Of a DNA stretch of 64,000 nt, positions 1 to 64,000 are shown piece by piece (positions within the stretch are counted from its first letter, which is position 1; each line of letters opens with the position of its first letter). The stretch is from NCBI RefSeq assembly GCF_003999255.1, contig NZ_CP034791.1:2582501-2646500 (forward strand). The letters run 5' to 3'. Origin of the DNA: Caldicellulosiruptor changbaiensis (GTDB lineage: Bacteria > Bacillota > Thermoanaerobacteria > Caldicellulosiruptorales > Caldicellulosiruptoraceae). The notes below the pieces were generated by a model. That model saw nothing but the letters and a program-made list of their open reading frames with translations, made no database searches and was not told where the DNA came from. A program made the translations under genes and the position numbers.

Positions 1-297
1 AATTCTATTTTGTCTGTGCTTGACGGTAAGGTTGTTATGGACAAAGAAATTGCTTTATACATTTCAGATGTATTGAAAAGGACCAGTAAACAGTTACTTG
101 AAAAAACACAAAACCTTACTGAAAGAGAGCTTGAAATTGCAAAGCTCATATCACAAGGATACTCAAATAAGGAAATTGCAGCCATGCTTTTCATCTCTGA
201 AGGTACAGTAAGAAACTACATAACATCCATTCTTCAAAAGTTAAATCTTAAAAATAGAACCCAAATTGCAGTATACTATCTTACCAAATTTTCTTAA
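1..297 (+). CDS. LuxR/NarL-type response regulator, C-terminal part (cut by window start)
   Basis: The reading frame is open from the first base and ends in a LuxR-type helix-turn-helix: LTEREL, then GYSNKEIA, EGTVRNYI and LQKLNLKNRTQ, the GerE/NarL signature. The receiver domain lies outside the window, so this is the DNA-binding half of a two-component response regulator. The codons and the DNA after the stop are duplicated with about 90% identity near 6.6 kb, where they are fused to a shortened receiver. Its target genes cannot be told from the sequence. The TTG at 10 is internal and is not the start. Confidence 0.85.
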   Translation, partial: NSILSVLDGKVVMDKEIALYISDVLKRTSKQLLEKTQNLTERELEIAKLISQGYSNKEIAAMLFISEGTVRNYITSILQKLNLKNRTQIAVYYLTKFS

Positions 298-427
298 TCT
301 CAAAAGTGTTAGACAAGAACATTTGTTAATCAATTGTTACTCAAAAGCATGCTTGAATAAATGGTCATAAAAAAATATAATCTGTCTGTACCCTGTTTAT
401 GTAGACCTTTTGTCGGAGTGATTTTTA

Positions 428-1099
428 ATGTATAAGATAATGATTATTGAAGACGATATATCTATTGCTGAAACTATAAAAAACCACCTGTCCAAATGGG
501 ATTTCGACGCACTTTATGTTACAGATTTTAAAAATATCATTGAGTGCTTTATTCAATTTGAGCCACATCTCGTGTTAATTGATATAATATTGCCTTTTTA
601 CAACGGGTTTTACTGGTGTAACGAAATACGCAAAATATCAAAAGTTCCTATTATGTTTATATCTTCTGCAAGCGATAATATGAATATCATAATGGCTATC
701 AATATGGGTGGAGATGATTTTATTGAAAAACCTTTTGATTTGAACGTCCTTACAGCAAAAGTCCATGCCCTGATAAGGAGAACTTACTCATTTGTCTCAA
801 ATATAAACCTTATTGAGCACAAGGGAGTTATTTTAAATCTCAATAATACCACTCTAATTCATCAAAATAAAAAAATTGAGTTAACAAAAAATGAATACAA
901 AATTTTGCAATTGCTTATGGAAAATGCCGGAAGAGTGGTATCCCGTGAAGAAATTATGCAACACCTTTGGCAAAGTGATAGCTTTATTGACGATAATACT
1001 CTTACAGTAAATATAACAAGGCTTCGCAAAAAGTTAGCTGAGTTAGGTCTCGAAAATTTTATCAAAACCAAAAAAGGCATTGGATATATTATAGAATGA
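428..1099 (+). CDS. bceR: OmpR-family response regulator, BceR-like
   Basis: This 223-residue response regulator has a receiver at about 1-115 and a winged-helix DNA-binding domain at about 125-222. The acidic pocket is E8-D9-D10, the likely phospho-acceptor is D52 (in LIDIILP), and the conserved lysine is K101 (in IEKPFD). The kinase gene starts 12 bases downstream, followed by a Bce-type ABC transporter. In this family the regulator activates the transporter operon when a peptide antibiotic such as bacitracin is sensed. The start has a GGAG-type ribosome binding site. The BceR assignment rests on context and domain type; the actual ligand is unknown. Confidence 0.85.
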   Translation: MYKIMIIEDDISIAETIKNHLSKWDFDALYVTDFKNIIECFIQFEPHLVLIDIILPFYNGFYWCNEIRKISKVPIMFISSASDNMNIIMAINMGGDDFIEKPFDLNVLTAKVHALIRRTYSFVSNINLIEHKGVILNLNNTTLIHQNKKIELTKNEYKILQLLMENAGRVVSREEIMQHLWQSDSFIDDNTLTVNITRLRKKLAELGLENFIKTKKGIGYIIE

Positions 1100-1111
1100 G
1101 GGGAAAAAAAT

Positions 1112-2122
1112 ATGAAGGATTACATAAACATTATAGGGGCATATTTAAAACGGAATATGTTGCTTATCATTTATCTGTTGGTTTCAAGCTGTATATTTTT
1201 TTCTATTTCATTCCTTTATTCTCTTCCTTTAGAACCCACAGTTTATAGCCTAGTACTAACATATATTTTTGCATTTATCATTGGAATTACTGACTTTTTC
1301 TCATTTTATAAACAACATATAACACTTGAAAAACTAAAACGAAACATTACGATTGCCGATTTTTCTTTTCCAATTGCAAAGGATTTGATTGAAAAAGATT
1401 ATCAAGAACTAATTAAAATCATTAATGAAAGCAAAATTGAAATTTTAACTAATAATGAGAAAGTCTATAGAGATATGATTGATTATTACACAGCATGGGC
1501 ACATCAAATTAAAACACCCATAGCTGCTATAAAGCTGGTTTTACAAGCAGAACAATCAAAAATTAGCAGTGAACTTTTAGAACAACTATTCAAGGTAGAG
1601 CAGTATGTTGAAATGGTTCTTCAATATCTTCGTATGGAAAATATGAGCAATGACTTACTACTAAAGAAATATTCACTTGACCATATTGTAAAACAAGCGC
1701 TGCGAAAATACTCTCTAATTTTTATACGAAAAAAGATAAAACTCAATTACAAAGAATTAAACTGCCATGTGTTAACTGACGAAAAATGGCTAACATTTGT
1801 TATTGAACAAATACTTTCAAATGCGCTTAAATATACAAACCCCGGTGGTCAAATCTCTATTTATATGGAAAACAATTTGCCAAATACATTGGTTATTGAA
1901 GATACAGGCATAGGTATTGCAAAAGAGGATTTGCCCCGTGTTTTTGAAAAAGGCTTTACAGGATATAACGGTCGCTTGGACAAAAAATCTACAGGTATTG
2001 GACTTTACCTTTGCAAGCGGATTTTAGATAAACTATCACACAAAATTATAATCGAATCAGAAGTTGGAAAGGGTACAAAAGTAAAAATCAACTTTGATAC
2101 TGTTGATATAGCACCAGATTAG
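1112..2122 (+). CDS. bceS: Intramembrane-sensing histidine kinase, BceS-like
   Basis: This 336-residue protein has two closely spaced N-terminal membrane helices (about 16-35 and 45-65) with almost no extracellular loop. That layout is typical of intramembrane-sensing kinases that read the state of a partner ABC transporter. The dimerisation box WAHQIKTPIAA carries the phospho-histidine H131. The ATPase domain shows the N box (LSNALKY), EDTGIGIA and STGIGLYL. It lies between the BceR-like regulator and the BceAB-like transporter, and a hairpin terminator follows. By family, it phosphorylates the upstream regulator in response to transporter flux. Confidence 0.87.
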   Translation: MKDYINIIGAYLKRNMLLIIYLLVSSCIFFSISFLYSLPLEPTVYSLVLTYIFAFIIGITDFFSFYKQHITLEKLKRNITIADFSFPIAKDLIEKDYQELIKIINESKIEILTNNEKVYRDMIDYYTAWAHQIKTPIAAIKLVLQAEQSKISSELLEQLFKVEQYVEMVLQYLRMENMSNDLLLKKYSLDHIVKQALRKYSLIFIRKKIKLNYKELNCHVLTDEKWLTFVIEQILSNALKYTNPGGQISIYMENNLPNTLVIEDTGIGIAKEDLPRVFEKGFTGYNGRLDKKSTGIGLYLCKRILDKLSHKIIIESEVGKGTKVKINFDTVDIAPD

Positions 2123-2137
2123 TTTATCTAATTAAAA

Positions 2138-2155
2138 CCTTACTAAAATGTAAGA
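2138..2155. promoter_or_regulatory. Inverted repeat, candidate BceR operator
   Basis: CTTAC-TAAAAT-GTAAG is a perfect 5-bp-arm palindrome just downstream of the kinase stop and about 55 bp upstream of the -10 of the transporter operon; a further AATGTAAG half-site lies at 2169. BceR-class regulators bind short inverted repeats ahead of their transporter operons. The operator role is inferred from position only. Confidence 0.35.
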
Positions 2156-2160
2156 TTGAG

Positions 2161-2207
2161 AAGAGAAAATGTAAGCCAAAAATAAGGCAAGCATTTTCTC
2201 TTTTTTG
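2161..2207 (+). terminator. Rho-independent terminator after bceRS
   Basis: A 10-bp stem (AGAGAAAATG paired with CATTTTCTCT, extended by a GCC/GGC inner pair) is followed by a run of six T. It separates the regulator pair from the transporter pair, which has its own -10 box (TATAAT, 2209-2214) directly downstream. So the two pairs can be expressed separately. Confidence 0.75.
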
Positions 2208-2208
2208 T

Positions 2209-2214
2209 TATAAT
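2209..2214 (+). promoter_or_regulatory. -10 box of the bceAB transporter operon
   Basis: TATAAT lies 47 bases before the ATG of the ATPase gene. There is no recognisable -35 at the expected spacing, which fits an activator-dependent promoter. This suits control by the BceR-like regulator but is inferred. Confidence 0.5.
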
Positions 2215-2260
2215 GAACAGGAATAAAAAAGTCAATTTTGCACTCGGAGGGAAGTAAAAT

Positions 2261-3034
2261 ATGACACATGTTCTTTTAGAAGTGAATAGTTTAAAGAAAA
2301 TCTACACAACAAGATTTGGTGGAAATCCTGTTCAGGCACTTGCAAGTGTATCTTTTTCAGTAGAGCAAGGAGAATATATAGCTATTATGGGCGAATCTGG
2401 TTCAGGTAAAACAACACTGTTAAACATCATTGCAGGTTTTGATAAACCTACAAGCGGTAAAGTGCTACTAAATGGCAGAGAAATTACGTCAATGAATGAA
2501 AAAGAAATCTCAGCCTTCAGACGAAATAACATAGGCTTTGTGTTTCAAGATTACAATCTTCTTGACACATTTTCTATACAAGACAACATCCTGTTACCTC
2601 TTGTATTAGCAGGAAGACCATATACAGAAATGTATGAGAGGTTAAAACCTGTTGCTGAAAAACTTAGAATTTCTGATATTCTCTCAAAATATCCTTATGA
2701 GGTCTCAGGCGGACAAAAACAAAGAGCTGCAATTGCCCGTGCACTTATTACAAAACCCCAGCTTATTCTTGCCGATGAACCAACTGGTGCTCTTGACTCA
2801 CATTCATCCGAAGAATTATTAAGACTATTTGCCGAGATAAATAATGAAGGTCAAACAATTCTTGTAGTCACACACAGCATAAAAGTTGCAAGCTATGCAA
2901 AAAGAGTTTTGTTTATAAAAGACGGAGAGATTTTTCATCAAATTTATAAAGGTTCAATGTCAAATGATGAAATGTATCAGAAAATCTCCGATACGCTTAC
3001 CATAATTGCAACAGGAGGTATCCGGAATGCTTAA
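2261..3034 (+). CDS. bceA: ABC transporter ATP-binding protein, BceA-like
   Basis: This 257-residue ATPase has Walker A GESGSGKTT, a Q-loop (FVFQDYN), the signature VSGGQKQR and Walker B LILADEPTGALD followed by the switch histidine (VVTHS). It belongs to the LolD/MacB-like class that pairs with large FtsX-type permeases. GGAGGG precedes the ATG. Its 3' end overlaps the permease gene by 8 bases, so the two are translationally coupled. By family it powers removal or sensing of cell-wall-active peptides. Confidence 0.92.
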   Translation: MTHVLLEVNSLKKIYTTRFGGNPVQALASVSFSVEQGEYIAIMGESGSGKTTLLNIIAGFDKPTSGKVLLNGREITSMNEKEISAFRRNNIGFVFQDYNLLDTFSIQDNILLPLVLAGRPYTEMYERLKPVAEKLRISDILSKYPYEVSGGQKQRAAIARALITKPQLILADEPTGALDSHSSEELLRLFAEINNEGQTILVVTHSIKVASYAKRVLFIKDGEIFHQIYKGSMSNDEMYQKISDTLTIIATGGIRNA

Positions 3035-4997
3035 ATCTTTTTATATAAAATTTGCAGCCAACAACATAAAAAGAAATACCCAAGCATATATCCCATATAT
3101 TTTGACCTGTATTGGAGCAGTTATGATGTTTTACAACATGTGTTTTTTGGCTAATACAGAAGATATCGGACATTTGAGCGATAGCCAAACGCTGAGGAGT
3201 ATTTTGCGATTTGGAGCAGGAGTAATTGGTATTTTTTCTGTTATATTTATTTTTTATGTAAACAGCTTTTTGATAAAGAGGCGTAAAAAAGAATTGGGAC
3301 TTTTCAATATTTTTGGAATGGAAAAAAGACATATAGCAAGGATTATGTTTTTTGAAACGGTAATCATAGGACTGATATGTATTGCATCTGGTATTTTATC
3401 AGGAATAATTTTAAGCAAACTTATGACACTTCTACTTTTTAAAATTGTAAGTTTTAAAGTTGTGTTTGGTTTTGAAATATCACCGTCACCCATTTTGGTC
3501 ACAACTCTTTTATTCAGCGGAATTTTTATATTAAACCTTATATATAACATCTTCTCGGTACATCTATCAAAACCCATTGAATTATTAAAAGCAAGCAATG
3601 TAGGAGAAAAAGAACCAAAAACAAAATGGCTTTTAACCATCATTGGTATAGTTTGCCTTGGGATTGGATATTACATTGCACTTACAACTGAAAAGCCTTT
3701 AGCAGCGATGAACATCTTTTTTGTTGCAGTTATCTTAGTAATGATAGCGACATATTGTTTGTTTACCGCTGGAAGCATAGCATTTTTAAAGACTCTTCGG
3801 AAAAACAAAAACTATTACTATAAACCTCATCATTTTATATGGATTTCTAACATGATATACAGGATGAAACAAAATGCAGTTGGACTTGCAAACATATGTA
3901 TACTTTCAACAGCAGTAATTGTTGTACTTTCAACCACAATTTCCCTGTATATTGGAGTTGAGGATATTTTAAAAACTCGCTATCCACAAGAAATAATTAT
4001 TACATCGGACAATATTAACTTAGAAAATGTAAAAAAAGTTGATAATACGATAATGCAGCAATTGAAAAAATTTAATATAGTTTCTAAAAACATGGTTAAA
4101 TATAAATATTTGGAGCTTGCTTTAATTCAAGATAAAACTCATTTCAGAATAAAAAAACAAAATTTTTTTGATAAGAACTCAGCCACTGCCTTTGTAGTGC
4201 CTCTTGAGGACTACAATAATATTGAAAAGAAAGTTATCAAATTATCTGATAATGAAGTTCTTCTGTATACTAGTAACGTTAATATCTCTGAGAACATTAT
4301 CAATTTCAATGGTTTCAAACTCTCAATTAAAAAACGATTAACTTCAAACTCTCTAACTAATAGCCTTACACCAGCTATTAGTTGTTTTTGGATAATAGTC
4401 AAAGACATTGAAACAATGAAGAAAATCTTCTGTTCACTAAATAGCAATAAAAACGACATGGTACAATTTTCATATTATTATGGTTTTGATTTTGATGGTA
4501 ACAAGGATAATCTCATGGACATTTGCACAGCACTAAAAAATAGCTTAAATAAAATAGTAAATAATGCAACAATTGAAGTTCGTGAAATGGCAAGAGAAGG
4601 TTTTTACTCTATCTATGGCGGGTTATTATTCATTGGTTTGTTTCTTGGACTTTTGTTTATTATGGCAACAGTGCTTATAATTTATTATAAACAAATTGAA
4701 GAAGGCTTTGATGATAGGCATCGCTATGAAATTTTACAGAAAGTGGGTATGACGCGTCTGGAGATTAAAAAGTCAATACAAAGCCAAATACTTGCAACCT
4801 TCTTTTTGCCTTTATTCTCAGCAATAGTTCACATAGCGTTTGCTTTTAAAATAATAGTTAAAATGTTACAGGTATTCAACCTTACAAATATACCTTTGTA
4901 TGCTCTTTGCACATCTGCTGTTATACTTGTGTTTGCTATATTTTATACTGGCGTGTATGCCCTTACAGCAAAAACCTATTATAAAATTGTAAGTTAG
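3027..4997 (+). CDS. bceB: ABC transporter permease, BceB-like
   Basis: I chose ATG 3027 (MLKSFYIKFAANNIKRN) because GGAGG sits 7 bases upstream and the family begins this way. The product of about 656 residues shows the BceB layout: FtsX-like helices at both ends, about ten membrane segments in all, and a large extracellular domain of about 200 residues between them (about 310-510). In the family this domain binds peptide antibiotics and signals to the kinase. A strong terminator follows, closing the four-gene module. Confidence 0.9.
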   Translation: MLKSFYIKFAANNIKRNTQAYIPYILTCIGAVMMFYNMCFLANTEDIGHLSDSQTLRSILRFGAGVIGIFSVIFIFYVNSFLIKRRKKELGLFNIFGMEKRHIARIMFFETVIIGLICIASGILSGIILSKLMTLLLFKIVSFKVVFGFEISPSPILVTTLLFSGIFILNLIYNIFSVHLSKPIELLKASNVGEKEPKTKWLLTIIGIVCLGIGYYIALTTEKPLAAMNIFFVAVILVMIATYCLFTAGSIAFLKTLRKNKNYYYKPHHFIWISNMIYRMKQNAVGLANICILSTAVIVVLSTTISLYIGVEDILKTRYPQEIIITSDNINLENVKKVDNTIMQQLKKFNIVSKNMVKYKYLELALIQDKTHFRIKKQNFFDKNSATAFVVPLEDYNNIEKKVIKLSDNEVLLYTSNVNISENIINFNGFKLSIKKRLTSNSLTNSLTPAISCFWIIVKDIETMKKIFCSLNSNKNDMVQFSYYYGFDFDGNKDNLMDICTALKNSLNKIVNNATIEVREMAREGFYSIYGGLLFIGLFLGLLFIMATVLIIYYKQIEEGFDDRHRYEILQKVGMTRLEIKKSIQSQILATFFLPLFSAIVHIAFAFKIIVKMLQVFNLTNIPLYALCTSAVILVFAIFYTGVYALTAKTYYKIVS

Positions 4998-5018
4998 TTT
5001 ATTCAATACTTTTTGTTG

Positions 5019-5066
5019 CCTTCTGCAGCAAAGGATAGATATTTTAAAAGCTGCGGAGGGTTTTTT
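5019..5066 (+). terminator. Terminator after bceAB
   Basis: CCTTCTGCAGC pairs with GCTGCGGAGGG around a 20-base loop, followed by TTTTTT. Confidence 0.75.
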
Positions 5067-5167
5067 ATTTTTGTGTAAGTATTGCCTAACTTAAAACTTA
5101 AATATTGTATATTGTTTATGTCCTGAAATGTTCAAATTGCTGAGGATAAAAAATTTTTAAAGCAAGT

Positions 5168-5362
5168 ATGACACAAACCCTTGTATTTGTAGTTGTGGGA
5201 ATTGGCATTAGTACTTTTCTTCACGGCTACATCCCAACAGGTGCACTTGCAAAAATTGCTGGCAAGAACAATCCCTTTACTGTGGTATTTGTAACTTTAC
5301 TTGGAATACTCCTTTACTTATTAAAGAGGTCAATGACTACAAAAAAAATCCATTTTTTCTAA
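5168..5362 (+). pseudogene. Fragment of an ArsP-like permease (decayed copy of the gene at 8498)
   Basis: The frame encodes VVVGIGISTFLHGYIPTG and continues almost identically to the middle of the complete permease at 8498-9469 (its bases about 9115-9240), then runs off into an unrelated tail. No start region, no FCSCS motif and no C-terminal half remain. Directly behind it lies a relic of the AraC gene that normally sits downstream, so this is a shrunken duplicate of that locus. Confidence 0.8.
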
Positions 5363-5515
5363 ATTCTAAAGCGCTCATGTCTTAGTGTTTGTGAAACACC
5401 CTTGCAAAGGTTGAACATGAGTAAAAGACTACCTTAAGAGCTATCTCAGTAGTCACTGGCTTGTCGGTTGAAAGAAGCAGGCTGCATGCGTGCTGAATCC
5501 TCACCTCAATCAAAA
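5363..5515 (-). pseudogene. Relic of the AraC-type regulator C-terminus
   Basis: The bases match those at about 9862-10025, the end of the complete AraC-type regulator on the same strand. Shared blocks include AGTGTTTGTGAAA versus TTGTGTTTGTGAAA and the CTGCATGC-GTGCTGAA segment. The reading frame is broken by several indels. About 600 bp that separate the two matched parts in the intact locus are missing here. Confidence 0.7.
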
Positions 5516-5772
5516 AGCCGGGTTTCTAAAAAACAAAAAAGCCACAGATAGTTTGCAGAAAAAATTATTTGTGGTTTACCTGTTATGAAATTATTGAATA
5601 ATTTCCTTCTTTTTTTCTTTTTCAGTTCCTCTAATTCTCTCTCTACTTTTTTTGCCGTTTCTTCAAAATACCTAATCAATTCTTCTGGAGTCATGCCTTT
5701 TGTTTCTTCGTAGATCTCCTCCTGTATCCTGTGCAGTTCTTTCATCGCGCTTGTTTCAAACATATTTGTCAC
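5506..5772 (-). CDS. Small charged protein behind a PIN toxin; possible antitoxin
   Basis: This 88-residue reading frame starts at an ATG just past the stop of the PIN-domain frame. Residues 1-58 are a highly charged, probably helical segment (KELHRIQEEIYEETKG, then EELEELKKKKRRK). The last 30 residues are hydrophobic and read through the neighbouring AraC relic, so the true C-terminus is probably altered. Small charged helical proteins next to PIN-domain genes are often antitoxins. I do not recognise the family. Confidence 0.5.
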   Translation of the reverse strand: MTNMFETSAMKELHRIQEEIYEETKGMTPEELIRYFEETAKKVERELEELKKKKRRKLFNNFITGKPQIIFSANYLWLFCFLETRLFD

Positions 5773-6242
5773 TCCTCTTCCTCTAACATCATAAGTGGTG
5801 ACACCAGTTGAATTTCTCTATAACCCATAAGTTTGTTTATTGCGTTTACGCCTTGAATTGTCCTATATCTAACTATATGCTTAAAATTCCATGATACCAA
5901 AATATCACATTCGTTAATGCTTGCTACTGCAATATGGACTGCGTCGTCGAAAAACCTTGACGGAATTATACATTCATTCACATACTTCTGCGCAAGTTCC
6001 AAAACTTGTTGGTTAATCTCAATTCTCGTGAATTCTATCTGGGACATATACTCTAATAGCCTGCTTCTTTTTGGTTCCTTGCACTTATTTAATTCAGTTA
6101 TTACTGCACTTGAAATGTATATATTGTATTTTCCTTGTTTAAGCTCTTCCTAAAATTTTCTTGTTATCTGCATATACTCAGGATTATCATGGTGGTCTAA
6201 GTGACTTATAACTGAGGTGTCAAGGTATACTCGTAGCCTCCT
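5769..6242 (-). pseudogene. PIN-domain toxin gene with in-frame amber stop
   Basis: Read from TTG 6242 the frame gives RVYLDTSVISHLDHH, the N-terminal acidic PIN motif, and later VITELNKCK and FDDAVHIAVA with the second acidic cluster, ending in LEEEE. A TAG at 6150-6152 interrupts it after ITRKF, where relatives that I recall have a tryptophan, so one TGG to TAG change would explain it. The remaining downstream frame could restart at ATG 6047 but would lack the first catalytic aspartate. It probably once formed a toxin-antitoxin pair with the overlapping small gene. Confidence 0.7.
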
Positions 6243-6352
6243 CAATGTTACAAATTTTCTCCTTTCTTACACTAACACCTCTTCCCCGCTTCTGATTTAA
6301 TTATACCACAAGCCAGCGTGTTCTAGAATATATCTTCATTATTATAAAAAAT

Positions 6353-6415
6353 TTTAGTAAAATAAAAGCATTGGTAGAAAACATTCAAGCATTTGAACTT
6401 TGAAGGTAGAGGGAA
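6353..6415 (+). repeat. 5' flank of the truncated response regulator, repeated at 43408
   Basis: The segment AGTAAAATAAAA through CATTTGAACTTTGAA recurs at about 43408-43474 with roughly 85% identity. Here it leads into a truncated response regulator gene; there it leads into nothing. Confidence 0.7.
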
Positions 6416-6422
6416 GATTACT

Positions 6423-6731
6423 TTGAAAAAACCTAAGGTCTTAATTGTGGATGATAACCCTGCCGTTTTGGACGGTCTTAAAATCATCCTTGAGCTTGAA
6501 AATTTTGAGGTTGTAAGCCTTTGCACCAATGCAAAAGAGGCAATAGAGTTTCTCAAGATGTGGCATGCTGACGTTGTTCTTATGGATAAAGTATACTCAA
6601 ATAAGGAAATCGCAAGGTTGCTTTTCATCTCTGAAGGTACAGTGAAAAACTACATAACATCCATTCTTCAAAAGTTAAATCTTAAAAATAGAACACAAAT
6701 TGCAGTATACTATCTTACTAAATTTTCTTAA
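6423..6731 (+). pseudogene. Response regulator with internal deletion (receiver fused to LuxR helix-turn-helix)
   Basis: Starting at TTG 6423 after AGAGGGAAG, the product begins as a normal receiver (KPKVLIVDDNPAV, then HADVVLMDK). It jumps directly into VYSNKEIARLLFISEGTVKNYI, the recognition region of the LuxR-type domain. About 100 residues (rest of the receiver, linker and start of the helix-turn-helix domain) are missing. The tail matches the gene at the window start almost codon for codon, and the similarity continues past the stop. It is unlikely to fold as a phospho-switch. Confidence 0.8.
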
Positions 6732-6951
6732 TCTCAAAAGTGTAAGACATAGGCATTTTTTAACAATTGTTACTCAAAGGTATGCTTGAATAAGTGCTTA
6801 TAAAAAACAAATTGAAACAACTCATTGGCGATATAACCATAGTTTTTGTTTTTGCCTACTTTTTTGTGTTTGCCAGAGTAAAGATGTTATCCAAAAATGT
6901 ACTTTCGAAGGTGTAAAATAAAGTTTTTTCTTGTGGCAATATTTTAATGCA

Positions 6952-7098
6952 TTAATGTAAAATATCGTAAATTAATCTGCCAACAAATTCTCCAATTTTA
7001 AAGGCTAAAAGAGATAATAATCCAAAACCAATAAAAATCGACAATGCCCTTATTATAGGTGGGAATTTCTCCAATTTTGCAATCATCTGTTTTAGCAT
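6952..7098 (-). CDS. 48-residue membrane peptide
   Basis: An ATG at 7098 with GGAGGT 7 bases upstream opens a 48-codon frame. The product begins MLKQMIAKLEKFPPIIRA, a cationic amphipathic stretch, followed by one hydrophobic helix (SIFIGFGLLSLLAFKIG) and a polar end. Start, ribosome binding site and composition look like a real gene. I do not recognise a family. A small membrane regulator or a type I toxin-like peptide are possible. The bases from 6732 to 6951 hold nothing else I can support. Confidence 0.6.
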   Translation of the reverse strand: MLKQMIAKLEKFPPIIRALSIFIGFGLLSLLAFKIGEFVGRLIYDILH

Positions 7099-7209
7099 TT
7101 ACCAAACCTCCAGTTCTATATCGGAGATGATTAAAGGAAAGTTACAGCAGAAGACAATCTAAATGTATCTAATAAGAATCTTCTCTTTTTCAGCAAATTG
7201 ACAAAAAGC

Positions 7210-7434
7210 TTAAAGGAGTTCTAAAAACTCTTCTAAACTTATTCCTGCTTGTTCCAAAATACTTTTTAATGTTCCTCTTGCAACTTCTTCATGCATTGGG
7301 ATAATTACGATCCTTGTTGGATTTTCTTTTTTGAGCTTGAGATGACTGCCTTTTTGTGCCACTTCCCTGAATCCAGCTTTTTTGAGCGCTCTTATTATTT
7401 CCTGTGGCTTTAGTATAGGATACCTGGAAGACAT
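7210..7434 (-). CDS. hicA: HicA-family toxin (mRNA interferase)
   Basis: This 74-residue protein has the HicA double-stranded RNA-binding-like fold signature: an N-terminal ALKKAGF helix, then the KGSHLKLKK segment carrying the catalytic histidine, then IPMHEEVARGTLKSIL. HicA enzymes cleave mRNA and are neutralised by HicB. Its ATG directly follows the stop of hicB, giving a tight two-gene operon with the antitoxin first. No defects are visible. Confidence 0.9.
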   Translation of the reverse strand: MSSRYPILKPQEIIRALKKAGFREVAQKGSHLKLKKENPTRIVIIPMHEEVARGTLKSILEQAGISLEEFLELL

Positions 7435-7635
7435 TTACACAGCCACCTCTATGGTAGTTATCAGCGGTGGCATTTGTGGTTTTTGTATTTCTTCTCCTTC
7501 GTAGTAAAGTTCAAGAGCTTCTTTTAAGTTAGCTATTGCTTCTTCGATGGTTTTTCCTTGTGAAGCTACACTGTTTTCTACGCATTTAGCTATATACCAG
7601 TTGTCCTCTTTGCTTACTATCACTGTAAACAACAT
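7435..7635 (-). CDS. hicB: HicB-family antitoxin
   Basis: This 66-residue protein shows the partial RNase H-like fold of HicB: FTVIVSKEDNWYIAKC, then ASQGKTIEEAIANLKEALELY. It lacks a C-terminal DNA-binding domain, as in the short HicB class. It precedes hicA with no gap, so both are made from one mRNA. By family it binds and silences HicA. An A-rich purine stretch with AGGTGG lies upstream of the ATG. Confidence 0.9.
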   Translation of the reverse strand: MLFTVIVSKEDNWYIAKCVENSVASQGKTIEEAIANLKEALELYYEGEEIQKPQMPPLITTIEVAV

Positions 7636-7701
7636 AATAAAACCACCTTTTTCGTCTGAAAGTTTTCACTTACAATTTTTATTATACCACACAAAAAACA
7701 A

Positions 7702-7740
7702 AAACCACAGCTTAAAAGCTGCGGTTTGATTTTTATTTTT
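7702..7740. terminator. Bidirectional hairpin upstream of hicB
   Basis: AAACCACAGCT pairs with AGCTGCGGTTT over a 4-base loop, followed on the + strand by T-rich sequence and preceded by A-rich sequence. It can act in either direction. Confidence 0.55.
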
Positions 7741-8194
7741 ACATTTTTGTAGATAGATTTTGAATACAATTTCCCTTGCAGTTTTTTATTATACACTCAG
7801 CTTTCAGTTTTTGCAATATAACCCTTTTAATTATCTCGAATAGGTGTAAAGATATTTACCACAGCGAAAAATAGTGCGAAAACACTAAGGAGAAGGTTAT
7901 AAAAAGAATTGAGGCTGCCTTCATCCTGAATGAATATAATTAAAAAATGTAATGTGTTATTCAAAAGAAACACCAAAAACTGTCGTCAGAATGGGAGTGT
8001 AGTCTACTATGAATATTATATCATAATCACGAAATAAGAATCTTCCCAAAAAATCAAGAATACAAAAAATGAACTTGAATTTTTTGTTCATTAGTTTATT
8101 ATATAATTAAATGCTTATAAACTAAATAAAAGAGAGGTGCAAAAAGCACAATTCTTTCTTTTAAAGCTGAAAAAAGAAAGATTGTGCGAAAAAT
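7741..8194. other. Intergenic region ahead of arsR
   Basis: No gene is supported here. Toward its right end lie a promoter-like TTGAAT with AT-rich TATTATATAAT (about 8075-8110) and an imperfect hairpin (ATTCTTTCTTTT versus AAAAAAGAAAGATT, about 8149-8184) in the likely 5' leader of the arsR operon. The rest is featureless AT-rich DNA. Confidence 0.4.
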
Positions 8195-8491
8195 ATGTCC
8201 ATGGAAGAAAGGCTTGCAAAGGTGTTCAAAGCGCTTTCTCACCCAATTAGAATAAAGATAGTTCAAAATCTGTTGAGTGGCGAAAAGTGCGTATGTGAAC
8301 TTTTACAGTTTGTTGAGTTTTCTCAGCCAAACTTATCTCAACATTTGAAAATCTTAAAAGAGGCTGGTTTGCTTGAGCACCGCAAGGTGGGTGCAAATAT
8401 GCACTACAGGATTAAAAATGAATATGTCAAGGATTTGCTGAATATGGCAGAAGCCTTCATACTTGAGTGTCAAAAGACTGAAAGGGTGTGA
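8195..8491 (+). CDS. arsR: ArsR-family metal-responsive repressor
   Basis: This 98-residue winged helix protein has the ArsR/SmtB layout: FKALSHPIRIKIV, the recognition helix SQPNLSQHLKILKEAGL and the wing HRKVGANMHYR. The CVCEL motif (C32, C34) is the classic trivalent arsenic site of ArsR proteins. By family it represses its own operon and lets go when As(III) or Sb(III) binds. The next gene, an ArsP-like permease, starts 6 bases after its stop, which supports an arsenic-related role. Confidence 0.88.
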   Translation: MSMEERLAKVFKALSHPIRIKIVQNLLSGEKCVCELLQFVEFSQPNLSQHLKILKEAGLLEHRKVGANMHYRIKNEYVKDLLNMAEAFILECQKTERV

Positions 8492-8497
8492 TAGCAT

Positions 8498-9469
8498 TTG
8501 TTTTCGCCTGTTCAGAAATTTGCTGATTTCGTGACTTACAATGTTTTTAAAATCCCGCAGGGTTCAAAACTTGCAAGTGCTGTGAACTTTTTTATATTTG
8601 ACACAATCAAGATTTTTATCCTGTTATTTTTGATTGTATTTGTGATAACTTTTATAAGAAGCTTTTTCTCACCTGAAAAGACAAGAGAAATTCTTTCACA
8701 CAAAAAACAAAATATCTTCCTTGCCCACATTTTAGCAGCGCTTTTGGGAATTGTGACGCCATTTTGCTCGTGCTCGGCTGTGCCGCTTTTTATCGGGTTT
8801 GTTGAAGCTGGAATTCCTCTTGGTGTGACATTTTCGTACCTGATTGCCGCACCGATGGTAAATGAGGTGGCGCTGGGACTTTTGTATGCAAATTTCGGTC
8901 TTAAAATTGCTCTTATTTACGTGCTGTCAGGTGAGATAATTGCAATTGCAAGTGGCATTGTAATTGGAAAGCTTCATCTTGAGAAGTATGTTGAGGACTA
9001 TGTTTTTAAAATAAAAGTTGGAACCGTCCAAATCGCTGAGGACAAGAAAACTTTAAAGCAACGTCTTAAAGAAACTCTTGAATTTACCATTGAGCTTATA
9101 AAAAAGGTATGGGTGTTTGTTGTTGTGGGAATTGGCATTGGCGCATTCTTGCACGGCTACATCCCAACAGGTGCACTTGCAAAGATTGCTGGCAAGAACA
9201 ATCCTTTTGCCGTGGTCTTTGCAACAGTACTTGGTATTCCACTTTACTCAAACGCGGCAGGGATTATTCCACTTGTAAGTGAGTTTAGGCGTCTTGGTGT
9301 ATCTATGGGAACATCGCTTTCTTTCATGATGAGTGTAACAGCTCTATCTTTGCCTGAGATGATACTTCTTCGAAGGGTGTTAAAACCACAGCTTTTGGGA
9401 ATATTTGTGGCAATTGTGGGCTGTGGGATAATTATTACAGGGTATCTATTTAACTTTATCCTTGGATAA
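8498..9469 (+). CDS. ArsP/DUF318-family permease
   Basis: This 323-residue protein has about eight membrane helices in two halves and the family motif FCSCSAVPLF, followed by MVNEVALGLL and, in the second half, PLYSNAAG. Relatives include ArsP, which exports trivalent organoarsenicals. The start is TTG 8498, with AAAGGGTG about 9 bases ahead in the overlap with the arsR end. It sits in an arsR-permease-thioredoxin operon. A broken piece of a second copy is found at 5168. Confidence 0.82.
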   Translation: MFSPVQKFADFVTYNVFKIPQGSKLASAVNFFIFDTIKIFILLFLIVFVITFIRSFFSPEKTREILSHKKQNIFLAHILAALLGIVTPFCSCSAVPLFIGFVEAGIPLGVTFSYLIAAPMVNEVALGLLYANFGLKIALIYVLSGEIIAIASGIVIGKLHLEKYVEDYVFKIKVGTVQIAEDKKTLKQRLKETLEFTIELIKKVWVFVVVGIGIGAFLHGYIPTGALAKIAGKNNPFAVVFATVLGIPLYSNAAGIIPLVSEFRRLGVSMGTSLSFMMSVTALSLPEMILLRRVLKPQLLGIFVAIVGCGIIITGYLFNFILG

Positions 9470-9501
9470 AAATTTTTAAGAAGGGAAGGTGCAATGAACA
9501 A

Positions 9502-9747
9502 ATGGTTATAAAAGTTCTTGGTGGTGGATGTGCAAACTGCAAAAAGCTAATGGAAAATGCTAAAAAGGCAGCTGAGGAGCTTGGGATTGAGGCTCAATTT
9601 GAAGAGGTAAAAGATATTGAAAAGATAATGTCTTATGGTGTTATGAGAACACCTGCGCTTGTTGTTGATGAAAAGCTCATATTCTCTGGCAGGGTTGCAG
9701 GTGTTGAAGAGATAAAAGAGGTTTTAAAAAAAGAGGCAGGAAATTAA
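9502..9747 (+). CDS. Small thioredoxin-like disulfide protein
   Basis: This 81-residue protein of the redox-active disulfide / thioredoxin-3 family starts MVIKVLGGGCANCKK, with C10 and C13 as the active pair, and has a cis-proline region MRTPALVVDEK. It is about half the length of thioredoxin, as usual for this family. As last gene of the arsR operon it may cycle thiols on the permease or metalloid substrate. That role is inferred from position. Confidence 0.85.
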   Translation: MVIKVLGGGCANCKKLMENAKKAAEELGIEAQFEEVKDIEKIMSYGVMRTPALVVDEKLIFSGRVAGVEEIKEVLKKEAGN

Positions 9748-9767
9748 AAGAGCTATTTTTCATTTTT

Positions 9768-9797
9768 GAGGCGGGCAGCACACCCGCCTCTTAACTT
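9768..9797. terminator. Terminator between the arsR operon and the AraC gene
   Basis: GAGGCGGG pairs with CCCGCCTC around a 7-base loop, followed by TTAACTTT. The two flanking genes converge here. Confidence 0.75.
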
Positions 9798-9850
9798 TAA
9801 CTTACGCAAACATCTATTCTTTTCTGTAGCTTGCTCTGCTCAGTTCAGAC

Positions 9851-10768
9851 CTATCCAGCTCCCCCTTTTTTTCTGAACTCCAGTGCACTCATGCCTTTGT
9901 GTTTGTGAAAGACTCTTGCAAATGTTGAATACGAATCAAAACCAACCTCAAGAGCAATGTCTGTCACCGGTTTGTCTGTCGAGACAAGAAGACTGCATGC
10001 ATGCTGAAGCCTCACTTCATTTAAAAAGTTGTGAAAGTTGCTGCCAACAAGCTTTTTAAAAAGCTGGCTTATGTAAGATGGGCTCAAGTGAAACTCTTTC
10101 GACAACGCTTTAAGGTCTATGTTCTGGTTATAATTCTTATGCACATAGTACACAAGCTGCCAGTAGTCGGTTGGAACAGGAATGTTCTCTTTTTGAGCTT
10201 TGTTTGTGACAGAGTTAGAAGCAGGGCTTTGAAAGTTTTTCCCACATGCCAAATTCCTGCACCTGTCAAAGTATGCAACTATCTCTAAAATCTTTGCTTT
10301 GAGTATTATCTCTGCCCACACATCCTGCTGGTTATAATATATCCATGCTTCTTCAAAGAGCCTGTCCATAACTTCTTTTTCCCTGCCTTCAAAGTAATAA
10401 TAGGGAAGGACATTTTCATCATAGTTCAAAAGAAGCTCTCCTATTCTGTAAAAGATGCTCGACGGTGCTAAAAGCTCCTCAAACGAAATGGCAACAACAT
10501 AAATTGAAAGAGGGTTTTGCTCTGAATACTCTATTCTGTGGATTTGGTACGGCATGACAATTGAAAACGTGCCGGGTTTTAAGATGTAGCTGATAGAATT
10601 TATATGTTCTGTCCCCTCGCCTTTTACAACATACATAAACTCAACAAAATTGTGCCTGTGAAGCTTAAAATATCTTGGGTCTTCCCAGAAATTCAGGGCA
10701 AACTTCTGTGGTCGCTGGCTAACATAGTCAAAAATCTCTTCTATGTAAAGAGGCTCTTTTTCTGGCAT
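9851..10768 (-). CDS. AraC-family transcriptional regulator
   Basis: This 305-residue protein has an N-terminal cupin-type sensor domain (about 20-130, with RHNFVEFMYVVKGEG and MPYQIHRIEY) and a C-terminal AraC double helix-turn-helix (about 205-300). The latter contains LSPSYISQLFKKLVG and ALEVGFDSYSTFARVFHKHKG. Such proteins often respond to sugars or metabolites. It is convergent with the arsR operon, so there is no operon context to name a target. Fragments of its C-terminus recur at 5363-5515. Confidence 0.88.
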   Translation of the reverse strand: MPEKEPLYIEEIFDYVSQRPQKFALNFWEDPRYFKLHRHNFVEFMYVVKGEGTEHINSISYILKPGTFSIVMPYQIHRIEYSEQNPLSIYVVAISFEELLAPSSIFYRIGELLLNYDENVLPYYYFEGREKEVMDRLFEEAWIYYNQQDVWAEIILKAKILEIVAYFDRCRNLACGKNFQSPASNSVTNKAQKENIPVPTDYWQLVYYVHKNYNQNIDLKALSKEFHLSPSYISQLFKKLVGSNFHNFLNEVRLQHACSLLVSTDKPVTDIALEVGFDSYSTFARVFHKHKGMSALEFRKKGGAG

Positions 10769-10884
10769 GTATCATTCCCCTCAAAAATTTTTAAATTCGT
10801 ATTGTTAATTTTCATTATACCCCAATTTACAATGCAAATTAAAGTATGCTAAAATCTTTTTTGCAGGCTTAAAAGCATATCATG

Positions 10885-10920
10885 GCTGATTCGCAGCAAC
10901 TCCGGTCAACAAAACAAGGG
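10885..10920 (+). ncRNA. PreQ1-I riboswitch upstream of queF
   Basis: The sequence from GCTGATTCGCAGCAAC to CAACAAAACAAGGG closely follows the preQ1 class I aptamer known from Thermoanaerobacter tengcongensis. It has stem P1, the CGCAG loop, and an A-rich tail ending in AACAAGG that folds back as a pseudoknot. The ribosome binding site AAGGGAGG of queF overlaps the tail. So ligand binding should hide it and lower translation when preQ1 is plentiful. Confidence 0.88.
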
Positions 10921-10925
10921 AGGTT

Positions 10926-11345
10926 TTGAAAAAAATGCAGTCGCCAAATTTAAATGACAAATACCAGCAAAGAAGGTTTGACATCTATGGCTATGAAAAG
11001 ATAGACACAGAGGTTTTAGAAGCAATTGACTATGAATACCCAGAAAAAAATACAGTTGTTGAGTATATCACAGACGAATTTTCATCAGTTTGTCCGTGGA
11101 CAGGTCTTCCTGACACAGCCCGGCTTACAATAAGGTATATACCCAATAAAAAGCTTGTCGAGTTAAAATCATTGAAATATTACCTGACATCATTTAGAAA
11201 TGTGGGAATTTTGCAAGAACATACAGTAAACAGGATTTTAGACGACCTTGTAAAATTGCTTGAGCCAAAGTTCATGGAAGTTATTGGAGAGTTTCACGAA
11301 CGTGGTGGTATTTCAACAAGAGTTGTGGCAAGGTACGAAAAGTAA
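10926..11345 (+). CDS. queF: NADPH-dependent preQ0 reductase QueF
   Basis: The enzyme reduces 7-cyano-7-deazaguanine to preQ1 in queuosine synthesis. The 139-residue product has the short-type QueF motif [11 protein letters not shown] (catalytic C56, D63), the [14 protein letters not shown] segment that contacts substrate and NADPH, and FHERGGI with the binding glutamate. Either TTG 10926 or ATG 10935 could start it; AAGGGAGG lies 4-13 bases ahead, which slightly favours ATG 10935. The preQ1 riboswitch just upstream gives feedback control and confirms the function. Confidence 0.95.
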
Positions 11346-11375
11346 GTTTATACCTTGCCATATTATTTTTTTAAG

Positions 11376-11951
11376 TTATATCTCTGCAAAAATTTCCTCG
11401 GTTGAAATTTCAAAGCCAGAAAGAAAAGATGATTTGATAATAGCAGAATGGAAAAATATACTGCTTATATCGAATCGATCTTCTTTTGCTTTCACAAAGA
11501 CAGCCACGCTTTTTTCCTGAGGATTTACAATCCAATACTCTTTTGTACCATATCTTTCATAAAGTTTGAGTTTTATAAGATAATCCCTTGCTGATGTATT
11601 TGGAGAGGCAACCTCTACAACAAATTCTGGCGCTCCCACTATGCCTTTTTGGTCAATCTTAGATTTATCACAAACCACAAACACATCTGGCTGGACTACG
11701 TTTTTTATATTCCTCTCTTCGCTTCCTTTTGGTGCAAGCCTTACATCGACAGGTGAAATAAAAGGCACACATTCTTTACCCTGCAGAAAAATCCTTAGCT
11801 TATGATAAATGTTTCCACACACATGCTGATGAAAAACTGAAGGAGAAGGTGCTAAGTTATATAACCTGCCTTCAATAATTTCATATCGTCCTTCATCTTC
11901 TAATTTTTGATACTTTTCATAATCAAACTCAATTGAAATAAATTCTTCCAT
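11376..11951 (-). CDS. Uma2-family (DUF820) putative nuclease
   Basis: This protein of about 191 residues has a PD-(D/E)XK-like core: YEIIEGRLYNLAPSPS, VQPDVFVV (acidic residue), EFVVEVASPNTSARD (second acidic) and KLKLYERYGTKEYWIV. That is the Uma2 signature. The family is widespread in cyanobacteria and some Firmicutes and its biological role is not established. I took ATG 11951 with AAAGGTG upstream. It stands alone, convergent with queF. Confidence 0.85.
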   Translation of the reverse strand: MEEFISIEFDYEKYQKLEDEGRYEIIEGRLYNLAPSPSVFHQHVCGNIYHKLRIFLQGKECVPFISPVDVRLAPKGSEERNIKNVVQPDVFVVCDKSKIDQKGIVGAPEFVVEVASPNTSARDYLIKLKLYERYGTKEYWIVNPQEKSVAVFVKAKEDRFDISSIFFHSAIIKSSFLSGFEISTEEIFAEI

Positions 11952-12028
11952 TTCAAAAAACACCTTTGCAGTACATTTTCTATATCTTCAATTATATCCT
12001 AAAAACTTTTTTAAAACCAGCTTCCTTT

Positions 12029-12679
12029 TTATTCATCCCCTAAAATTAAATTCACCACAAACTGCAGATTGTCGAGTTTAAAGATTGAAAAGTTGTCCCA
12101 AAAGATGCAGCCTCCACAGACAATTAGCTTGCTGCCGCTTTCAAAACTCTTTTGTGCAATCAAAATGGGTGCCTTCTCACCTGAATCAGAAACCGCAGTA
12201 TCTCGACCTTTCAATATGACTTCTACACCGTCTGAAAGAGAAAGTGGAGCTGAGTATGGAAACACAACCTCTTTCACATTTGACGCGTATTTTTTGATAT
12301 TGTCTGTTGTTATAATCAAACTGTCATCTTCTAAGTGGCAGCACTCATCCTTAACTCCTTCTGGCAAGACAGTTATTCCAAAATCTTGAGTTATAGCATT
12401 GCAGACATCAAAAACTCCGTCCTTACCCCTGAAATGAGCTGTGAAGATAATTTTCTTTTTCTCTTCATTCAACACTTTTTGTATTCTCTTTTTCTCTTCA
12501 GTATTGAACGGATTTTCAGGATAGTTAAAAACAATGACATCATATTCAAAAAGCCTATCAAAATCATCTACTTCCTCAATCAATACCTCTCTTTTTGTAA
12601 GTTCCTTATAAAGCCCTGAAAAATAATACCCGTCAGACAGCAAAAACTCTTGGTGTGTTGCACTCCACGCAACCCTCAT
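12029..12679 (-). CDS. GIFT/DUF4350-like domain protein, function unknown
   Basis: The protein of about 216 residues starts MRVAWSATHQEFLLSDGYYFSGL and has a Rossmann-like, class I amidotransferase-type layout: YDVIVFNYPENPFN, KKIIFTAHFRG and LIVCGGCIFWDN. This resembles the GIFT domain, which lacks the catalytic cysteine of true amidotransferases. No partner genes adjoin it. A longer start at TTG 12721 is possible but has no ribosome binding site; AAAGGAAGG directly precedes ATG 12679. Function unknown. Confidence 0.6.
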   Translation of the reverse strand: MRVAWSATHQEFLLSDGYYFSGLYKELTKREVLIEEVDDFDRLFEYDVIVFNYPENPFNTEEKKRIQKVLNEEKKKIIFTAHFRGKDGVFDVCNAITQDFGITVLPEGVKDECCHLEDDSLIITTDNIKKYASNVKEVVFPYSAPLSLSDGVEVILKGRDTAVSDSGEKAPILIAQKSFESGSKLIVCGGCIFWDNFSIFKLDNLQFVVNLILGDE

Positions 12680-12886
12680 CCTTCCTTTATCACCCGCAAA
12701 TTTATGTTTATTTTTATACAATAACTTTACATAATTAATTTTACCTTTTTACCCTGCCTCATCAAAGACCCAAAAGTGCTAAAATTCATCAGTTTTCAAA
12801 GTATATATTTTGAGCAAAAAGTGATATCATATAGTTTGTAGACTCTCAAATTGTACTATAAAACACAAAAGAGGTGGTCATACGGT

Positions 12887-14308
12887 GTGGAGCGCACAGA
12901 TGAGCAAAAGATTAACAAAAATATCCTCATTGCAACAACAACTTCTTCATTTTTAGTTCCTTTTATGTCAAGTGCAATTAACATCGCCGCACCTGACATC
13001 GCTAAGAAATTTAACTTGGTTGCAGAAAATCTAAACCTTGTCATCACTATTTTCTTGCTATTTTCAGCTGCGTTTATTCTGCCAATGGGAAAGCTTTCGG
13101 ATACATTTGACCGTACAAAGATATTTATAACAGGTCTTATTTCATTTACTATTTCAACACTCATGTGTGCTATAGCACCAAATATAACCGTGTTGTTCAT
13201 ATTTCGCGCACTGCAAGGCTTTTTCTCTGCTTTTGTATTTGTTACATCAATTGCAATCTTGATTGAAAACCACTCGCCAAAAATAAGAGGCAGGCTCCTT
13301 GGAATAAACACAGCAACAGTCTACCTTGGAACCTCAATAGGACCTTTTTTGGGCGGAATTTTAGTGCGACTTTTTGGCTTCAGAAGCATATTCTTATTTG
13401 CGTTTTTGGTAGGCTCTGTTGCATCATTTATTAGTCTTTTCTTACTAAAAAAAGAAATTAAAGTACAGCAACATACTTCTTTGGCAGAAAGTCTTAAAAA
13501 TCTTGATAAAATTGGAGCAATCTTTTCAATTGTAGGGCTTTTTTTATTAATCTACGGGGCATCAACTTTTGAACTTGGTAAAACACCAAAAGCGTTGTTT
13601 TTCTTGGGAGGTGTCCTTCTTATACTATTTGTAGGATTTGAGCTTGCTACTCGAAATCCTTTGCTTGATGTAAAGTTGTTTGTAAAAATTCCACAGTTTG
13701 GTTTTTCTAACTTGGCAGCACTTATAAACTACAGCTGCACATTCTCTGCATCATACCTTCTTTCACTATATCTTCAAATTGTAAAAGCTCTGCCTGCGCA
13801 GGTTGTTGGAAGTATTTTGATTTTGCAGCCAATCTCTCAGGTTATAACATCACTTATTTCAGGAAGGGCATCAGAAAAGATTGAACCAAGAAAGCTTGCA
13901 ACGGCAGGAATGGTTCTTACAACAGCAGGGCTTTTTATCTTTTCCTTGTTCTCAAGTAAGACAAATATAGTCCTTGTTATTGTAAACCTAATTATCATGG
14001 GTATTGGCTTTGGACTTTTCTCATCACCAAACACCAATGTTGTGATGAGCTCTGTACCGCAGTCTCTTTACGGTGCAGCATCGTCTACAATATCTGTTAT
14101 GAGAGTAATGGGCCAGGCTTTTTCAATGGCAATTGTCTCTTTTATATTCTCTTTGTACTTAAAAGGTGCAAAACTTTCTCATGAAAACTATCTAATGATT
14201 TTAAAGAGCATGAAGATAAGCTTTTTTGTATTCTCTGTTCTCTCTATTGTTGGAATTGTCGCATCAATAAAGAGAGGAAATATATATAATCAAGAAAATT
14301 CAAATTAA
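12887..14308 (+). CDS. MFS multidrug exporter, DHA2/EmrB type
   Basis: The product of about 473 residues has around 14 predicted membrane helices, which places it in the DHA2 (EmrB/QacA) drug:H+ antiporter group. Motifs include GKLSDTFDRTK (motif A, loop 2-3), FRALQGFFSAF and the motif C-like LGTSIGPFLGG. GTG 12887 is preceded by AGAGGTGG at good distance, so I prefer it over TTG 12851. It is monocistronic, divergent from the preceding gene and closed by a hairpin. Substrate unknown. Confidence 0.85.
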   Translation: MERTDEQKINKNILIATTTSSFLVPFMSSAINIAAPDIAKKFNLVAENLNLVITIFLLFSAAFILPMGKLSDTFDRTKIFITGLISFTISTLMCAIAPNITVLFIFRALQGFFSAFVFVTSIAILIENHSPKIRGRLLGINTATVYLGTSIGPFLGGILVRLFGFRSIFLFAFLVGSVASFISLFLLKKEIKVQQHTSLAESLKNLDKIGAIFSIVGLFLLIYGASTFELGKTPKALFFLGGVLLILFVGFELATRNPLLDVKLFVKIPQFGFSNLAALINYSCTFSASYLLSLYLQIVKALPAQVVGSILILQPISQVITSLISGRASEKIEPRKLATAGMVLTTAGLFIFSLFSSKTNIVLVIVNLIIMGIGFGLFSSPNTNVVMSSVPQSLYGAASSTISVMRVMGQAFSMAIVSFIFSLYLKGAKLSHENYLMILKSMKISFFVFSVLSIVGIVASIKRGNIYNQENSN

Positions 14309-14311
14309 AAC

Positions 14312-14355
14312 AAAAAGGGGTGCCATTTTTGACATTTCGCGGCAACCCCTTTTAT
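14312..14355. terminator. Bidirectional terminator
   Basis: AAAAGGGGTGCC pairs with GGCAACCCCTTTT (one bulged A) between the converging MFS gene and the membrane-anchored protein gene; A and T runs flank both sides. Confidence 0.7.
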
Positions 14356-15050
14356 TTTAAAACCTTGATGTCTGTCACAACAGGGTTTGAGTTTGGATCT
14401 TGAGGATTTGTTTTAAATGTCACTTCAACATCTGTATTCTCATCAAGATAAGAAATCTTGCTTGATACAGCTGTTATTTGAAGCACAACATGTTTTTGGT
14501 CAAACAAAAACTCAGCAAAGTTATTGTCAGCAAGACCTATATATTTTCCTTTGAGTGTAACACTTTCTGGAATACTCATATTTATTATCTTTGGATTCCC
14601 GCCACTTTGTGGCACTTCAAATTCAAGCTCTAAAATCATCCCCGGCTGGAGATTGTATTTTTGGATGTCTGCTGTGTCGGTTTCAAATATTTTATAGTCA
14701 AAATTGGTATTCAAAAGATTAACTTCTATGGAGTGTGCATCAGTTCCACCTACAAACCTGCCATATGCCTTGTAAGTTTTTAGCTTTTGCGTGCTGGTAC
14801 TTCCTTGCTCTTGCTGTGTATTTTGCTGAGAATTTGAAGTTTGTGGTAAATTGCTACCAGATGTATTACTCCCACCACTTTGAACTTGTCGTTGGGATGA
14901 GGTTGTGGCCGGCACCGGCTGTTTTTTAGCTATGTTGTGTGATGAAATATAATACCCTGCAGCAATTCCTATTACAAGCCCCGAAACAATTCCTATTATA
15001 AATCCTAAAAGCCATTTTTTGTTTGTTGTGCTATTTTTCTTTATCCTCAT
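14352..15050 (-). CDS. Membrane-anchored extracytoplasmic protein, unknown
   Basis: This 232-residue protein has a short basic N-terminus, one helix at about 13-35 (LLGFIIGIVSGLVIGIAAG), a Ser/Gln/Gly-rich linker (about 42-88), and a globular beta-rich domain (about 89-232) that ends in TDIKVLK. The helix and linker suggest it is tethered to the outer face of the membrane. I recognise no family. It has no operon partners. The terminator at its 3' end overlaps the stop region. Confidence 0.7.
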   Translation of the reverse strand: MRIKKNSTTNKKWLLGFIIGIVSGLVIGIAAGYYISSHNIAKKQPVPATTSSQRQVQSGGSNTSGSNLPQTSNSQQNTQQEQGSTSTQKLKTYKAYGRFVGGTDAHSIEVNLLNTNFDYKIFETDTADIQKYNLQPGMILELEFEVPQSGGNPKIINMSIPESVTLKGKYIGLADNNFAEFLFDQKHVVLQITAVSSKISYLDENTDVEVTFKTNPQDPNSNPVVTDIKVLK

Positions 15051-15156
15051 GCCTTTTAAAATCCCCTTTTTAAGATGCCAAAGCTATAGGCTCTTTTATA
15101 TTTGTACAGTTTATATTCAAAAGTTTATACTATAAAGTAGTCAAAATCAATGGAAT

Positions 15157-16233
15157 TTAATTATAAACAGCTTTTTTGAGCTCATAATGCCTGCTTTGGC
15201 CAAAACCTTGCCCTACTTTTCTTCCAAGCGAAATAATTATTGATTCAATACATCCTCTGCACTTTGTTGCATCTTCATTTATGCAAATTTTCCCAGGATA
15301 TAGCTCATATTTTAGCTTGTACTTCAGGTCATTTACATTTGGCATAACAATGTTAGCCCCACATTTCAAGCCCTTTTGACGTCCCAGAGGGTCTAACGTC
15401 CCAAGAGCAGTTGTTGCAGGAATGTTACTGTCTGGCATCAAAAGTCTTAATATCGAAATACACTTTAATGTCAGGTCAACAGACCCAGCCTCTGTATCTT
15501 TAAGTGGCGTGTGTGGGTGTGGAATAAAAGGACCAATTCCTATCATGTCGCTATCCAGTTCATATACAAGCAAAATATCATTTGCCAAATCATCTATTGT
15601 CTGGCCAGGTAGGCCAATCAAAAACCCTGTTCCAAGCTCATAGCCTAAACTTTTTATCCACCTCAAACACTCTATTCTGTTCTCAAAACTCATACCAGGA
15701 TGATATTTTTGATAAAGCTCTCTGTTTGATGTCTCAAACCTCATCAAATACCTGTCAGCTCCAGCTTCCCTGAAAGCCTTATATTCTTCATATGACCTTT
15801 CACCAATGCTAAGCGTTATTGCGACATCTACTTCTTTCTTTATTTTCTTTATAATACTGCAAACTTTATCTTTTGTATAATATGGGTCTTCGCCAGATTG
15901 GAGCACAACTGTCCTGTAACCCATATCATATGCTCTTTTTGCAACTTCAACTATCTCATCTTCTTGCATCCTGTAGCGTTGAGCTTCTCTGTTGCTTCGC
16001 CTAAGACCACAGTAAAAGCAGTCGTTTTTGCAGTAGCTTGAAAATTCTATAAGCCCTCTTAAATATACATCGTCACCAACATATTCTTTTCTTACCCTAT
16101 CTGCATATGCAAACAAAAGCTCTTTTTCTTCGCCTTCGCTATTTAACAAAAACTTTATCTCATCTTTTGTAAGATGGTGTTCACTGTAAGCTTTGTCTAA
16201 AATCTCTTTTACTTTCATTTTTTCTTTTCTCAT
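15157..16233 (-). CDS. hydE: [FeFe]-hydrogenase maturase HydE (radical SAM)
   Basis: This 358-residue radical SAM protein carries the cluster motif CKNDCFYC (C68, C72, C75), the HydE-type neighbourhood YLRGLIEFSSYC and GLRRSN, and IGIGPFIPHPHTPL. A second cysteine set near the C-terminus (CRGCIES) fits the accessory cluster of some HydE proteins. HydE works with HydF and HydG to build the diiron site of [FeFe] hydrogenase. PylB/BioB relatives share the fold but not these motifs. GAGGAGA precedes the ATG. No other hyd genes are in the window. Confidence 0.9.
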   Translation of the reverse strand: MRKEKMKVKEILDKAYSEHHLTKDEIKFLLNSEGEEKELLFAYADRVRKEYVGDDVYLRGLIEFSSYCKNDCFYCGLRRSNREAQRYRMQEDEIVEVAKRAYDMGYRTVVLQSGEDPYYTKDKVCSIIKKIKKEVDVAITLSIGERSYEEYKAFREAGADRYLMRFETSNRELYQKYHPGMSFENRIECLRWIKSLGYELGTGFLIGLPGQTIDDLANDILLVYELDSDMIGIGPFIPHPHTPLKDTEAGSVDLTLKCISILRLLMPDSNIPATTALGTLDPLGRQKGLKCGANIVMPNVNDLKYKLKYELYPGKICINEDATKCRGCIESIIISLGRKVGQGFGQSRHYELKKAVYN

Positions 16234-16414
16234 CTTTACTTCTCCTCACAAAAATTCAGTATTTCTATCAGTTTAAAAGGATATTTAATTTTATTATACT
16301 ATATCATAAGTTAATTATAAAGAAAAGCAAGTTGTCAAGAGGTTTTGTATAAACTCAGTAAAACGGTATAGCTATTGATTTTTGTGGTATAATTGAATAA
16401 AAGGAGGTCTTCAG

Positions 16415-18910
16415 ATGGCTATCGAAATCAAAAAAAGCAAAAGTTCTAAAAAACCAAAAAAGCAATCCCCATTTAGAATCTTTATAAGAAGCTTCTTAAA
16501 AACACTTTTAATTTTGATTATTGCAAGTGCTGTAGTTGCAATTGGCGCTGGATTTGGAATGGTCACAGCATACATAAAGGCAATACCACCCAATGCTTTG
16601 GATATAATAACAAGTTCTTCAAATGACAGTCAAACAACTATTGTCTATGACCAGAGTGGAAACGAAATTGCTCGACTTCACGGAAACGAAAACAGAATCA
16701 GAGTACCTTATAGCAAGATACCAAAAAACCTTATCAATGCCTTTGTGGCAATTGAGGATGAGAGGTTTTGGCAGCATAATGGAATTGACATCAAAAGAAT
16801 AATTGGAGCAATTTTCAATAACATCAAAAGTAGAAGTCTTTCTGAAGGTGCAAGTACAATTACTCAGCAGCTTGTGAGAAACAAACTTTTGACATTTGAA
16901 AAATCCTTTAAAAGAAAAATACAAGAACAGTATTTGGCAATTCAGCTTGAAAAAAGATGGACAAAAGAACAAATTATGGAAGAATATTTAAATACAATAA
17001 ACCTTGGGAGCGGCGCTTATGGTGTGGAGGCAGCTGCTTATACTTATTTTGGGAAAGATGTTTCACAACTGACTTTGGCAGAGTGTGCTCTAATTGCAGG
17101 AATTACGCAAAACCCTTCATATTATAATCCTTATGTCTTCCCTGAGCATGCAAAGAAAAAACAAGAGCTGGTTCTCAAAAAAATGTTAGAACTTGGTTAC
17201 ATTACCGAGCAAGAGTATTTAGAGGCTATAAATCAAAAGCTTGTGTATGTTAAAAAAGACCTTTCTGTTGAATATGCTTACAAGCATCCATATTTTGTTG
17301 ATTCTGTAATTGATGAGGCAGTCGAGATCTTATCAAACAAGAAGAGAATATCCCAGGATGAGGCAGAAAATCTTATCTATGGTGGTGGGCTTAAAATCTA
17401 CACCACAATGGATGAGACTATACAAAACATTATGGAGGAGGTATTCTCTGACCCTGCATACATGCCCAAAATTCGTCATTATGATGCATCTGGCACACCA
17501 CAGCCACAGGCAGCAGCAGTTTTGATAGATTTTTCAACAGGGGCAGTAAAAGGTATAATGGGCGGAAGAGGAAATTTAAAAGGCGTAAGGCTTTTAAACA
17601 GGGCGACAATGTCTGTCCGCCAGCCCGGATCTAGTATCAAGCCAATTGCTGACTATGCACTTGCGCTTGAGAATGGATACACTGCAGCAACTATAATTGA
17701 CGATGTTCCATTTTCGGTGGGAGGCTACACACCAAGAAACTGGTACAAGAGCAATGTAGTTGCCGGCAAGCGAGGCTATAAAGGCTTGATGACGGTAAGA
17801 GAAGCCCTTCAGTGGTCTGCAAATGTGCCAGCTGTAAAGGTTGCTTACAACCTTGGTATTCAAAACGTGTACAGAAACCTAAAAAGGTTTGGATTTACAA
17901 CCCTTGCCCCCCAAGATATGAACAGCTTATCAATTGCAATTGGTGGATTTACTTACGGTGTAAAGCCAATTGAACTGACAGCTGCATTTGCAGCAGTTGC
18001 AAATGGCGGAATATATATAAAACCTTATTTTATTGCCAAGATTGAAGACAAAAACGGTGTTACTCTGTTTGAAAGAACACCTTACAAAAGAAAGGTGATG
18101 GATGAGAAAAATGCATATATTTTGACAAATATTTTGCAAAGCGTTGTCACCGCAAGAATTACAGTTGGTGTGAGATTCTCTTACCCTGTTGCCGGAAAAA
18201 CTGGTACAACTGATGATAGTAAAGACAGGTGGTTTGTAGGGTATACACCAAACTATGCTCTTGGTGTTTGGGTTGGTGAAGACAAGCCTGTTGCATTAAA
18301 TTATCTTTATGGTACAAACCCGGCTTTAAAGATTTTTAAAGGTATAATGGACAAGGTTGTGAGCAAAAAAGGTGTAAGTACACAGTTTACAAGGCCTGCT
18401 GGAATTGTTGAAAAGTACGTTTGCAAAGAATCAGGAAAACTTGCAACAGAACTATGTAAGCAAGACCCAAGAGGCAGTCAGGTGATAAAGGAGATATTTG
18501 TCGCTGGCACAGAGCCAACAGAATACTGTGACAGGCATGTTAAGCTAAAAGTGTGCACAGAATCAAAAGCGTTGGCCACCCAGTATTGTCCTAATTTCAT
18601 TGAAAAGGTATTTATTCGCAGAGACAACCCCATCTGGCCTGATGCCTCAAAGTCAATCGTGCCACCTGATGATTATATGTATCAAGCACCAACAAAGTAC
18701 TGCGATGTGCACAAGGCGCCAGTACAGCTTTATCAGGAACAAACAAACCCTCAATCTTCATCCCAAGAGCAAACTTTGCAAAATTCACCTTTTGAAACAC
18801 AAGGCAGCTTTCAAGCTCAAGAGCAGAATAACCAAAGTGAACAAGCACCTGTAGATAATATGCCACAGAACCAAGAAACCACATCAGACGAGGCTTATAG
18901 ACAAAGGTAA
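16415..18910 (+). CDS. Class A penicillin-binding protein (PBP1A-like)
   Basis: This 831-residue bifunctional peptidoglycan synthase has a basic N-terminus, a single helix (about 25-50) and a GT51 glycosyltransferase domain (about 75-245). The GT51 domain has EDERFWQHNGID with the catalytic Glu, GASTITQQL and KIQEQYLAIQLEKRW. A transpeptidase domain follows (about 350-620) with the active serine in RQPGSSIKP and the KTGTTDD triad motif. A cysteine-containing region (about 670-770) and a Gln-rich tail end it. AAAGGAGG precedes the ATG. It acts at the outer membrane face in wall assembly. Confidence 0.93.
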   Translation: MAIEIKKSKSSKKPKKQSPFRIFIRSFLKTLLILIIASAVVAIGAGFGMVTAYIKAIPPNALDIITSSSNDSQTTIVYDQSGNEIARLHGNENRIRVPYSKIPKNLINAFVAIEDERFWQHNGIDIKRIIGAIFNNIKSRSLSEGASTITQQLVRNKLLTFEKSFKRKIQEQYLAIQLEKRWTKEQIMEEYLNTINLGSGAYGVEAAAYTYFGKDVSQLTLAECALIAGITQNPSYYNPYVFPEHAKKKQELVLKKMLELGYITEQEYLEAINQKLVYVKKDLSVEYAYKHPYFVDSVIDEAVEILSNKKRISQDEAENLIYGGGLKIYTTMDETIQNIMEEVFSDPAYMPKIRHYDASGTPQPQAAAVLIDFSTGAVKGIMGGRGNLKGVRLLNRATMSVRQPGSSIKPIADYALALENGYTAATIIDDVPFSVGGYTPRNWYKSNVVAGKRGYKGLMTVREALQWSANVPAVKVAYNLGIQNVYRNLKRFGFTTLAPQDMNSLSIAIGGFTYGVKPIELTAAFAAVANGGIYIKPYFIAKIEDKNGVTLFERTPYKRKVMDEKNAYILTNILQSVVTARITVGVRFSYPVAGKTGTTDDSKDRWFVGYTPNYALGVWVGEDKPVALNYLYGTNPALKIFKGIMDKVVSKKGVSTQFTRPAGIVEKYVCKESGKLATELCKQDPRGSQVIKEIFVAGTEPTEYCDRHVKLKVCTESKALATQYCPNFIEKVFIRRDNPIWPDASKSIVPPDDYMYQAPTKYCDVHKAPVQLYQEQTNPQSSSQEQTLQNSPFETQGSFQAQEQNNQSEQAPVDNMPQNQETTSDEAYRQR

Positions 18911-18923
18911 GAAAATGGGAAAT

Positions 18924-18960
18924 GAAAAGGGACTGCTTTAAAAAAGAGCAGTCCCTTTTG
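18924..18960. terminator. Bidirectional terminator
   Basis: AAAAGGGACTGCT pairs with AGCAGTCCCTTTT with an A-rich loop, between the converging PBP and ugpB genes. Confidence 0.75.
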
Positions 18961-18972
18961 AACTCCTTTAAT

Positions 18973-20325
18973 CTAATAACCAAATATTTGGTTGTATTCC
19001 TTAATGGACTTATTTATCCTTTCCTCAGCATCTTTTAATGCCTTGTCAATAGGATAATTGTTAACAATCACCTTTTCTATATTTTCCTCAATAATTCTAC
19101 GTGCCTCTGGAAACACACCCATTACAGCTCCACGAGTTGCAACATTTATAGGTGTTGCATGAAGTTGATCAATAGCGGTTTTGAATTGAGGATATTTCTT
19201 AAGATGATCAGTCATTTCCTTCAATGTATAAACTCTTTTGTTCACAGGAAAATAGCCTGTATTTTTATGCCAGAACAATTGAGATCGCGGAGACACCAAA
19301 AACTCAATAAAGTTCCATGCCGCCTTTTGGTAATTTTGAGCATGGTTATTTAAAATCCAAAGTGAAGCTCCTCCAATTATAACTCCTTCGTTCTTGTTAT
19401 TATTAAGCGCCGGTATAAAAGCTGTTCCAACTTCAAATTTTTTTCCTACGCCATCTAATATTGTTTTAAGTGAAGCTGTCGATGCAATTATCATACATGT
19501 TTTCCCTGCTACGAATGCTCTGATAGTATCATCATAGTTTCTTCCAAAGTTGCCGGCAATTTTTTCGTCAATAAGTCTCTTCCACCATTTTAATATATTC
19601 TTTCCCGCTTCATTGTTAAAAACTACTTTGGTTGCTCTTCTTTCTCTTCCATTACCATTGTCCAAATATGGTACTCCTTGTTTTGCTAAAAGTTGTTCAA
19701 AATACCATCCATATATCGACATTGAAAAAGCATATCTTGTAATTTGACCTTTTTTGTCTTTTTTAATCAATTTTCTGCCATAATTTTTAATTTCAGTAAA
19801 ACTCTTCGGGGGTTTATTAGGGTTTAAATTAGCTTCTCTAAAAGCAGTTTTATTGTAATAAAGGATAGGTGTTGATGAATTAAAGGGCATAGACCATAAA
19901 GTTCCTTCGACTGTGTAATAAGCTAATAAATTAGGCTCTAACTGATTTAAGTCAAACTTAGCTGATTGTACAAACCTTTGAACAGGTACAGCCCATCCAC
20001 TGTCTATCATAAATCTTGTTCCTATTTCATACACTTGAGCGATATCAGGCCCCTGTTTTGCAGCTTGGGCTGTTTTTAGTTTAGTAATTAAATCGTCATA
20101 AGATCCTTGATATTGGGCAACAATTTTTACACTTTTATTTTTAGAATTGTACTGTTCTACTAAATATTGTAGTGCTTTACCTAAATTACTCCCCATCGAA
20201 TGCCAAAATACTAATTGAATAGGTTTGGTAGTCTGTGAAAAACTCACTTCTTGTGGCAATAAAACTAAATTCATTAATATTGAAACTATCAACAATAAAA
20301 GAATAACAGGATACTTCTTATGCAT
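18973..20325 (-). CDS. ugpB: ABC transporter solute-binding protein, UgpB-like
   Basis: This 450-residue family 1 solute-binding protein has an N-terminal membrane/signal segment (VILLLLIVSILMNLVLLP) but no clear lipobox cysteine. The mature start PIQLVFWHSMG and the segments GPDIAQVYEIGTRFMIDSG and GGASLWILNN match the UgpB group that binds glycerol-3-phosphate or glycerophosphodiesters. It is last in an operon of two permeases. No ATPase gene is present, as is common where a shared MsmX-type ATPase serves many importers. The divergent phosphodiesterase and Pho boxes support the substrate call. Confidence 0.82.
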   Translation of the reverse strand: MHKKYPVILLLLIVSILMNLVLLPQEVSFSQTTKPIQLVFWHSMGSNLGKALQYLVEQYNSKNKSVKIVAQYQGSYDDLITKLKTAQAAKQGPDIAQVYEIGTRFMIDSGWAVPVQRFVQSAKFDLNQLEPNLLAYYTVEGTLWSMPFNSSTPILYYNKTAFREANLNPNKPPKSFTEIKNYGRKLIKKDKKGQITRYAFSMSIYGWYFEQLLAKQGVPYLDNGNGRERRATKVVFNNEAGKNILKWWKRLIDEKIAGNFGRNYDDTIRAFVAGKTCMIIASTASLKTILDGVGKKFEVGTAFIPALNNNKNEGVIIGGASLWILNNHAQNYQKAAWNFIEFLVSPRSQLFWHKNTGYFPVNKRVYTLKEMTDHLKKYPQFKTAIDQLHATPINVATRGAVMGVFPEARRIIEENIEKVIVNNYPIDKALKDAEERINKSIKEYNQIFGY

Positions 20326-20374
20326 TATCTCCCAACCTCCTATTAGGTTTTTTAATGCACAACCTTTAAAATTT

Positions 20375-21202
20375 TCACCCTTTTAAAGCACCTGCCATAA
20401 GTCCTTTAACCAGTTGATTATGCCCCAACAAAAAGATTAAGAAAGTAGGCAGAATAACAATTATTACTCCTGCAGCTATCAAACCAAAATTCTGCTGCTC
20501 AGCAGCTTGCAACATACTAATGCCAAGCTGAACAGTCCTCACCTCATCTTTATCAGTTACAAGTAATGGCCACATATATTGATTCCAGATGTTTATAAAC
20601 GAGTAGATTAAAAATGATCCTATTGCTGGTTTTGAAAGAGGAATAAGAATTTTAACTAAATAATTAATGTTTGAACAACCTTCAATTTTTGCTGCCTCAA
20701 AAAATTCAACAGGTATAGTTTTAAAATATTGTCTTATGAAAAATATCCCAAATGCAGATACAGCATTTGGTAAAATTAGTGCTATATAGGTATTTAAAAA
20801 ACCAAGACTGCGTATTATTAAATAGTTCCCAATAAAGATGGTCTGGGCGGGTATCATTATAGTTGCCAATACAATAAGAAATAAAATATCTTTCACTTTA
20901 TAATTGTAAAAGGTAAACGCAAACGCTGCTGTACATGCAAAAATTACCTGAAGAAGACAAGAAATTATTGCTACAATTAAACTGTTTACAATAAACCTTA
21001 AAAAGGGTGTAAGATTGAACACTTCAACAAAGTTGTTAAAAGTCAATTCAGAAAGCGAAAATTGGGGAGGATATGAAAAAACCTTAGAAGGTGGTTCTAT
21101 GCTTATATATAAAATGTAAAATATTGGAAAGCATATTATCAACGCAATTAGAGTGCTTAAAATAAGTAGCTGAACATTTTTTAGCTTTTCTCTCTTTTTC
21201 AT
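20375..21202 (-). CDS. ugpE: ABC transporter permease, UgpE-like
   Basis: This 275-residue inner-membrane permease has six helices and the EAA loop EFFEAAKIEGCSNINYLVKILIP cut at the usual place, so it belongs to the MalG/UgpE branch. Its ATG overlaps the end of the upstream permease gene by four bases (ATGA). By context it forms the channel with the UgpA-like partner for phosphodiester or glycerol-3-phosphate import. The gene for the binding protein follows about 50 bases on. Confidence 0.87.
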   Translation of the reverse strand: MKKREKLKNVQLLILSTLIALIICFPIFYILYISIEPPSKVFSYPPQFSLSELTFNNFVEVFNLTPFLRFIVNSLIVAIISCLLQVIFACTAAFAFTFYNYKVKDILFLIVLATIMIPAQTIFIGNYLIIRSLGFLNTYIALILPNAVSAFGIFFIRQYFKTIPVEFFEAAKIEGCSNINYLVKILIPLSKPAIGSFLIYSFINIWNQYMWPLLVTDKDEVRTVQLGISMLQAAEQQNFGLIAAGVIIVILPTFLIFLLGHNQLVKGLMAGALKG

Positions 21203-22146
21203 TGGTAGAACACCTTCTTTTCCACCACTTTAAACTGAAACACTGTTAAGATGAATAAAATTACAAACAAGACTATAGACTCTGCACATGCTCTACCAAA
21301 CTTAAAGTTGAAAAAGGCGTCTTGATAAATGGAATAAACCAACAACTTTGTCGAATTTACTGGTCCCCCACTTGTTAGAATATGAACAATCGTAAACTGC
21401 TGAAATGAATCAATAATATTTATTACCAAAACAAAAAACAATGTTGGCGTTAAAAGTGGTAGTATAATTTTCCACACTTTATATAAAAAATTTGCTCCGT
21501 CAATGTTAGATACTTCATACAACTCATATGGTATATTCTGTAAACCTGCCAAAAGAAATATAAAATTAAAAGGTATATTCTGCCAACAATTTATAAGTAC
21601 AATTGACAAAAGTGCTAACTTAGGATCTGTAAGCCATTCTATTTTTCCTAATCCCATTCTTTCAATAAGATAATTAATAATACTTACTGAGGGATTTAAT
21701 AAAATCCCCCATACGATTGCACAAGAGGCTGATGATAAAGAAATTGGAAATGTATATAGAACATTGAATAATTTTGCAAATATTTTAGAGTTATCAACGA
21801 TCAATGCTAAAATCAGCCCACCTATAATAGAGAAAATAGTATTGAATCCAACATATTTTAGTGTAACAATAAAACTATTGATAAAATCTTGCGAATTTAA
21901 AAGCTCAACATAATATGTTATGCCAACAAACCGTTTAGGATTGCCACTAAAGTCAGTGGCCCAAAAACTTGTATAGAGAGTCTTGAAAAACGGGAAAAAC
22001 GTAAAGAGTGTAATAAGCAAGAAAGTTGGTAAAACTAAAATAATAAATTCTAAAATTTCTTTTGGGGGCTTTTTTCTTTTTTTAACAGTAGTTATTTTTT
22101 GCTCATAAACATATTCCATTCTCTTTTTATTTTTCGCTCCTTTCAT
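21199..22146 (-). CDS. ugpA: ABC transporter permease, UgpA-like
   Basis: This permease of up to 315 residues has a cytoplasmic basic N-terminus, six helices and an EAA loop (ELYEVSNIDGANFLYKVWKI) of the MalF/UgpA branch. It is the first gene of the operon. The start is uncertain: ATG 22146 (MKGAKNKKR) has only a weak site upstream, while AAAGGAG lies inside the first codons and ATG 22119 is an alternative. Upstream are Pho-type boxes read toward this gene. Confidence 0.85.
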   Translation of the reverse strand: MKGAKNKKRMEYVYEQKITTVKKRKKPPKEILEFIILVLPTFLLITLFTFFPFFKTLYTSFWATDFSGNPKRFVGITYYVELLNSQDFINSFIVTLKYVGFNTIFSIIGGLILALIVDNSKIFAKLFNVLYTFPISLSSASCAIVWGILLNPSVSIINYLIERMGLGKIEWLTDPKLALLSIVLINCWQNIPFNFIFLLAGLQNIPYELYEVSNIDGANFLYKVWKIILPLLTPTLFFVLVINIIDSFQQFTIVHILTSGGPVNSTKLLVYSIYQDAFFNFKFGRACAESIVLFVILFILTVFQFKVVEKKVFYQ

Positions 22147-22182
22147 TTTTTACTCTGTTAATAATGTATCAAATGAAGTTTA

Positions 22183-22216
22183 AAATTTTTTAAAATTGAT
22201 GTTAAATTATTGTTAA
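22183..22216 (-). promoter_or_regulatory. Pho-box array for the ugp operon
   Basis: On the minus strand two perfect TTAACA boxes (ending at 22216 and 22205) are followed by TTTAAA and TTAAAC at the same 11-bp period. PhoP of Gram-positives binds TT(A/T/C)A(C/T)A repeats spaced 11 bp. A TACATT -10-like hexamer lies about 10 bases downstream, so the boxes cover the -35 position as in PhoP-activated promoters. Confidence 0.7.
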
Positions 22217-22235
22217 ATCTGTTTTTTGCGTTATT

Positions 22236-22289
22236 TTAACATAAATTTAACATAAACTCAATGTTTCTTTAACACGATTGATGTATAAT
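22236..22289 (+). promoter_or_regulatory. Pho-box array and -10 box for the phosphodiesterase gene
   Basis: TTAACA at 22236, TTAACA at 22247, a degenerate TCAATG at 22258 and TTAACA at 22269 form four boxes with exact 11-bp period. TATAAT follows at 22284-22289, 9 bases after the last box. There is no -35 hexamer. This is the layout of a PhoP-activated, phosphate-starvation promoter. Confidence 0.75.
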
Positions 22290-22325
22290 TACATATACAA
22301 AGAAAGTCCAATGAAGGTGAAACCA

Positions 22326-23033
22326 ATGGAAATATTTGCTCACAGAGGTGCAAGTGCATATTATCCGGAAAATACAATGCTCAGTTTTGAAAAGGCAATA
22401 GAAATGGGGTGTACAGGAATCGAAACAGATGTTCAGATGACAAAAGATGGTGTTCTTGTACTTATACACGATGAAAGAGTTGATAGAACAACTGGAGAAA
22501 CTGGTTATGTTAAGGAATTTACTTTCAATGAAATACGTAAGTTAAATGCTGGATATTACAAGCACTTTAAGTTTTGTCAAATACCAACTGCTGAAGAATT
22601 ACTTGAACTTGGAAAAGAAAAAGGCATACATATAAATTTTGAATTAAAAACCTATCATCCTGTAGCTAACCATATTGAGGATAAATTAATCCAACTTATT
22701 TATAAGTATGAAATGCAAAACAACGTTATAATTTCAAGTTTCTTCCAAGAACCATTACTAAGATGTCGCCAATTAGATTCTACAATTCGTCTTGCCTTGC
22801 TTACTACAAAGGCTGTAAAAATTTCCTGTTTGTCGTCTTTAGGCATTCATATTGTTCATCCTATCTATTATCTTACATCTTTCATTGTTCAGCTAAAACA
22901 AAATCATTTTAATGTGAACGTCTTTACTGTCAATAAGAAAAGGCAAATGAAAAAGTTTATAAAACTTAATGTAGATGGTTTGATCACCGATATGCCAGAT
23001 GTTGCATCACAATTAGCTTTATCTCAAATTTAA
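22326..23033 (+). CDS. ugpQ: Glycerophosphodiester phosphodiesterase, UgpQ-like
   Basis: This enzyme of about 235 residues hydrolyses glycerophosphodiesters to glycerol-3-phosphate and an alcohol. Motifs: FAHRGASAYYPENT (catalytic His and Arg), GIETDVQMTKDGVLVLIHDERVDRTTG (metal-binding Glu/Asp and second His) and, near the end, NVFTVNKK and DGLITDMPD. There is no signal peptide, so it acts in the cytoplasm on imported substrate. ATG 22326 has GAAGGTGA ahead; ATG 22311 is also possible. It diverges from the ugp importer and shares its Pho-type control region. Confidence 0.92.
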   Translation: MEIFAHRGASAYYPENTMLSFEKAIEMGCTGIETDVQMTKDGVLVLIHDERVDRTTGETGYVKEFTFNEIRKLNAGYYKHFKFCQIPTAEELLELGKEKGIHINFELKTYHPVANHIEDKLIQLIYKYEMQNNVIISSFFQEPLLRCRQLDSTIRLALLTTKAVKISCLSSLGIHIVHPIYYLTSFIVQLKQNHFNVNVFTVNKKRQMKKFIKLNVDGLITDMPDVASQLALSQI

Positions 23034-23173
23034 CTAAGAGAATATAAAAAATAAATGAATATGATGAATAATTTAAAAACCATTGACTTTGTAGGTTTTA
23101 ATTTTAAAAAGTTTGAGAATCCTGAAATTGGAAATAAAAGAATGTGAAAATTGTTCCTACATTTCCTTAGGCT

Positions 23174-23312
23174 TCAGCGAGGGTACCTCCTTTGTTGTGT
23201 TTTGTCGTAAAGTTGTACAACTTACATTCTGCATTTTACCGGGGAGGGCCCGTATCTTTTCAAATCTCATTTCTCCTCATTTTCACTTATTTTCGTTCAT
23301 TACAGGAATGCT
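23174..23312 (-). repeat. Relic of an IS110 left end (second copy of 25166-25303)
   Basis: About 135 bp match the non-coding 5' end of the IS110 element at 25166-25303 with about 90% identity, in the same orientation, including the TTGTACAACTTA palindrome. Similarity stops at the transposase start codon on one side and at the same terminal ATTCCTGTAATG (minus strand) on the other. In this copy the GGTACC arms of the hairpin are mutated. It may be the remains of a tandem second element. Confidence 0.8.
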
Positions 23313-23882
23313 CTCTCAATATACCTTTGATTTTCTCAAAATATCTCACGATTTCTTTAAATTTCGTTATCGAAACAAACAATTTTGTTCTTGATATTGT
23401 TATTATTGCTTTATTCTACCATGCCCAACTTAGAATTGGTCTCCATCTTGTATTTATCTTGTTATTCTACCATATTACGGCGGGTATTTATCCACAATAA
23501 CCATGGCGTTTACCCTCTCATGTCTCTCAGGGTCTTTTCTCACTTGCCCTCAATTCCCTCGTCCCATCTACCATGGCGTGGACGTCAGTTATGCTTGTAT
23601 GCAGGGTCTTCGCCCGTATGGTGGATGTACTCTGACCACCCGCTCACATTTTCCAATCTACTTACTTTTTATAAAGAATCATTTTATCCTTCTTTCTTCA
23701 CTTGTTACTCTCTATACATTGTTTAAGATGTGAACTCCTACCAAAAGGGGCGCTTTGCTACTCGACATGACTTAATCTCCTCGCAAAGCTAAGAATTTCT
23801 TTACCCCCTCAAGATGTGAATCACTCAAATTATTTCTCCTGCTTTAAACTAAGAATGTTCAAGCAATTTTTCTCACTTCACT

Positions 23883-25169
23883 TCACGCTGTCCTTGCTAA
23901 AGCCTCTCTCTTTATATCGCTCAACATCTTGTTCCCATCATACTTTACGCCTTTTTTCAAAATCGCATAAAATACCCTTATCAATTTACAACACAGTGCT
24001 ATTAATGATTGCTTCTTCTTCAAGGGATTGTTCTCTCGCGTGGTGTAATACCTGTGCAGCTGCTTAAATTCTTCATTCTTTGCTACTATTGTAATCATGG
24101 CCTTGAACAAGCTACTTCTGAGCCTCCCTCGCCCTCTTTTACTTATACACGTCTGACCCTTGTACTTGCCAGAACTATTCTCAACTATATTGAGTCCCGC
24201 CAATTTCTGTATCTGTCTCGCATCCTCATACCTCTTTATATCTCCAACCTCAGAAATAAAGCCAACTGCCGTTTTTACACCAACACCTTTTATTTTAAGC
24301 AGTTCCTCTCCATTCGGCACCTCTCTCAAAAGCTCTGCCATCTCGGCTTCTATCTCTTCTATCTGCTTCTTTAAAAGCTCATATTGACTCAGCAAATATT
24401 TTATCTCTTGTCTTGCCAGCTTTCTCCCTTCTTTTTTACCTATACTCCTTTTGGCAGTCTCTACTAAATCCATCGCCCTCCTGCGACTAATCGCTCGCCT
24501 ATCTACTTTGTCACGCCAGTACTCTATAATCCCTTCCACTTCATTTTCCACTACATCACAAGGCAATGGCACCTCCTTTAATGTTTCTATTGCCGTCTTG
24601 CCTTCCCAATCAGAAAATACTTCTAAAAACTCTGGAAAATACATATCGAGCCAGTTGATTATTTGATTTTTTAAAACGTTCAGCTGTTTTTGAAGCCTTT
24701 CATATATGTTCATCGCTACTCTCATCTCAGCATATATACCCTCGGGTATATTTGGCTCTGTATATCTTCCATCCTTCACAAGCATCGCTATCGTCTTCGG
24801 ATCCTTTATATCGCTCTTAGTTTGCGTACTATCATCAAGCTCCTTGCTCCTCTTCACGTGAAAAGGATTCACTAAAACCACTTTTATGCCATTCTCTCTC
24901 AGATACTGCTCAAAGCACAGCCAGTAATGCCCTGTAGGCTCTATCCCTACTATCATGTTGTCTTTGCCATTTGCTTTCATTATCTTATTTGCCCAATCCA
25001 AAAATTTCTCCATACCTTCTTTCCTATTCTCAAACTCTATTCTCTTGCCAAGCTCCACTCCTCTAAAATCAAATGCTCTGCCTACATGCCTTTCCTTTGC
25101 TATGTCTACTCCTACAACTAAAGTTCTCTCTGTTACTTGTAATATCTTTTCATTTTGTGTATACTTCAA
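23883..25169 (-). CDS. IS110-family DEDD transposase
   Basis: This protein of about 428 residues has the N-terminal RuvC-like DEDD domain: VVGVDIAKERH (D), IVGIEPTGHYW (E) and STQTKSDIKDPKTIAML (D..D). A coiled central part and a C-terminal transposase-20 domain (LLKIKGVGVKTAVGFISEVGDI, LAGLNIVENSSGKYKG) with the conserved serine follow. I took TTG 25169, 8 bases after GGAGG. That ribosome binding site lies in one arm of a hairpin, a common brake on IS expression. The gene is intact. Confidence 0.88.
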   Translation of the reverse strand: MKYTQNEKILQVTERTLVVGVDIAKERHVGRAFDFRGVELGKRIEFENRKEGMEKFLDWANKIMKANGKDNMIVGIEPTGHYWLCFEQYLRENGIKVVLVNPFHVKRSKELDDSTQTKSDIKDPKTIAMLVKDGRYTEPNIPEGIYAEMRVAMNIYERLQKQLNVLKNQIINWLDMYFPEFLEVFSDWEGKTAIETLKEVPLPCDVVENEVEGIIEYWRDKVDRRAISRRRAMDLVETAKRSIGKKEGRKLARQEIKYLLSQYELLKKQIEEIEAEMAELLREVPNGEELLKIKGVGVKTAVGFISEVGDIKRYEDARQIQKLAGLNIVENSSGKYKGQTCISKRGRGRLRSSLFKAMITIVAKNEEFKQLHRYYTTRENNPLKKKQSLIALCCKLIRVFYAILKKGVKYDGNKMLSDIKREALARTA

Positions 25170-25173
25170 AGAG

Positions 25174-25241
25174 GGTACCTCCTTTGTTGTGTTTTGTCGT
25201 AAGTTGTACAACTTACATTCTGTATTTTACCAGGAGGTACC
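25174..25241 (-). promoter_or_regulatory. Hairpin hiding the transposase ribosome binding site
   Basis: GGTACCTCCT (25174-25183 on +) is the exact complement of AGGAGGTACC (25232-25241). Between them lies a perfect 16-bp palindrome centred on TTGTAC (25200-25215). In the minus-strand transcript the AGGAGG that serves the TTG start would be paired, limiting translation of readthrough mRNA. Confidence 0.65.
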
Positions 25242-25303
25242 TTATCTCTTCAAATCTCATTTCTCTTCATTTTCACTCATTTTCGTTCATTACAGGAATG
25301 CTC

Positions 25304-25499
25304 GTAAAAATACACTGAATCCTCATCCTTTTCTATCACAGAAAAAAGTTCCCGTTTGCATTTTTCAAGCTTGCCATATGTTATTTCACCCTCAAATACA
25401 GAGTTTTGTACCCAAGTGAGGTACTTTTTCAAAATTTTTCGAACTTTATTCACACGTTTTTCATTAACGTCGTATGTAACTATTACAAATATTTTGCAT
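25304..25499 (-). pseudogene. cas2: cas2, broken at both ends
   Basis: Minus-strand codons read MKIFVIVTYDVNEKRV, then LTWVQNSVFEGEITYGKLE and EDSVYFY, which is plainly the first 65 codons of a Cas2 nuclease-fold protein (ferredoxin-like, D10 in TYDV). Two defects are visible. An extra C at 25496, right after the ATG, shifts the start codon out of frame, and a TGA precedes the correct frame. The IS110 end then replaces everything after codon 65 of about 88. No C-terminal part was found on the far side of the element. Cas1-Cas2 integration from this locus is therefore unlikely. Confidence 0.85.
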
Positions 25500-25631
25500 C
25501 ACTCCCTCATAGGAAGATAACTTCCAATACCAAAGTCTCTTATAAGAATATTAAAAAATTTTTTGTGGATAAATCTTACTTAAACTTAACTCCAATTAAG
25601 GATAAATCCAATTTGGTTAACACATTGTCCA

Positions 25632-25680
25632 CGTGCTAAATTCGTTTTTAGATATCAACCATTTAACTACATTTAGCACG
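25632..25680. repeat. Perfect 10-bp inverted repeat between cas1 and cas2
   Basis: CGTGCTAAAT at 25632 and ATTTAGCACG at 25671 flank a 29-base AT-rich loop. It lies in an unusual gap of about 250 bp between cas1 and the cas2 relic, genes that normally abut. It may be a hairpin in the operon mRNA or the ends of a small mobile repeat. No gene is seen in the gap (25500-25746). Confidence 0.6.
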
Positions 25681-25746
25681 CTGTGCCCGTAAAAAATGTC
25701 CCATAATTTGCTTTTTAACTTCTGTCAGGTGTCTTTGCAAGAGTTC

Positions 25747-26727
25747 TCACCACCACGCTTTTAGAGGTGAGTAAACTTGATCTCCTATAAAATGCTTTAT
25801 AAGCTTATAACACTCAAGCCTTATATATCCTTTGTAAGATACATTTCTGTTAAGCTGCCTGTGACGAACTGTTGTCTCAAGCTTGTTCCTCAGTTCATTT
25901 ATAAATATCCTTCTTCCCTCTTGATTCAAATAGCAATAATTCAAATCCTCATCAAAGTGTTCAAGTGTAATCTGGCGATTATTTAAAAGTTTGAAAATTA
26001 CGCTATCTACAACAAGAGGCTTAAAAATCTCTGAGATGTCAAGGCTGAGTGAAAACCTTTTTTCACTTGGTTCATGCAAAAAACTTATACTCGGGTCAAG
26101 CTGGGTGTGGTAAATCTCTGTTAAAACTGTGCTGTAAATCAGGCTATTTCCAAATGAAATCAAAGCATTTATCGGATTTGTCGGTGGTCTTTTTTCACGC
26201 TTTTCCATGTAAAAGTCTTCTGGCAAAAACTGATTGAAAGACGAATAGTAAATATTCCTCACTCTCCCCTCAAGCCCCATAAGCTCTGATATGCTTGAAA
26301 TGTTAAACCTGCCATTTTCCCATTCATCTTCAATTGCATTTAAAAAAGCCTCTGCTTCTTTTCTTTCTCTTAAATTTCTCATCATATGATAAACCGCTGA
26401 TTCGACAAAACAGTATGCCAAGAAGATTCTCTTTTCCCTATCAAGATAATGAAGTGCTTGCCGAACAACAACATCTCCAGAAACGTTTTTCTTGCGCGGC
26501 ATAAAGCTTCCTGCATAAAATCCATAATAGTTGTAAAAGTGAAGAATTATGCCGTATTGAGAGATATAATTCAAAGCCTTGGTATTCAAATCAACCTCAC
26601 CAAAGATATGAATTTGTTCAATGTTTTCGATGTCAATTGACCTCTTTTCAGTCTCTGTCTCAAAGTACAAGGTATTGTCTTTTCTGCGAAGTCTGCCATT
26701 TGAGGTAATGTAAAGTGTTTTTTGCAT
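25747..26727 (-). CDS. cas1: CRISPR integrase Cas1
   Basis: This protein of about 326 residues starts at ATG 26727 (MQKTLYITSNGRLRRK), 6 bases past the cas4 stop. It has the N-terminal beta domain (RSIDIENIEQIHIFGEV) and the alpha-helical catalytic domain with E in MGLEGRVRNIYY, H in SFLHEPSEKR and acidic residues in SLSLDISEIFKP. It belongs to the type I-B branch. In a complex with Cas2 it inserts new spacers at the leader end. It looks intact, but its cas2 partner is broken. Confidence 0.95.
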   Translation of the reverse strand: MQKTLYITSNGRLRRKDNTLYFETETEKRSIDIENIEQIHIFGEVDLNTKALNYISQYGIILHFYNYYGFYAGSFMPRKKNVSGDVVVRQALHYLDREKRIFLAYCFVESAVYHMMRNLRERKEAEAFLNAIEDEWENGRFNISSISELMGLEGRVRNIYYSSFNQFLPEDFYMEKREKRPPTNPINALISFGNSLIYSTVLTEIYHTQLDPSISFLHEPSEKRFSLSLDISEIFKPLVVDSVIFKLLNNRQITLEHFDEDLNYCYLNQEGRRIFINELRNKLETTVRHRQLNRNVSYKGYIRLECYKLIKHFIGDQVYSPLKAWW

Positions 26728-26732
26728 AGCTT

Positions 26733-27245
26733 TTACCCCCAGCAAAACTCAAAATACGCACAGGATTTGCATATTTTTTGCTTTGTAGCCGGCGGTGGAG
26801 TTACTTGAGAGGTTATTTTTTCTATTTCACTCAGCGCCTGCTTTACTTTTTGTTCATACTCAGGTGTAAGTTCTAAGATTTCTTTCCTGCGTTCTTTTGG
26901 ATAGTTGATTATACCTTGCTTTTCTATTCCTTTTTGCTTTAGATAGTAAAGATAATACATAACCTGCATTATATCTGCCTCTTTCATTCTGCTGCTGTAC
27001 TTTACCTCTCTCACTGCCCCATCTGATAGAATGTCAATCATAATAAGATTGTCTATCAAAACCTCTTTTGCATCTTCCTTAGGATAAGAATACTCATGCA
27101 AAACCTTGCCAAGCAGGACCTTGTCAGACTGATTTTCAAATGTGATGTTTTTGCTAAAAAGCCAGAGCTTTCTTTTGCAAACATAAAGGTAGTTGATTTT
27201 AATGCCTTGGAATTTGAGATCTTGCAGTTCCATTTGTTCAGACAT
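26733..27245 (-). CDS. cas4: CRISPR-associated nuclease Cas4
   Basis: This protein of about 170 residues is a RecB-like nuclease with an iron-sulfur cluster. The N-terminal cysteine lies in YLYVCKRKLW and the other three in ICKSCAYFEFC at the C-terminus. The PD-(D/E)XK core is visible as LIDNLIMIDILSDG, then REVKYSSRMKEADIMQVMYYLYYLK. Cas4 trims prespacers and helps choose the PAM side. ATG 27245 (MSEQMELQ) fits the family better than 27257. It lies between cas3 and cas1. Confidence 0.93.
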   Translation of the reverse strand: MSEQMELQDLKFQGIKINYLYVCKRKLWLFSKNITFENQSDKVLLGKVLHEYSYPKEDAKEVLIDNLIMIDILSDGAVREVKYSSRMKEADIMQVMYYLYYLKQKGIEKQGIINYPKERRKEILELTPEYEQKVKQALSEIEKITSQVTPPPATKQKICKSCAYFEFCWG

Positions 27246-27279
27246 CTCAAAAATCACTCTCTTATCGAAAATTTAACCT

Positions 27280-29508
27280 TCAAATCATTTCAGAAAGAAT
27301 AACTTCTTCATAGTTAATTCCAGTATTGCTATCATATCCTAAATTCAAAATATAAATATCATTAAAGAAATTGCGAGGTTTTTCTATAAACTTTTCTACC
27401 CTCCAATAAGGAACTTCAACAATATATTCCGAAAACCTGTCAAATATCTTTGCTTTCTCTGCAACATTTTCTGCAGCAGAATATTGTTCAAATAGCTTCT
27501 TAGCTTCTTCTCTATACATCTGAGGTATAGCACGCACATTAAATATGTTCCTCAAACTTTCATGTACTTCTTGTTTTTCAAATTCTCCATCAAATATACT
27601 TTCGATTAAATTGAGCATTTCTCTGAATTTGTTATAATACTTAGTATCTTTTATTCTTTCATAGGAGTATAATTCTTCTACCAATTTTGCCTTCTCATTT
27701 TCTGAAATGATTTTTTTATCAAAATTCTTTAGCATTTCTAAACTTATACTATGAATATCTTTATCATATACCTTACCTATACCAGAAACATTTCCAGTAT
27801 ATATGTACACATTAGGTTCTTCTTGGTCATATTCTCTTTTTCTGTAACAACGACCCATTCGCTGGAATAAACTATCAAGAGTAGAAAGTTCGGTAAATAA
27901 AAAGTCAAAATCAACATCAATGGATGCTTCTATGATTTGAGTGGTAATCCAAATACCACTGGTGCTTTTTGGCTGTATACTCTTTATCCTTTCTTCTTTT
28001 TCACGCCTGTGCTTTTGAATAAACTGGGAATGCAATAGCTCAACTTTTATTTCTTCGCCAACCGCCTTTTTTATTTGTTTATAAACCTCTACTGCCTTTG
28101 CTATTGTATTTGTAATAACTAAAACATTCTTTTCCTTTGCTAACTCTATTATTTTGCTAATGTCAGCCTGAATATCTTTTTCCTTTATCTTTATTCTGTG
28201 TCTTTTTATTTGTGAATGATATTCAATTGTTTCAAAATTAATACCCTTTTCTTTTAAATAGTCTTTGTAAATTGTAGGAAGAGTAGCTGTCATTATCAAA
28301 AATCTTGTTCCAAACTTGTGCAGCATTTCTATGCCCTTTAAAATAGTTGCAGCAATAACAGGTGAATATCCTTGAATCTCATCAATGATTATTTTTGAAT
28401 AAGCAAGAGTTGCTAATATTCTTTCATAGCCTTTAAACCTAAACGGAAAAGTAAACACTTGATCCATTGTTGTAAGCAAAAGTTGTTTCCCCAAGTATTT
28501 AGAAGATTGATAAATGGAAAATGCATCTTGGTGGTCATCTTCTTCGAAAAGTAAATACTGCAAACTTGTTGAATGCAAAAGCCCTACACTTTTAATTCCA
28601 ACATCTTTTGCTATTCTTGAATACATCATATTAAGAGCAGCTCTCATAGGAAGAATAAAAAAGGTTTTAGCATCCTCTGACCACATAAGGGCTGCTTCAG
28701 TCTTTCCACTTCCGGTTGAAGCTATGAGTATTAGGTTTTTGCCTTTGTTATCTTTTATTAGGTCTTGTAATTCATTTAACTTTTTAAAAGTATTTAGAAT
28801 ATAACATTGGGTTTTGCCAAATAGATTTTCTTTAGTTGTGTCTTCAACATCTACATGCGCAGAAGCGCAATGGTCTATCCTCACAAGAAGCCCTTTTAAA
28901 AGAATGTAAACAAGTAGTTCTACTTCATTTTCTCCTCCTTTTTTATCCCACCAAACAAGTCTATTGCTACTTGAAACATATTTGTAATACTTTTTATTAA
29001 GACTTGTTAAACTTATCTTTAATTTAGGATTGAGAAGTTGGTTGTTTATAATATCAATCTTTGGTTCTAACTCTTCCTTAATTACCCTTACAATCAGTTC
29101 ATATAAAACATCATCGCAAAGACTATCTCTCTCATGATGGTAGATGATTGCCTGCATAAATGCTCTTTCATAACCAGAATACTTCTGCAAAAGCCTTTTC
29201 GGAACAAATGCTGGTGACAAATAAGAATGCGGAATACTATTTTCAAATGTGGTCTTTAAAGCTTCCTTTTTCAAATGTTTTCTGATAACATTCTGAAAAG
29301 GGGTAAAAAGTTTTCCACAATCATGTAAAACGCATGCTGAATATAGCATATCCCAAAAAATATCTCTAACATTATCGGGTAAAATCGAATCTATTTCTTT
29401 TTTGTAGACATCTTTTAAAATCTGAAAATTATGTATTAGACTATCCACATGTTCTTGTAAGGTCTCTGGTGGTTGAGACTTTGCATAGATAACAATTTTA
29501 TCATTCAT
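27280..29508 (-). CDS. cas3: CRISPR helicase-nuclease Cas3
   Basis: This 742-residue protein has an N-terminal HD nuclease domain (H20 region, H62-D63 in VLHDCGKLF, and IIYHHERD) and a superfamily 2 helicase. The helicase has Walker A ASTGSGKTEAAL (about 270), the DExx box IIIDEIQGYSP, TATLP motif III, ITTQIIEASIDVD, and QRMGRCYR motif VI. It degrades DNA once Cascade has bound a target. It starts 8 bases after cas5. No defects seen. Confidence 0.94.
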   Translation of the reverse strand: MNDKIVIYAKSQPPETLQEHVDSLIHNFQILKDVYKKEIDSILPDNVRDIFWDMLYSACVLHDCGKLFTPFQNVIRKHLKKEALKTTFENSIPHSYLSPAFVPKRLLQKYSGYERAFMQAIIYHHERDSLCDDVLYELIVRVIKEELEPKIDIINNQLLNPKLKISLTSLNKKYYKYVSSSNRLVWWDKKGGENEVELLVYILLKGLLVRIDHCASAHVDVEDTTKENLFGKTQCYILNTFKKLNELQDLIKDNKGKNLILIASTGSGKTEAALMWSEDAKTFFILPMRAALNMMYSRIAKDVGIKSVGLLHSTSLQYLLFEEDDHQDAFSIYQSSKYLGKQLLLTTMDQVFTFPFRFKGYERILATLAYSKIIIDEIQGYSPVIAATILKGIEMLHKFGTRFLIMTATLPTIYKDYLKEKGINFETIEYHSQIKRHRIKIKEKDIQADISKIIELAKEKNVLVITNTIAKAVEVYKQIKKAVGEEIKVELLHSQFIQKHRREKEERIKSIQPKSTSGIWITTQIIEASIDVDFDFLFTELSTLDSLFQRMGRCYRKREYDQEEPNVYIYTGNVSGIGKVYDKDIHSISLEMLKNFDKKIISENEKAKLVEELYSYERIKDTKYYNKFREMLNLIESIFDGEFEKQEVHESLRNIFNVRAIPQMYREEAKKLFEQYSAAENVAEKAKIFDRFSEYIVEVPYWRVEKFIEKPRNFFNDIYILNLGYDSNTGINYEEVILSEMI

Positions 29509-29515
29509 TCTTCCA

Positions 29516-30223
29516 TCACCTCACAACAGGATAAAAAGCTACCAAGTCCCCTTCTTCATCTACTAAGAATATTCCATCTTCAATTACACTGCCCTTTTCT
29601 ATGTATTTAACTTCTGCTTTCTCTTCCCAAACTCGCAGTCCATTTAGCTTTTTGTAACTATAGTTAAGTCTAAATTTAATACCATTTAATCCAAAATTAT
29701 TTTCTTGAACACTTTTGAGATATTCTTCAGGCATATATAAATTACACTTTACAAAATAAGGCTCTTCTATCTCAGAAAAATCTATCTTCTCAGCCCTTAC
29801 AAACTTAATATCTGTAGCAAGTGCCAAGTCTTCATGTCTACCAACACTTAAATATGCGTCTGGCGAAATAAGTTTTTCAGCCAATCTCTCTAAAATTTTT
29901 TTATCAGGATAATACACGTGAATCAAAAGTTCAACATTATACAAAAGCTGAACACTAAGAGGCATACTTGTTATGTCACCATTATCTTTAAAAAATAACA
30001 TTTTCTGATAATTTGTCATTACCGCCTCATATGTGCCTTGTATAGAAATATTAAACCTATAGAAAAAATCTTTAGTAGCAAGAAGTTTATGAAACAATCC
30101 TTTGACTGTAGAATAAGGTGGCAGAGGATAGGTTTCTGCCACCTTGAGAGAAAAAGGCTTCTTATAACATGCAGTTTCTTGAAAAATTTTTACCTTTAAA
30201 ATATTTTCAAGCTTTTCTGCCAA
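29516..30223 (-). CDS. cas5: Cascade subunit Cas5 (Cas5t type)
   Basis: This 235-residue RAMP protein begins LKVKIFQETACYKKPFSLKVAETYPLPPYSTVKGLFHKLL, the Cas5 N-terminal pattern with the conserved PPYSTV turn, and later SVGRHEDLALATD. Cas5 caps the 5' handle of crRNA in the Cascade complex. It sits directly behind cas7 with one base between. The pattern fits the Cas5t group that travels with Cst1/Cst2. Confidence 0.9.
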   Translation of the reverse strand: MAEKLENILKVKIFQETACYKKPFSLKVAETYPLPPYSTVKGLFHKLLATKDFFYRFNISIQGTYEAVMTNYQKMLFFKDNGDITSMPLSVQLLYNVELLIHVYYPDKKILERLAEKLISPDAYLSVGRHEDLALATDIKFVRAEKIDFSEIEEPYFVKCNLYMPEEYLKSVQENNFGLNGIKFRLNYSYKKLNGLRVWEEKAEVKYIEKGSVIEDGIFLVDEEGDLVAFYPVVR

Positions 30224-30224
30224 C

Positions 30225-31235
30225 TCATTTCACCTCATAATAATCTTTTATCTTTTCTTTAACGTTGTTAAAAAATTCATCAACAGAAATTACGCCTGAT
30301 GGAACAAGTGAGCCTATCTCATCTAAATTTTCAAACACCCCTGGCATTGCTCCGATATATGTATCATCCTTAACCTTTTTGTTATTCCAAATCTGCATAT
30401 TAAGTGTAGATTCTATGGGTTCTTTTACAATATAATACTTTTGGTTTAGCCCTTTTACCTGTAATCTTCCTAAGAAAAATGGATGAACAATATCATACAC
30501 ACCACCAATAATAAAAAGCGGTGAAAGATTTTCGCATCTACCTCGAATGTTCCTATTTAGAAACTTTATTACATCTAACAGCTCTGAAACTCTTTTAAAT
30601 TTCTCCTCTTTTTCTACAACTTCTTTTACATTTTTGTTATCCTCAATCACACCTACACGCGACAAATCAATTGTAATTGTATACGTATAAAACGAATTAT
30701 GAAATTCTATATTAGCAATATTTGCGTTTCTATTCTTTTCTTTATCTTCTAATCTATCTGCCATTCCCTTATTAGATAAAAATTCCAAATCATTTTTATA
30801 AGGCTCTAAAGATATTGCATTAGAAAGTCTTACAACTGCACTTCTTGTTAAGCTCTCTCCTTTTTCCTCATCCTTTGTCTCTTCCCCCTCATTACCCTTT
30901 TTCTTTTTCCCTCTTTGCGCTCTTTTAGTGATCATATAGCCAAACAAGTCCAACTCCTCGTACTTCTTTATCGCTTCAGCTATATCTTTTTCTTCAATTT
31001 TAAATTGAATTGTCCCTTTTTGCCCTTCTCTTTTAGTTTCAACCAATTCCCATCCAAATCTTTCACTTCCTAGCCTTACAATATCATATCTCAAAGATTG
31101 TCGTGAACCAAAAGTGTATAAATTTCCATCTCCTCTTGCAAATTTCTTTAGCTCTGAAAAGTTAGAAAAACCCTCTCCATAGTTTAAGCTGTTCCCAAGA
31201 AATATTATTGAAGCAGTAAAGCCTTTCTTAACCAT
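30225..31235 (-). CDS. cas7: Cascade backbone Cas7 (Cst2/DevR type)
   Basis: This 336-residue protein of the Cst2/DevR family starts KKGFTASIIFLGNSLNYGEG and continues GDGNLYTFGSRQSLRYDIVR, with TRSAVVRLSNAISLEPY further on. A lysine- and glutamate-rich loop (about 107-127) interrupts the fold. Several Cas7 copies coat the crRNA spacer. Its ATG overlaps the end of cas8b1 by 8 bases. Confidence 0.92.
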   Translation of the reverse strand: MVKKGFTASIIFLGNSLNYGEGFSNFSELKKFARGDGNLYTFGSRQSLRYDIVRLGSERFGWELVETKREGQKGTIQFKIEEKDIAEAIKKYEELDLFGYMITKRAQRGKKKKGNEGEETKDEEKGESLTRSAVVRLSNAISLEPYKNDLEFLSNKGMADRLEDKEKNRNANIANIEFHNSFYTYTITIDLSRVGVIEDNKNVKEVVEKEEKFKRVSELLDVIKFLNRNIRGRCENLSPLFIIGGVYDIVHPFFLGRLQVKGLNQKYYIVKEPIESTLNMQIWNNKKVKDDTYIGAMPGVFENLDEIGSLVPSGVISVDEFFNNVKEKIKDYYEVK

Positions 31236-32850
31236 TTTCTACTTCCTCCTCTATATTTTCATTTTTATCCTGTTTTGTTGAACTTCCTTTTTCTTTGTTC
31301 ATCTCATATAAAATGCCAGCAACAAACGCTTGGGCAATTGATAAAGGATCTATTACATCCTTAAAGTCACTTGCTCCTTGAGATTGAACCAAACCTATGA
31401 ACTCATGTGGGATTTGTATTTCAGTATTCATGTAAACTCTTATAATAGTATCAAAAACTGTATGAAAATCTCCTACTTTTGCAGCATTGAGGAGTCTATA
31501 AACAAGAGCTGGTAATTTGTTTTCTTGCTCTTTCTCTATGTAATACTCTGCTATTTTTCTACCACTTTTAAAAAGTACTCCTAATCTGTCAGTAACCATC
31601 TTTTCATCTCCTTTTAACATTTGATTCCCTGTTATCAATTCCTTATAATATTTAAGCAAACATTTAATACGCACAGATAAGTAAATAGAATAAGCCTCTT
31701 TATAGAAAGAGGTATAAAGCATTCGATAAGTTTCACTGAATATCAATCTTTCAAGGCCTTCATTTTTCAATATTGCATTGACTAAGTTGTTTCTAAACTC
31801 TGTATTTTGAATCTTAGTAATACTTTTACCCTCTCTTGATACCAAAAACTTAGCAACGTGCTTTGGAAAACTCAGATAGTTTATCTTACTTTTCTTTACT
31901 CCTTTTGTACCGCGTTCACTATAAAGAGCGTTAAATTCAACTACCAAAATATTTTCAAATGACCAAAGCGCCTTAGTTTTTAGATATTTAATCAAATCTA
32001 TTGCAAACAATCTAAAAATACTATCTTCAAATCTATCTGTAGCAGATAATGCTTCCTCAACTCTGTCTTTAAGAGCATTGTTAATTTTTAAAAGCTCTTC
32101 TACAGAAGCATCTAAATTTACAAACACTTTGTATTTCTCTTCTTCTTTCTTAAATTTATCTTTATCTTCTCTTTTATATCGCACATACGTAATTTCAGAA
32201 ACGCCAGCAGGTGCAAACATAAATAAGAATACACATTTTTTGCAAATTGGAAGATTGTTATGTCCGTTCCAGAAAAAGTTTTTCGCCCCGTCTGAACTCA
32301 CAGCTAAAGGTACAAACCTCTTTTCATCAAATGTATCACCGCTTGAAATTTCACCACAGAAAACACAAGGTTTTGATGTAGGACCAGTTTTTGCTGTTTT
32401 TTTTCTTTTCTCCAAGTCTATTTGAATAGGTAATTTATGGTTGGAGTTTTTAATATTAAATAAACATTCTTTTAAAGGCCCAACAAAATGTTTATTAAAA
32501 TAATATTCGCAACCACTAATACTATCACTTTTTACTTCTACTTTGTGAGTCTCAGTATATCTGTTAACAAATGAAGCTTGACCAATAAAATTTTGCCCTA
32601 AATCATTTTTAAGCCATTCTAAAAATTCAGTTTCAGTTGAACTACTGTTAATTTTCTTAAATTCTGTATAGAAATATTCAAAATAAGCTTTAGGAATATC
32701 ATCAAGATATTTTTCCTCAAATTCAATAAAGTCATCGCAATAATTTAATGTAATATTATGATTGATATTAGATTTCGCATACTCTAAAACTCTACAAAGT
32801 CCCACTACGCACATATTATAAAACCAATCGTTAAGATGTATTCTTATCAA
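31228..32850 (-). CDS. cas8b1: Cascade large subunit Cas8b1 (Cst1, CXXC-CXXC)
   Basis: This 540-residue protein carries the zinc-binding pairs CVFC (about 163-166) and CKKC (about 203-206) that name the Cst1 family, followed by LFMFAPAGV. The large subunit reads the PAM and recruits Cas3. TTG 32850 with GAGGTG upstream is the start. Together with Cst2-type Cas7 and Cas5t it defines the I-B variant once called Tneap. The Lys/Glu-rich C-terminal tail is typical of thermophile versions. Confidence 0.9.
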   Translation of the reverse strand: MIRIHLNDWFYNMCVVGLCRVLEYAKSNINHNITLNYCDDFIEFEEKYLDDIPKAYFEYFYTEFKKINSSSTETEFLEWLKNDLGQNFIGQASFVNRYTETHKVEVKSDSISGCEYYFNKHFVGPLKECLFNIKNSNHKLPIQIDLEKRKKTAKTGPTSKPCVFCGEISSGDTFDEKRFVPLAVSSDGAKNFFWNGHNNLPICKKCVFLFMFAPAGVSEITYVRYKREDKDKFKKEEEKYKVFVNLDASVEELLKINNALKDRVEEALSATDRFEDSIFRLFAIDLIKYLKTKALWSFENILVVEFNALYSERGTKGVKKSKINYLSFPKHVAKFLVSREGKSITKIQNTEFRNNLVNAILKNEGLERLIFSETYRMLYTSFYKEAYSIYLSVRIKCLLKYYKELITGNQMLKGDEKMVTDRLGVLFKSGRKIAEYYIEKEQENKLPALVYRLLNAAKVGDFHTVFDTIIRVYMNTEIQIPHEFIGLVQSQGASDFKDVIDPLSIAQAFVAGILYEMNKEKGSSTKQDKNENIEEEVENG

Positions 32851-32915
32851 TTTTATTTCACCTCTATTAGTACTAAAAGCAACATATTATTTGGATTTTA
32901 GTTTAAATAAATACT

Positions 32916-33701
32916 CTATTTTACCACCTCAATAAAGCCAAATCCTTGTCCACGCCTAAAGCCAAGACCATTTTGATAAATCTCTTTTAAATCATCTGGA
33001 TGTCCTGATAGTTCAAATATACCGCCAAAGCCTGTAAGATACATAATTTCTTTGCCGGTGTTTTCAACAAACTCAGAAATTTTATGCTTTACAACAATCT
33101 TTTTGACATTTATTGGCTTAAAGCTAATTCTTTTATGAAGTCCTCTATTTTGCCCTTTCAAAATTCTGATATTTCTAATTTCAAAATCAATTACATCGTT
33201 CAAAACCTCTTCAAATCCTTCATCATAGGGCAAAACCGGAATTTTGTCATCTCCCTCTTTTTTCTCAATCAGCACAGGTGAAAAGGTTTTGAAAGTCATA
33301 GTTGAAGAAAATTGTTCTGGTTCTTTTATAAGGTATGCCCTCTTGAGTTTGATTTCACAGTTATTAGCCAATTTATGAGGATATAGTTTGCTGCTGATTA
33401 AACTATTGTAGATATTGACAAAAAACTCATAATCGGAAGTTGAAAGGTTTAAAACTATATCTCCTCTGAACAGCACTTTATCGTCTGAAAAATTCATGTT
33501 GGGCAAATTTACCGCATAAACAAACGGCTTTTGCCATTTATTCTTTTTATCCTCCCACCAATAAAGCCTTTTGAAATATTCCTCATTATATGATGATAGC
33601 GCTTTTTTCAAAAAAGCCATAAATAGCGTTCTATAGTAAACTGGGAGTTCCTTGGTTTCGTTAAACCCATTATGTACTTCAAATATAAATTTTGCTCTCA
33701 T
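32916..33701 (-). CDS. cas6: CRISPR RNA endonuclease Cas6
   Basis: The product of about 261 residues starts MRAKFIFEVHNGFNETKELPV and ends with the glycine-rich loop NGLGFRRGQGFGFIEVV, the Cas6 hallmark. It cuts the repeat RNA to free single crRNAs. I chose ATG 33701, 10 bases after GGAGAG. It is the first gene of the cas operon. A TATAAT box at 33754-33759 (minus strand) without a clear -35 may be the operon promoter. Confidence 0.92.
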   Translation of the reverse strand: MRAKFIFEVHNGFNETKELPVYYRTLFMAFLKKALSSYNEEYFKRLYWWEDKKNKWQKPFVYAVNLPNMNFSDDKVLFRGDIVLNLSTSDYEFFVNIYNSLISSKLYPHKLANNCEIKLKRAYLIKEPEQFSSTMTFKTFSPVLIEKKEGDDKIPVLPYDEGFEEVLNDVIDFEIRNIRILKGQNRGLHKRISFKPINVKKIVVKHKISEFVENTGKEIMYLTGFGGIFELSGHPDDLKEIYQNGLGFRRGQGFGFIEVVK

Positions 33702-33823
33702 CTCAAACAATCTCTCCTTTTTTAACAAATTCTTGTGTTAAACTGTATTGTTTATTATATTTCGACATTAACTGTAAAAATCCTTCTTTTTTAAAATAAA
33801 ATTTTTAAAGGAGGACAAAGAAT

Positions 33824-33972
33824 ATGACTAAAACTATCCAAGCTCAAAATAAAAAATTTTTAAAGTTGTATTACGTGATAAAAAAGATTACTGAAATACT
33901 AACTGAGAAGAAGAAACGTAATAGAAGAAGACGCCTGAGAAAATTTGATTTGTTTCAAATAATATCTCCATA
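33824..33972 (+). pseudogene. N-terminal stub of an IS5/IS4-like transposase
   Basis: After AAAGGAGGACAAAGA an ATG opens TKTIQAQNKKFLKLYYVIKK and continues to FDLFQIISP, then a stop. It matches the first 48 residues of the intact transposase at 39928-40872 (TKNIKAQNKKFLKLLFVIKK and onward) at roughly 70%. The frame ends inside a degenerate CRISPR repeat. Upstream DNA does not match the intact element, so it comes from a related but different IS. Confidence 0.8.
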
Positions 33973-34519
33973 GTCCAGATAAGACTGTATAAAAACAACG
34001 AAAGCTCTAGAAATAGTATCAATCGTTTACATCCCTTATAGTTCAGATAAAACCTGAACAAAAGAGAGAGTTAGCCACCTGTCCTGTCTGGTTTATATCC
34101 CTCATAGTTCAGATAAAACAAAAAGCCTGCAAGCATATGCTTATATCTATGCTTACGTTTACATCCCTCATAGTTCAGATAAAACGACCAAGCGAATGGT
34201 TTTACCGGCAGCAAATGAAGCGTTTACATCCCTCATAGTTCAGATAAAACCACTTGATAACATTTTAATGTCATTCAATTTTTATTGATAAGTTTACATC
34301 CCTCATAGTTCAGATAAAACACGTTTAGCTATTTCTTTCTGACATTTTAGCATTTAGCGTTTACATCCCTCATAGTTCAGATAAAACGATACAGGTCTAA
34401 AATTATTCCGTATAGTTCAGTTGGTTTACATCCCTCATAGTTCAGATAAAACATGGGGGAAATTGAAGTGTATAATTACATTCAAAAATAGTTTACATCC
34501 CTCATAGTTCAGATAAAAC
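33957..34519 (-). CRISPR. CRISPR array, leader-distal part (9 repeats, 8 spacers)
   Basis: Repeats are 29 bp and on the + strand run from GTTTACATCC through CTCATAGTTC to AGATAAAAC, at 34025, 34091, 34157, 34222, 34292, 34359, 34424 and 34491, plus a badly decayed one at about 33957-33985. Those at 34025 and 34091 each carry one change. Decay at this end marks it as the old, leader-distal end, so crRNA is read from the minus strand. Spacers are about 36-41 bases. The IS21 element separates it from the rest of the array. Confidence 0.97.
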
Positions 34520-34521
34520 TA
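34518..34521. repeat. Target-site duplication of IS21 (left)
   Basis: ACTA here is repeated at 36996-36999. AC are the last two bases of the repeat ending at 34519, and TA are the first two bases of the interrupted spacer. Confidence 0.8.
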
Positions 34522-34604
34522 TGTTATTGTCAATACCTTTTCCCCACTTTTGATAATATTTTTTCCCCACCTGTTTTAAAAAAAATTTAATTATCATTAT
34601 TTAA

Positions 34605-35378
34605 CTAATTTGACTCATTCTTGGAATCATCTGTTAAAGCTTTGATAGCACCCTCCCTTTGCTTCATCCTATAACTTTCACCTTTGATAACCACAAAATG
34701 ACAGTGATGTACAAATCTATCTAAAATCGCTGTCGCTAAAACTGGATCATAAAATATCCTCGGCCACTCTTCAAATACTTTGTTTGTGGTTATTATTATC
34801 GATCCTCTCTCATATCTCTTTGATATTATCTCATAAAAATCATCTACACTGCTTTGATTAAATTTCCTTAAGCCCAGCTCATCTATTATTAACAAATCCA
34901 CATTAACATAGTTTTTTAGCTTTTGTTGATACGAATTATCCGCTCTTGAAATATACAACTCTTCTAACATCTCATTTGCTGTGGTAAACAAAACTCTATA
35001 TCCAAGTGCTACAGCTTTAAGTCCTATCGCTATTGCAAGATGTGTCTTCCCTGTCCCTGGCGGTCCTATGAAGGCCACATTCTCTTTCTTGCGGACAAAT
35101 TCACAGGTCGCCAAATTGTATATAAACCTCTTATTTATTGAAGGCTGATAATTAAAATTATATTCTTCTAATGTCTTGTGCCATGGAAACCTCGCTTTGC
35201 TTATCCTCTTTTGATTACTGTTTATTCTCCTGTTACTCACTTCATCATTTATCAATATCTCAAAAAACTCTTGATACGAAAAATTATTCTTAATAGCTTC
35301 TTCTACTCTTAAATCAAAACTTTTTATTATCCCGGATAATTTCAAATCCTTTAGCTTCCCCAACAAAAGATCATTCAT
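34605..35378 (-). CDS. istB: IS21 transposition helper ATPase IstB
   Basis: This 257-residue AAA+ protein of the DnaC/IstB family has Walker A GPPGTGKTHLA, Walker B LLIIDELG and sensor region SIIITTNKVFEEWP. The N-terminal helical part (LLLGKLKDLKLSGIIKSFDLRVEEA) is usual for IstB. It assists IstA in target selection and strand transfer. Its ATG overlaps the istA stop by four bases. Intact. Confidence 0.95.
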   Translation of the reverse strand: MNDLLLGKLKDLKLSGIIKSFDLRVEEAIKNNFSYQEFFEILINDEVSNRRINSNQKRISKARFPWHKTLEEYNFNYQPSINKRFIYNLATCEFVRKKENVAFIGPPGTGKTHLAIAIGLKAVALGYRVLFTTANEMLEELYISRADNSYQQKLKNYVNVDLLIIDELGLRKFNQSSVDDFYEIISKRYERGSIIITTNKVFEEWPRIFYDPVLATAILDRFVHHCHFVVIKGESYRMKQREGAIKALTDDSKNESN

Positions 35379-36868
35379 ATTTGCAATTCCCCTATCTCAA
35401 GCAATTTGTTATATTCCCTGATATCCCTGTAAAGCTCTGTTCTTTCCTCATTAACATAGCTCTCGTCTTCATACTCAGGTAAATCGCTTATCCCTTTTTC
35501 ACATATGTTCTTGACAACTTTGTAGCTTAGCCCTCCAAATTTTAAAGCCCTCTTACACGCATTGTCTACTGTCTCAGCTCCATATCTTTCTTTTAGTGCT
35601 ATTATCCCACTTATGCTCCTGTAATCATATTTTTTAAATCCTTCCCGTTTAATAAATTCCTCAAAAAACTCCAACGCCCAATTACCAATCTCTGCCATTT
35701 TATCCCTCTGTCTTGACATTATATCCTCAATTGTTATATTCTTAGACGAGGGATAGTGTTCTTTGTTGGTTACGTATTTGCCCTTCTCATTGTTTTTGAC
35801 AATCTGATGAAGGGCTATTTCTTTACCTTCAAAGAACACCCTCAAAAAACTGCCTATCTCAACTACTTCTACTTCACGTCCTGCATACTCATATGGCACT
35901 GAATAGTAGTTCCCTTTGTATATGAGATGACAGTTAGTAGCTACTTTGTGAATTGAACTTCTTGATATGTAATATTCCTCAATAGGAAGAGCTATTAACT
36001 TTTCCTTCTCTTCTGAGATGAAAACTTCTTTGGGAACTTTCTTGGTTGTGCCATGTACTCTCACATTTGCTACATTATCAAGCCAGTTTTTTAAATGTTC
36101 CCTCGCCTCATCAATATCTTTAAATTCTTCTCCAGAAAAACAGTTTTGCTTAACATACTTAATTGCTGATTCTACTTTGCCTTTATCAGTCGGTGTATAC
36201 ACCCTGCATGGCTGAGGTAAAAATCCATAGTGGCTCGCAAAACTTGCATAATCTTTTTGTATTTGCGCCTCATAAAAATCAACGCTCAATACACCTGCTT
36301 TTAAGTTGTCTATCTTCACAACTTCTACTACTCCTCCAAAATACTTGAATGCGTTCTTATGACACTGGATAAATGTTTCAACTGTTTGGTCGAATACTAT
36401 CTCTGCATACATATATCTTGAATAGCTTAAAACCATTGTAAATACCCATGCTTTTTTGAATTTTCCATCAACTTTTATCTTACCTATATATCCAAAATCA
36501 ACTTGTGCTTCTTCTGCAGGCAGTGTTGTTAAAACCATGTACACCTTTGAATTTGCTATCTTTTGTTTTAACTTTTGGACATATCTTCTTACATTAGAAT
36601 AGCTTCCTTCAAAATCAAATTCCGCTTGCAAGTCTTGATGTATCTTCTTTGCTGAGTGTCCTTTATTAACCTTTGCCTCAATAAACTCCCTGTAATTATC
36701 TAATACAGAACCTTTTGATTTCCTCTCGACTTCTCCCTTCTGTTCAATGTCATGGATTACTTTTCTAACAGTTTTTCTATCCACGTCTAACAATCTTGCT
36801 ATTTGACTTTTGTTGTATCCCCGTTTGAAAAGTGTGTAGATTGTTGTATGCATTGCAACCCCCAACAT
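35375..36868 (-). CDS. istA: IS21 transposase IstA
   Basis: This 497-residue transposase has an N-terminal helix-turn-helix (LFKRGYNKSQIARLLDVDRKTVRKVI) and a DDE/rve integrase core with D in QVDFGYIGK, D in VVKIDNLKAGV and E in DKGKVESAIKYVKQ. A C-terminal beta domain (KGNYYSVPYEYAGREVEVVE) follows. It cuts and joins the ends of the element. Intact, so the element may still be mobile. Confidence 0.95.
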   Translation of the reverse strand: MLGVAMHTTIYTLFKRGYNKSQIARLLDVDRKTVRKVIHDIEQKGEVERKSKGSVLDNYREFIEAKVNKGHSAKKIHQDLQAEFDFEGSYSNVRRYVQKLKQKIANSKVYMVLTTLPAEEAQVDFGYIGKIKVDGKFKKAWVFTMVLSYSRYMYAEIVFDQTVETFIQCHKNAFKYFGGVVEVVKIDNLKAGVLSVDFYEAQIQKDYASFASHYGFLPQPCRVYTPTDKGKVESAIKYVKQNCFSGEEFKDIDEAREHLKNWLDNVANVRVHGTTKKVPKEVFISEEKEKLIALPIEEYYISRSSIHKVATNCHLIYKGNYYSVPYEYAGREVEVVEIGSFLRVFFEGKEIALHQIVKNNEKGKYVTNKEHYPSSKNITIEDIMSRQRDKMAEIGNWALEFFEEFIKREGFKKYDYRSISGIIALKERYGAETVDNACKRALKFGGLSYKVVKNICEKGISDLPEYEDESYVNEERTELYRDIREYNKLLEIGELQI

Positions 36869-36995
36869 TTTCTTGTTATCTTCTCCTTCTGTAGTTTTTC
36901 CATACTTTCCATTCTACACTACAGAAGGCTTCTTTTTAAGTGGCAGGTGGGGAATTTTTAGTGTCATTTCTGATGATTTTATTTTATCATTAACA

Positions 36996-36999
36996 ACTA
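36996..36999. repeat. Target-site duplication of IS21 (right)
   Basis: ACTA, matching 34518-34521. The remainder of the interrupted spacer continues to 37036. Confidence 0.8.
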
Positions 37000-37036
37000 T
37001 TCCTGCGATAGGGTGCCAAATGTAAAGCCTATTATT

Positions 37037-39583
37037 GTTTACATCCCTCATAGTTCAGATAAAACAGGGATTAAAAACCGAGTAGTTCAGTAGGAATTAA
37101 TTCGTTTACATCCCTCATAGTTCAGATAAAACTTGCTATGTGATGTAACTCCTAAACCTTCTCTTGCAGTGTTTACATCCCTCATAGTTCAGATAAAACA
37201 CGACGGACGATAGACCAGGCTTTTCTTGAAATGATTAGTTTACATCCCTCATAGTTCAGATAAAACGCAGCAAAAAGCAAAGCTTGAACAACCATTTGCT
37301 TTGTTTACATCCCTCATAGTTCAGATAAAACGTGTTAGAAAAAATTCGAGAGGCAAACGCAAGGTTACGTTTACATCCCTCATAGTTCAGATAAAACAGT
37401 CGCAGCTCATTTATGAACGAATACATACCAAACACGTTTACATCCCTCATAGTTCAGATAAAACATGTTCGTGTATATGCCTTGTGCAAGCATATCCATC
37501 GTTTACATCCCTCATAGTTCAGATAAAACAAAGCTTTGGGGAGGGAATAGAAATGAGAACAATGAGTTTACATCCCTCATAGTTCAGATAAAACCTTGAC
37601 TTTGGCTATGCTGTTGACCCTGCAGCCTATGGTTTACATCCCTCATAGTTCAGATAAAACTATCAAAGCCGCTTCGTTTGTTACAGACACAATTAAAGTT
37701 TACATCCCTCATAGTTCAGATAAAACACCGCAAAATCCCTCCCAGTTGCCATATCGCAAAGCTTGTTTACATCCCTCATAGTTCAGATAAAACAAGTATG
37801 GCGACGTTTAGACAGATTTATATTTCGTATGTTTACATCCCTCATAGTTCAGATAAAACCTAATAAAAGCTTTTTAAATGAGGTGTAATAGAGAAGTTTA
37901 CATCCCTCATAGTTCAGATAAAACATCGTATCAGCTATTATAAGAAACACAAAACAGCAAGTTTACATCCCTCATAGTTCAGATAAAACTTCGGGGCTGC
38001 GGCGCAAGGTTGCAGCGTTCCCAGCGTTTACATCCCTCATAGTTCAGATAAAACTGAGGATGAGCGGAATTCAATTCCGGTCACCGATTCTTGTTTACAT
38101 CCCTCATAGTTCAGATAAAACCAGCGCACAGCAACCCAGCTGGCGTGGGCGGGGCGGCGTTTACATCCCTCATAGTTCAGATAAAACGCGATAGTATGTA
38201 GCAGTTTCAATTTCAAGTTCATCGTTTACATCCCTCATAGTTCAGATAAAACAAGAAACTGGGTTAAGGCGTTTTAAAGAAACACTTTTTTGTTTACATC
38301 CCTCATAGTTCAGATAAAACTATCACTACTAAAATTTCGCTTTTTAAAGTTTTGAAAGGGTTTACATCCCTCATAGTTCAGATAAAACCAGCCAAATTTA
38401 TCGCAAATGCAGATTTGCCCATCGCGTTTACATCCCTCATAGTTCAGATAAAACAAAACAATTTAAAACAGGTTGCAAAACTATTCTATCGTTTACATCC
38501 CTCATAGTTCAGATAAAACCTATTTAGTTCTGCCACGTTGCTTATCTTAGCCAAAGTGTTTACATCCCTCATAGTTCAGATAAAACAGACTCATTAACAC
38601 GTTTAGCAATAATTTATGAAAAACAGTTTACATCCCTCATAGTTCAGATAAAACACAGCTTTTGGAGAAAAACCCAAAGTTACAGATATTCGTTTACATC
38701 CCTCATAGTTCAGATAAAACTTAAAAAGTAGATAAGCCCCTACAACACCTAAAACAACGTTTACATCCCTCATAGTTCAGATAAAACAAGGAGGGATTAG
38801 TGATGATATTTGTTATAACTAAAGAGTTTACATCCCTCATAGTTCAGATAAAACGCAACAGCAAATTAACGAGCTGTTAACAAAAGATTAGTTTACATCC
38901 CTCATAGTTCAGATAAAACTAGCTCGTTTTTTTAACGTAACAGTTGACTATTTAATGTTTACATCCCTCATAGTTCAGATAAAACTTCCTCAAATTCTCA
39001 AGCAATCTTGCAGACCAAATCTGGTTTACATCCCTCATAGTTCAGATAAAACAGCAGGCAAATTCAAGATGGCAGAAGAAGTAAGGAAGTCGTTTACATC
39101 CCTCATAGTTCAGATAAAACTAGCTAAACAATGCTAATATTGTTAAACCACCAGCGTAGTTTACATCCCTCATAGTTCAGATAAAACGAGTAAATGCACA
39201 GGACATGTTGCAATTAACGTCTGCGTTTACATCCCTCATAGTTCAGATAAAACAAAAAATCAATAGTCCACAAATTGTGAACAAATTGTTAGTTTACATC
39301 CCTCATAGTTCAGATAAAACAACTGTAGATAGAAAATTTTTAACCAAGCAAGCGTTGTTTACATCCCTCATAGTTCAGATAAAACGCAGATAGTCGCTGA
39401 TGTAGGGAAAAAGATTGATATAGTTTACATCCCTCATAGTTCAGATAAAACTTTCATCCCAAATTTGAGAGTTGTATCTGTTTTTCTTGTTTACATCCCT
39501 CATAGTTCAGATAAAACTTTAAAAAATTTGATGAAGCTTTGCAAAGACTTAAAAGTTTACATCCCTCATAGTTCAGATAAAAC
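37037..39583 (-). CRISPR. CRISPR array, leader-proximal part (39 repeats, 38 spacers)
   Basis: 39 copies of the 29-bp repeat, apparently all identical, start at 37037, 37104, 37171, 37238, 37303, 37369 and so on to 39489 and 39555, with spacers of about 35-39 bases. The last repeat abuts the leader. In the minus-strand reading the repeat begins GTTTTATCTG and ends GGGATGTAAAC, like other type I-B repeats. Spacer 38788-38825 carries AAGGAGG and an ATG, as a phage gene start would. Including the spacer split by IS21, the whole array has 47 spacers. Confidence 0.98.
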
Positions 39584-39879
39584 CCTCTTTTTAAAAGTTG
39601 GCGGAAGAAATTGATGTTGCTTTCATTATAGTTTATTTCATAAGTCTCTTCAAGAGGGGTATTTTGCAGCAAGGTGGGAGTTAAGGTTTTAGGATATTTT
39701 GAAAAATAGGCTCTATCCCTTGAGAGAAAAGTCTTTTTTAGGCTGAGCTTAAATTTATAGGTTTGCTGCAAAAAGGATAAAACTGGTTATGAAGCCTTTT
39801 AAACCTTTGACCATCCCTCACAATGCAAGCAGCTTATTTTTCCTTCAACACTCCATTCTAAAATTTCTTAATTTATTTA
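39584..39879 (-). promoter_or_regulatory. CRISPR leader
   Basis: This AT-rich DNA lies between the newest repeat and the IS element. It contains a promoter and no supportable gene. Its outer part is cut by the IS insertion at 39880, so the full native leader may have been longer. Confidence 0.7.
39625..39653 (-). promoter_or_regulatory. Promoter of the CRISPR array
   Basis: Minus strand: TTGAAG (39653-39648), 17 bases, TATAAT (39630-39625). Transcription would begin near 39618, about 35 bases before the first repeat. Position, strand and repeat decay at the opposite end all agree. Confidence 0.75.
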
Positions 39880-40990
39880 GGTTGTTGAATAAAAAATATT
39901 ACCAACAATACATAAAATAAACAAAAGTTATTGATTCCATTCATAAGCGAAAGAAAACTTCTTACCTTCTAACTTTCTAAGAAGTTGCTCAAATAGAAAA
40001 GTAATTAGTATCCAATCAATATACCTTTTATAATTTCTAAATCCCTTGAGCCTCACATTCTCAAGATTATATTCACCTTTTAATTTGCTAAATAGTCTTT
40101 CAATCTTTGTTCTCTGCTTGTATAGCTTTTTACCCTCTTCAGTTTCTAAAAATCTTATGTTCTTGCTTCTAAAAACATTCTTAACATTGTTTTTATCTTT
40201 CATGTTTCTTTTGTTTATCCCAGCAACAAATTTAACTTTAAGCTCATTTGCTATATTAAACCATCTGCTACAATCGTATCCCGCATCTGCTAATACAATC
40301 TCACAGCCAAAGCCCCATGCCCTATACAAAAGCTCTTCTTGTCTTGAGTCATGTTCATTTGCCCCTGTTAAAATCCAGAAAAGTGGTATTACTTCTTCTT
40401 TACCTGTACACAAAAGATGTAATTTGTATCCCCTGAAAAATCCTATTGTAATATGTATACCTATTTTTGCTTCTGAATCATTTTTGGCACTTCTCAGCGG
40501 CGTAGAGTCTACTATCGCTATACTCATATCAGGTTCTATCTTAGCTATTAATATGTCTTTTATATCTTGCATGTATTCTTTTTCTATTTTTCTTGACAAC
40601 TTTGCAAAATATGAATAGTCCGGACTTTCTTCTATACCTACTACTTGCTTAAACTCTGTGTCTTGATTTATTCGATATTCTAATTCTCTGAAACTCTTTA
40701 TCCCCTTTTTAACTTTATAAACCAAACAAGCTATTATCTGAAACAGATTAAATTTCCTCGGTCGTCCCCTTCTATTTTGCTTTATCTTCCTCGATAAAAC
40801 TTCAGTAACCTTTTTTATTACAAAAAGCAGCTTTAAAAATTTCTTATTTTGTGCTTTAATATTCTTAGTCATCTTTTTCCCCCTTGTGTTTTGTTGTGGT
40901 TTTCTCTTAAATTAAAATTATAACACAAGGGGGCTTTTTTCTTTTGTTACTATGTTTACTCTATATGGTTATTTCTTTTATTCAACAACC
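39880..40990 (-). mobile_element. IS5/IS4-like insertion sequence upstream of the leader
   Basis: The 1111-bp element has terminal inverted repeats: GGTTGTTGAATAAAA at the left and its complement TTTTATTCAACAACC at the right, with similar AT-rich inner parts. It encodes one intact DDE transposase. A clear target duplication could not be fixed. It sits about 300 bp outside the first CRISPR repeat. Confidence 0.85.
39928..40872 (-). CDS. DDE transposase, IS5/IS4-like
   Basis: This 314-residue transposase shows a DDE core: IVDSTPLRSAK (D), EIVLADAGYDCSRWF (D) and QRTKIERLFSKLKGEYNLENVRLKGF (E with the Y-(2)-R-(3)-E-(6)-K-like motif). The N-terminus (RGRPRKFNLFQIIACLVYKVKKGIKSFRELEYRI) is a DUF4096-like domain seen in IS5 relatives. 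It is intact. A stub of a sister transposase lies at 33824-33972, at the opposite end of the CRISPR array. Confidence 0.88.
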   Translation of the reverse strand: MTKNIKAQNKKFLKLLFVIKKVTEVLSRKIKQNRRGRPRKFNLFQIIACLVYKVKKGIKSFRELEYRINQDTEFKQVVGIEESPDYSYFAKLSRKIEKEYMQDIKDILIAKIEPDMSIAIVDSTPLRSAKNDSEAKIGIHITIGFFRGYKLHLLCTGKEEVIPLFWILTGANEHDSRQEELLYRAWGFGCEIVLADAGYDCSRWFNIANELKVKFVAGINKRNMKDKNNVKNVFRSKNIRFLETEEGKKLYKQRTKIERLFSKLKGEYNLENVRLKGFRNYKRYIDWILITFLFEQLLRKLEGKKFSFAYEWNQ

Positions 40991-41304
40991 TCTAATTTAT
41001 TATAAACAAAAATTAAAGTTTTACTTTACAAAAACCTCTAAAAAGACTATCCCAACAAAAGCACCAGCATGCAAAGTATAAAGCTATGTCTTGACAAAAG
41101 CTCCTCAAAAGTCTATCTTCATTCTTAAGCCAAAACATTCAAAAAAGTCCGGTGAGGTGAACTTTGATTAAATTAAGTTGGTAGTCAACAGTTGGGGATA
41201 ACGATGAAAAATGGTATAATTTTAATCAGAAAGTGATGAATGCGAAAAATGAGCAAAAAGGTTAAGAGATGCCAGGATATTAGAAAATAGAGGTGCTGGC
41301 AAAA
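40991..41304. other. Intergenic region before the TnpB-like gene
   Basis: No gene is supported. A good promoter, TTGGGG-17-TATAAT (41192-41220, + strand), serves the TnpB-like gene. The left end of that element probably lies in this stretch, but I could not fix it. Confidence 0.45.
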
Positions 41305-42850
41305 ATGAGAACCATTCAAGCTAAGCTGGTATTTGATAGAAATGAAGACAAGAGGAAAGTATTGGACCTTATGAGAAGATGGTCAGCCTGCATGAGATAT
41401 GCGTATAACAGACTTTTGGAAGGGCATGAGAAAAATGAACTCAAAAAGCAACTGCAAAAGATTTTTAACTTGAACGCGAGATATGTGTCGGATGCAGTGA
41501 TGAAAGCAGAGAGTCTTATAAAATCCTGTAAAGAGAGAGAGGAAAATCCGAAGAAAGTCATATTTGGTGGCAGAGAGCTGTTTGAAAAATTCCAAAGACG
41601 CCATATAAACGGGGAAGCATATAAAAAGCTAAAACTGGAATGGTATGAAAGAAGAAAAGGCAATCTTTACTCAAGAGGAGAGAGAAGCAAGAAAGGAAAC
41701 CTTAGTACAAGAATTGAGATAGATGGAGATTCTACATTGCTCAGAATCAATGTAGGGAAGAAACAGTATGTATATGCGAGGGTACAAGGCGGGTGGAAAA
41801 TAAAGAATAAGACGTACCATAGACAGGAACCAACTTTTGCAAGCAATAAGCACCTCAGGTGAACCCTACTCTGTAGAGCTGAAACTCAAAAACGGTGCAG
41901 TATATGCCTATTTTACCGTTAAAGAGGAATTTCCAGGGCCTGAGATAACGAGAGCAAATGGAGTTATAGGGATAGACAAGAACGCATATCCCAGGTACGT
42001 GGCATGGGTAGAGACAGACAAGAACGGACAGTTTTTGGAATATGGTAAGATACCAATGCCAGAACTTGAGAGCGGAAGCTTTGACAAGAAGGAGTTTTAC
42101 AGGTGGCAGTACGCCCACATGTTAGTACAGATGGCAAAGAAGAAGCAAAAAGCAATAGTTATTGAGAACCTTAACATACAGGACAGGGGCAGAAGAGGAG
42201 ATTTTTCAGGTAGAAAGTCGAGGCGGATAAGACACTACTTTGGGAGCAGAGCACTTTTGGAGAAGGTAAAACTTTGGGCAAAGCGTGAAGGGATAGAGGT
42301 TATAGAAGTGGACCCAGCGTACACTTCAGTGATAGGGATGTTGAAGTATGCCCCGCAGTATATGGTAAGCAAGGATATAGCAGCAGCCTATGTAATAGCA
42401 AGAAGAGGACTTGGGTTCAAAGAGAGGATACCAGCTAACTACATGAAACTTCTTAGTAGACTTGATATTAGCAGTTTAGAAGGACTAAAAGAGTATGTGA
42501 ACAGAGAAGTAGAGAATGTACACTTGAGGAAAAAACAGCTTAAGGAGATTGAATATGTAATGCGTATGATACAAAGCTCTGGGAGTGAGTCAGGGAGGGC
42601 ATCAGAACCTCTGGATGGAACAAGTTCTGGTGCCTGCGGCGATGACCGCAATCTCTGGCGAGTTCTCAGGGTAGCGGTGGTAACGCCACTCTCCCCTGAC
42701 AGGGTACTGCGTGATATGTCTGTCCTGAAATCGATATTGGTTTCAGGGCAAGTGGGGAAGACCTGTAAGGGCGCGAGTTCCTGCCACTTAAAGGCAGGGG
42801 CTACTGTGCAGTTTTGCACAGTTTGGTTAACCTGGTGTTACAGCATTTAA
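41305..42850 (+). pseudogene. TnpB-related RNA-guided nuclease gene, frameshifted
   Basis: Frame one (41305-41862) begins MRTIQAKLVFDRNEDKRKVL, the N-terminal wedge/REC-like part. At 41830-41831 an extra C shifts the frame, and the sequence continues in the frame that reads QLLQAISTSGEPYSVELKL. The RuvC pieces follow: GVIGIDKNAYPRY (D), AIVIENLNI (E) and YMVSKDIAAAYVIARRGLG (D). All three catalytic acids remain, but the usual TnpB zinc finger (two CXXC) between the last two is missing. It is the IS200/IS605-type TnpB-related group. The reading frame runs on through the structured 3' end. No TnpA is nearby. Confidence 0.8.
42590..42821 (+). ncRNA. Candidate omega-RNA / IS200-605 right end
   Basis: The GC-rich 3' end of the TnpB-like frame holds several hairpins: GTGG-TAA-CGCCAC, CCTGAAA (42724) with TTTCAGG (42741), CCTGCC-ACTTAAA-GGCAGG (42780-42798), and CTGTGCA-GTTT-TGCACAG (42804-42821). 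TnpB guide RNAs come from exactly this place, overlapping the gene end and reaching into flanking DNA. The repeat-like protein translation (GRASEPLDGTSSGACGDD) suggests the DNA is under RNA rather than protein constraint. Inference. Confidence 0.55.
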
Positions 42851-43082
42851 CCAGCTCATGCAGTATTTGAACTATGCTGAGATGTTAATAGTATCGTCTA
42901 ACTATTGGAATGTTATTCATGGAAGGCTGCCTGGCGAAGTTCTGCAGGATGAAGAAGGAGTTCAGATAATGAGAGTACTTGGAAAGAACATGGCTTGGCT
43001 TTTGAAGCTTGTTGAAAATGGGAAAGGTAATGTAAAAGAGCCTGAAAAAGAATCAAAGATATTTACTAACTTTGTTAGATAA
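42831..43082 (+). pseudogene. C-terminal fragment of a flavodoxin-like NADPH-dependent FMN reductase
   Basis: The frame reads GVTAFNQLMQYLNYAEML, then SSNYWNVIHGRLPGEVLQDEEG and LGKNMAWLLKLVE, the C-terminal part of flavodoxin-family FMN reductases (about 200 residues when whole). The N-terminal flavin-binding half is missing and a TAA lies just upstream at the end of the TnpB element. No matching half was found left of the element. So it is a truncated remnant, probably cut by the element or a deletion beside it. Confidence 0.65.
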
Positions 43083-43570
43083 ACTTAAAACTTACATAGC
43101 TTAAAAAATAAAGTGTTAATCCTGTATGCCAATATTTAGGAATTTTTTTGTTTTATTTACCACTATATTGTATAGTTTTAGTTGATCAGAATTTGGTGTT
43201 AGGCAAGCGTTTAATATTAGTTTAATACAATTTAGTTTTTCTTAGTACAGCTCAGGTGTTTTTAATCCTCCCTTAAACAATAATTATTTTCCTGGTGCCA
43301 AATTATAAAAGTGTATATCAGTTTAGAATAGTTAAAATATGTTAAAAATGGTATATAAAAGTAGTGACTATTGGGTTGATTATTATCTTTACTATAAAAT
43401 CAACATAGCAGTAATCAGTAAAATAAAAACATTGACAGAAAGCATTCAAACATTTGAACTTTGAACGTGGAGGTGTATCATACACTTTTGGGAAATTGAA
43501 ATGTTCCAGTCGCCCCACACCCAGGTTTTCTTTTCTTATAAATTTTTAACCCACCAATTGGAGACTAAAC
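43083..43570. other. Intergenic stretch with a repeat relic
   Basis: AT-rich DNA without a supportable gene. Bases 43408-43474 are a diverged copy of the 5' flank of the truncated response regulator gene at 6353-6415. Confidence 0.5.
43408..43474 (+). repeat. Copy of the response regulator 5' flank
   Basis: CAGTAAAATAAAAACATTGA through ATTTGAACTTTGAACGTGGAG matches 6353-6415 at about 85%. No response regulator codons follow. Confidence 0.65.
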
Positions 43571-43616
43571 AAAAAAGAGGCTGCCTTCTTGTCTTTTTGT
43601 GGGCAGCCTCTTTTTT
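43571..43616. terminator. Terminator after the M23 peptidase gene
   Basis: AAAAGAGGCTGCC pairs with GGGCAGCCTCTTTT around a loop of about 15 bases, with A and T runs on the two sides. It ends the leftward M23 transcript. Confidence 0.8.
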
Positions 43617-43622
43617 AGTTTT

Positions 43623-45347
43623 TTATCTCAAATACCTAAGAGGATTTTGAGGAACACCATTTTTTCTCACCTCAAAGTGAAGGTGCGGACCTGTGCTGCG
43701 TCCAGTTGAACCACTCTTTGCAATCAGCTGACCTTTTGCAACTTTCTGCCCTGGTGATACTAAAATCCTGCTAAGATGCCCATAATAGGTCTGATACCCA
43801 TTTTTGTGATTTATAATTACAAGTTTTCCATATCCGCCCGACCATCCTGTAAATTCTACAACTCCACCGTCTGCTGCATACACATTTGAACCCCATGGCA
43901 TAGCAAGGTCAATTCCTTCGTGAAACTCTCTCCCCCTGTAGCCAAACCTTGATGTCAAAGTCCCCCAAGCAGGGAACGAAAACCTTCCTGTTGCAACGTA
44001 CGCAGGTGGTTTTTTAGTCCCCACAACAACTATTCTTTCAACAGGCTTTTGAATAAGCTGCTGTGAAATAATCTGCCTGTCATATTCAAGCCCATTCATA
44101 TAGACAATCTTTGCACGAATCTTTGCTCTGCCATCTTTACCTTCTTGTTTGACAATTGTCTGGGTGGTATAGTAGTTTTCTGATTTTATAACCTTTACTT
44201 CTTTGGGAAGCACATCCTCATATTCAACCTCTTTTTCCAGCATAACGTTTATTAGCGGGGCTGCTTTTGTAAGTTTTATTTTTTGCCCAGGCATAATTTT
44301 CTCTGAAAGTCCTGGGTTTGACGCAAATATATCATCCACTGCAAGATTATATTTTCTTGACAGATCCCAAAGAGTATCTCCTTCCTTGACTGTATATTCT
44401 ATTACCTGGTCTTTTCCAAACATAATCTTTGTTAAGGCAGTGTTTTCATCAGCTACTTTAATAGCTGGTGAGACATAAACTGGTTTTATCTCTACCTTCT
44501 CTAAGAATTTTGCCTGCGATGCCTTGTCATTATAGTAGACCTTTTTTAGCTTGTTAAGAATGTTATTTGGAGTTTGTGGATTTTCAAATACAAAATATGG
44601 TTTTGAATTAACAAAAATAGCATACCTTTTTACAAGGACCTTTCCCTTTTCTATGATAGTATTTTTCAGCTCATCAACCCTTGTCTCACGATATTGACCA
44701 GGCTCAATGCTCCTTAGTTGAAGCTTACTTTGTAAAATGAAACTGTCTGTATTGTGTCTTTCCTCTACTTCTTTTTTAATCTGGGCAAGAAGGTTTTGTG
44801 CTTCAGTCTTGTCCTTTACATACCCTACAATCTGATTGTTCAAAACAACTGCGTACGCTTTTTTGTATGTAGAAGGCATTTTGTTGATTAAAAATAATAT
44901 TACAATCATCAAAATCAAGGTTGAAAATATCTTTGCCTTCAGAACTATTTCGGTGTAATTTGGCGCCTTTTTGATATACTTTAGCCCCATTAAAATTCTA
45001 TAAACCTCAGAAACTGCATCTTCAAAGATGTGTGAAAGTTTATTATGTATCTCTTTTGAATATAGGGATTTAATTTTATCTAAACTTAAAAATCTATTTG
45101 AAGAAGTTTTATTCCTCTCAGCACTTCTATCCTTTTTGAATTTTTTCTTATCAACCTTTTTGTTGCTCTCCAGCTTTAACTGTAAAAGTGCTTTGTCCTT
45201 ACCCTCAGCCTTTGCTACTTTTTCACCAGTGTCTTTAATCTTTTCTTTTATCTCAGCTTGAATATTTTTAGGAACAAACCTTGCTTTTTCTTTATCTGGC
45301 ACGGCGGCTGTGGCAGCTGATTTGCCTTTTGGCGTGTGCTTTGCCAC
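43623..45347 (-). CDS. M23 peptidase with LysM and G5 domains
   Basis: This 574-residue protein has a long charged cytoplasmic N-terminus (about 1-125), one helix (about 137-155), a LysM domain (VIEYTVKEGDTLWDLSRKYNL, about 312-358), a G5 domain (about 365-440) and a C-terminal M23 domain. The M23 metal ligands show as FHEGIDLAMPWG (H, D) and GPHLHFEVR (HLH). It is probably anchored and cuts or binds peptidoglycan outside the cell. GTG 45347 follows AGGGGGTG. A hairpin upstream separates it from the xylan operon. Confidence 0.9.
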   Translation of the reverse strand: MAKHTPKGKSAATAAVPDKEKARFVPKNIQAEIKEKIKDTGEKVAKAEGKDKALLQLKLESNKKVDKKKFKKDRSAERNKTSSNRFLSLDKIKSLYSKEIHNKLSHIFEDAVSEVYRILMGLKYIKKAPNYTEIVLKAKIFSTLILMIVILFLINKMPSTYKKAYAVVLNNQIVGYVKDKTEAQNLLAQIKKEVEERHNTDSFILQSKLQLRSIEPGQYRETRVDELKNTIIEKGKVLVKRYAIFVNSKPYFVFENPQTPNNILNKLKKVYYNDKASQAKFLEKVEIKPVYVSPAIKVADENTALTKIMFGKDQVIEYTVKEGDTLWDLSRKYNLAVDDIFASNPGLSEKIMPGQKIKLTKAAPLINVMLEKEVEYEDVLPKEVKVIKSENYYTTQTIVKQEGKDGRAKIRAKIVYMNGLEYDRQIISQQLIQKPVERIVVVGTKKPPAYVATGRFSFPAWGTLTSRFGYRGREFHEGIDLAMPWGSNVYAADGGVVEFTGWSGGYGKLVIINHKNGYQTYYGHLSRILVSPGQKVAKGQLIAKSGSTGRSTGPHLHFEVRKNGVPQNPLRYLR

Positions 45348-45362
45348 AAAAACACCCCCTTA

Positions 45363-45395
45363 CAAAAACAAAAAGGGTATTAATAATACCCTTAT
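45363..45395 (-). terminator. Terminator of the xylan operon
   Basis: In the minus-strand transcript AAGGGTATT pairs with AATACCCTT over a 3-base loop, followed by TTTGTTTTTG. The xylan operon transcript should end here, before the M23 gene. Confidence 0.7.
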
Positions 45396-45517
45396 ATAAT
45401 TTATACTATGTTGAGTATGCAAAACACTATATTTTTATTTTAATTTAGATTGTTTGATGTGTCAAAGGTAAAAATTAAAAGAGATATACAAAATTGTTTT
45501 ACTCTCTTAACGTTTCA

Positions 45518-46969
45518 TTAACCATTCTTAATTGTAACAGCCACAACTGAGTGAGGTAAAACACTTAAATCAAATGTAACTTCATTATTATTATTCACAA
45601 TCCCCCATGAAACTTTCTCTTTTTTCAGTTCTGATGCTTTTATCAACTCCTCAATCTGTTCTCTATTGAGATACGTAGGACTGCCCATTTCAAGCCATAC
45701 TCTTTTTGGATTGGCATTATATTCATCTATTCTCTCCACAAAAACTTCATGGCAATCCTTAATACCTTTTAAAACAACTTTTATATTTTCGGTATTAATA
45801 GGAGACAGTGGAACATTATGGTTTGAGATCACGAGTACTATTTCTCTCTCATTCTGGACAGCTATACAATCAATGGTTGGGCTTTTATCTTCAAACTCTA
45901 TCTCAATCCTCTCACCGCTTAGTTTATCTAAAATTTGAAATGCTCTATAGGATGGTTTTGGTATACCATGAATATTTAGAAGCCCAAATCCCCCATGAAA
46001 AGGTAAAGAGCTTTGTCCACATTCTTCAAAGATATCTGTAAATGTCCAATAAGAATAACACCCAAGTGGTAAATCTATAATATCAATTATTGTTTTTACA
46101 ATAAAAGCTGCATCGTAAGGTATATCGTGATATGGGTCTCGAGGACTTGGAGAGTTATTCCATTCAGTGTAGTAAACAGGCAATGGATATGCTTCTTCTA
46201 AAGCCTTTTTTACCCTCTCTGCTAATTCACCTCTCTTTGCTTTTGCCATAGCCTCTTCCATATTTGAGCTTGTACTGAATGCTAAATCTGTTGGATATTG
46301 ATGTGTTGAAATAAAATCTATTGGAACACTATTTTTTGTACAAAAATCTTTTAGTTCAGGTATCCATGCATCGATTGCAGTAGCTGGTCCACCAACCTTT
46401 AGTTCAGAGTCCACTTTCTTTATTGCAAAAGCTGCATATTTGTAAAGTTTAAAATATTCTTCCATTGTTCCTGCCCAGAAGAAATCCTTTAGATTTGGTT
46501 CGTTCCATACCTCAAAAAACCATTCTCTTACTTCATTTTTCCCATATCTGCTAATAAGATGCCTTGCTAACTCCTCAATAAGCTGACCCCATTCTTCATA
46601 AGATTTCGGCGGTGTTATATTTCCTTTGTAATGGAAAACTGTTTTTGTACCTGACGCTAACGCTTCTGGCATAAAACTTAGTTCAATAAATGGTTTCATA
46701 CCTATCTCCAAAAGAAAACCAATTATAGAATCTATGTTGAAGAATGAAAATGAAAGTAGCCCATCATCATTCCTAAAACAAACACTCATATCATCATTCA
46801 ACCAACCGTGAAATCGAACATACTCAAAACCAAGTTCATCACGACATTTTTTTAATTGCTTTCGCCAGTCTTCTCTTAATGCAGTTGTTGCATGACAGCT
46901 TCCAACACATTTTGTCCAAAATTTGTTTATTTTTTCAAGTTTCTTTCCATAATTAATAGTTATTTTCAT
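45518..46969 (-). CDS. GH39 beta-xylosidase, cytoplasmic
   Basis: This enzyme of about 483 residues removes xylose from short xylo-oligosaccharides. It shows the GH39 signs: VRFHGWLNDDM, the acid/base Glu in FFEVWNEPNLKDFFW, the nucleophile Glu in PVYYTEWNNSPSPRD and YWTFTDIFEE. There is no signal peptide. ATG 46969 follows GGAGGAAA. The length matches XynB-type beta-xylosidases of Caldicellulosiruptor. It is the last gene of the operon. A second, divergent GH39 lies at 52097. Confidence 0.92.
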   Translation of the reverse strand: MKITINYGKKLEKINKFWTKCVGSCHATTALREDWRKQLKKCRDELGFEYVRFHGWLNDDMSVCFRNDDGLLSFSFFNIDSIIGFLLEIGMKPFIELSFMPEALASGTKTVFHYKGNITPPKSYEEWGQLIEELARHLISRYGKNEVREWFFEVWNEPNLKDFFWAGTMEEYFKLYKYAAFAIKKVDSELKVGGPATAIDAWIPELKDFCTKNSVPIDFISTHQYPTDLAFSTSSNMEEAMAKAKRGELAERVKKALEEAYPLPVYYTEWNNSPSPRDPYHDIPYDAAFIVKTIIDIIDLPLGCYSYWTFTDIFEECGQSSLPFHGGFGLLNIHGIPKPSYRAFQILDKLSGERIEIEFEDKSPTIDCIAVQNEREIVLVISNHNVPLSPINTENIKVVLKGIKDCHEVFVERIDEYNANPKRVWLEMGSPTYLNREQIEELIKASELKKEKVSWGIVNNNNEVTFDLSVLPHSVVAVTIKNG

Positions 46970-47002
46970 TATTTTCCTCCTCTCCATAAGTGTTGTCCAT
47001 TC

Positions 47003-48286
47003 TTATTTGCTTAATAAAGATGCCTTCCAGTCTAAACCTGCTTGGAGAAATGAGTAAAAACAAGGTTTAGGATTGCAATTTTTATCCCAAAGATACATGC
47101 ACTGTTTAAAATTTTTATATAGAGGATAATCGTCACAGATACCAAAAACAGTAACACAAGTTATGTTGCAGGGCCCACCATTATCAGTATCTTCCTTCAA
47201 TAATAACTTCATCATTTCGTAATACCTATCTGCTTGTTTTTTGAGATTTTCAGGAGTACGATTGCTCTCATCTCCCTTTATTTCAAAATTTAACTCAGTA
47301 ATATGAATTTGTAAGCCAAGTTTTGCAAATGTTTTTAATGTCGTTTTGAATGAATCTATATCATCAGAATCTAATTCAGGATAATTCAAGCCTACTGTAG
47401 GTTGAAGACCCAACCCGTCAATCAATCCTTTTTCTTTAAGTTTCTGAGCAAGATTATAGATTGCTTCTCTCTTTGCAGGGAGAAAAACATTGTAATCATT
47501 GTAAAACAGGGCAACATCTTTTTTGGCATATTTTCTTGCATAATAAAATGCCTTTTCCACATACTTTTCTTTCATAATGGTATACCAATTATTATTGGTT
47601 TCTCTCCATGAACCATCATCAAGTATAGCTTCGTTAACAACATCCCAGCAATAGACAACACTGGGATAATTTTTTTGACAAAATTCAATTACCTGTTTGA
47701 TATAACTTTCCAACCGGCGTTCCATAGTAGCAGCATCTACAAGTGGTTTCGATACATCATAGTCTTTGAGGAAAAACCATTCTGGCGTCTGATTATGCCA
47801 TACTAACACATGTCCTCTCATTTCTATGCCATATTCCTTATAAAATTGTAAAGCAGGTATGCAGCTATCAAATTTACACACTGGCATTCCATCTTTACTT
47901 GCTTTTGTAGCTTCATAATCTAAAAGGTATTGGGGCTTCATCAAATTAGAGAGAGTAGTACTGTTAAAGTGTTTCTTTAAAATTGCAGCCATACCAGAGT
48001 GATTGATAGCAGCAGTTTCAACAGAATAGCCATTAATTGCCGCTCCAACCAGGAAATAATCCTTATATACATCTTTTAAAGCATAATCTTCAACTTCATT
48101 CTCTTTCATTGTTGCTGGTTGCCCCCTTGAATTTGTTTTGTCCTCACTCTCACCTATTTTGCCCAAGATTTCCTCAACAGTTTTCTTCTGCTCTACAGCA
48201 GACTGAATAGTACACGATGTAAAAAAGAAAACCATTGCAATGCTCAACACTGCAATGGACAAGATATTTGTCCACTTTCTTTTCAT
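47003..48286 (-). CDS. GH10 endoxylanase, predicted lipoprotein
   Basis: This 427-residue xylanase has a lipoprotein signal: MKRKWTNILSIAVLSIAMVF then FFTSC, so the cysteine near 25 is probably lipidated and the enzyme sits on the outer membrane face. A polar linker (about 26-65) leads to a GH10 barrel with [22 protein letters not shown] (acid/base) and IHITELNF (nucleophile). Cell-anchored GH10 enzymes cut xylan fragments close to the importers. A hairpin lies between it and the preceding binding-protein gene. Confidence 0.92.
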   Translation of the reverse strand: MKRKWTNILSIAVLSIAMVFFFTSCTIQSAVEQKKTVEEILGKIGESEDKTNSRGQPATMKENEVEDYALKDVYKDYFLVGAAINGYSVETAAINHSGMAAILKKHFNSTTLSNLMKPQYLLDYEATKASKDGMPVCKFDSCIPALQFYKEYGIEMRGHVLVWHNQTPEWFFLKDYDVSKPLVDAATMERRLESYIKQVIEFCQKNYPSVVYCWDVVNEAILDDGSWRETNNNWYTIMKEKYVEKAFYYARKYAKKDVALFYNDYNVFLPAKREAIYNLAQKLKEKGLIDGLGLQPTVGLNYPELDSDDIDSFKTTLKTFAKLGLQIHITELNFEIKGDESNRTPENLKKQADRYYEMMKLLLKEDTDNGGPCNITCVTVFGICDDYPLYKNFKQCMYLWDKNCNPKPCFYSFLQAGLDWKASLLSK

Positions 48287-48368
48287 TATTTTTCTTCTCC
48301 CCTAACAAAAAAAGTTAAAAACTCTATTTGCATCCACATCTATTCGTAACATTTAAAAAAGTTTGTCA

Positions 48369-48395
48369 GGAGAAGGCAGAATTAGTGCCTTCTCC
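48369..48395 (-). terminator. Hairpin between binding-protein and GH10 genes
   Basis: GGAGAAGGCA and TGCCTTCTCC pair over a 7-base loop. On the minus strand TGACAAACTTTTTT follows, so it may partly terminate or protect the mRNA end of the abundant binding-protein transcript inside the operon. Confidence 0.6.
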
Positions 48396-48414
48396 TCTTT
48401 GGTTTTTTGAAACA

Positions 48415-50082
48415 TTAGTTCCAATTTTTTACTTTCCACTTAATTATTTCTGTCTTAAATTTTTCGTAAACTTTGTAGTTTGTTTTTTCAAATTCCTTAA
48501 CAAATTCATTCCATATTTTATCGTATTCACCTGGCTTTGCCATTACGAGTCTTGGCAAATATTTTCTTCTTACCTCACTCATTTTTTGTTGAGCAATTGT
48601 AACATCTTTTCTTTCAGCAGGAATATTGATTTCCCATGCAAAACCATATGGTGTTTCTAATGGTGGGTCTGTAAATGGAAGTTGCATAAAGGTTTTTGCT
48701 TTATAAGCATCAAGAACTTTTTTCTCTGCTGATGTAAAGTTCTTATATACGTAATCCGGATCAAAACCAGGTTCTCTATAGTTTCCATCCTGCAACTTCA
48801 GATATGCATGTGGAAATGTCCACCAATAACCAAGTCCTCTCTTCCTCCTATATTGTGGGTCCTCTCTATTTTTCTTTTGTTGATCTGTTAAATACATTTT
48901 CCCATTTTTGTCAACACTATAATCAACACCTTTTATTCCCCAATACATTAGTTTTTGAGCTTCCATCGAACATAAAGTATCTAAAAATTTAAATGCACCA
49001 ACCGGATCTTTACATTTTTTTGTAATGCTTATTCCATCGCGCGAACCTATCGGTGACCTCATCACATATTTAGCACGTTGTACACCTCTGTAAACAACTG
49101 GGAAAGAAATATGCAGTCTATTGTATTTTTTGGCATTTTTTAATGATTCCTCTGCATCGTACCCAAATTGCCAATATTGATCATAAAACCCAACTACTCT
49201 ACCTTGAGCAATTTTTGAAAGATAAGTATCATAATTCTGTACAAATACTTCTTTGTCTATTAATCCTTCTTGCCATAGTTTATTTAAATCTCTGTAATAT
49301 CTTTTTGAAGCTTCCATAGTTGAATACACCTTAGCTTCGAAAGTTTTTGGATCAACTATAACATCCCCATCGTTTTGGTAACCCATTAGGTATGAAGGTG
49401 GATTTTCTAATGTAAAGAATCTCCAACTCTCAGTAATAAATGTGAAACCAATTGTAGGATATCCTTCGATTTTAGGGTTCTTTTTAACGTAATCTCTTAT
49501 CAACTTGAGATAATCTTCCCAATACCTAACCTTTGGCCATTTAGCCTTCTCAAGCAAATCAATTGGCAACCAAAAACCATCAGGTTTTATATCTGGTGAA
49601 ATTTCGTTTCTATGCGGGGTTAAAAAGTAGATATGCCCATCTTGTTGTTTCATTCTCTTTAAATCTTTGCCAGAGTAAATTTGTTTGCAATACTTTCCAT
49701 ATTTTTGAATATAATTTTCGATAGGCACAAGAACCTTAGCTTCTATTAATTTTCCATGTTCATTCCCACCATATATTAAATCTGGTAAATCACCTGATGC
49801 AAGTATTAAACCAATTTTTGTAGCCTCATCCTGACCAGTTGCATATTCAATTTTAAGCTTCACCCCTGTAAGCTTTGTAATTTCCTTACCAATAGGTGTA
49901 TCGAAAAGATTTGGATGTGGCTCATCGTTTGTGTTACCATTGTAAAAAGTAAAAACCTTTACAGTTTTCGATACACTCCGAGCTTGAACATCTTTTGAAT
50001 TTATTAAGTTTATGCCTATAACTGAAGAAATCAAAAATGTCATTACTATTACAACTGCAAAAAGACGTTTTTTCCTCATCAA
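48415..50082 (-). CDS. ABC sugar-binding protein, LplA/YtcQ type, without adjacent permeases
   Basis: This 555-residue protein has an N-terminal signal (LFAVVIVMTFLISSVIGINL, then QARS) and no lipobox cysteine. The mature protein is the large family 1 binding protein type (KVFTFYNGNTNDEPHPN, ASGDLPDLIYGG, DGFWLPIDLLEK) that usually works with LplB/LplC permeases. Here its neighbours are an acetyl esterase and a xylanase and no permease adjoins it. It may share the permeases at 61.7-63.7 kb or use others elsewhere. Xylan-derived ligand is inferred from the operon. Confidence 0.85.
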   Translation of the reverse strand: MMRKKRLFAVVIVMTFLISSVIGINLINSKDVQARSVSKTVKVFTFYNGNTNDEPHPNLFDTPIGKEITKLTGVKLKIEYATGQDEATKIGLILASGDLPDLIYGGNEHGKLIEAKVLVPIENYIQKYGKYCKQIYSGKDLKRMKQQDGHIYFLTPHRNEISPDIKPDGFWLPIDLLEKAKWPKVRYWEDYLKLIRDYVKKNPKIEGYPTIGFTFITESWRFFTLENPPSYLMGYQNDGDVIVDPKTFEAKVYSTMEASKRYYRDLNKLWQEGLIDKEVFVQNYDTYLSKIAQGRVVGFYDQYWQFGYDAEESLKNAKKYNRLHISFPVVYRGVQRAKYVMRSPIGSRDGISITKKCKDPVGAFKFLDTLCSMEAQKLMYWGIKGVDYSVDKNGKMYLTDQQKKNREDPQYRRKRGLGYWWTFPHAYLKLQDGNYREPGFDPDYVYKNFTSAEKKVLDAYKAKTFMQLPFTDPPLETPYGFAWEINIPAERKDVTIAQQKMSEVRRKYLPRLVMAKPGEYDKIWNEFVKEFEKTNYKVYEKFKTEIIKWKVKNWN

Positions 50083-50130
50083 ATTAATAACCTCCTTTAT
50101 TTAATATTTCTAAATATTACAAAAACTTCT

Positions 50131-50172
50131 TTATTTTCTCTTTCTTTTTTCACTTGAAATATTCAAACACAT
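50131..50172 (-). CDS. 13-codon reading frame with a strong ribosome binding site
   Basis: ATGGAGGTGAATTA leads to an ATG at 50172 encoding MCLNISSEKRKRK, then stop. It lies between the acetyl esterase and binding-protein genes. It may be a tiny peptide or chance. Nothing more can be said. Confidence 0.25.
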   Translation of the reverse strand: MCLNISSEKRKRK

Positions 50173-50212
50173 TAATTCACCTCCATTTTTATGCTAAGGT
50201 ATATATGACAAT

Positions 50213-51013
50213 TTAATTAGAAAGCTTATTTAGCCACTCGAAAGCTTTTTTAATATGTTTGTTCCAAAAATCCCAATCATGTCCACCTTCGTCTTCCTCA
50301 TAAATCACGTCTATACCTTCATTTTTCAAAAAATTAAATAAATCTCTGTTTTCTTGAACCAAAAAGTCATCCTTGCCACATGCCATGTATATTTTTGGAA
50401 TACTACCCTTTTCTTGTTTTAGCTTAGTAACTAAGGCATTTATGTCTTTATCGCTACCTATTAAAGAGTTTAGGTCTCCAAATACTCGTCTATAATAGTT
50501 ATAACTTGCATAAGCATTTCTATAATCCTTAGGAATGCCTGCAATCTTATGAATTATTAGTGCTGATGATAAAGCTATTATACCTGCAAAATTCTTATTA
50601 TATTTAAGCCCATTTCTAAGAGCACCGTAACCTCCCATTGATAAACCGCCAATAAAAGTTTTTTCTCTTTTTTGAGGAATAGGAAAAACGTTTCTTGTAA
50701 ATTCTATAATTTCATTTCCTACAAATTCACCAAAATATTCTTCCTTTTCTTCATCATCTAAATAAAAACTATTTTCACCTGATGGGAGAAACACAGCAAC
50801 ATTATATCGCATTGATAATTCAACAATTCGGGCTCCACACAACCAATCCATGTAGTTACCAGCATAACCATGCAAAAGATATAAGGTTTTCAAATTTTCA
50901 CTATCAACATCTTTCTGGAACTTCTTATCTGGTTTATCTACGGGTAAAATAGCCAAAATTGTTGTGTTCTTCTTCAACATCTTTGAATAAAAGTTGATTT
51001 GCATGATAGCCAT
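50213..51013 (-). CDS. xynC: Acetyl xylan esterase (XynC type)
   Basis: This 266-residue alpha/beta hydrolase of the esterase D / tributyrin esterase group has YLLHGYAGNYMDW (oxyanion region), the nucleophile serine in GGLSMGGYGALRNG, and the catalytic Asp and His in GKDDFLVQENRD and EGGHDWDFW. It has no signal peptide. Size and position behind a GH10 xylanase match the XynC acetyl esterase I recall from Caldicellulosiruptor. It removes acetyl groups from imported xylo-oligosaccharides so that GH39 and GH10 enzymes can proceed. Confidence 0.85.
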   Translation of the reverse strand: MAIMQINFYSKMLKKNTTILAILPVDKPDKKFQKDVDSENLKTLYLLHGYAGNYMDWLCGARIVELSMRYNVAVFLPSGENSFYLDDEEKEEYFGEFVGNEIIEFTRNVFPIPQKREKTFIGGLSMGGYGALRNGLKYNKNFAGIIALSSALIIHKIAGIPKDYRNAYASYNYYRRVFGDLNSLIGSDKDINALVTKLKQEKGSIPKIYMACGKDDFLVQENRDLFNFLKNEGIDVIYEEDEGGHDWDFWNKHIKKAFEWLNKLSN

Positions 51014-51046
51014 ATTAAAAGAACCCCTTTCTTCGTTAAAAAATCT

Positions 51047-52060
51047 TTAAAATCTTAATATCCTGTACAAGGCTTCTTTTGGTTTTCCATTTACATCGAA
51101 TAAGAGAGGCCAATCTTTTCGACCCTTTACAGGAAAGTTATCTTTCCATGTGTGTCTGTCGCTAATACCCCATAATGTAACAGAAGTTATTACATCTTTA
51201 TATTCTCGAAAAACCGCAAATACATCTTCATATACTTTTGCTTGTAGTTCAAGCATTTCCGGGGTTGGTTCAAACAAGTCAGTTCTCCTATCTTCAAACT
51301 CAAATACTGAAATGTCAAGTTCTGTAATATGAATTTCTAAACCTAAGGAAGCATATACTTCTATAGCCTTTTTTAAATTACTAACAAGATTTTTATCCCA
51401 TATATTCCAGTGTGCTTGTATACCAATTCCATCTATTGGAGTACCTCTTTCTAAAAGCTCTTTTAGAACTTTGTAGGTTTTTTCTAATTTATAAGGCATT
51501 TCATTGTTATAATCGTTATAAAATAACTTTGCATCTCCTGCATATTCTCTTGCTATCTCAAAAGCAATTTTAATATAATCATCTCCAATAATTTTTCTCC
51601 AGTTTGATTCTCGCAAAAGCTTTTCTGTTTTATCTTCTACTGCTTCGTTCACCACATCCCACGCATATACTACATCCTTGTATCTCTCACACAAAGTTTT
51701 TATATGCTCTCTTAACCTTTCAATAACTAACTCTTTTGAGGCTTCTTCCCCATTCTTATCTAAAAACACCCACCCTGGAGTTTGATTATGCCAGACAAAT
51801 GTATGTCCTCTCATCTTCATGTTATTCTCTATTGCAAAGTTTCTTATCCTGTCAACCTCTTCAAAATTATACCTCTGCTCTTCTGGATGAATATTTTCAA
51901 ACTTCATAGCATTTTCTGGTGTGAGACTATTGAAATGCTTCAAAAGAATTTCCCTATGAACTCCTTCTAAATCTTTCGCAGTTACTGCAGCACCTATTTT
52001 AAAGTAATCTTTGTATGTTTTTGCTAATGATAAGTTTAGCATCTCTAAATTTTCGCCCAC
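51047..52060 (-). CDS. xynA: GH10 endoxylanase, cytoplasmic (XynA type)
   Basis: This enzyme of about 337 residues is a bare GH10 domain without signal peptide. It has [49 protein letters not shown] (acid/base) and LEIHITELDISVFEF (nucleophile). GTG 52060 is the likely start, with GAGGTG 7 bases upstream; longer starts lack a site. It should cut imported xylo-oligosaccharides. The esterase gene follows about 30 bases on. Confidence 0.92.
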   Translation of the reverse strand: MGENLEMLNLSLAKTYKDYFKIGAAVTAKDLEGVHREILLKHFNSLTPENAMKFENIHPEEQRYNFEEVDRIRNFAIENNMKMRGHTFVWHNQTPGWVFLDKNGEEASKELVIERLREHIKTLCERYKDVVYAWDVVNEAVEDKTEKLLRESNWRKIIGDDYIKIAFEIAREYAGDAKLFYNDYNNEMPYKLEKTYKVLKELLERGTPIDGIGIQAHWNIWDKNLVSNLKKAIEVYASLGLEIHITELDISVFEFEDRRTDLFEPTPEMLELQAKVYEDVFAVFREYKDVITSVTLWGISDRHTWKDNFPVKGRKDWPLLFDVNGKPKEALYRILRF

Positions 52061-52096
52061 AATTAAACACCTCATTCCTTTTATTTTATAAAGCAA

Positions 52097-53602
52097 CTAA
52101 TAACCTGGTATTTTACTATCGTCAAGTCCTATATAAGTATCTGATTCATCTACAACCTTGCTTATCTCAAAAAGCACCACAGCATTTTTACTTAGCGTAA
52201 ATTCAAGGGTAATATAACCATTTTCTGCCATCATTCTAAATGTACTTATTTTAGGCTTTGCTACCTCTCTTAATGTTTCTATTTGTTCTTTGGTGGGATA
52301 CCTAGGTCTGCCCATTTGGATCCAAGTACGCCATGGATTCCCGTTTTCTTCGTCTATTAGTTTTTGCTTTATAAATACATCATTATAATCTACAGGTATT
52401 TCTATCTTATATTTTTTATCAGTTGCTTCCTCTTTTTTCATAACTTCATTCCATGCAACTATGGCAATTGTACCATTTTCTCTCTCCGTTATTAATATAT
52501 GTTCATCTCTATAGAGTATCTTGTTTCCCATAGCATTAAAGAACGTAAACATGTGAAAGACTGGTTTTGGAATATTATTAAATGCAACAAGGCCAAAACC
52601 TCCATGAAAGATTGCCCTTGGAACATCTGCTTCCTCGAACACATCGCTAAATGTCCAATACGAAAAAGAATCCACGTAATCACCAGCTTCACTCAGTACT
52701 CTTGCCAAATACGCAGCATTAAATGGTGTATCATGTATCGGACACAGCGGATGGTACGAACTGTTGAATTCGGTTATGTGTATCGGAAGGTCCGGAAACG
52801 GCGAATTCCTTACCTTTTCTCTGACATTTTTAAACTCGCTTAGCATATATTCAATTGGATGCACATCCTGGTATACAAAATGTGGTGTGTACTGTGGAGG
52901 CTTACCTGTGTACGCATGTCGTGTTAAAAAATCTACCGGTACTTTATTCTTGTAGCAAAAGTGCAAAAAATCATCAATCCAATAATCGGAACCGCCACAG
53001 ATTGCCGGTCCACCCACTTTTATATTCTCATTTACTTCTTTTATGGCTTTTGCTGTAACTTCATATAATTTGAAGTATTCTGCCTGGTTTGCATCCTTCC
53101 AGAATACATTCAAATTAGGTTCGTTCCAGATTTCAAATGGCCACTGAATAACCTCTTTTTCGCCATATCTGTCTATAAAATGCTTTACAACACTTTTGAT
53201 TAACTTTTCCCACTTACCATAGTCCTTAGGAGGGGTAACATTACCCCTCCAGTAAAATACTGTCTGAGTACCAGATGCAAGTTTTGATGGCATGAACCCA
53301 ATTTCAACAAACGGTCGTATGCCAAGTTCTAAAAATGAGTCATATATTCTGTCAATATACGTGAAATTGTAAAATGGAACTTCATTGCCATCAATTATAT
53401 CTTCACGGTAAATACCTACATCATCATGCAGCAGCCCATGAGCTCTTATATATTTAAAATCTATGTGTTTTTTCACATATGAAAGAGCATCTATATACTC
53501 CTTTTGCAATGCCAGACCTATTCGACCGCTACCAACACAAAACTTCCATTTATCTGGAAATATGCCTATTTGCTTGCCTTTCTCAATCTTTATATTCGTC
53601 AC
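52097..53602 (-). CDS. GH39 glycosidase, cytoplasmic
   Basis: This enzyme of about 501 residues has [14 protein letters not shown], the acid/base Glu in [13 protein letters not shown], the nucleophile Glu in [13 protein letters not shown] and [21 protein letters not shown]. It is a GH39 like the one at 45518 but clearly diverged, so the two may differ in specificity (beta-xylosidase against another xylo- or arabino-linkage). GTG 53602 follows GGGGGAAGG. No signal peptide is present. It sits between exported CBM22-GH10 and cytoplasmic GH10. Confidence 0.9.
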
Positions 53603-53640
53603 TATACCTTCCCCCATTCAATCATATTCTGACCTTTGGG

Positions 53641-55743
53641 TTATTTCTTCGTATTCAATTTAGGAATAGCCGGTGGTGCAGGCAGATTTATATTTTGTGG
53701 TACTACTGAGTAATCTATCAGTGCCCAGAAAGCTGGTTTGCCATCATAATATTCATCAAACAAAAGCGGAAAATCTGGCTTGTTGAAAACTCCCCTGAGC
53801 CATGAATAGTCATCTTTGAGCCCCCAGAATGTAACACTCTTGATTATTTTTTTGTATTTTTTAAATAGATTAAACAGTTCATAATACTTCTTTGCTTGCC
53901 TTAGCAGCATCTCTCTGGACGGTTCAACATAGTAAACAGAAGAACCCCATTGATAAAAGCTCATGTCAAGCTCTGTAATCTGAATCTCAAGCCCCGGAAT
54001 TGTACTGAACAGTTTTATTGTTTCTTCAATTTCTTCAACAGACGGACTGTCGACATTTATATGACACTGAAGCCCTACACCGTGAATAGGAATACCTTTA
54101 GACCTCATTTTTTTGATCATGTTGTATATAAACATCCTCTTCTGGGGTACCTCGGTGTTGTAATCATTGTAAAAAAGCTTGGCTTTAGGGTCTGCCTCAT
54201 GCGCCCATATAAATGCTTTTTCGATATACTCTGGACCACAAATTTTGTACCAGTTCGACCTTCTATACCCATCTGGCTGAGTTTCATCTATAGCTTCGTT
54301 CACAACATCCCATGCATATATCTTGCCTTTATATCTTCCAACAACTGTGTATATATGCTTTTTCAACCTCTTTAAAAGCTCATCCTTTTTCAAAAAGTTC
54401 CCGTTGGAATCTTTGAAAAACCAGTCTGGGGTTTGGTTATGCCACACAAGTGTGTGTCCGCGAATACTGATGTTATTCTTAGTTGCAAACTCAACAAAAG
54501 CATCTGCTATTGTAAAATCATATTTGTCAGGCCCTCTAAGAAGGCTTTCCGGTTTCATCTCATTACCAGGTGTAATGCTATTGAAATGTCTTTTAATAAA
54601 CTGTGTGTCAACACTATTTGTCAATTCACCATACCCAATAGCAACACCTACTTTAAAATCATCTTTATACTTTTCTTTTAAAGACGGAAGATTGTAATTT
54701 GGCTCTTGCAGTTTCAAGAGGTCGGATATAGTAAAGTCGTCAATCCAGAAAGATAATGTTGGGTCTTGGGATTCAATATAAAAATCAAGTTCCTCAATTT
54801 TGCCATTATTGGGCACAACATAACTTCCACTTATTTCAACCCAACTATCACCCGCAACTTCGCTTGAAGTTATCCAGTCATACCTGTATTGTGCTTCATC
54901 AGCCATTTTTCTCTGAACCAAAATCGAAAACCTTTTTAAATCCATTGATGTATGATATACCCAGATACTGAATTTGTAACGCTTACCGGGAACAACATAT
55001 TTGATAATTGGAATCTTAGCTCCATGCCAGAAGGCTGTGCGACCAGATATATAAAGGCTCTTATTTCCTTCATGATACTTTGAGGTATCTAATTTTATTT
55101 TTACACCCTCTCCTCTTGGCTGCCAGTTAGTAGTATTATTTTCAAATGTGTCCTTATATATTATAGCCTGTGATAGATAAGTTTCCTCGGTCATTATCTG
55201 AATATTGTCCACACTATACACGGTTGTTTTATCAATTGTTGGATGAATTGCAATTATCAGATTTACCAGGTTTTTCAGTCTTGGGTTCCATTTTGCAGCA
55301 ATTTTTTCCCACTTGTTTGGCATTATTATTTTTTCGCCAAGCTGAATGTATTTTAAACCCTTGCCGTCATCATACAAAGCCGTTATGGAAAATGCTATTG
55401 GGTTTTTGCCTTCGTGCTTTATATAACTTGATATCACCCATGTCTTGCCTCTTTTCAAGACATCCTTTACGTCTATTGCGAGGCTGTCCCATATGGATTT
55501 TCTGTTTGTAACCTTGATGCTCTTTTTCCCTTCTATCGCTGAACTTTGTTCTGTTGCTATTTTGGCATTGCCATATGCAAAGAAAGTGAATGTATCTTTG
55601 CCTTCAAAATTTACTGTTGTCACAGACGCTGTCTGAGCTATTGCGCCTGGTATCACCGGGTATATTAGTGAAAAGACACTTGATATGATAAGAACAACAG
55701 CCACAGTCAAAGGTATCACAATCTTATACGCACTTTTTCCCAT
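53641..55743 (-). CDS. Secreted endoxylanase, CBM22-CBM22-GH10
   Basis: This 700-residue protein has a signal sequence (about 1-37, [15 protein letters not shown], ending near AIAQ). Two CBM22-type beta sandwiches follow (about 42-185, with [14 protein letters not shown], and about 190-340, with [16 protein letters not shown]). A GH10 catalytic domain covers about 350-680, with [27 protein letters not shown] and [16 protein letters not shown]. It has no S-layer anchor, so it is probably free. CBM22 binds xylan and stabilises thermophilic xylanases. Confidence 0.92.
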
Positions 55744-55759
55744 ACTTCTGGTCCTCCTT

Positions 55760-58700
55760 TTACTTTACAAATCTCCAGCAATCCATATCAAACAAGTTGC
55801 TTTCTTTTTCTCCTTTGAACACAAAATACAAATCATGTGCACCTGTTACATTTTCAACCTTTGCTTCTATTTTGACCCACTGCGAAGTAGAACTATTTTG
55901 TGGCAGAACCTCCGCAACTGCAATTGTTCTGCCATCAACCGAGTCTATCTTGATTTCTATATAGCCTTTCCCGTTGATGTTAGAAACCATCGCCTCAAAT
56001 TTCTGCGGACCTACACTTCCAAAGTCAACCTTAGAAAGCGCAATCCAGTCTCCACTGTCTATACCTGTTAAACACATATCATTGCTCCCATTTGCTTTCT
56101 TTGTTGAAATTCCTGCACACCATGCAAATGTCTCTGCCTCAACCATTCTGTATGGATCAAAATTCTTCACCTGAGCTATTCCTCTGTAGTCGGCAATTAC
56201 TTCTTTTATTGTACCGTTTTCAATCTCCACCTGGTTTATATGCGGTGACCTGTAACCTTTCGCAACCCCCATATCCTTTGCAAGGGTCTGTGCATGGTAT
56301 GCTATATACCACTTGCCATTGAATTCAAACAACTGGTGATGGTTATTGCCACCAACTCCAAAGAAGTTGCCAGGATTTTTAAGTATAACCCCCTTGTATT
56401 CCCACGGTCCCATTGGACTTTTGCTTGTCATGTATGCAATTACACCAGCAGGCGGACTGCCTTGCGGTCTTGCTCCGCTGTAGAAGTTTGTACAGTAGGA
56501 ATAGTAATAGGTATTGCCAATCTTGTTTATCCCGGAGTCTTCAAACATGAAGGGTGCTGGAATAGTAACAGCACTGCCAACAACGCTTATCATATCACTG
56601 CCAAGCTGCATAACACGTGCAGTGTTTGGCATAGCATCCTGGCCCTGTGGAACTCCTCCACCAAAATAAATATATGCCTTGCCATCATCATCTACTAAGA
56701 CTGCAGGATCAAACAGCCATACAACTCCTTCAACACCTGGTGTTGACCTTGAAATCAAAGGTTTTCCGATAGGATCCACCCAAGGACCTACTGGAGTGTC
56801 TGATGTTAAAACTCCTATACCACTTGCATTATTAGCAAAATAAAGGAAAAACTTATCTTTTCCATTTATCTTCTTGTAAGCTATGCTCGGTGCCCACGAT
56901 TGAGTTGCCCATTTAGCAATACCGTTTGGACCGGCTACTTCAATCTCTCCATGGTCTGTCCAGTTAACAAGGTCATCCGAAGAGATTATGGTAATTTTGT
57001 TTATTTTGCTATATGTGTTATCCTTAATGTTGCCATTATCATCATATTCTAAAATATCATTAGTAAGATATATATAAACCCTATCCTTATAGACTAAAAC
57101 TGCAGGGTCAGCGCCAAACTTGTGAGCTATTAACGGATTTGCATTTGTGGGAATTTTCCCAATAGGGTTTTTCGGTGCTACAAATTTTACCTTCGTCACT
57201 GCACTTTCACTCCTATAGTTGATCTTTTCTTTTTCACAATTTACAGTTAATGATTGAATTCTAATCTCATCACAAAAAGATTCTGTTAATTTCTCTCTTT
57301 GCTTTAATTTAATATTAACTAAATCTATCCATCTATTGTCACTGTCTAATGCCTCAGTATCAATATTCTTAATATTTATTAATGCTTGATCACTTCTTTT
57401 CTTCTCAACTAAAACAACTGCATTTTTAATCCGCTTATCAGCAACAAGAGCCTCAAGAACATCAAGCTCCTTAGGGAATTTCAGAAGTATTTTGATTTGT
57501 GTCATCTTCTTGCCCTTTGGTAAGCTATTTAGCGAAACTGTTAATTCATAGTTTTTATCGATGTCATTACTAAGTTCAATGATATCTTCCTTAAGATAGG
57601 CTTTCAAATCCTCTTCAGTTTTTTCCCCTGTGAGCTTGCTTGAAAATTTAAAGAAATCGATATCTACATAACCGCCAGTTTGTTTAGTAGCAAAATTGAA
57701 TATTGCAAATCTATAACCCATAAAGTGCGGGATTGTATAACGCATTGCTAAATCTGAACCAAATTTTATCCAATTTATTCCGTCATAACTGTAGTAAAAA
57801 TATGCTTTATCAATTTCAAAGTCAAAGTCTATTTTCAAATAAACCATTAACTGTTGAAGTTTTGTGCTTTCTACTTCTTTGCCTTTTTCGACCATTACAA
57901 TGTAAAATTCTTTACCTTGTTTTTTTACGCCAATAAAGCCATACTCTTTTTGAAACGCAGCAAGTCCAGCATAATCACCATCTTTCATATTTCTTACATC
58001 CATCAATATCCATCCAGAACATTTTGGTCCAAGAGTTCGCTGAGTAAGTGTATTCCGTGCTTGTTGTATATCACTTACTACATTGCATGTTTTTAATCTA
58101 AGAAAACCTTTTCTTTCTAATAAAGACCACTTTGAATTATCTGGATTATGGTTCCACTGCCATGTCAAATCCAATACAGAACCATTTGGTGCTACTTCTT
58201 CTGATTCTTTTTGTGTAACCAAAACCTCTTTTATCGAAACATATTCTACGTAGTAATCTATCAAATCCTTATTTTTATCTGGTTTTTCAGTTACAGGAGT
58301 TTGTATAAATAAGTAAACGGTTTCTATATCTTGGCTAATTGTAAATGTTCCAGATATGGATGTCCATTCATTTTTATTTGCAAAACCTTTTATAAGCTCC
58401 TGATAGCTTTCCTTCCCGTTCGACGTTATTTTCGCAGCTAAAATGAACTCTTTTGTATCAGGACCTTTAACATATTTGACTCTAAACACTGCATTATACT
58501 TTTTCCCTTTTTCTACTCTACCTGTTAAATTCTGTTGAATGCCAGACCTGGGACCAGTTCTATTATACACGTGGATTATATTCTTGCTGCCTTCCCTTAC
58601 AACCTCAAGCTTTGCTCCTTCTCTGCCTTTCCACCCAATTGTGCCTCTGGCAAAATTATTATTAATGACCAATTCAACATCCTTTGTTATCTCCGCATTT

Positions 58701-59803
58701 CTGATAACCTCAAATCTTCTTGGATTAGATTCAGCTTTTTCTTGATAAAATTCATCGCTTTTTACTACTTCTGTCTCAAAGCTGCTCTGCCCAGGCTTCA
58801 CAAATTTGAGTGGTACTTTCCCTTTTTCGTCGCCAAATACTGGCCATCCATTTTCCCACCTTACAGGTACAAGAACAGGAACACGTCCGACAGCATCATG
58901 GTCTTGAAATAGCATTGCGTACCATTTTCCGTCCGGTGTATCAATTAATCCACCCTGGGCAACTCCGTTGTTCTTATAACCTAAAGTATCACTAAGTACA
59001 ACTCTTCCCTCGTATGGACCATCAATCTTGTCGGCTCTGTATACACACTCTTCTCTTATTCCACCCTTTTTCCATCGAATTGTTGTTATGTAATATTTGC
59101 CATTTATCTTATATGCATGTGACCCTTCTTCCAACCCATCTATTTTTGATTTTATTATAACCTTGTTTATTCCCTTAGGGTTGATCGCTTTCAAATCAGG
59201 CGTGAGTTCCTTAACTCTTATCTCCGAGCCACCATAGATTATGTAGGCTTTGCCGTTATCATCAAACAAAAGAGAAGGGTCATGTAAATATTCGTTAAAT
59301 TCAACTCTTTCCCAAGGACCTGTAATATTTTTTGAACTAAAGAGATATGTCTTACCAGTATCTAATGCTCCAAATAAAACATAAAACTTTCCTTTGTAGT
59401 AGCGAATACACGGTGCCCATTGTCCTTTGCCATAAATATTCATCCCATTTTTTAAATTATGCGCATCATTGTCTTCTAATCTGTCATAAACATAGCCTAT
59501 GATTCTCCAATTAACAAGGTCTGTTGAGTGCATTATAGGCACTCCTGGAGTCATATGCATAGTTGTACTAACCATGTAGTAGTCATTTCCCACTCTGATG
59601 ATATCAGGGTCAGGAATATCGGCTAAGATTATTGGGTTAGAGGCAATTGTATTATTTTGTAGCAATTTTGAACCTCCCTGTTGGTTAGATGAACTATATG
59701 CTTTATTGATTTGAAAATTCACAAATGCAGATAAAATTAAGCATATGACTAATGTAGCAGGTAATATAATCTTTTTAATCCATCTTAATAATTTATTTGC
59801 CAT
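55760..59803 (-). CDS. xynF: Secreted two-headed hemicellulase, GH43-CBM22-GH43-CBM6 (XynF type)
   Basis: This protein of about 1347 residues starts at ATG 59803 (AAGGGG upstream). A signal helix is followed by a GH43 domain (about 35-360; [46 protein letters not shown]). Next come a CBM22-like domain (about 380-530), a beta sandwich like the C-terminal domain of GH43 xylosidases (about 545-740), a cohesin-like segment (about 750-880), a second GH43 (about 890-1200; [34 protein letters not shown]) and a CBM6 (about 1210-1345). It should trim arabinose and xylose from xylan outside the cell. Confidence 0.88.
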
Positions 59804-59837
59804 TTTATTTAACCCCTTATCTGAATTAATTGAATTT

Positions 59838-59868
59838 AAGGCATGCTCCAAAAAGTGGAGCATGCCTT
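59838..59868 (-). terminator. Hairpin after the binding-protein gene
   Basis: AAGGCATGCTCCA and TGGAGCATGCCTT form a perfect 13-bp stem with a 5-base loop, but no T run follows on the minus strand. So it looks more like an mRNA 3'-end stabiliser than a full terminator, raising binding-protein output over the downstream genes. Confidence 0.6.
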
Positions 59869-59883
59869 AAATCTCCAAAATCA

Positions 59884-61668
59884 CTACTCAATCTCTTCAA
59901 CCTTTATGTTGTCAATTACAAAGTCTCCACCTTCTGTTATACCAATTCTCAAGCACATCTTCTGTGAGTTGTCTGGAATATTTGTAATATTTCCTTCTAC
60001 TTTGTATACTGTCTGACCTCTATCGATTGTTTTTGAAATATTACCGTACGACTTTGCACCAGACTTTGGTTCGCTGAGTATTGTGCAGGATATTGTCGTC
60101 TTACCTGCAGACACTGCTTTTAATACTTTGACCTCAAAGCTGATCTTGTAATCGTGCCAACCGTATATCTTTATCTTTGCTGGATCGGTTACAACATAAA
60201 TCTCTTTTCCATCTTTTGACTGATCCCATGTAACTTTTAATGACTTGCCTTTTATTGCTTCTTTTCCTGATACAACTGAAAGTTTAACAGTTTTCTTTGA
60301 AGTATCTAACAACTTAAAGTTGTTCTTTCCATCTTCAAAATTAGTTGTAAATGGCTTAAACGGTTTGTATACAACTTCTACTCTTCCGGATTGTGCATCT
60401 TTTATATTCTTCTCAATTTGTGGTCTTAAGCTTGACAATGCTGATGCAACTGAATCTGAACTATCAACTCTTCCAAATATATCCCAATGTGGCATTCCCA
60501 TTAAGCCTTCTCCTAATGCTGGATAGAAAGACTTTTGAGCAAGCTTATTTACAAAATCTACAAGATACTTTGGCCTATTCTTTGCATTGACATCATCATG
60601 ATTTTTCTGAACGCTTTCTAACAGTAAATTGATAAATTTCCCTGCACCAATAGGATTCTTTGAACCCTTCATGATACCATACCCATCGGCATCAAACGGA
60701 TACAAACCAGCCTTATTGTCAGGCCCTAATGGCAATGGAGCTGCTTCAAGTTCATCTTCAACTTCTCTTTTATCCTGGTCAAATTTATACTGTGGTGCAA
60801 CAAGCATTACGGTCTGTCTCTTTTTAAGACCAGAAACTGTTATATCCCAGTCACGTGCAAGCCATCCTTCTTTGGCACCCTTCTTGTAAAAATTCAATGC
60901 TCTCTGCAGTGCAGCATTGTCAAAATTTAACTTTCCTTTTCCTGTTTTGTCGACCGAAACAAATGCAACACCATTTGAATATACCAGAGCAGTAGCCGCC
61001 CAGAAGTTAACTCCATATCTATCAATTTTTCCATCTTTATTGGTGTCCGCAGTTAATTTTTTTGCCAGTGCAGCAAATGTATCCCAATTCCATTTTCCTC
61101 TTTTGTAAAGCGCAAGTGGCATTTCTTCCTCATCTATACCTTCTTCTAACATTAAATCCTTATTATATATAACTAACCATGGCACATTTGAACCTTTTTG
61201 AGATGCCAAGTAGTAATGACCATTGTACTTAAATGCATAATCCATTGCTCTTTTATTAATGTATGGTGCTTTTAAGTCAACATATTTATCAAGCGGTTGT
61301 ACAAGACCTCGTGTAAAATGAGATGGGAAAGTACCAACTGAACCGAATATGACGTCAATTGGATCGCCAGCAGCCATTCTTGCTATTATTTTGTTTTGCC
61401 AGTTGTTCCAATCTGAGTATACGATGTTAACTTTTCCACCATACTTCTTTTGGTAATCTTCTATTGCTTTTGTAACTGCTTTGTTGAAAAGGTCTGTGCT
61501 TTTAAGACTCTCTTTAGAAAAACCAGGTCTTAGGAAAGAAATGTCACCTAATTTAGATGATGCTTCTGCCTTTTGGGTTGTGTTGCTAATGACTACAGCA
61601 ACTGAAGTAATTAAGCAAACGATAAGTACAATAGAAACAAGTTTTTTGAAAATTTTTGATTTTAGCAT
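59884..61668 (-). CDS. ABC sugar-binding protein with C-terminal CBM-like domain
   Basis: This 594-residue protein has an N-terminal signal (LVSIVLIVCLITSVAVVIS, then KAEASS) and a family 1 binding-protein domain (about 45-430; VYSDWNNWQNKIIARMAAGDPIDVIFG, NRPKYLVDFVNKLAQ). An extra domain of about 150 residues ends it (TTNFEDGKNNFKLLDTSKK, then GGDFVIDNIKVEEIE). That ending is typical of CBM4/9/22-like jelly rolls. Ordinary binding proteins stop near 430 residues. It precedes the xylanase genes and follows two permeases, so it most likely captures xylo-oligosaccharides. Confidence 0.85.
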   Translation of the reverse strand: MLKSKIFKKLVSIVLIVCLITSVAVVISNTTQKAEASSKLGDISFLRPGFSKESLKSTDLFNKAVTKAIEDYQKKYGGKVNIVYSDWNNWQNKIIARMAAGDPIDVIFGSVGTFPSHFTRGLVQPLDKYVDLKAPYINKRAMDYAFKYNGHYYLASQKGSNVPWLVIYNKDLMLEEGIDEEEMPLALYKRGKWNWDTFAALAKKLTADTNKDGKIDRYGVNFWAATALVYSNGVAFVSVDKTGKGKLNFDNAALQRALNFYKKGAKEGWLARDWDITVSGLKKRQTVMLVAPQYKFDQDKREVEDELEAAPLPLGPDNKAGLYPFDADGYGIMKGSKNPIGAGKFINLLLESVQKNHDDVNAKNRPKYLVDFVNKLAQKSFYPALGEGLMGMPHWDIFGRVDSSDSVASALSSLRPQIEKNIKDAQSGRVEVVYKPFKPFTTNFEDGKNNFKLLDTSKKTVKLSVVSGKEAIKGKSLKVTWDQSKDGKEIYVVTDPAKIKIYGWHDYKISFEVKVLKAVSAGKTTISCTILSEPKSGAKSYGNISKTIDRGQTVYKVEGNITNIPDNSQKMCLRIGITEGGDFVIDNIKVEEIE

Positions 61669-61743
61669 AATATCAACCTCCCTTTGTTTATTATATTGAT
61701 GTATTTTAATTCCCCCTTAATTTAGAGGGAATTAAAACCTCTT

Positions 61744-62763
61744 TTAACCAACAATACCCGTTCTCTCGATACTCTCTGTAAAGTACCTCTGCCCTATTAT
61801 ATATATCACTATAAGCGGCAAAATTACCATCAAACACCCAGCTTCTAAGACAGTAGAGCCCATTAAATATATGTCCTCAGAAGAGAAGTTATACGCATCT
61901 TGTATCATACTCATCCTGTTATTTAAAACAGTTAGCATAACTGAAATCGGAAGGTTTTCATTATAAAACATAGCTGAAACATAATAATCGTTCCAATGCC
62001 AAACTATTGAAAAAAGCATAACCGTAATTATTGCACCTGTTGCATTCGGAACCATTATTCTAATAAAGGTTGAAAATGGGCCACACCCGTCAATTTTTGC
62101 TGCTTCTTCTAACTCAACAGGCATATTTCTGAAAAATTGCCTGAATACAAAGATGTACAAGCTTGATCTTATACCCATTCCGAAAAGATTTAAAATGTAA
62201 AATGGCCAAGGGGTATCTAAAAGATTTACTGTAAGCGGCTTACCAGTTATAAAACCCAAAAGCTTCCCGATGTAAAGAAAATCAAAGTATCTGAATTTTA
62301 CGTACAGCGGAACAATTATCGTCTGTAACGGTACTACAATAGTAAATAATAATATAGTAAAAAGTATTTCTCTTTCTGCAAATCTAAATCTCGCAAACCC
62401 ATATCCCACCATCATACATATAAAAGTTTGAATAATAACTGATGGTATGAGCATAAGCAGTGTATTTTTTATTGCTGTTGGATATGATAGAAGTACATTA
62501 GCATATTCAAAGTTGGAGAATGTAATATGTTTGGGTATCCAAATAACACTCGGATCAAACAAGTCTTCCTTCGACCTCAGTGCATTACTAATTAGAAACA
62601 ATATTGGGTAAAGTAGTATGTAGCTCATACATATTACAAATGCATAGAGAAATACTTTTTTTAGCACAATGAATAAACGTTTCTTAGCTACTGATTTTGT
62701 AACCTCATTTACATTTAATCTTTTACCAATATATGACATACTTAAACTTTTTACACTTTTCAT
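61744..62763 (-). CDS. ABC sugar permease, MalG-type
   Basis: This 339-residue permease has a long cytoplasmic N-terminus, six helices and an EAA loop (ELEEAAKIDGCGPFSTFIRIMVP). It is the second permease of the xylan operon importer. It begins about 45 bases after its partner and is followed by the binding-protein gene. No ATPase gene is present, so a shared MsmX-like ATPase is likely. Xylo-oligosaccharide import is inferred from the operon. Confidence 0.88.
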   Translation of the reverse strand: MKSVKSLSMSYIGKRLNVNEVTKSVAKKRLFIVLKKVFLYAFVICMSYILLYPILFLISNALRSKEDLFDPSVIWIPKHITFSNFEYANVLLSYPTAIKNTLLMLIPSVIIQTFICMMVGYGFARFRFAEREILFTILLFTIVVPLQTIIVPLYVKFRYFDFLYIGKLLGFITGKPLTVNLLDTPWPFYILNLFGMGIRSSLYIFVFRQFFRNMPVELEEAAKIDGCGPFSTFIRIMVPNATGAIITVMLFSIVWHWNDYYVSAMFYNENLPISVMLTVLNNRMSMIQDAYNFSSEDIYLMGSTVLEAGCLMVILPLIVIYIIGQRYFTESIERTGIVG

Positions 62764-62807
62764 AACTCAGTTCGCCTCACTTTAAATTCAATTTTTTTGA
62801 AAAACCA

Positions 62808-63728
62808 TTACGTCAAATATACCACTCGTTTTCCAATTACTCTGTTAACTATCAGTATAATAACCATAACCACTAAGAAATATATGATAGCAATGGTAGT
62901 ACTATATTCAAACCGTCCTTTATTTGCTTCATCTACAACCATTCTCATTACTTGATTGCCATAATCGGTGAAATAATCAATGATTGAATATATGATTGCT
63001 ACATACACTGTGGGGGATATCATTGGAAATGTTATTTTCCAAAACTTCTCCCACTCTGTTGCACCTTCAATTATTGCAACTTCATAAAAGCTCTTCGGTA
63101 TGTTATGCAATGCTGCCAATATCAAGAGAATCTGTACCCCTGATCTCCAGGTTAAATCGAATATTTTATTTACGATATCTACGACATACATGCTAAACCA
63201 TCGGGGTATACCTGCATTTATTAACACAGCCCTTAAATTTTCTGCCTTAAAAATTGTTGTAGATGAGGCAACCATGTTAGAAGTACTTCCACCTAAAACA
63301 TTTTCCTTTAGTACCGTTATTACAACCCCAGAAGCAATTATCACAGGAAAGAAAAATATTGTTCTTGCAAAAGTTCTTCCCTTGAATTCATCCTTTAGTA
63401 GGTAAGCAACAAATATGCTAAATACTATTACAATTGGCACTTCATATAACATACTGGTAATTGAAGATGTAAGATTTTTGACATAATTCGGGTCTTTTGT
63501 GAACGCGTATATATAGTTTTCCCAACCAATGAATGAAAACTCCAATCCTTGGTCTCCTAAACTTAACTTCTGAAATGTATAGTAGACCGAATTTACAAAT
63601 GGTATTATGAAAAAGACAATCAATCCAATCACCCATGGAAGAACAAACAATCGACCATACATTGCCTCTTTCTGTTTCAATGTTAGTTTTCTTCTAAAAA
63701 TTTGTTTAAAAGGATTTGTTTTAATCAT
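62808..63728 (-). CDS. ABC sugar permease, MalF-type
   Basis: This 306-residue permease has six helices (first LFVLPWVIGLIVFFIIPFV) and the EAA loop SFYEVAIIEGATEWEKFWKITFP. It pairs with the MalG-type permease downstream. A segment between helices (about 145-185) is long and polar. It starts with ATG 63728 after GAGGTGA and follows the DUF5696-like gene within 15 bases, so the operon extends past the window. Confidence 0.88.
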   Translation of the reverse strand: MIKTNPFKQIFRRKLTLKQKEAMYGRLFVLPWVIGLIVFFIIPFVNSVYYTFQKLSLGDQGLEFSFIGWENYIYAFTKDPNYVKNLTSSITSMLYEVPIVIVFSIFVAYLLKDEFKGRTFARTIFFFPVIIASGVVITVLKENVLGGSTSNMVASSTTIFKAENLRAVLINAGIPRWFSMYVVDIVNKIFDLTWRSGVQILLILAALHNIPKSFYEVAIIEGATEWEKFWKITFPMISPTVYVAIIYSIIDYFTDYGNQVMRMVVDEANKGRFEYSTTIAIIYFLVVMVIILIVNRVIGKRVVYLT

Positions 63729-63743
63729 TAATCAATTCACCTC

Positions 63744-64000
63744 TTATTCTATCACTTTGAAGTTTCTTGCTTTAACCACTGTATTATATACCCTTTGGTC
63801 TGTTGATGTATAGTTAATTATTATCTCCGTCCCACCTTCAAATTTTACAAGTACTAATCCCTCTTTTAATAATCTGTGTTCTAAAAATTTCTTGTTCTTG
63901 ATTTTACTTAAAACTGGATAAAGTTCTTTGTAGACCTTTTTCAAATCATCAAGCCATAACTTGTAATTTGATGAATACAAATAATCGCATATGGTTTCTT
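63744..64000 (-). CDS. C-terminal end of a DUF5696-like protein (cut by window end)
   Basis: The frame is open to the window edge. The visible 85 residues end FEGGTEIIINYTSTDQRVYN, then VVKARNFKVIE, which resembles the end of DUF5696-type proteins often found beside sugar ABC importers. I am not sure of the family. The stop lies 15 bases before the first permease, so it belongs to the same operon. Confidence 0.5.
   Translation of the reverse strand, partial: ETICDYLYSSNYKLWLDDLKKVYKELYPVLSKIKNKKFLEHRLLKEGLVLVKFEGGTEIIINYTSTDQRVYNTVVKARNFKVIE

Follow-up and report, generated by a model that had tools for sequence, protein, structure and literature searches.

Divergent PhoP-box promoters predicted between the ugp importer genes and ugpQ in Caldicellulosiruptor changbaiensis

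Our analysis of a 64,000-nucleotide stretch of the Caldicellulosiruptor changbaiensis genome (the window; contig NZ_CP034791.1, positions 2,582,501 to 2,646,500, forward strand) suggests, with a probability that we put at about 0.88, that the intergenic region between ugpA and ugpQ contains two divergent Pho promoters, which would induce import and cleavage jointly at low phosphate. Because these back-to-back switches stand between their genes, the importer and UgpQ would probably be made at once under phosphate hunger. The two arrays fit the Bacillus-type PhoP box, stand before plausible target genes and are largely ordinary in kind.

On each strand of the region, four TTAACA-like hexamers recur with an exact period of 11 bp and are followed, 9 bp further on, by a -10 box. 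An earlier sequence-only reading had described four hexamers at this spacing and a -10 box on both strands; reading the sequence confirms that layout, and the earlier counts of perfect hexamers are correct. The extent given there, 22183-22289, stands at its rightward end, but the leftward promoter runs past 22183 to 22163. In window coordinates the elements are as follows.

22236..22289, + strand: predicted rightward PhoP-box promoter of ugpQ; 38.7 bits, in register in the sister genomes G005 and G006
TTAACA 22236-22241, TTAACA 22247-22252, TCAATG 22258-22263, TTAACA 22269-22274, + strand: rightward hexamers, three of four perfect
TATAAT 22284-22289, + strand: rightward -10 box, 9 bp beyond the last hexamer
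22163..22216, - strand: predicted leftward PhoP-box promoter of ugpA-E-B; 33.4 bits, in register in G005 and G006
TTAACA 22216-22211, TTAACA 22205-22200, TTTAAA 22194-22189, TTAAAC 22183-22178, - strand: leftward hexamers, two of four perfect
TACATT 22168-22163, - strand: leftward -10 box, 9 bp beyond the last hexamer

Of the two arrays the leftward one is weaker: its third and fourth hexamers and its -10 are all weak. Scores in bits come from a weight matrix of 54 columns, built on 26 sister-genome sites that were picked by hand from 110 pattern matches in genus genomes and are partly redundant because they are orthologous; the ugp/ugpQ sites, all sites of this genome, duplicates and doubtful rows were left out of the training. 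The next site in the window after the two arrays scores 13.8 bits. Both arrays consist of direct repeats of the published Pho-box type, TT(A/T/C)ACA with a spacer of 5 +/- 2 bp (PMC3036859), and both lie directly upstream of the -10 at a fixed distance, the 9-bp gap being shared by the ugp, ugpQ, pstS, pstB, phoA and MCP arrays.

The genes on either side of the region are the following.

21199..22119, - strand: ugpA, permease; best match NCBIfam UgpA, 176.8 bits (cut-off 335)
20375..21202, - strand: ugpE, permease; best match NCBIfam UgpE, 126.5 bits (cut-off 297)
18973..20325, - strand: ugpB, substrate-binding protein; best match NCBIfam UgpB, 249.6 bits (cut-off 411)
22326..23033, + strand: ugpQ-like glycerophosphodiester phosphodiesterase; Pfam GDPD, 168 bits (cut-off 23.6)

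We placed the start of ugpA, whose open frame begins at 22146, at a conserved MEYVYE by comparison with G005 and G006; ugpQ starts at the ATG at 22326, after AAGGTG. UgpA, UgpE and UgpB all fall under their NCBIfam equivalog cut-offs, and UgpQ scores 121.7 bits against the glycerophosphodiester phosphodiesterase equivalog (PRK09454), below its cut-off of 264. At the level of families, the earlier naming of importer and phosphodiesterase as ugp and UgpQ holds on the NCBIfam, Pfam and PDB matches. The best PDB match of UgpQ is the GDPD 2pz0, and those of UgpB are the UgpB sequences 4aq4, 6x84 and 9lff (206.9, 204.2 and 178.7 bits), with any other binding protein at 85.5. By eye we saw no signal peptide in UgpQ, and the enzyme is probably cytosolic. 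Further along the window, at 23883-25211 and 25747-29508, we noted by eye a transposase-like frame and Cas1-, Cas4- and Cas3-like frames.

A published study of Phaeobacter UgpB names nine ligand contacts (PMC12718374), and in our UgpB eight of these glycerol-phosphate contacts are kept (Y76, E100, S151, W207, S282, G319, Y358 and R409). The first clamp Trp is lost, its place being taken by M202 in the contact alignment and by I204 in a MAFFT alignment, and it is lost as well in five other aligned UgpB sequences of relatives. According to that source, the two clamp Trp arose in the G3P-type UgpB as it evolved from a related glycerophosphocholine-binding type (PMC12718374), so a diester may be the ligand here. 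The ligand may be G3P or a glycerophosphodiester, either of which is compatible with the loss. No ugpC was found by eye among the open reading frames of at least 100 aa at 16000-28000, and one OB_MalK-type ATPase is encoded elsewhere in the genome. By analogy with the CUT1 importers of Caldicellulosiruptor bescii, which share MsmK and likewise combine CUT1 permeases with a binding protein and no ATPase of their own (PMC8579813), UgpA-E-B is probably served by a shared MsmK-type ATPase; the substrates there are sugars, whereas here a glycerol phosphate compound is the putative cargo.

How would such a region work? From the arrays, the gene company and the protein families we infer PhoP binding, induction, substrate and ATPase sharing in the following way. 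At low phosphate, the PhoR/PnpS-like kinase would phosphorylate PhoP, and PhoP~P would bind the four head-to-tail hexamers directly upstream of each -10, in place of a -35 element; because there is one hexamer per helical turn, all of them would lie on one face of the DNA. Bound PhoP~P would recruit RNA polymerase to each -10, so that the ugpA-E-B and ugpQ units would be made together. UgpA-E-B, powered by the shared ATPase, would import glycerol-3-phosphate or glycerophosphodiesters, and cytosolic UgpQ would split the diesters to yield glycerol-3-phosphate.

Could the importer instead serve carbon, as a CUT1 glycerol-phosphate/sugar importer for which the Pho site is a secondary input? We consider this unlikely, though it draws support from six genomes that we take to be Thermoanaerobacter-like (G014, G016, G020, G032, G033 and G034; loci L134, L135, L132, L133, L131 and L130), in which ugpAEB is preceded both by a terminator-like leader and by a gene like glpP, which encodes an antiterminator that responds to G3P. 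The GlpP-like product has a G3P_antiterm domain in both of the two cases scanned, the other four being assigned by their similar start. Computational folding of five of the six terminator-like leaders gave z from -3.7 to -7.0. Moreover, phosphate and carbon are both described as controlling ugp in Escherichia coli (PMC4415409). However, all six loci also carry a Pho array upstream of glpP (21.7-35.5 bits), with a long hairpin between array and glpP and, in several, a T run after the hairpin. Given these six arrays, we rejected the idea that GlpP replaces Pho as the control of ugp in these relatives. In our genome, on the other hand, the sequence between the leftward array and ugpA contains neither glpP nor a terminator, and the phosphate-contact residues of UgpB are kept; both observations argue for phosphorus rather than carbon.

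For the six relatives, the arrangement suggests a two-input gate on ugp, opened by low phosphate and G3P together. More tentatively, and with rather less than even odds in our judgement, the ugp module of this genus may have descended from such a two-input operon, with its Pho array and its GlpP antitermination at a leader terminator: the GlpP gate would have gone, a divergent Pho-driven ugpQ would stand in its stead, and UgpB without the first clamp Trp would take glycerophosphodiesters, not free G3P. If true, this would make the ugp importer a dedicated phosphorus scavenger.

The reading of the region as a pair of Pho promoters gains support from the rest of the genome. The sequence-only reading had proposed looking for the 11-bp-period motif near pst and pho genes. 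We searched the genome with a three-hexamer pattern and with the whole pattern, taking neighbours from open reading frames and family scans, and found the identical layout of four 11-bp steps, 9 bp and a -10 box before pstS-C-A, pstB-phoU and pstS2-phoA, as well as before a gene resembling a chemoreceptor (genome coordinates).

1688988-1689041, - strand: Pho array before pstS-pstC-pstA, 45.6 bits
1242219-1242272, + strand: Pho array before pstB-phoU, 51.2 bits
2890151-2890248, + strand: Pho array of eight hexamers before a second pstS and then alkaline phosphatase (pstS2-phoA), 40.2 bits
2882497-2882550, - strand: Pho array before a dCache_3/HAMP/weak MCP-domain gene, 45.1 bits (L033)

Each named Pho array of this genome is separated from its -10 by 9 bp. 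With up to three mismatches, the whole pattern occurs eight times in the genome, as compared with one match of the reversed control. Seven of these matches are the ugp, ugpQ, pst, phoA (counted twice) and chemoreceptor-like arrays; the eighth, at 1539218, is unexplained: it has two mismatches, is present also in G008 and G011 and is without a proper -10.

Thus, as in a Bacillus-type system, the element stands before pst and alkaline phosphatase genes in a genome that also has phoPR. The candidate regulator is a response regulator and sensor kinase pair at 1238025-1240427 (G000, this genome), near a PiT transporter, a PhoU-like gene and pstB-phoU. The response regulator is of the OmpR family and scores 250.7 bits as YycF and 246.1 bits as PhoB, both under cut-off; the kinase, with Cache-like and PAS domains, scores 398.4 bits as PnpS (cut-off 400) and 327.5 as PhoR. 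We read the pair as PhoP/PhoR and not as YycF because of its position and its kinase, since the family scores by themselves do not separate the two. The absence of PhoP, which had been named as grounds for giving up the phosphate-starvation reading, is therefore not what the genome presents: a PhoB/PhoP-type regulator and a PnpS/PhoR-like kinase lie beside pit and pstB-phoU, and together with the pst and phoA sites they support that reading. A different OmpR-type regulator, for instance one like WalR/YycF that would put the genes under carbon or envelope stress and not under phosphate, seems to us very unlikely to be the one that binds the arrays. OmpR-family regulators have direct-repeat sites in common and the YycF score is the higher of the two, which would favour such a regulator, but the sites precede phosphate genes here and throughout the genus, and the kinase beside pit and pstB-phoU is PnpS-like.

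The chemoreceptor-like gene itself (G000:C1:2880421-2882457, - strand) has dCache_3, HAMP and MCP-like parts and a signalling tip that, by eye, is off the usual pattern; the genome has five CheW-domain matches. Of the 12 genus genomes 11 have the gene, and a Pho array of this 54-mer type occurs in those same 11. Receptors linked to phosphate are known in kind: Pseudomonas aeruginosa is described as having two chemoreceptors for phosphate, and one of them senses it via PstS (PMC4926252).

Among relatives, the whole pattern with at most three mismatches gives 110 matches in the 12 genus genomes against 36 for reversed-pattern controls, and with at most one mismatch 91 matches in 81 genomes against a single reversed control, the matches being spread over 45 of the 81. 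Since the pattern is so widely shared, the PhoP-box-like array is not a local oddity. Sites for pstS, pstB and phoA are present, by 54-mer similarity, in all 12 genus genomes; their gene context was read in G000 for each of these sites and, for phoA, in G001 and G005 as well. The ugp genes are rarer: UgpB is found at E <= 1e-30 in three of the 12 genus genomes (G000, G005 and G006), and a search with ugpQ returns the same three and a weak match in G002 (E = 1e-10). In all three ugp-bearing genomes ugpA and ugpQ diverge, and each of the two arrays is retained together with its 9-bp gap, the matrix giving 34.4 and 24.6 bits on the ugp/ugpQ arrays of G005 and G006. A scan of named genomes with UgpA returned only 14 loci of Meiothermus, Thermus and Deinococcales, 33-40% identical, with no close relative among them.

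That the ugp/ugpQ arrays are chance repeats in AT-rich intergenic DNA can be dismissed as hardly credible, for although the region is AT-rich and a high-scoring site also falls at an implausible place, the hypF-hypC junction, no site in 20 random windows scores above 9.9 bits on the matrix, as compared with 33.4 and 38.7 here, the arrays are in register in two sister species although the sequence between them differs, and the same grammar stands before pst and phoA. Of 100 first-order Markov windows as long as the window, two contained a site with at least two perfect hexamers among four phased ones and at least 18 of 24 matching positions, the best total being 19; the totals of the two arrays are 21 and 20 of 24. 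The junction site (G000:C1:1755347-1755400, + strand, L031) is antisense to hypF, scores 29.3 bits, only 4 bits under the leftward ugp site, and recurs at 19-29 bits in all 12 genus genomes; at either end it runs into coding sequence or a ribosome-binding site. It is either a coincidence or an unexpected antisense promoter, and because it scores so high, a matrix score alone is not proof. The weak three-hexamer matches at 187998, 434080, 650311, 1635895, 1948435, 1958317, 2041722, 2190512, 2307929, 2576879 and 1266919 we put down to chance, having read their neighbours and found no matrix match of at least 12 bits; another, at 2621355 (window 38855-38882), has no matrix match in the window scan.

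Several further arrays in sister genomes were noted in passing. Near ugpQ, G005 (L128:12453-12610) and G006 (L129:10818-10975) have another pair of divergent Pho arrays, one before a metallophosphoesterase and one before a 5'-nucleotidase that is found in two of the 12 genus genomes; the rightward array of this pair is weak (14.6-16.7 bits). Also in G005, ugpE and ugpB are separated by an opposite-strand frame of 476 aa (L128:5519-6949) that resembles an insertion sequence and may split the operon. Pho arrays precede a second pstB-phoU in G001 (L136) and G005 (L139), followed by EAL/GGDEF and exopolyphosphatase-like proteins, families having been scanned in G001 only. In G007, one array (L141:7008-7061) precedes what is likely an importer of the phn type, consisting of a phosphonate-binding protein that carries a Big_5 domain and of an ABC ATPase, and another (L140:7467-7520, 39.4 bits) a BtrH_N/DUF4872 protein, an unexpected target.

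The E. coli ugpBAECQ operon has PhoB boxes, not PhoP boxes. Our system resembles it in that a Ugp importer and UgpQ are under Pho control (PMC4415409), which is here predicted, and differs in that the genes there form one operon, whereas here there are two divergent units and no ugpC. With the PhoP box of Bacillus subtilis (the Pho core binding region) our arrays share the TT(A/T/C)ACA repeats, the spacer of about 5 bp and the position upstream of phosphate-starvation genes (PMC3036859); here, however, the spacer is exactly 5 bp, there are four repeats and the 9-bp gap is fixed in six arrays of this genome. The PhoPR regulon of B. subtilis likewise includes a Pho-controlled glycerophosphodiesterase (glpQ/phoD), the enzymes there being described as acting on wall teichoic acid (PMC6232261); the enzyme considered here, for which Pho control is predicted, is cytosolic-looking and paired with an importer. 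In a literature search, with most subscription journals out of reach, we found no account of a Caldicellulosiruptor Pho regulon, and published regulon work on the lineage concerns carbohydrates, PhoP and ugp being absent from its main text (PMC8579813).

More generally, the promoter grammar of four hexamers at 11 bp, a gap of 9 bp and a -10 box finds Pho promoters across relatives at little background. Its by-products are a chemoreceptor-like protein, conserved across the genus and putatively under Pho control, and what may be a two-input gate on ugp in relatives. For the organism itself, the divergent promoters would tie the scavenging of organic phosphorus to the Pho regulon in what is apparently a lineage of thermophilic lignocellulose degraders.
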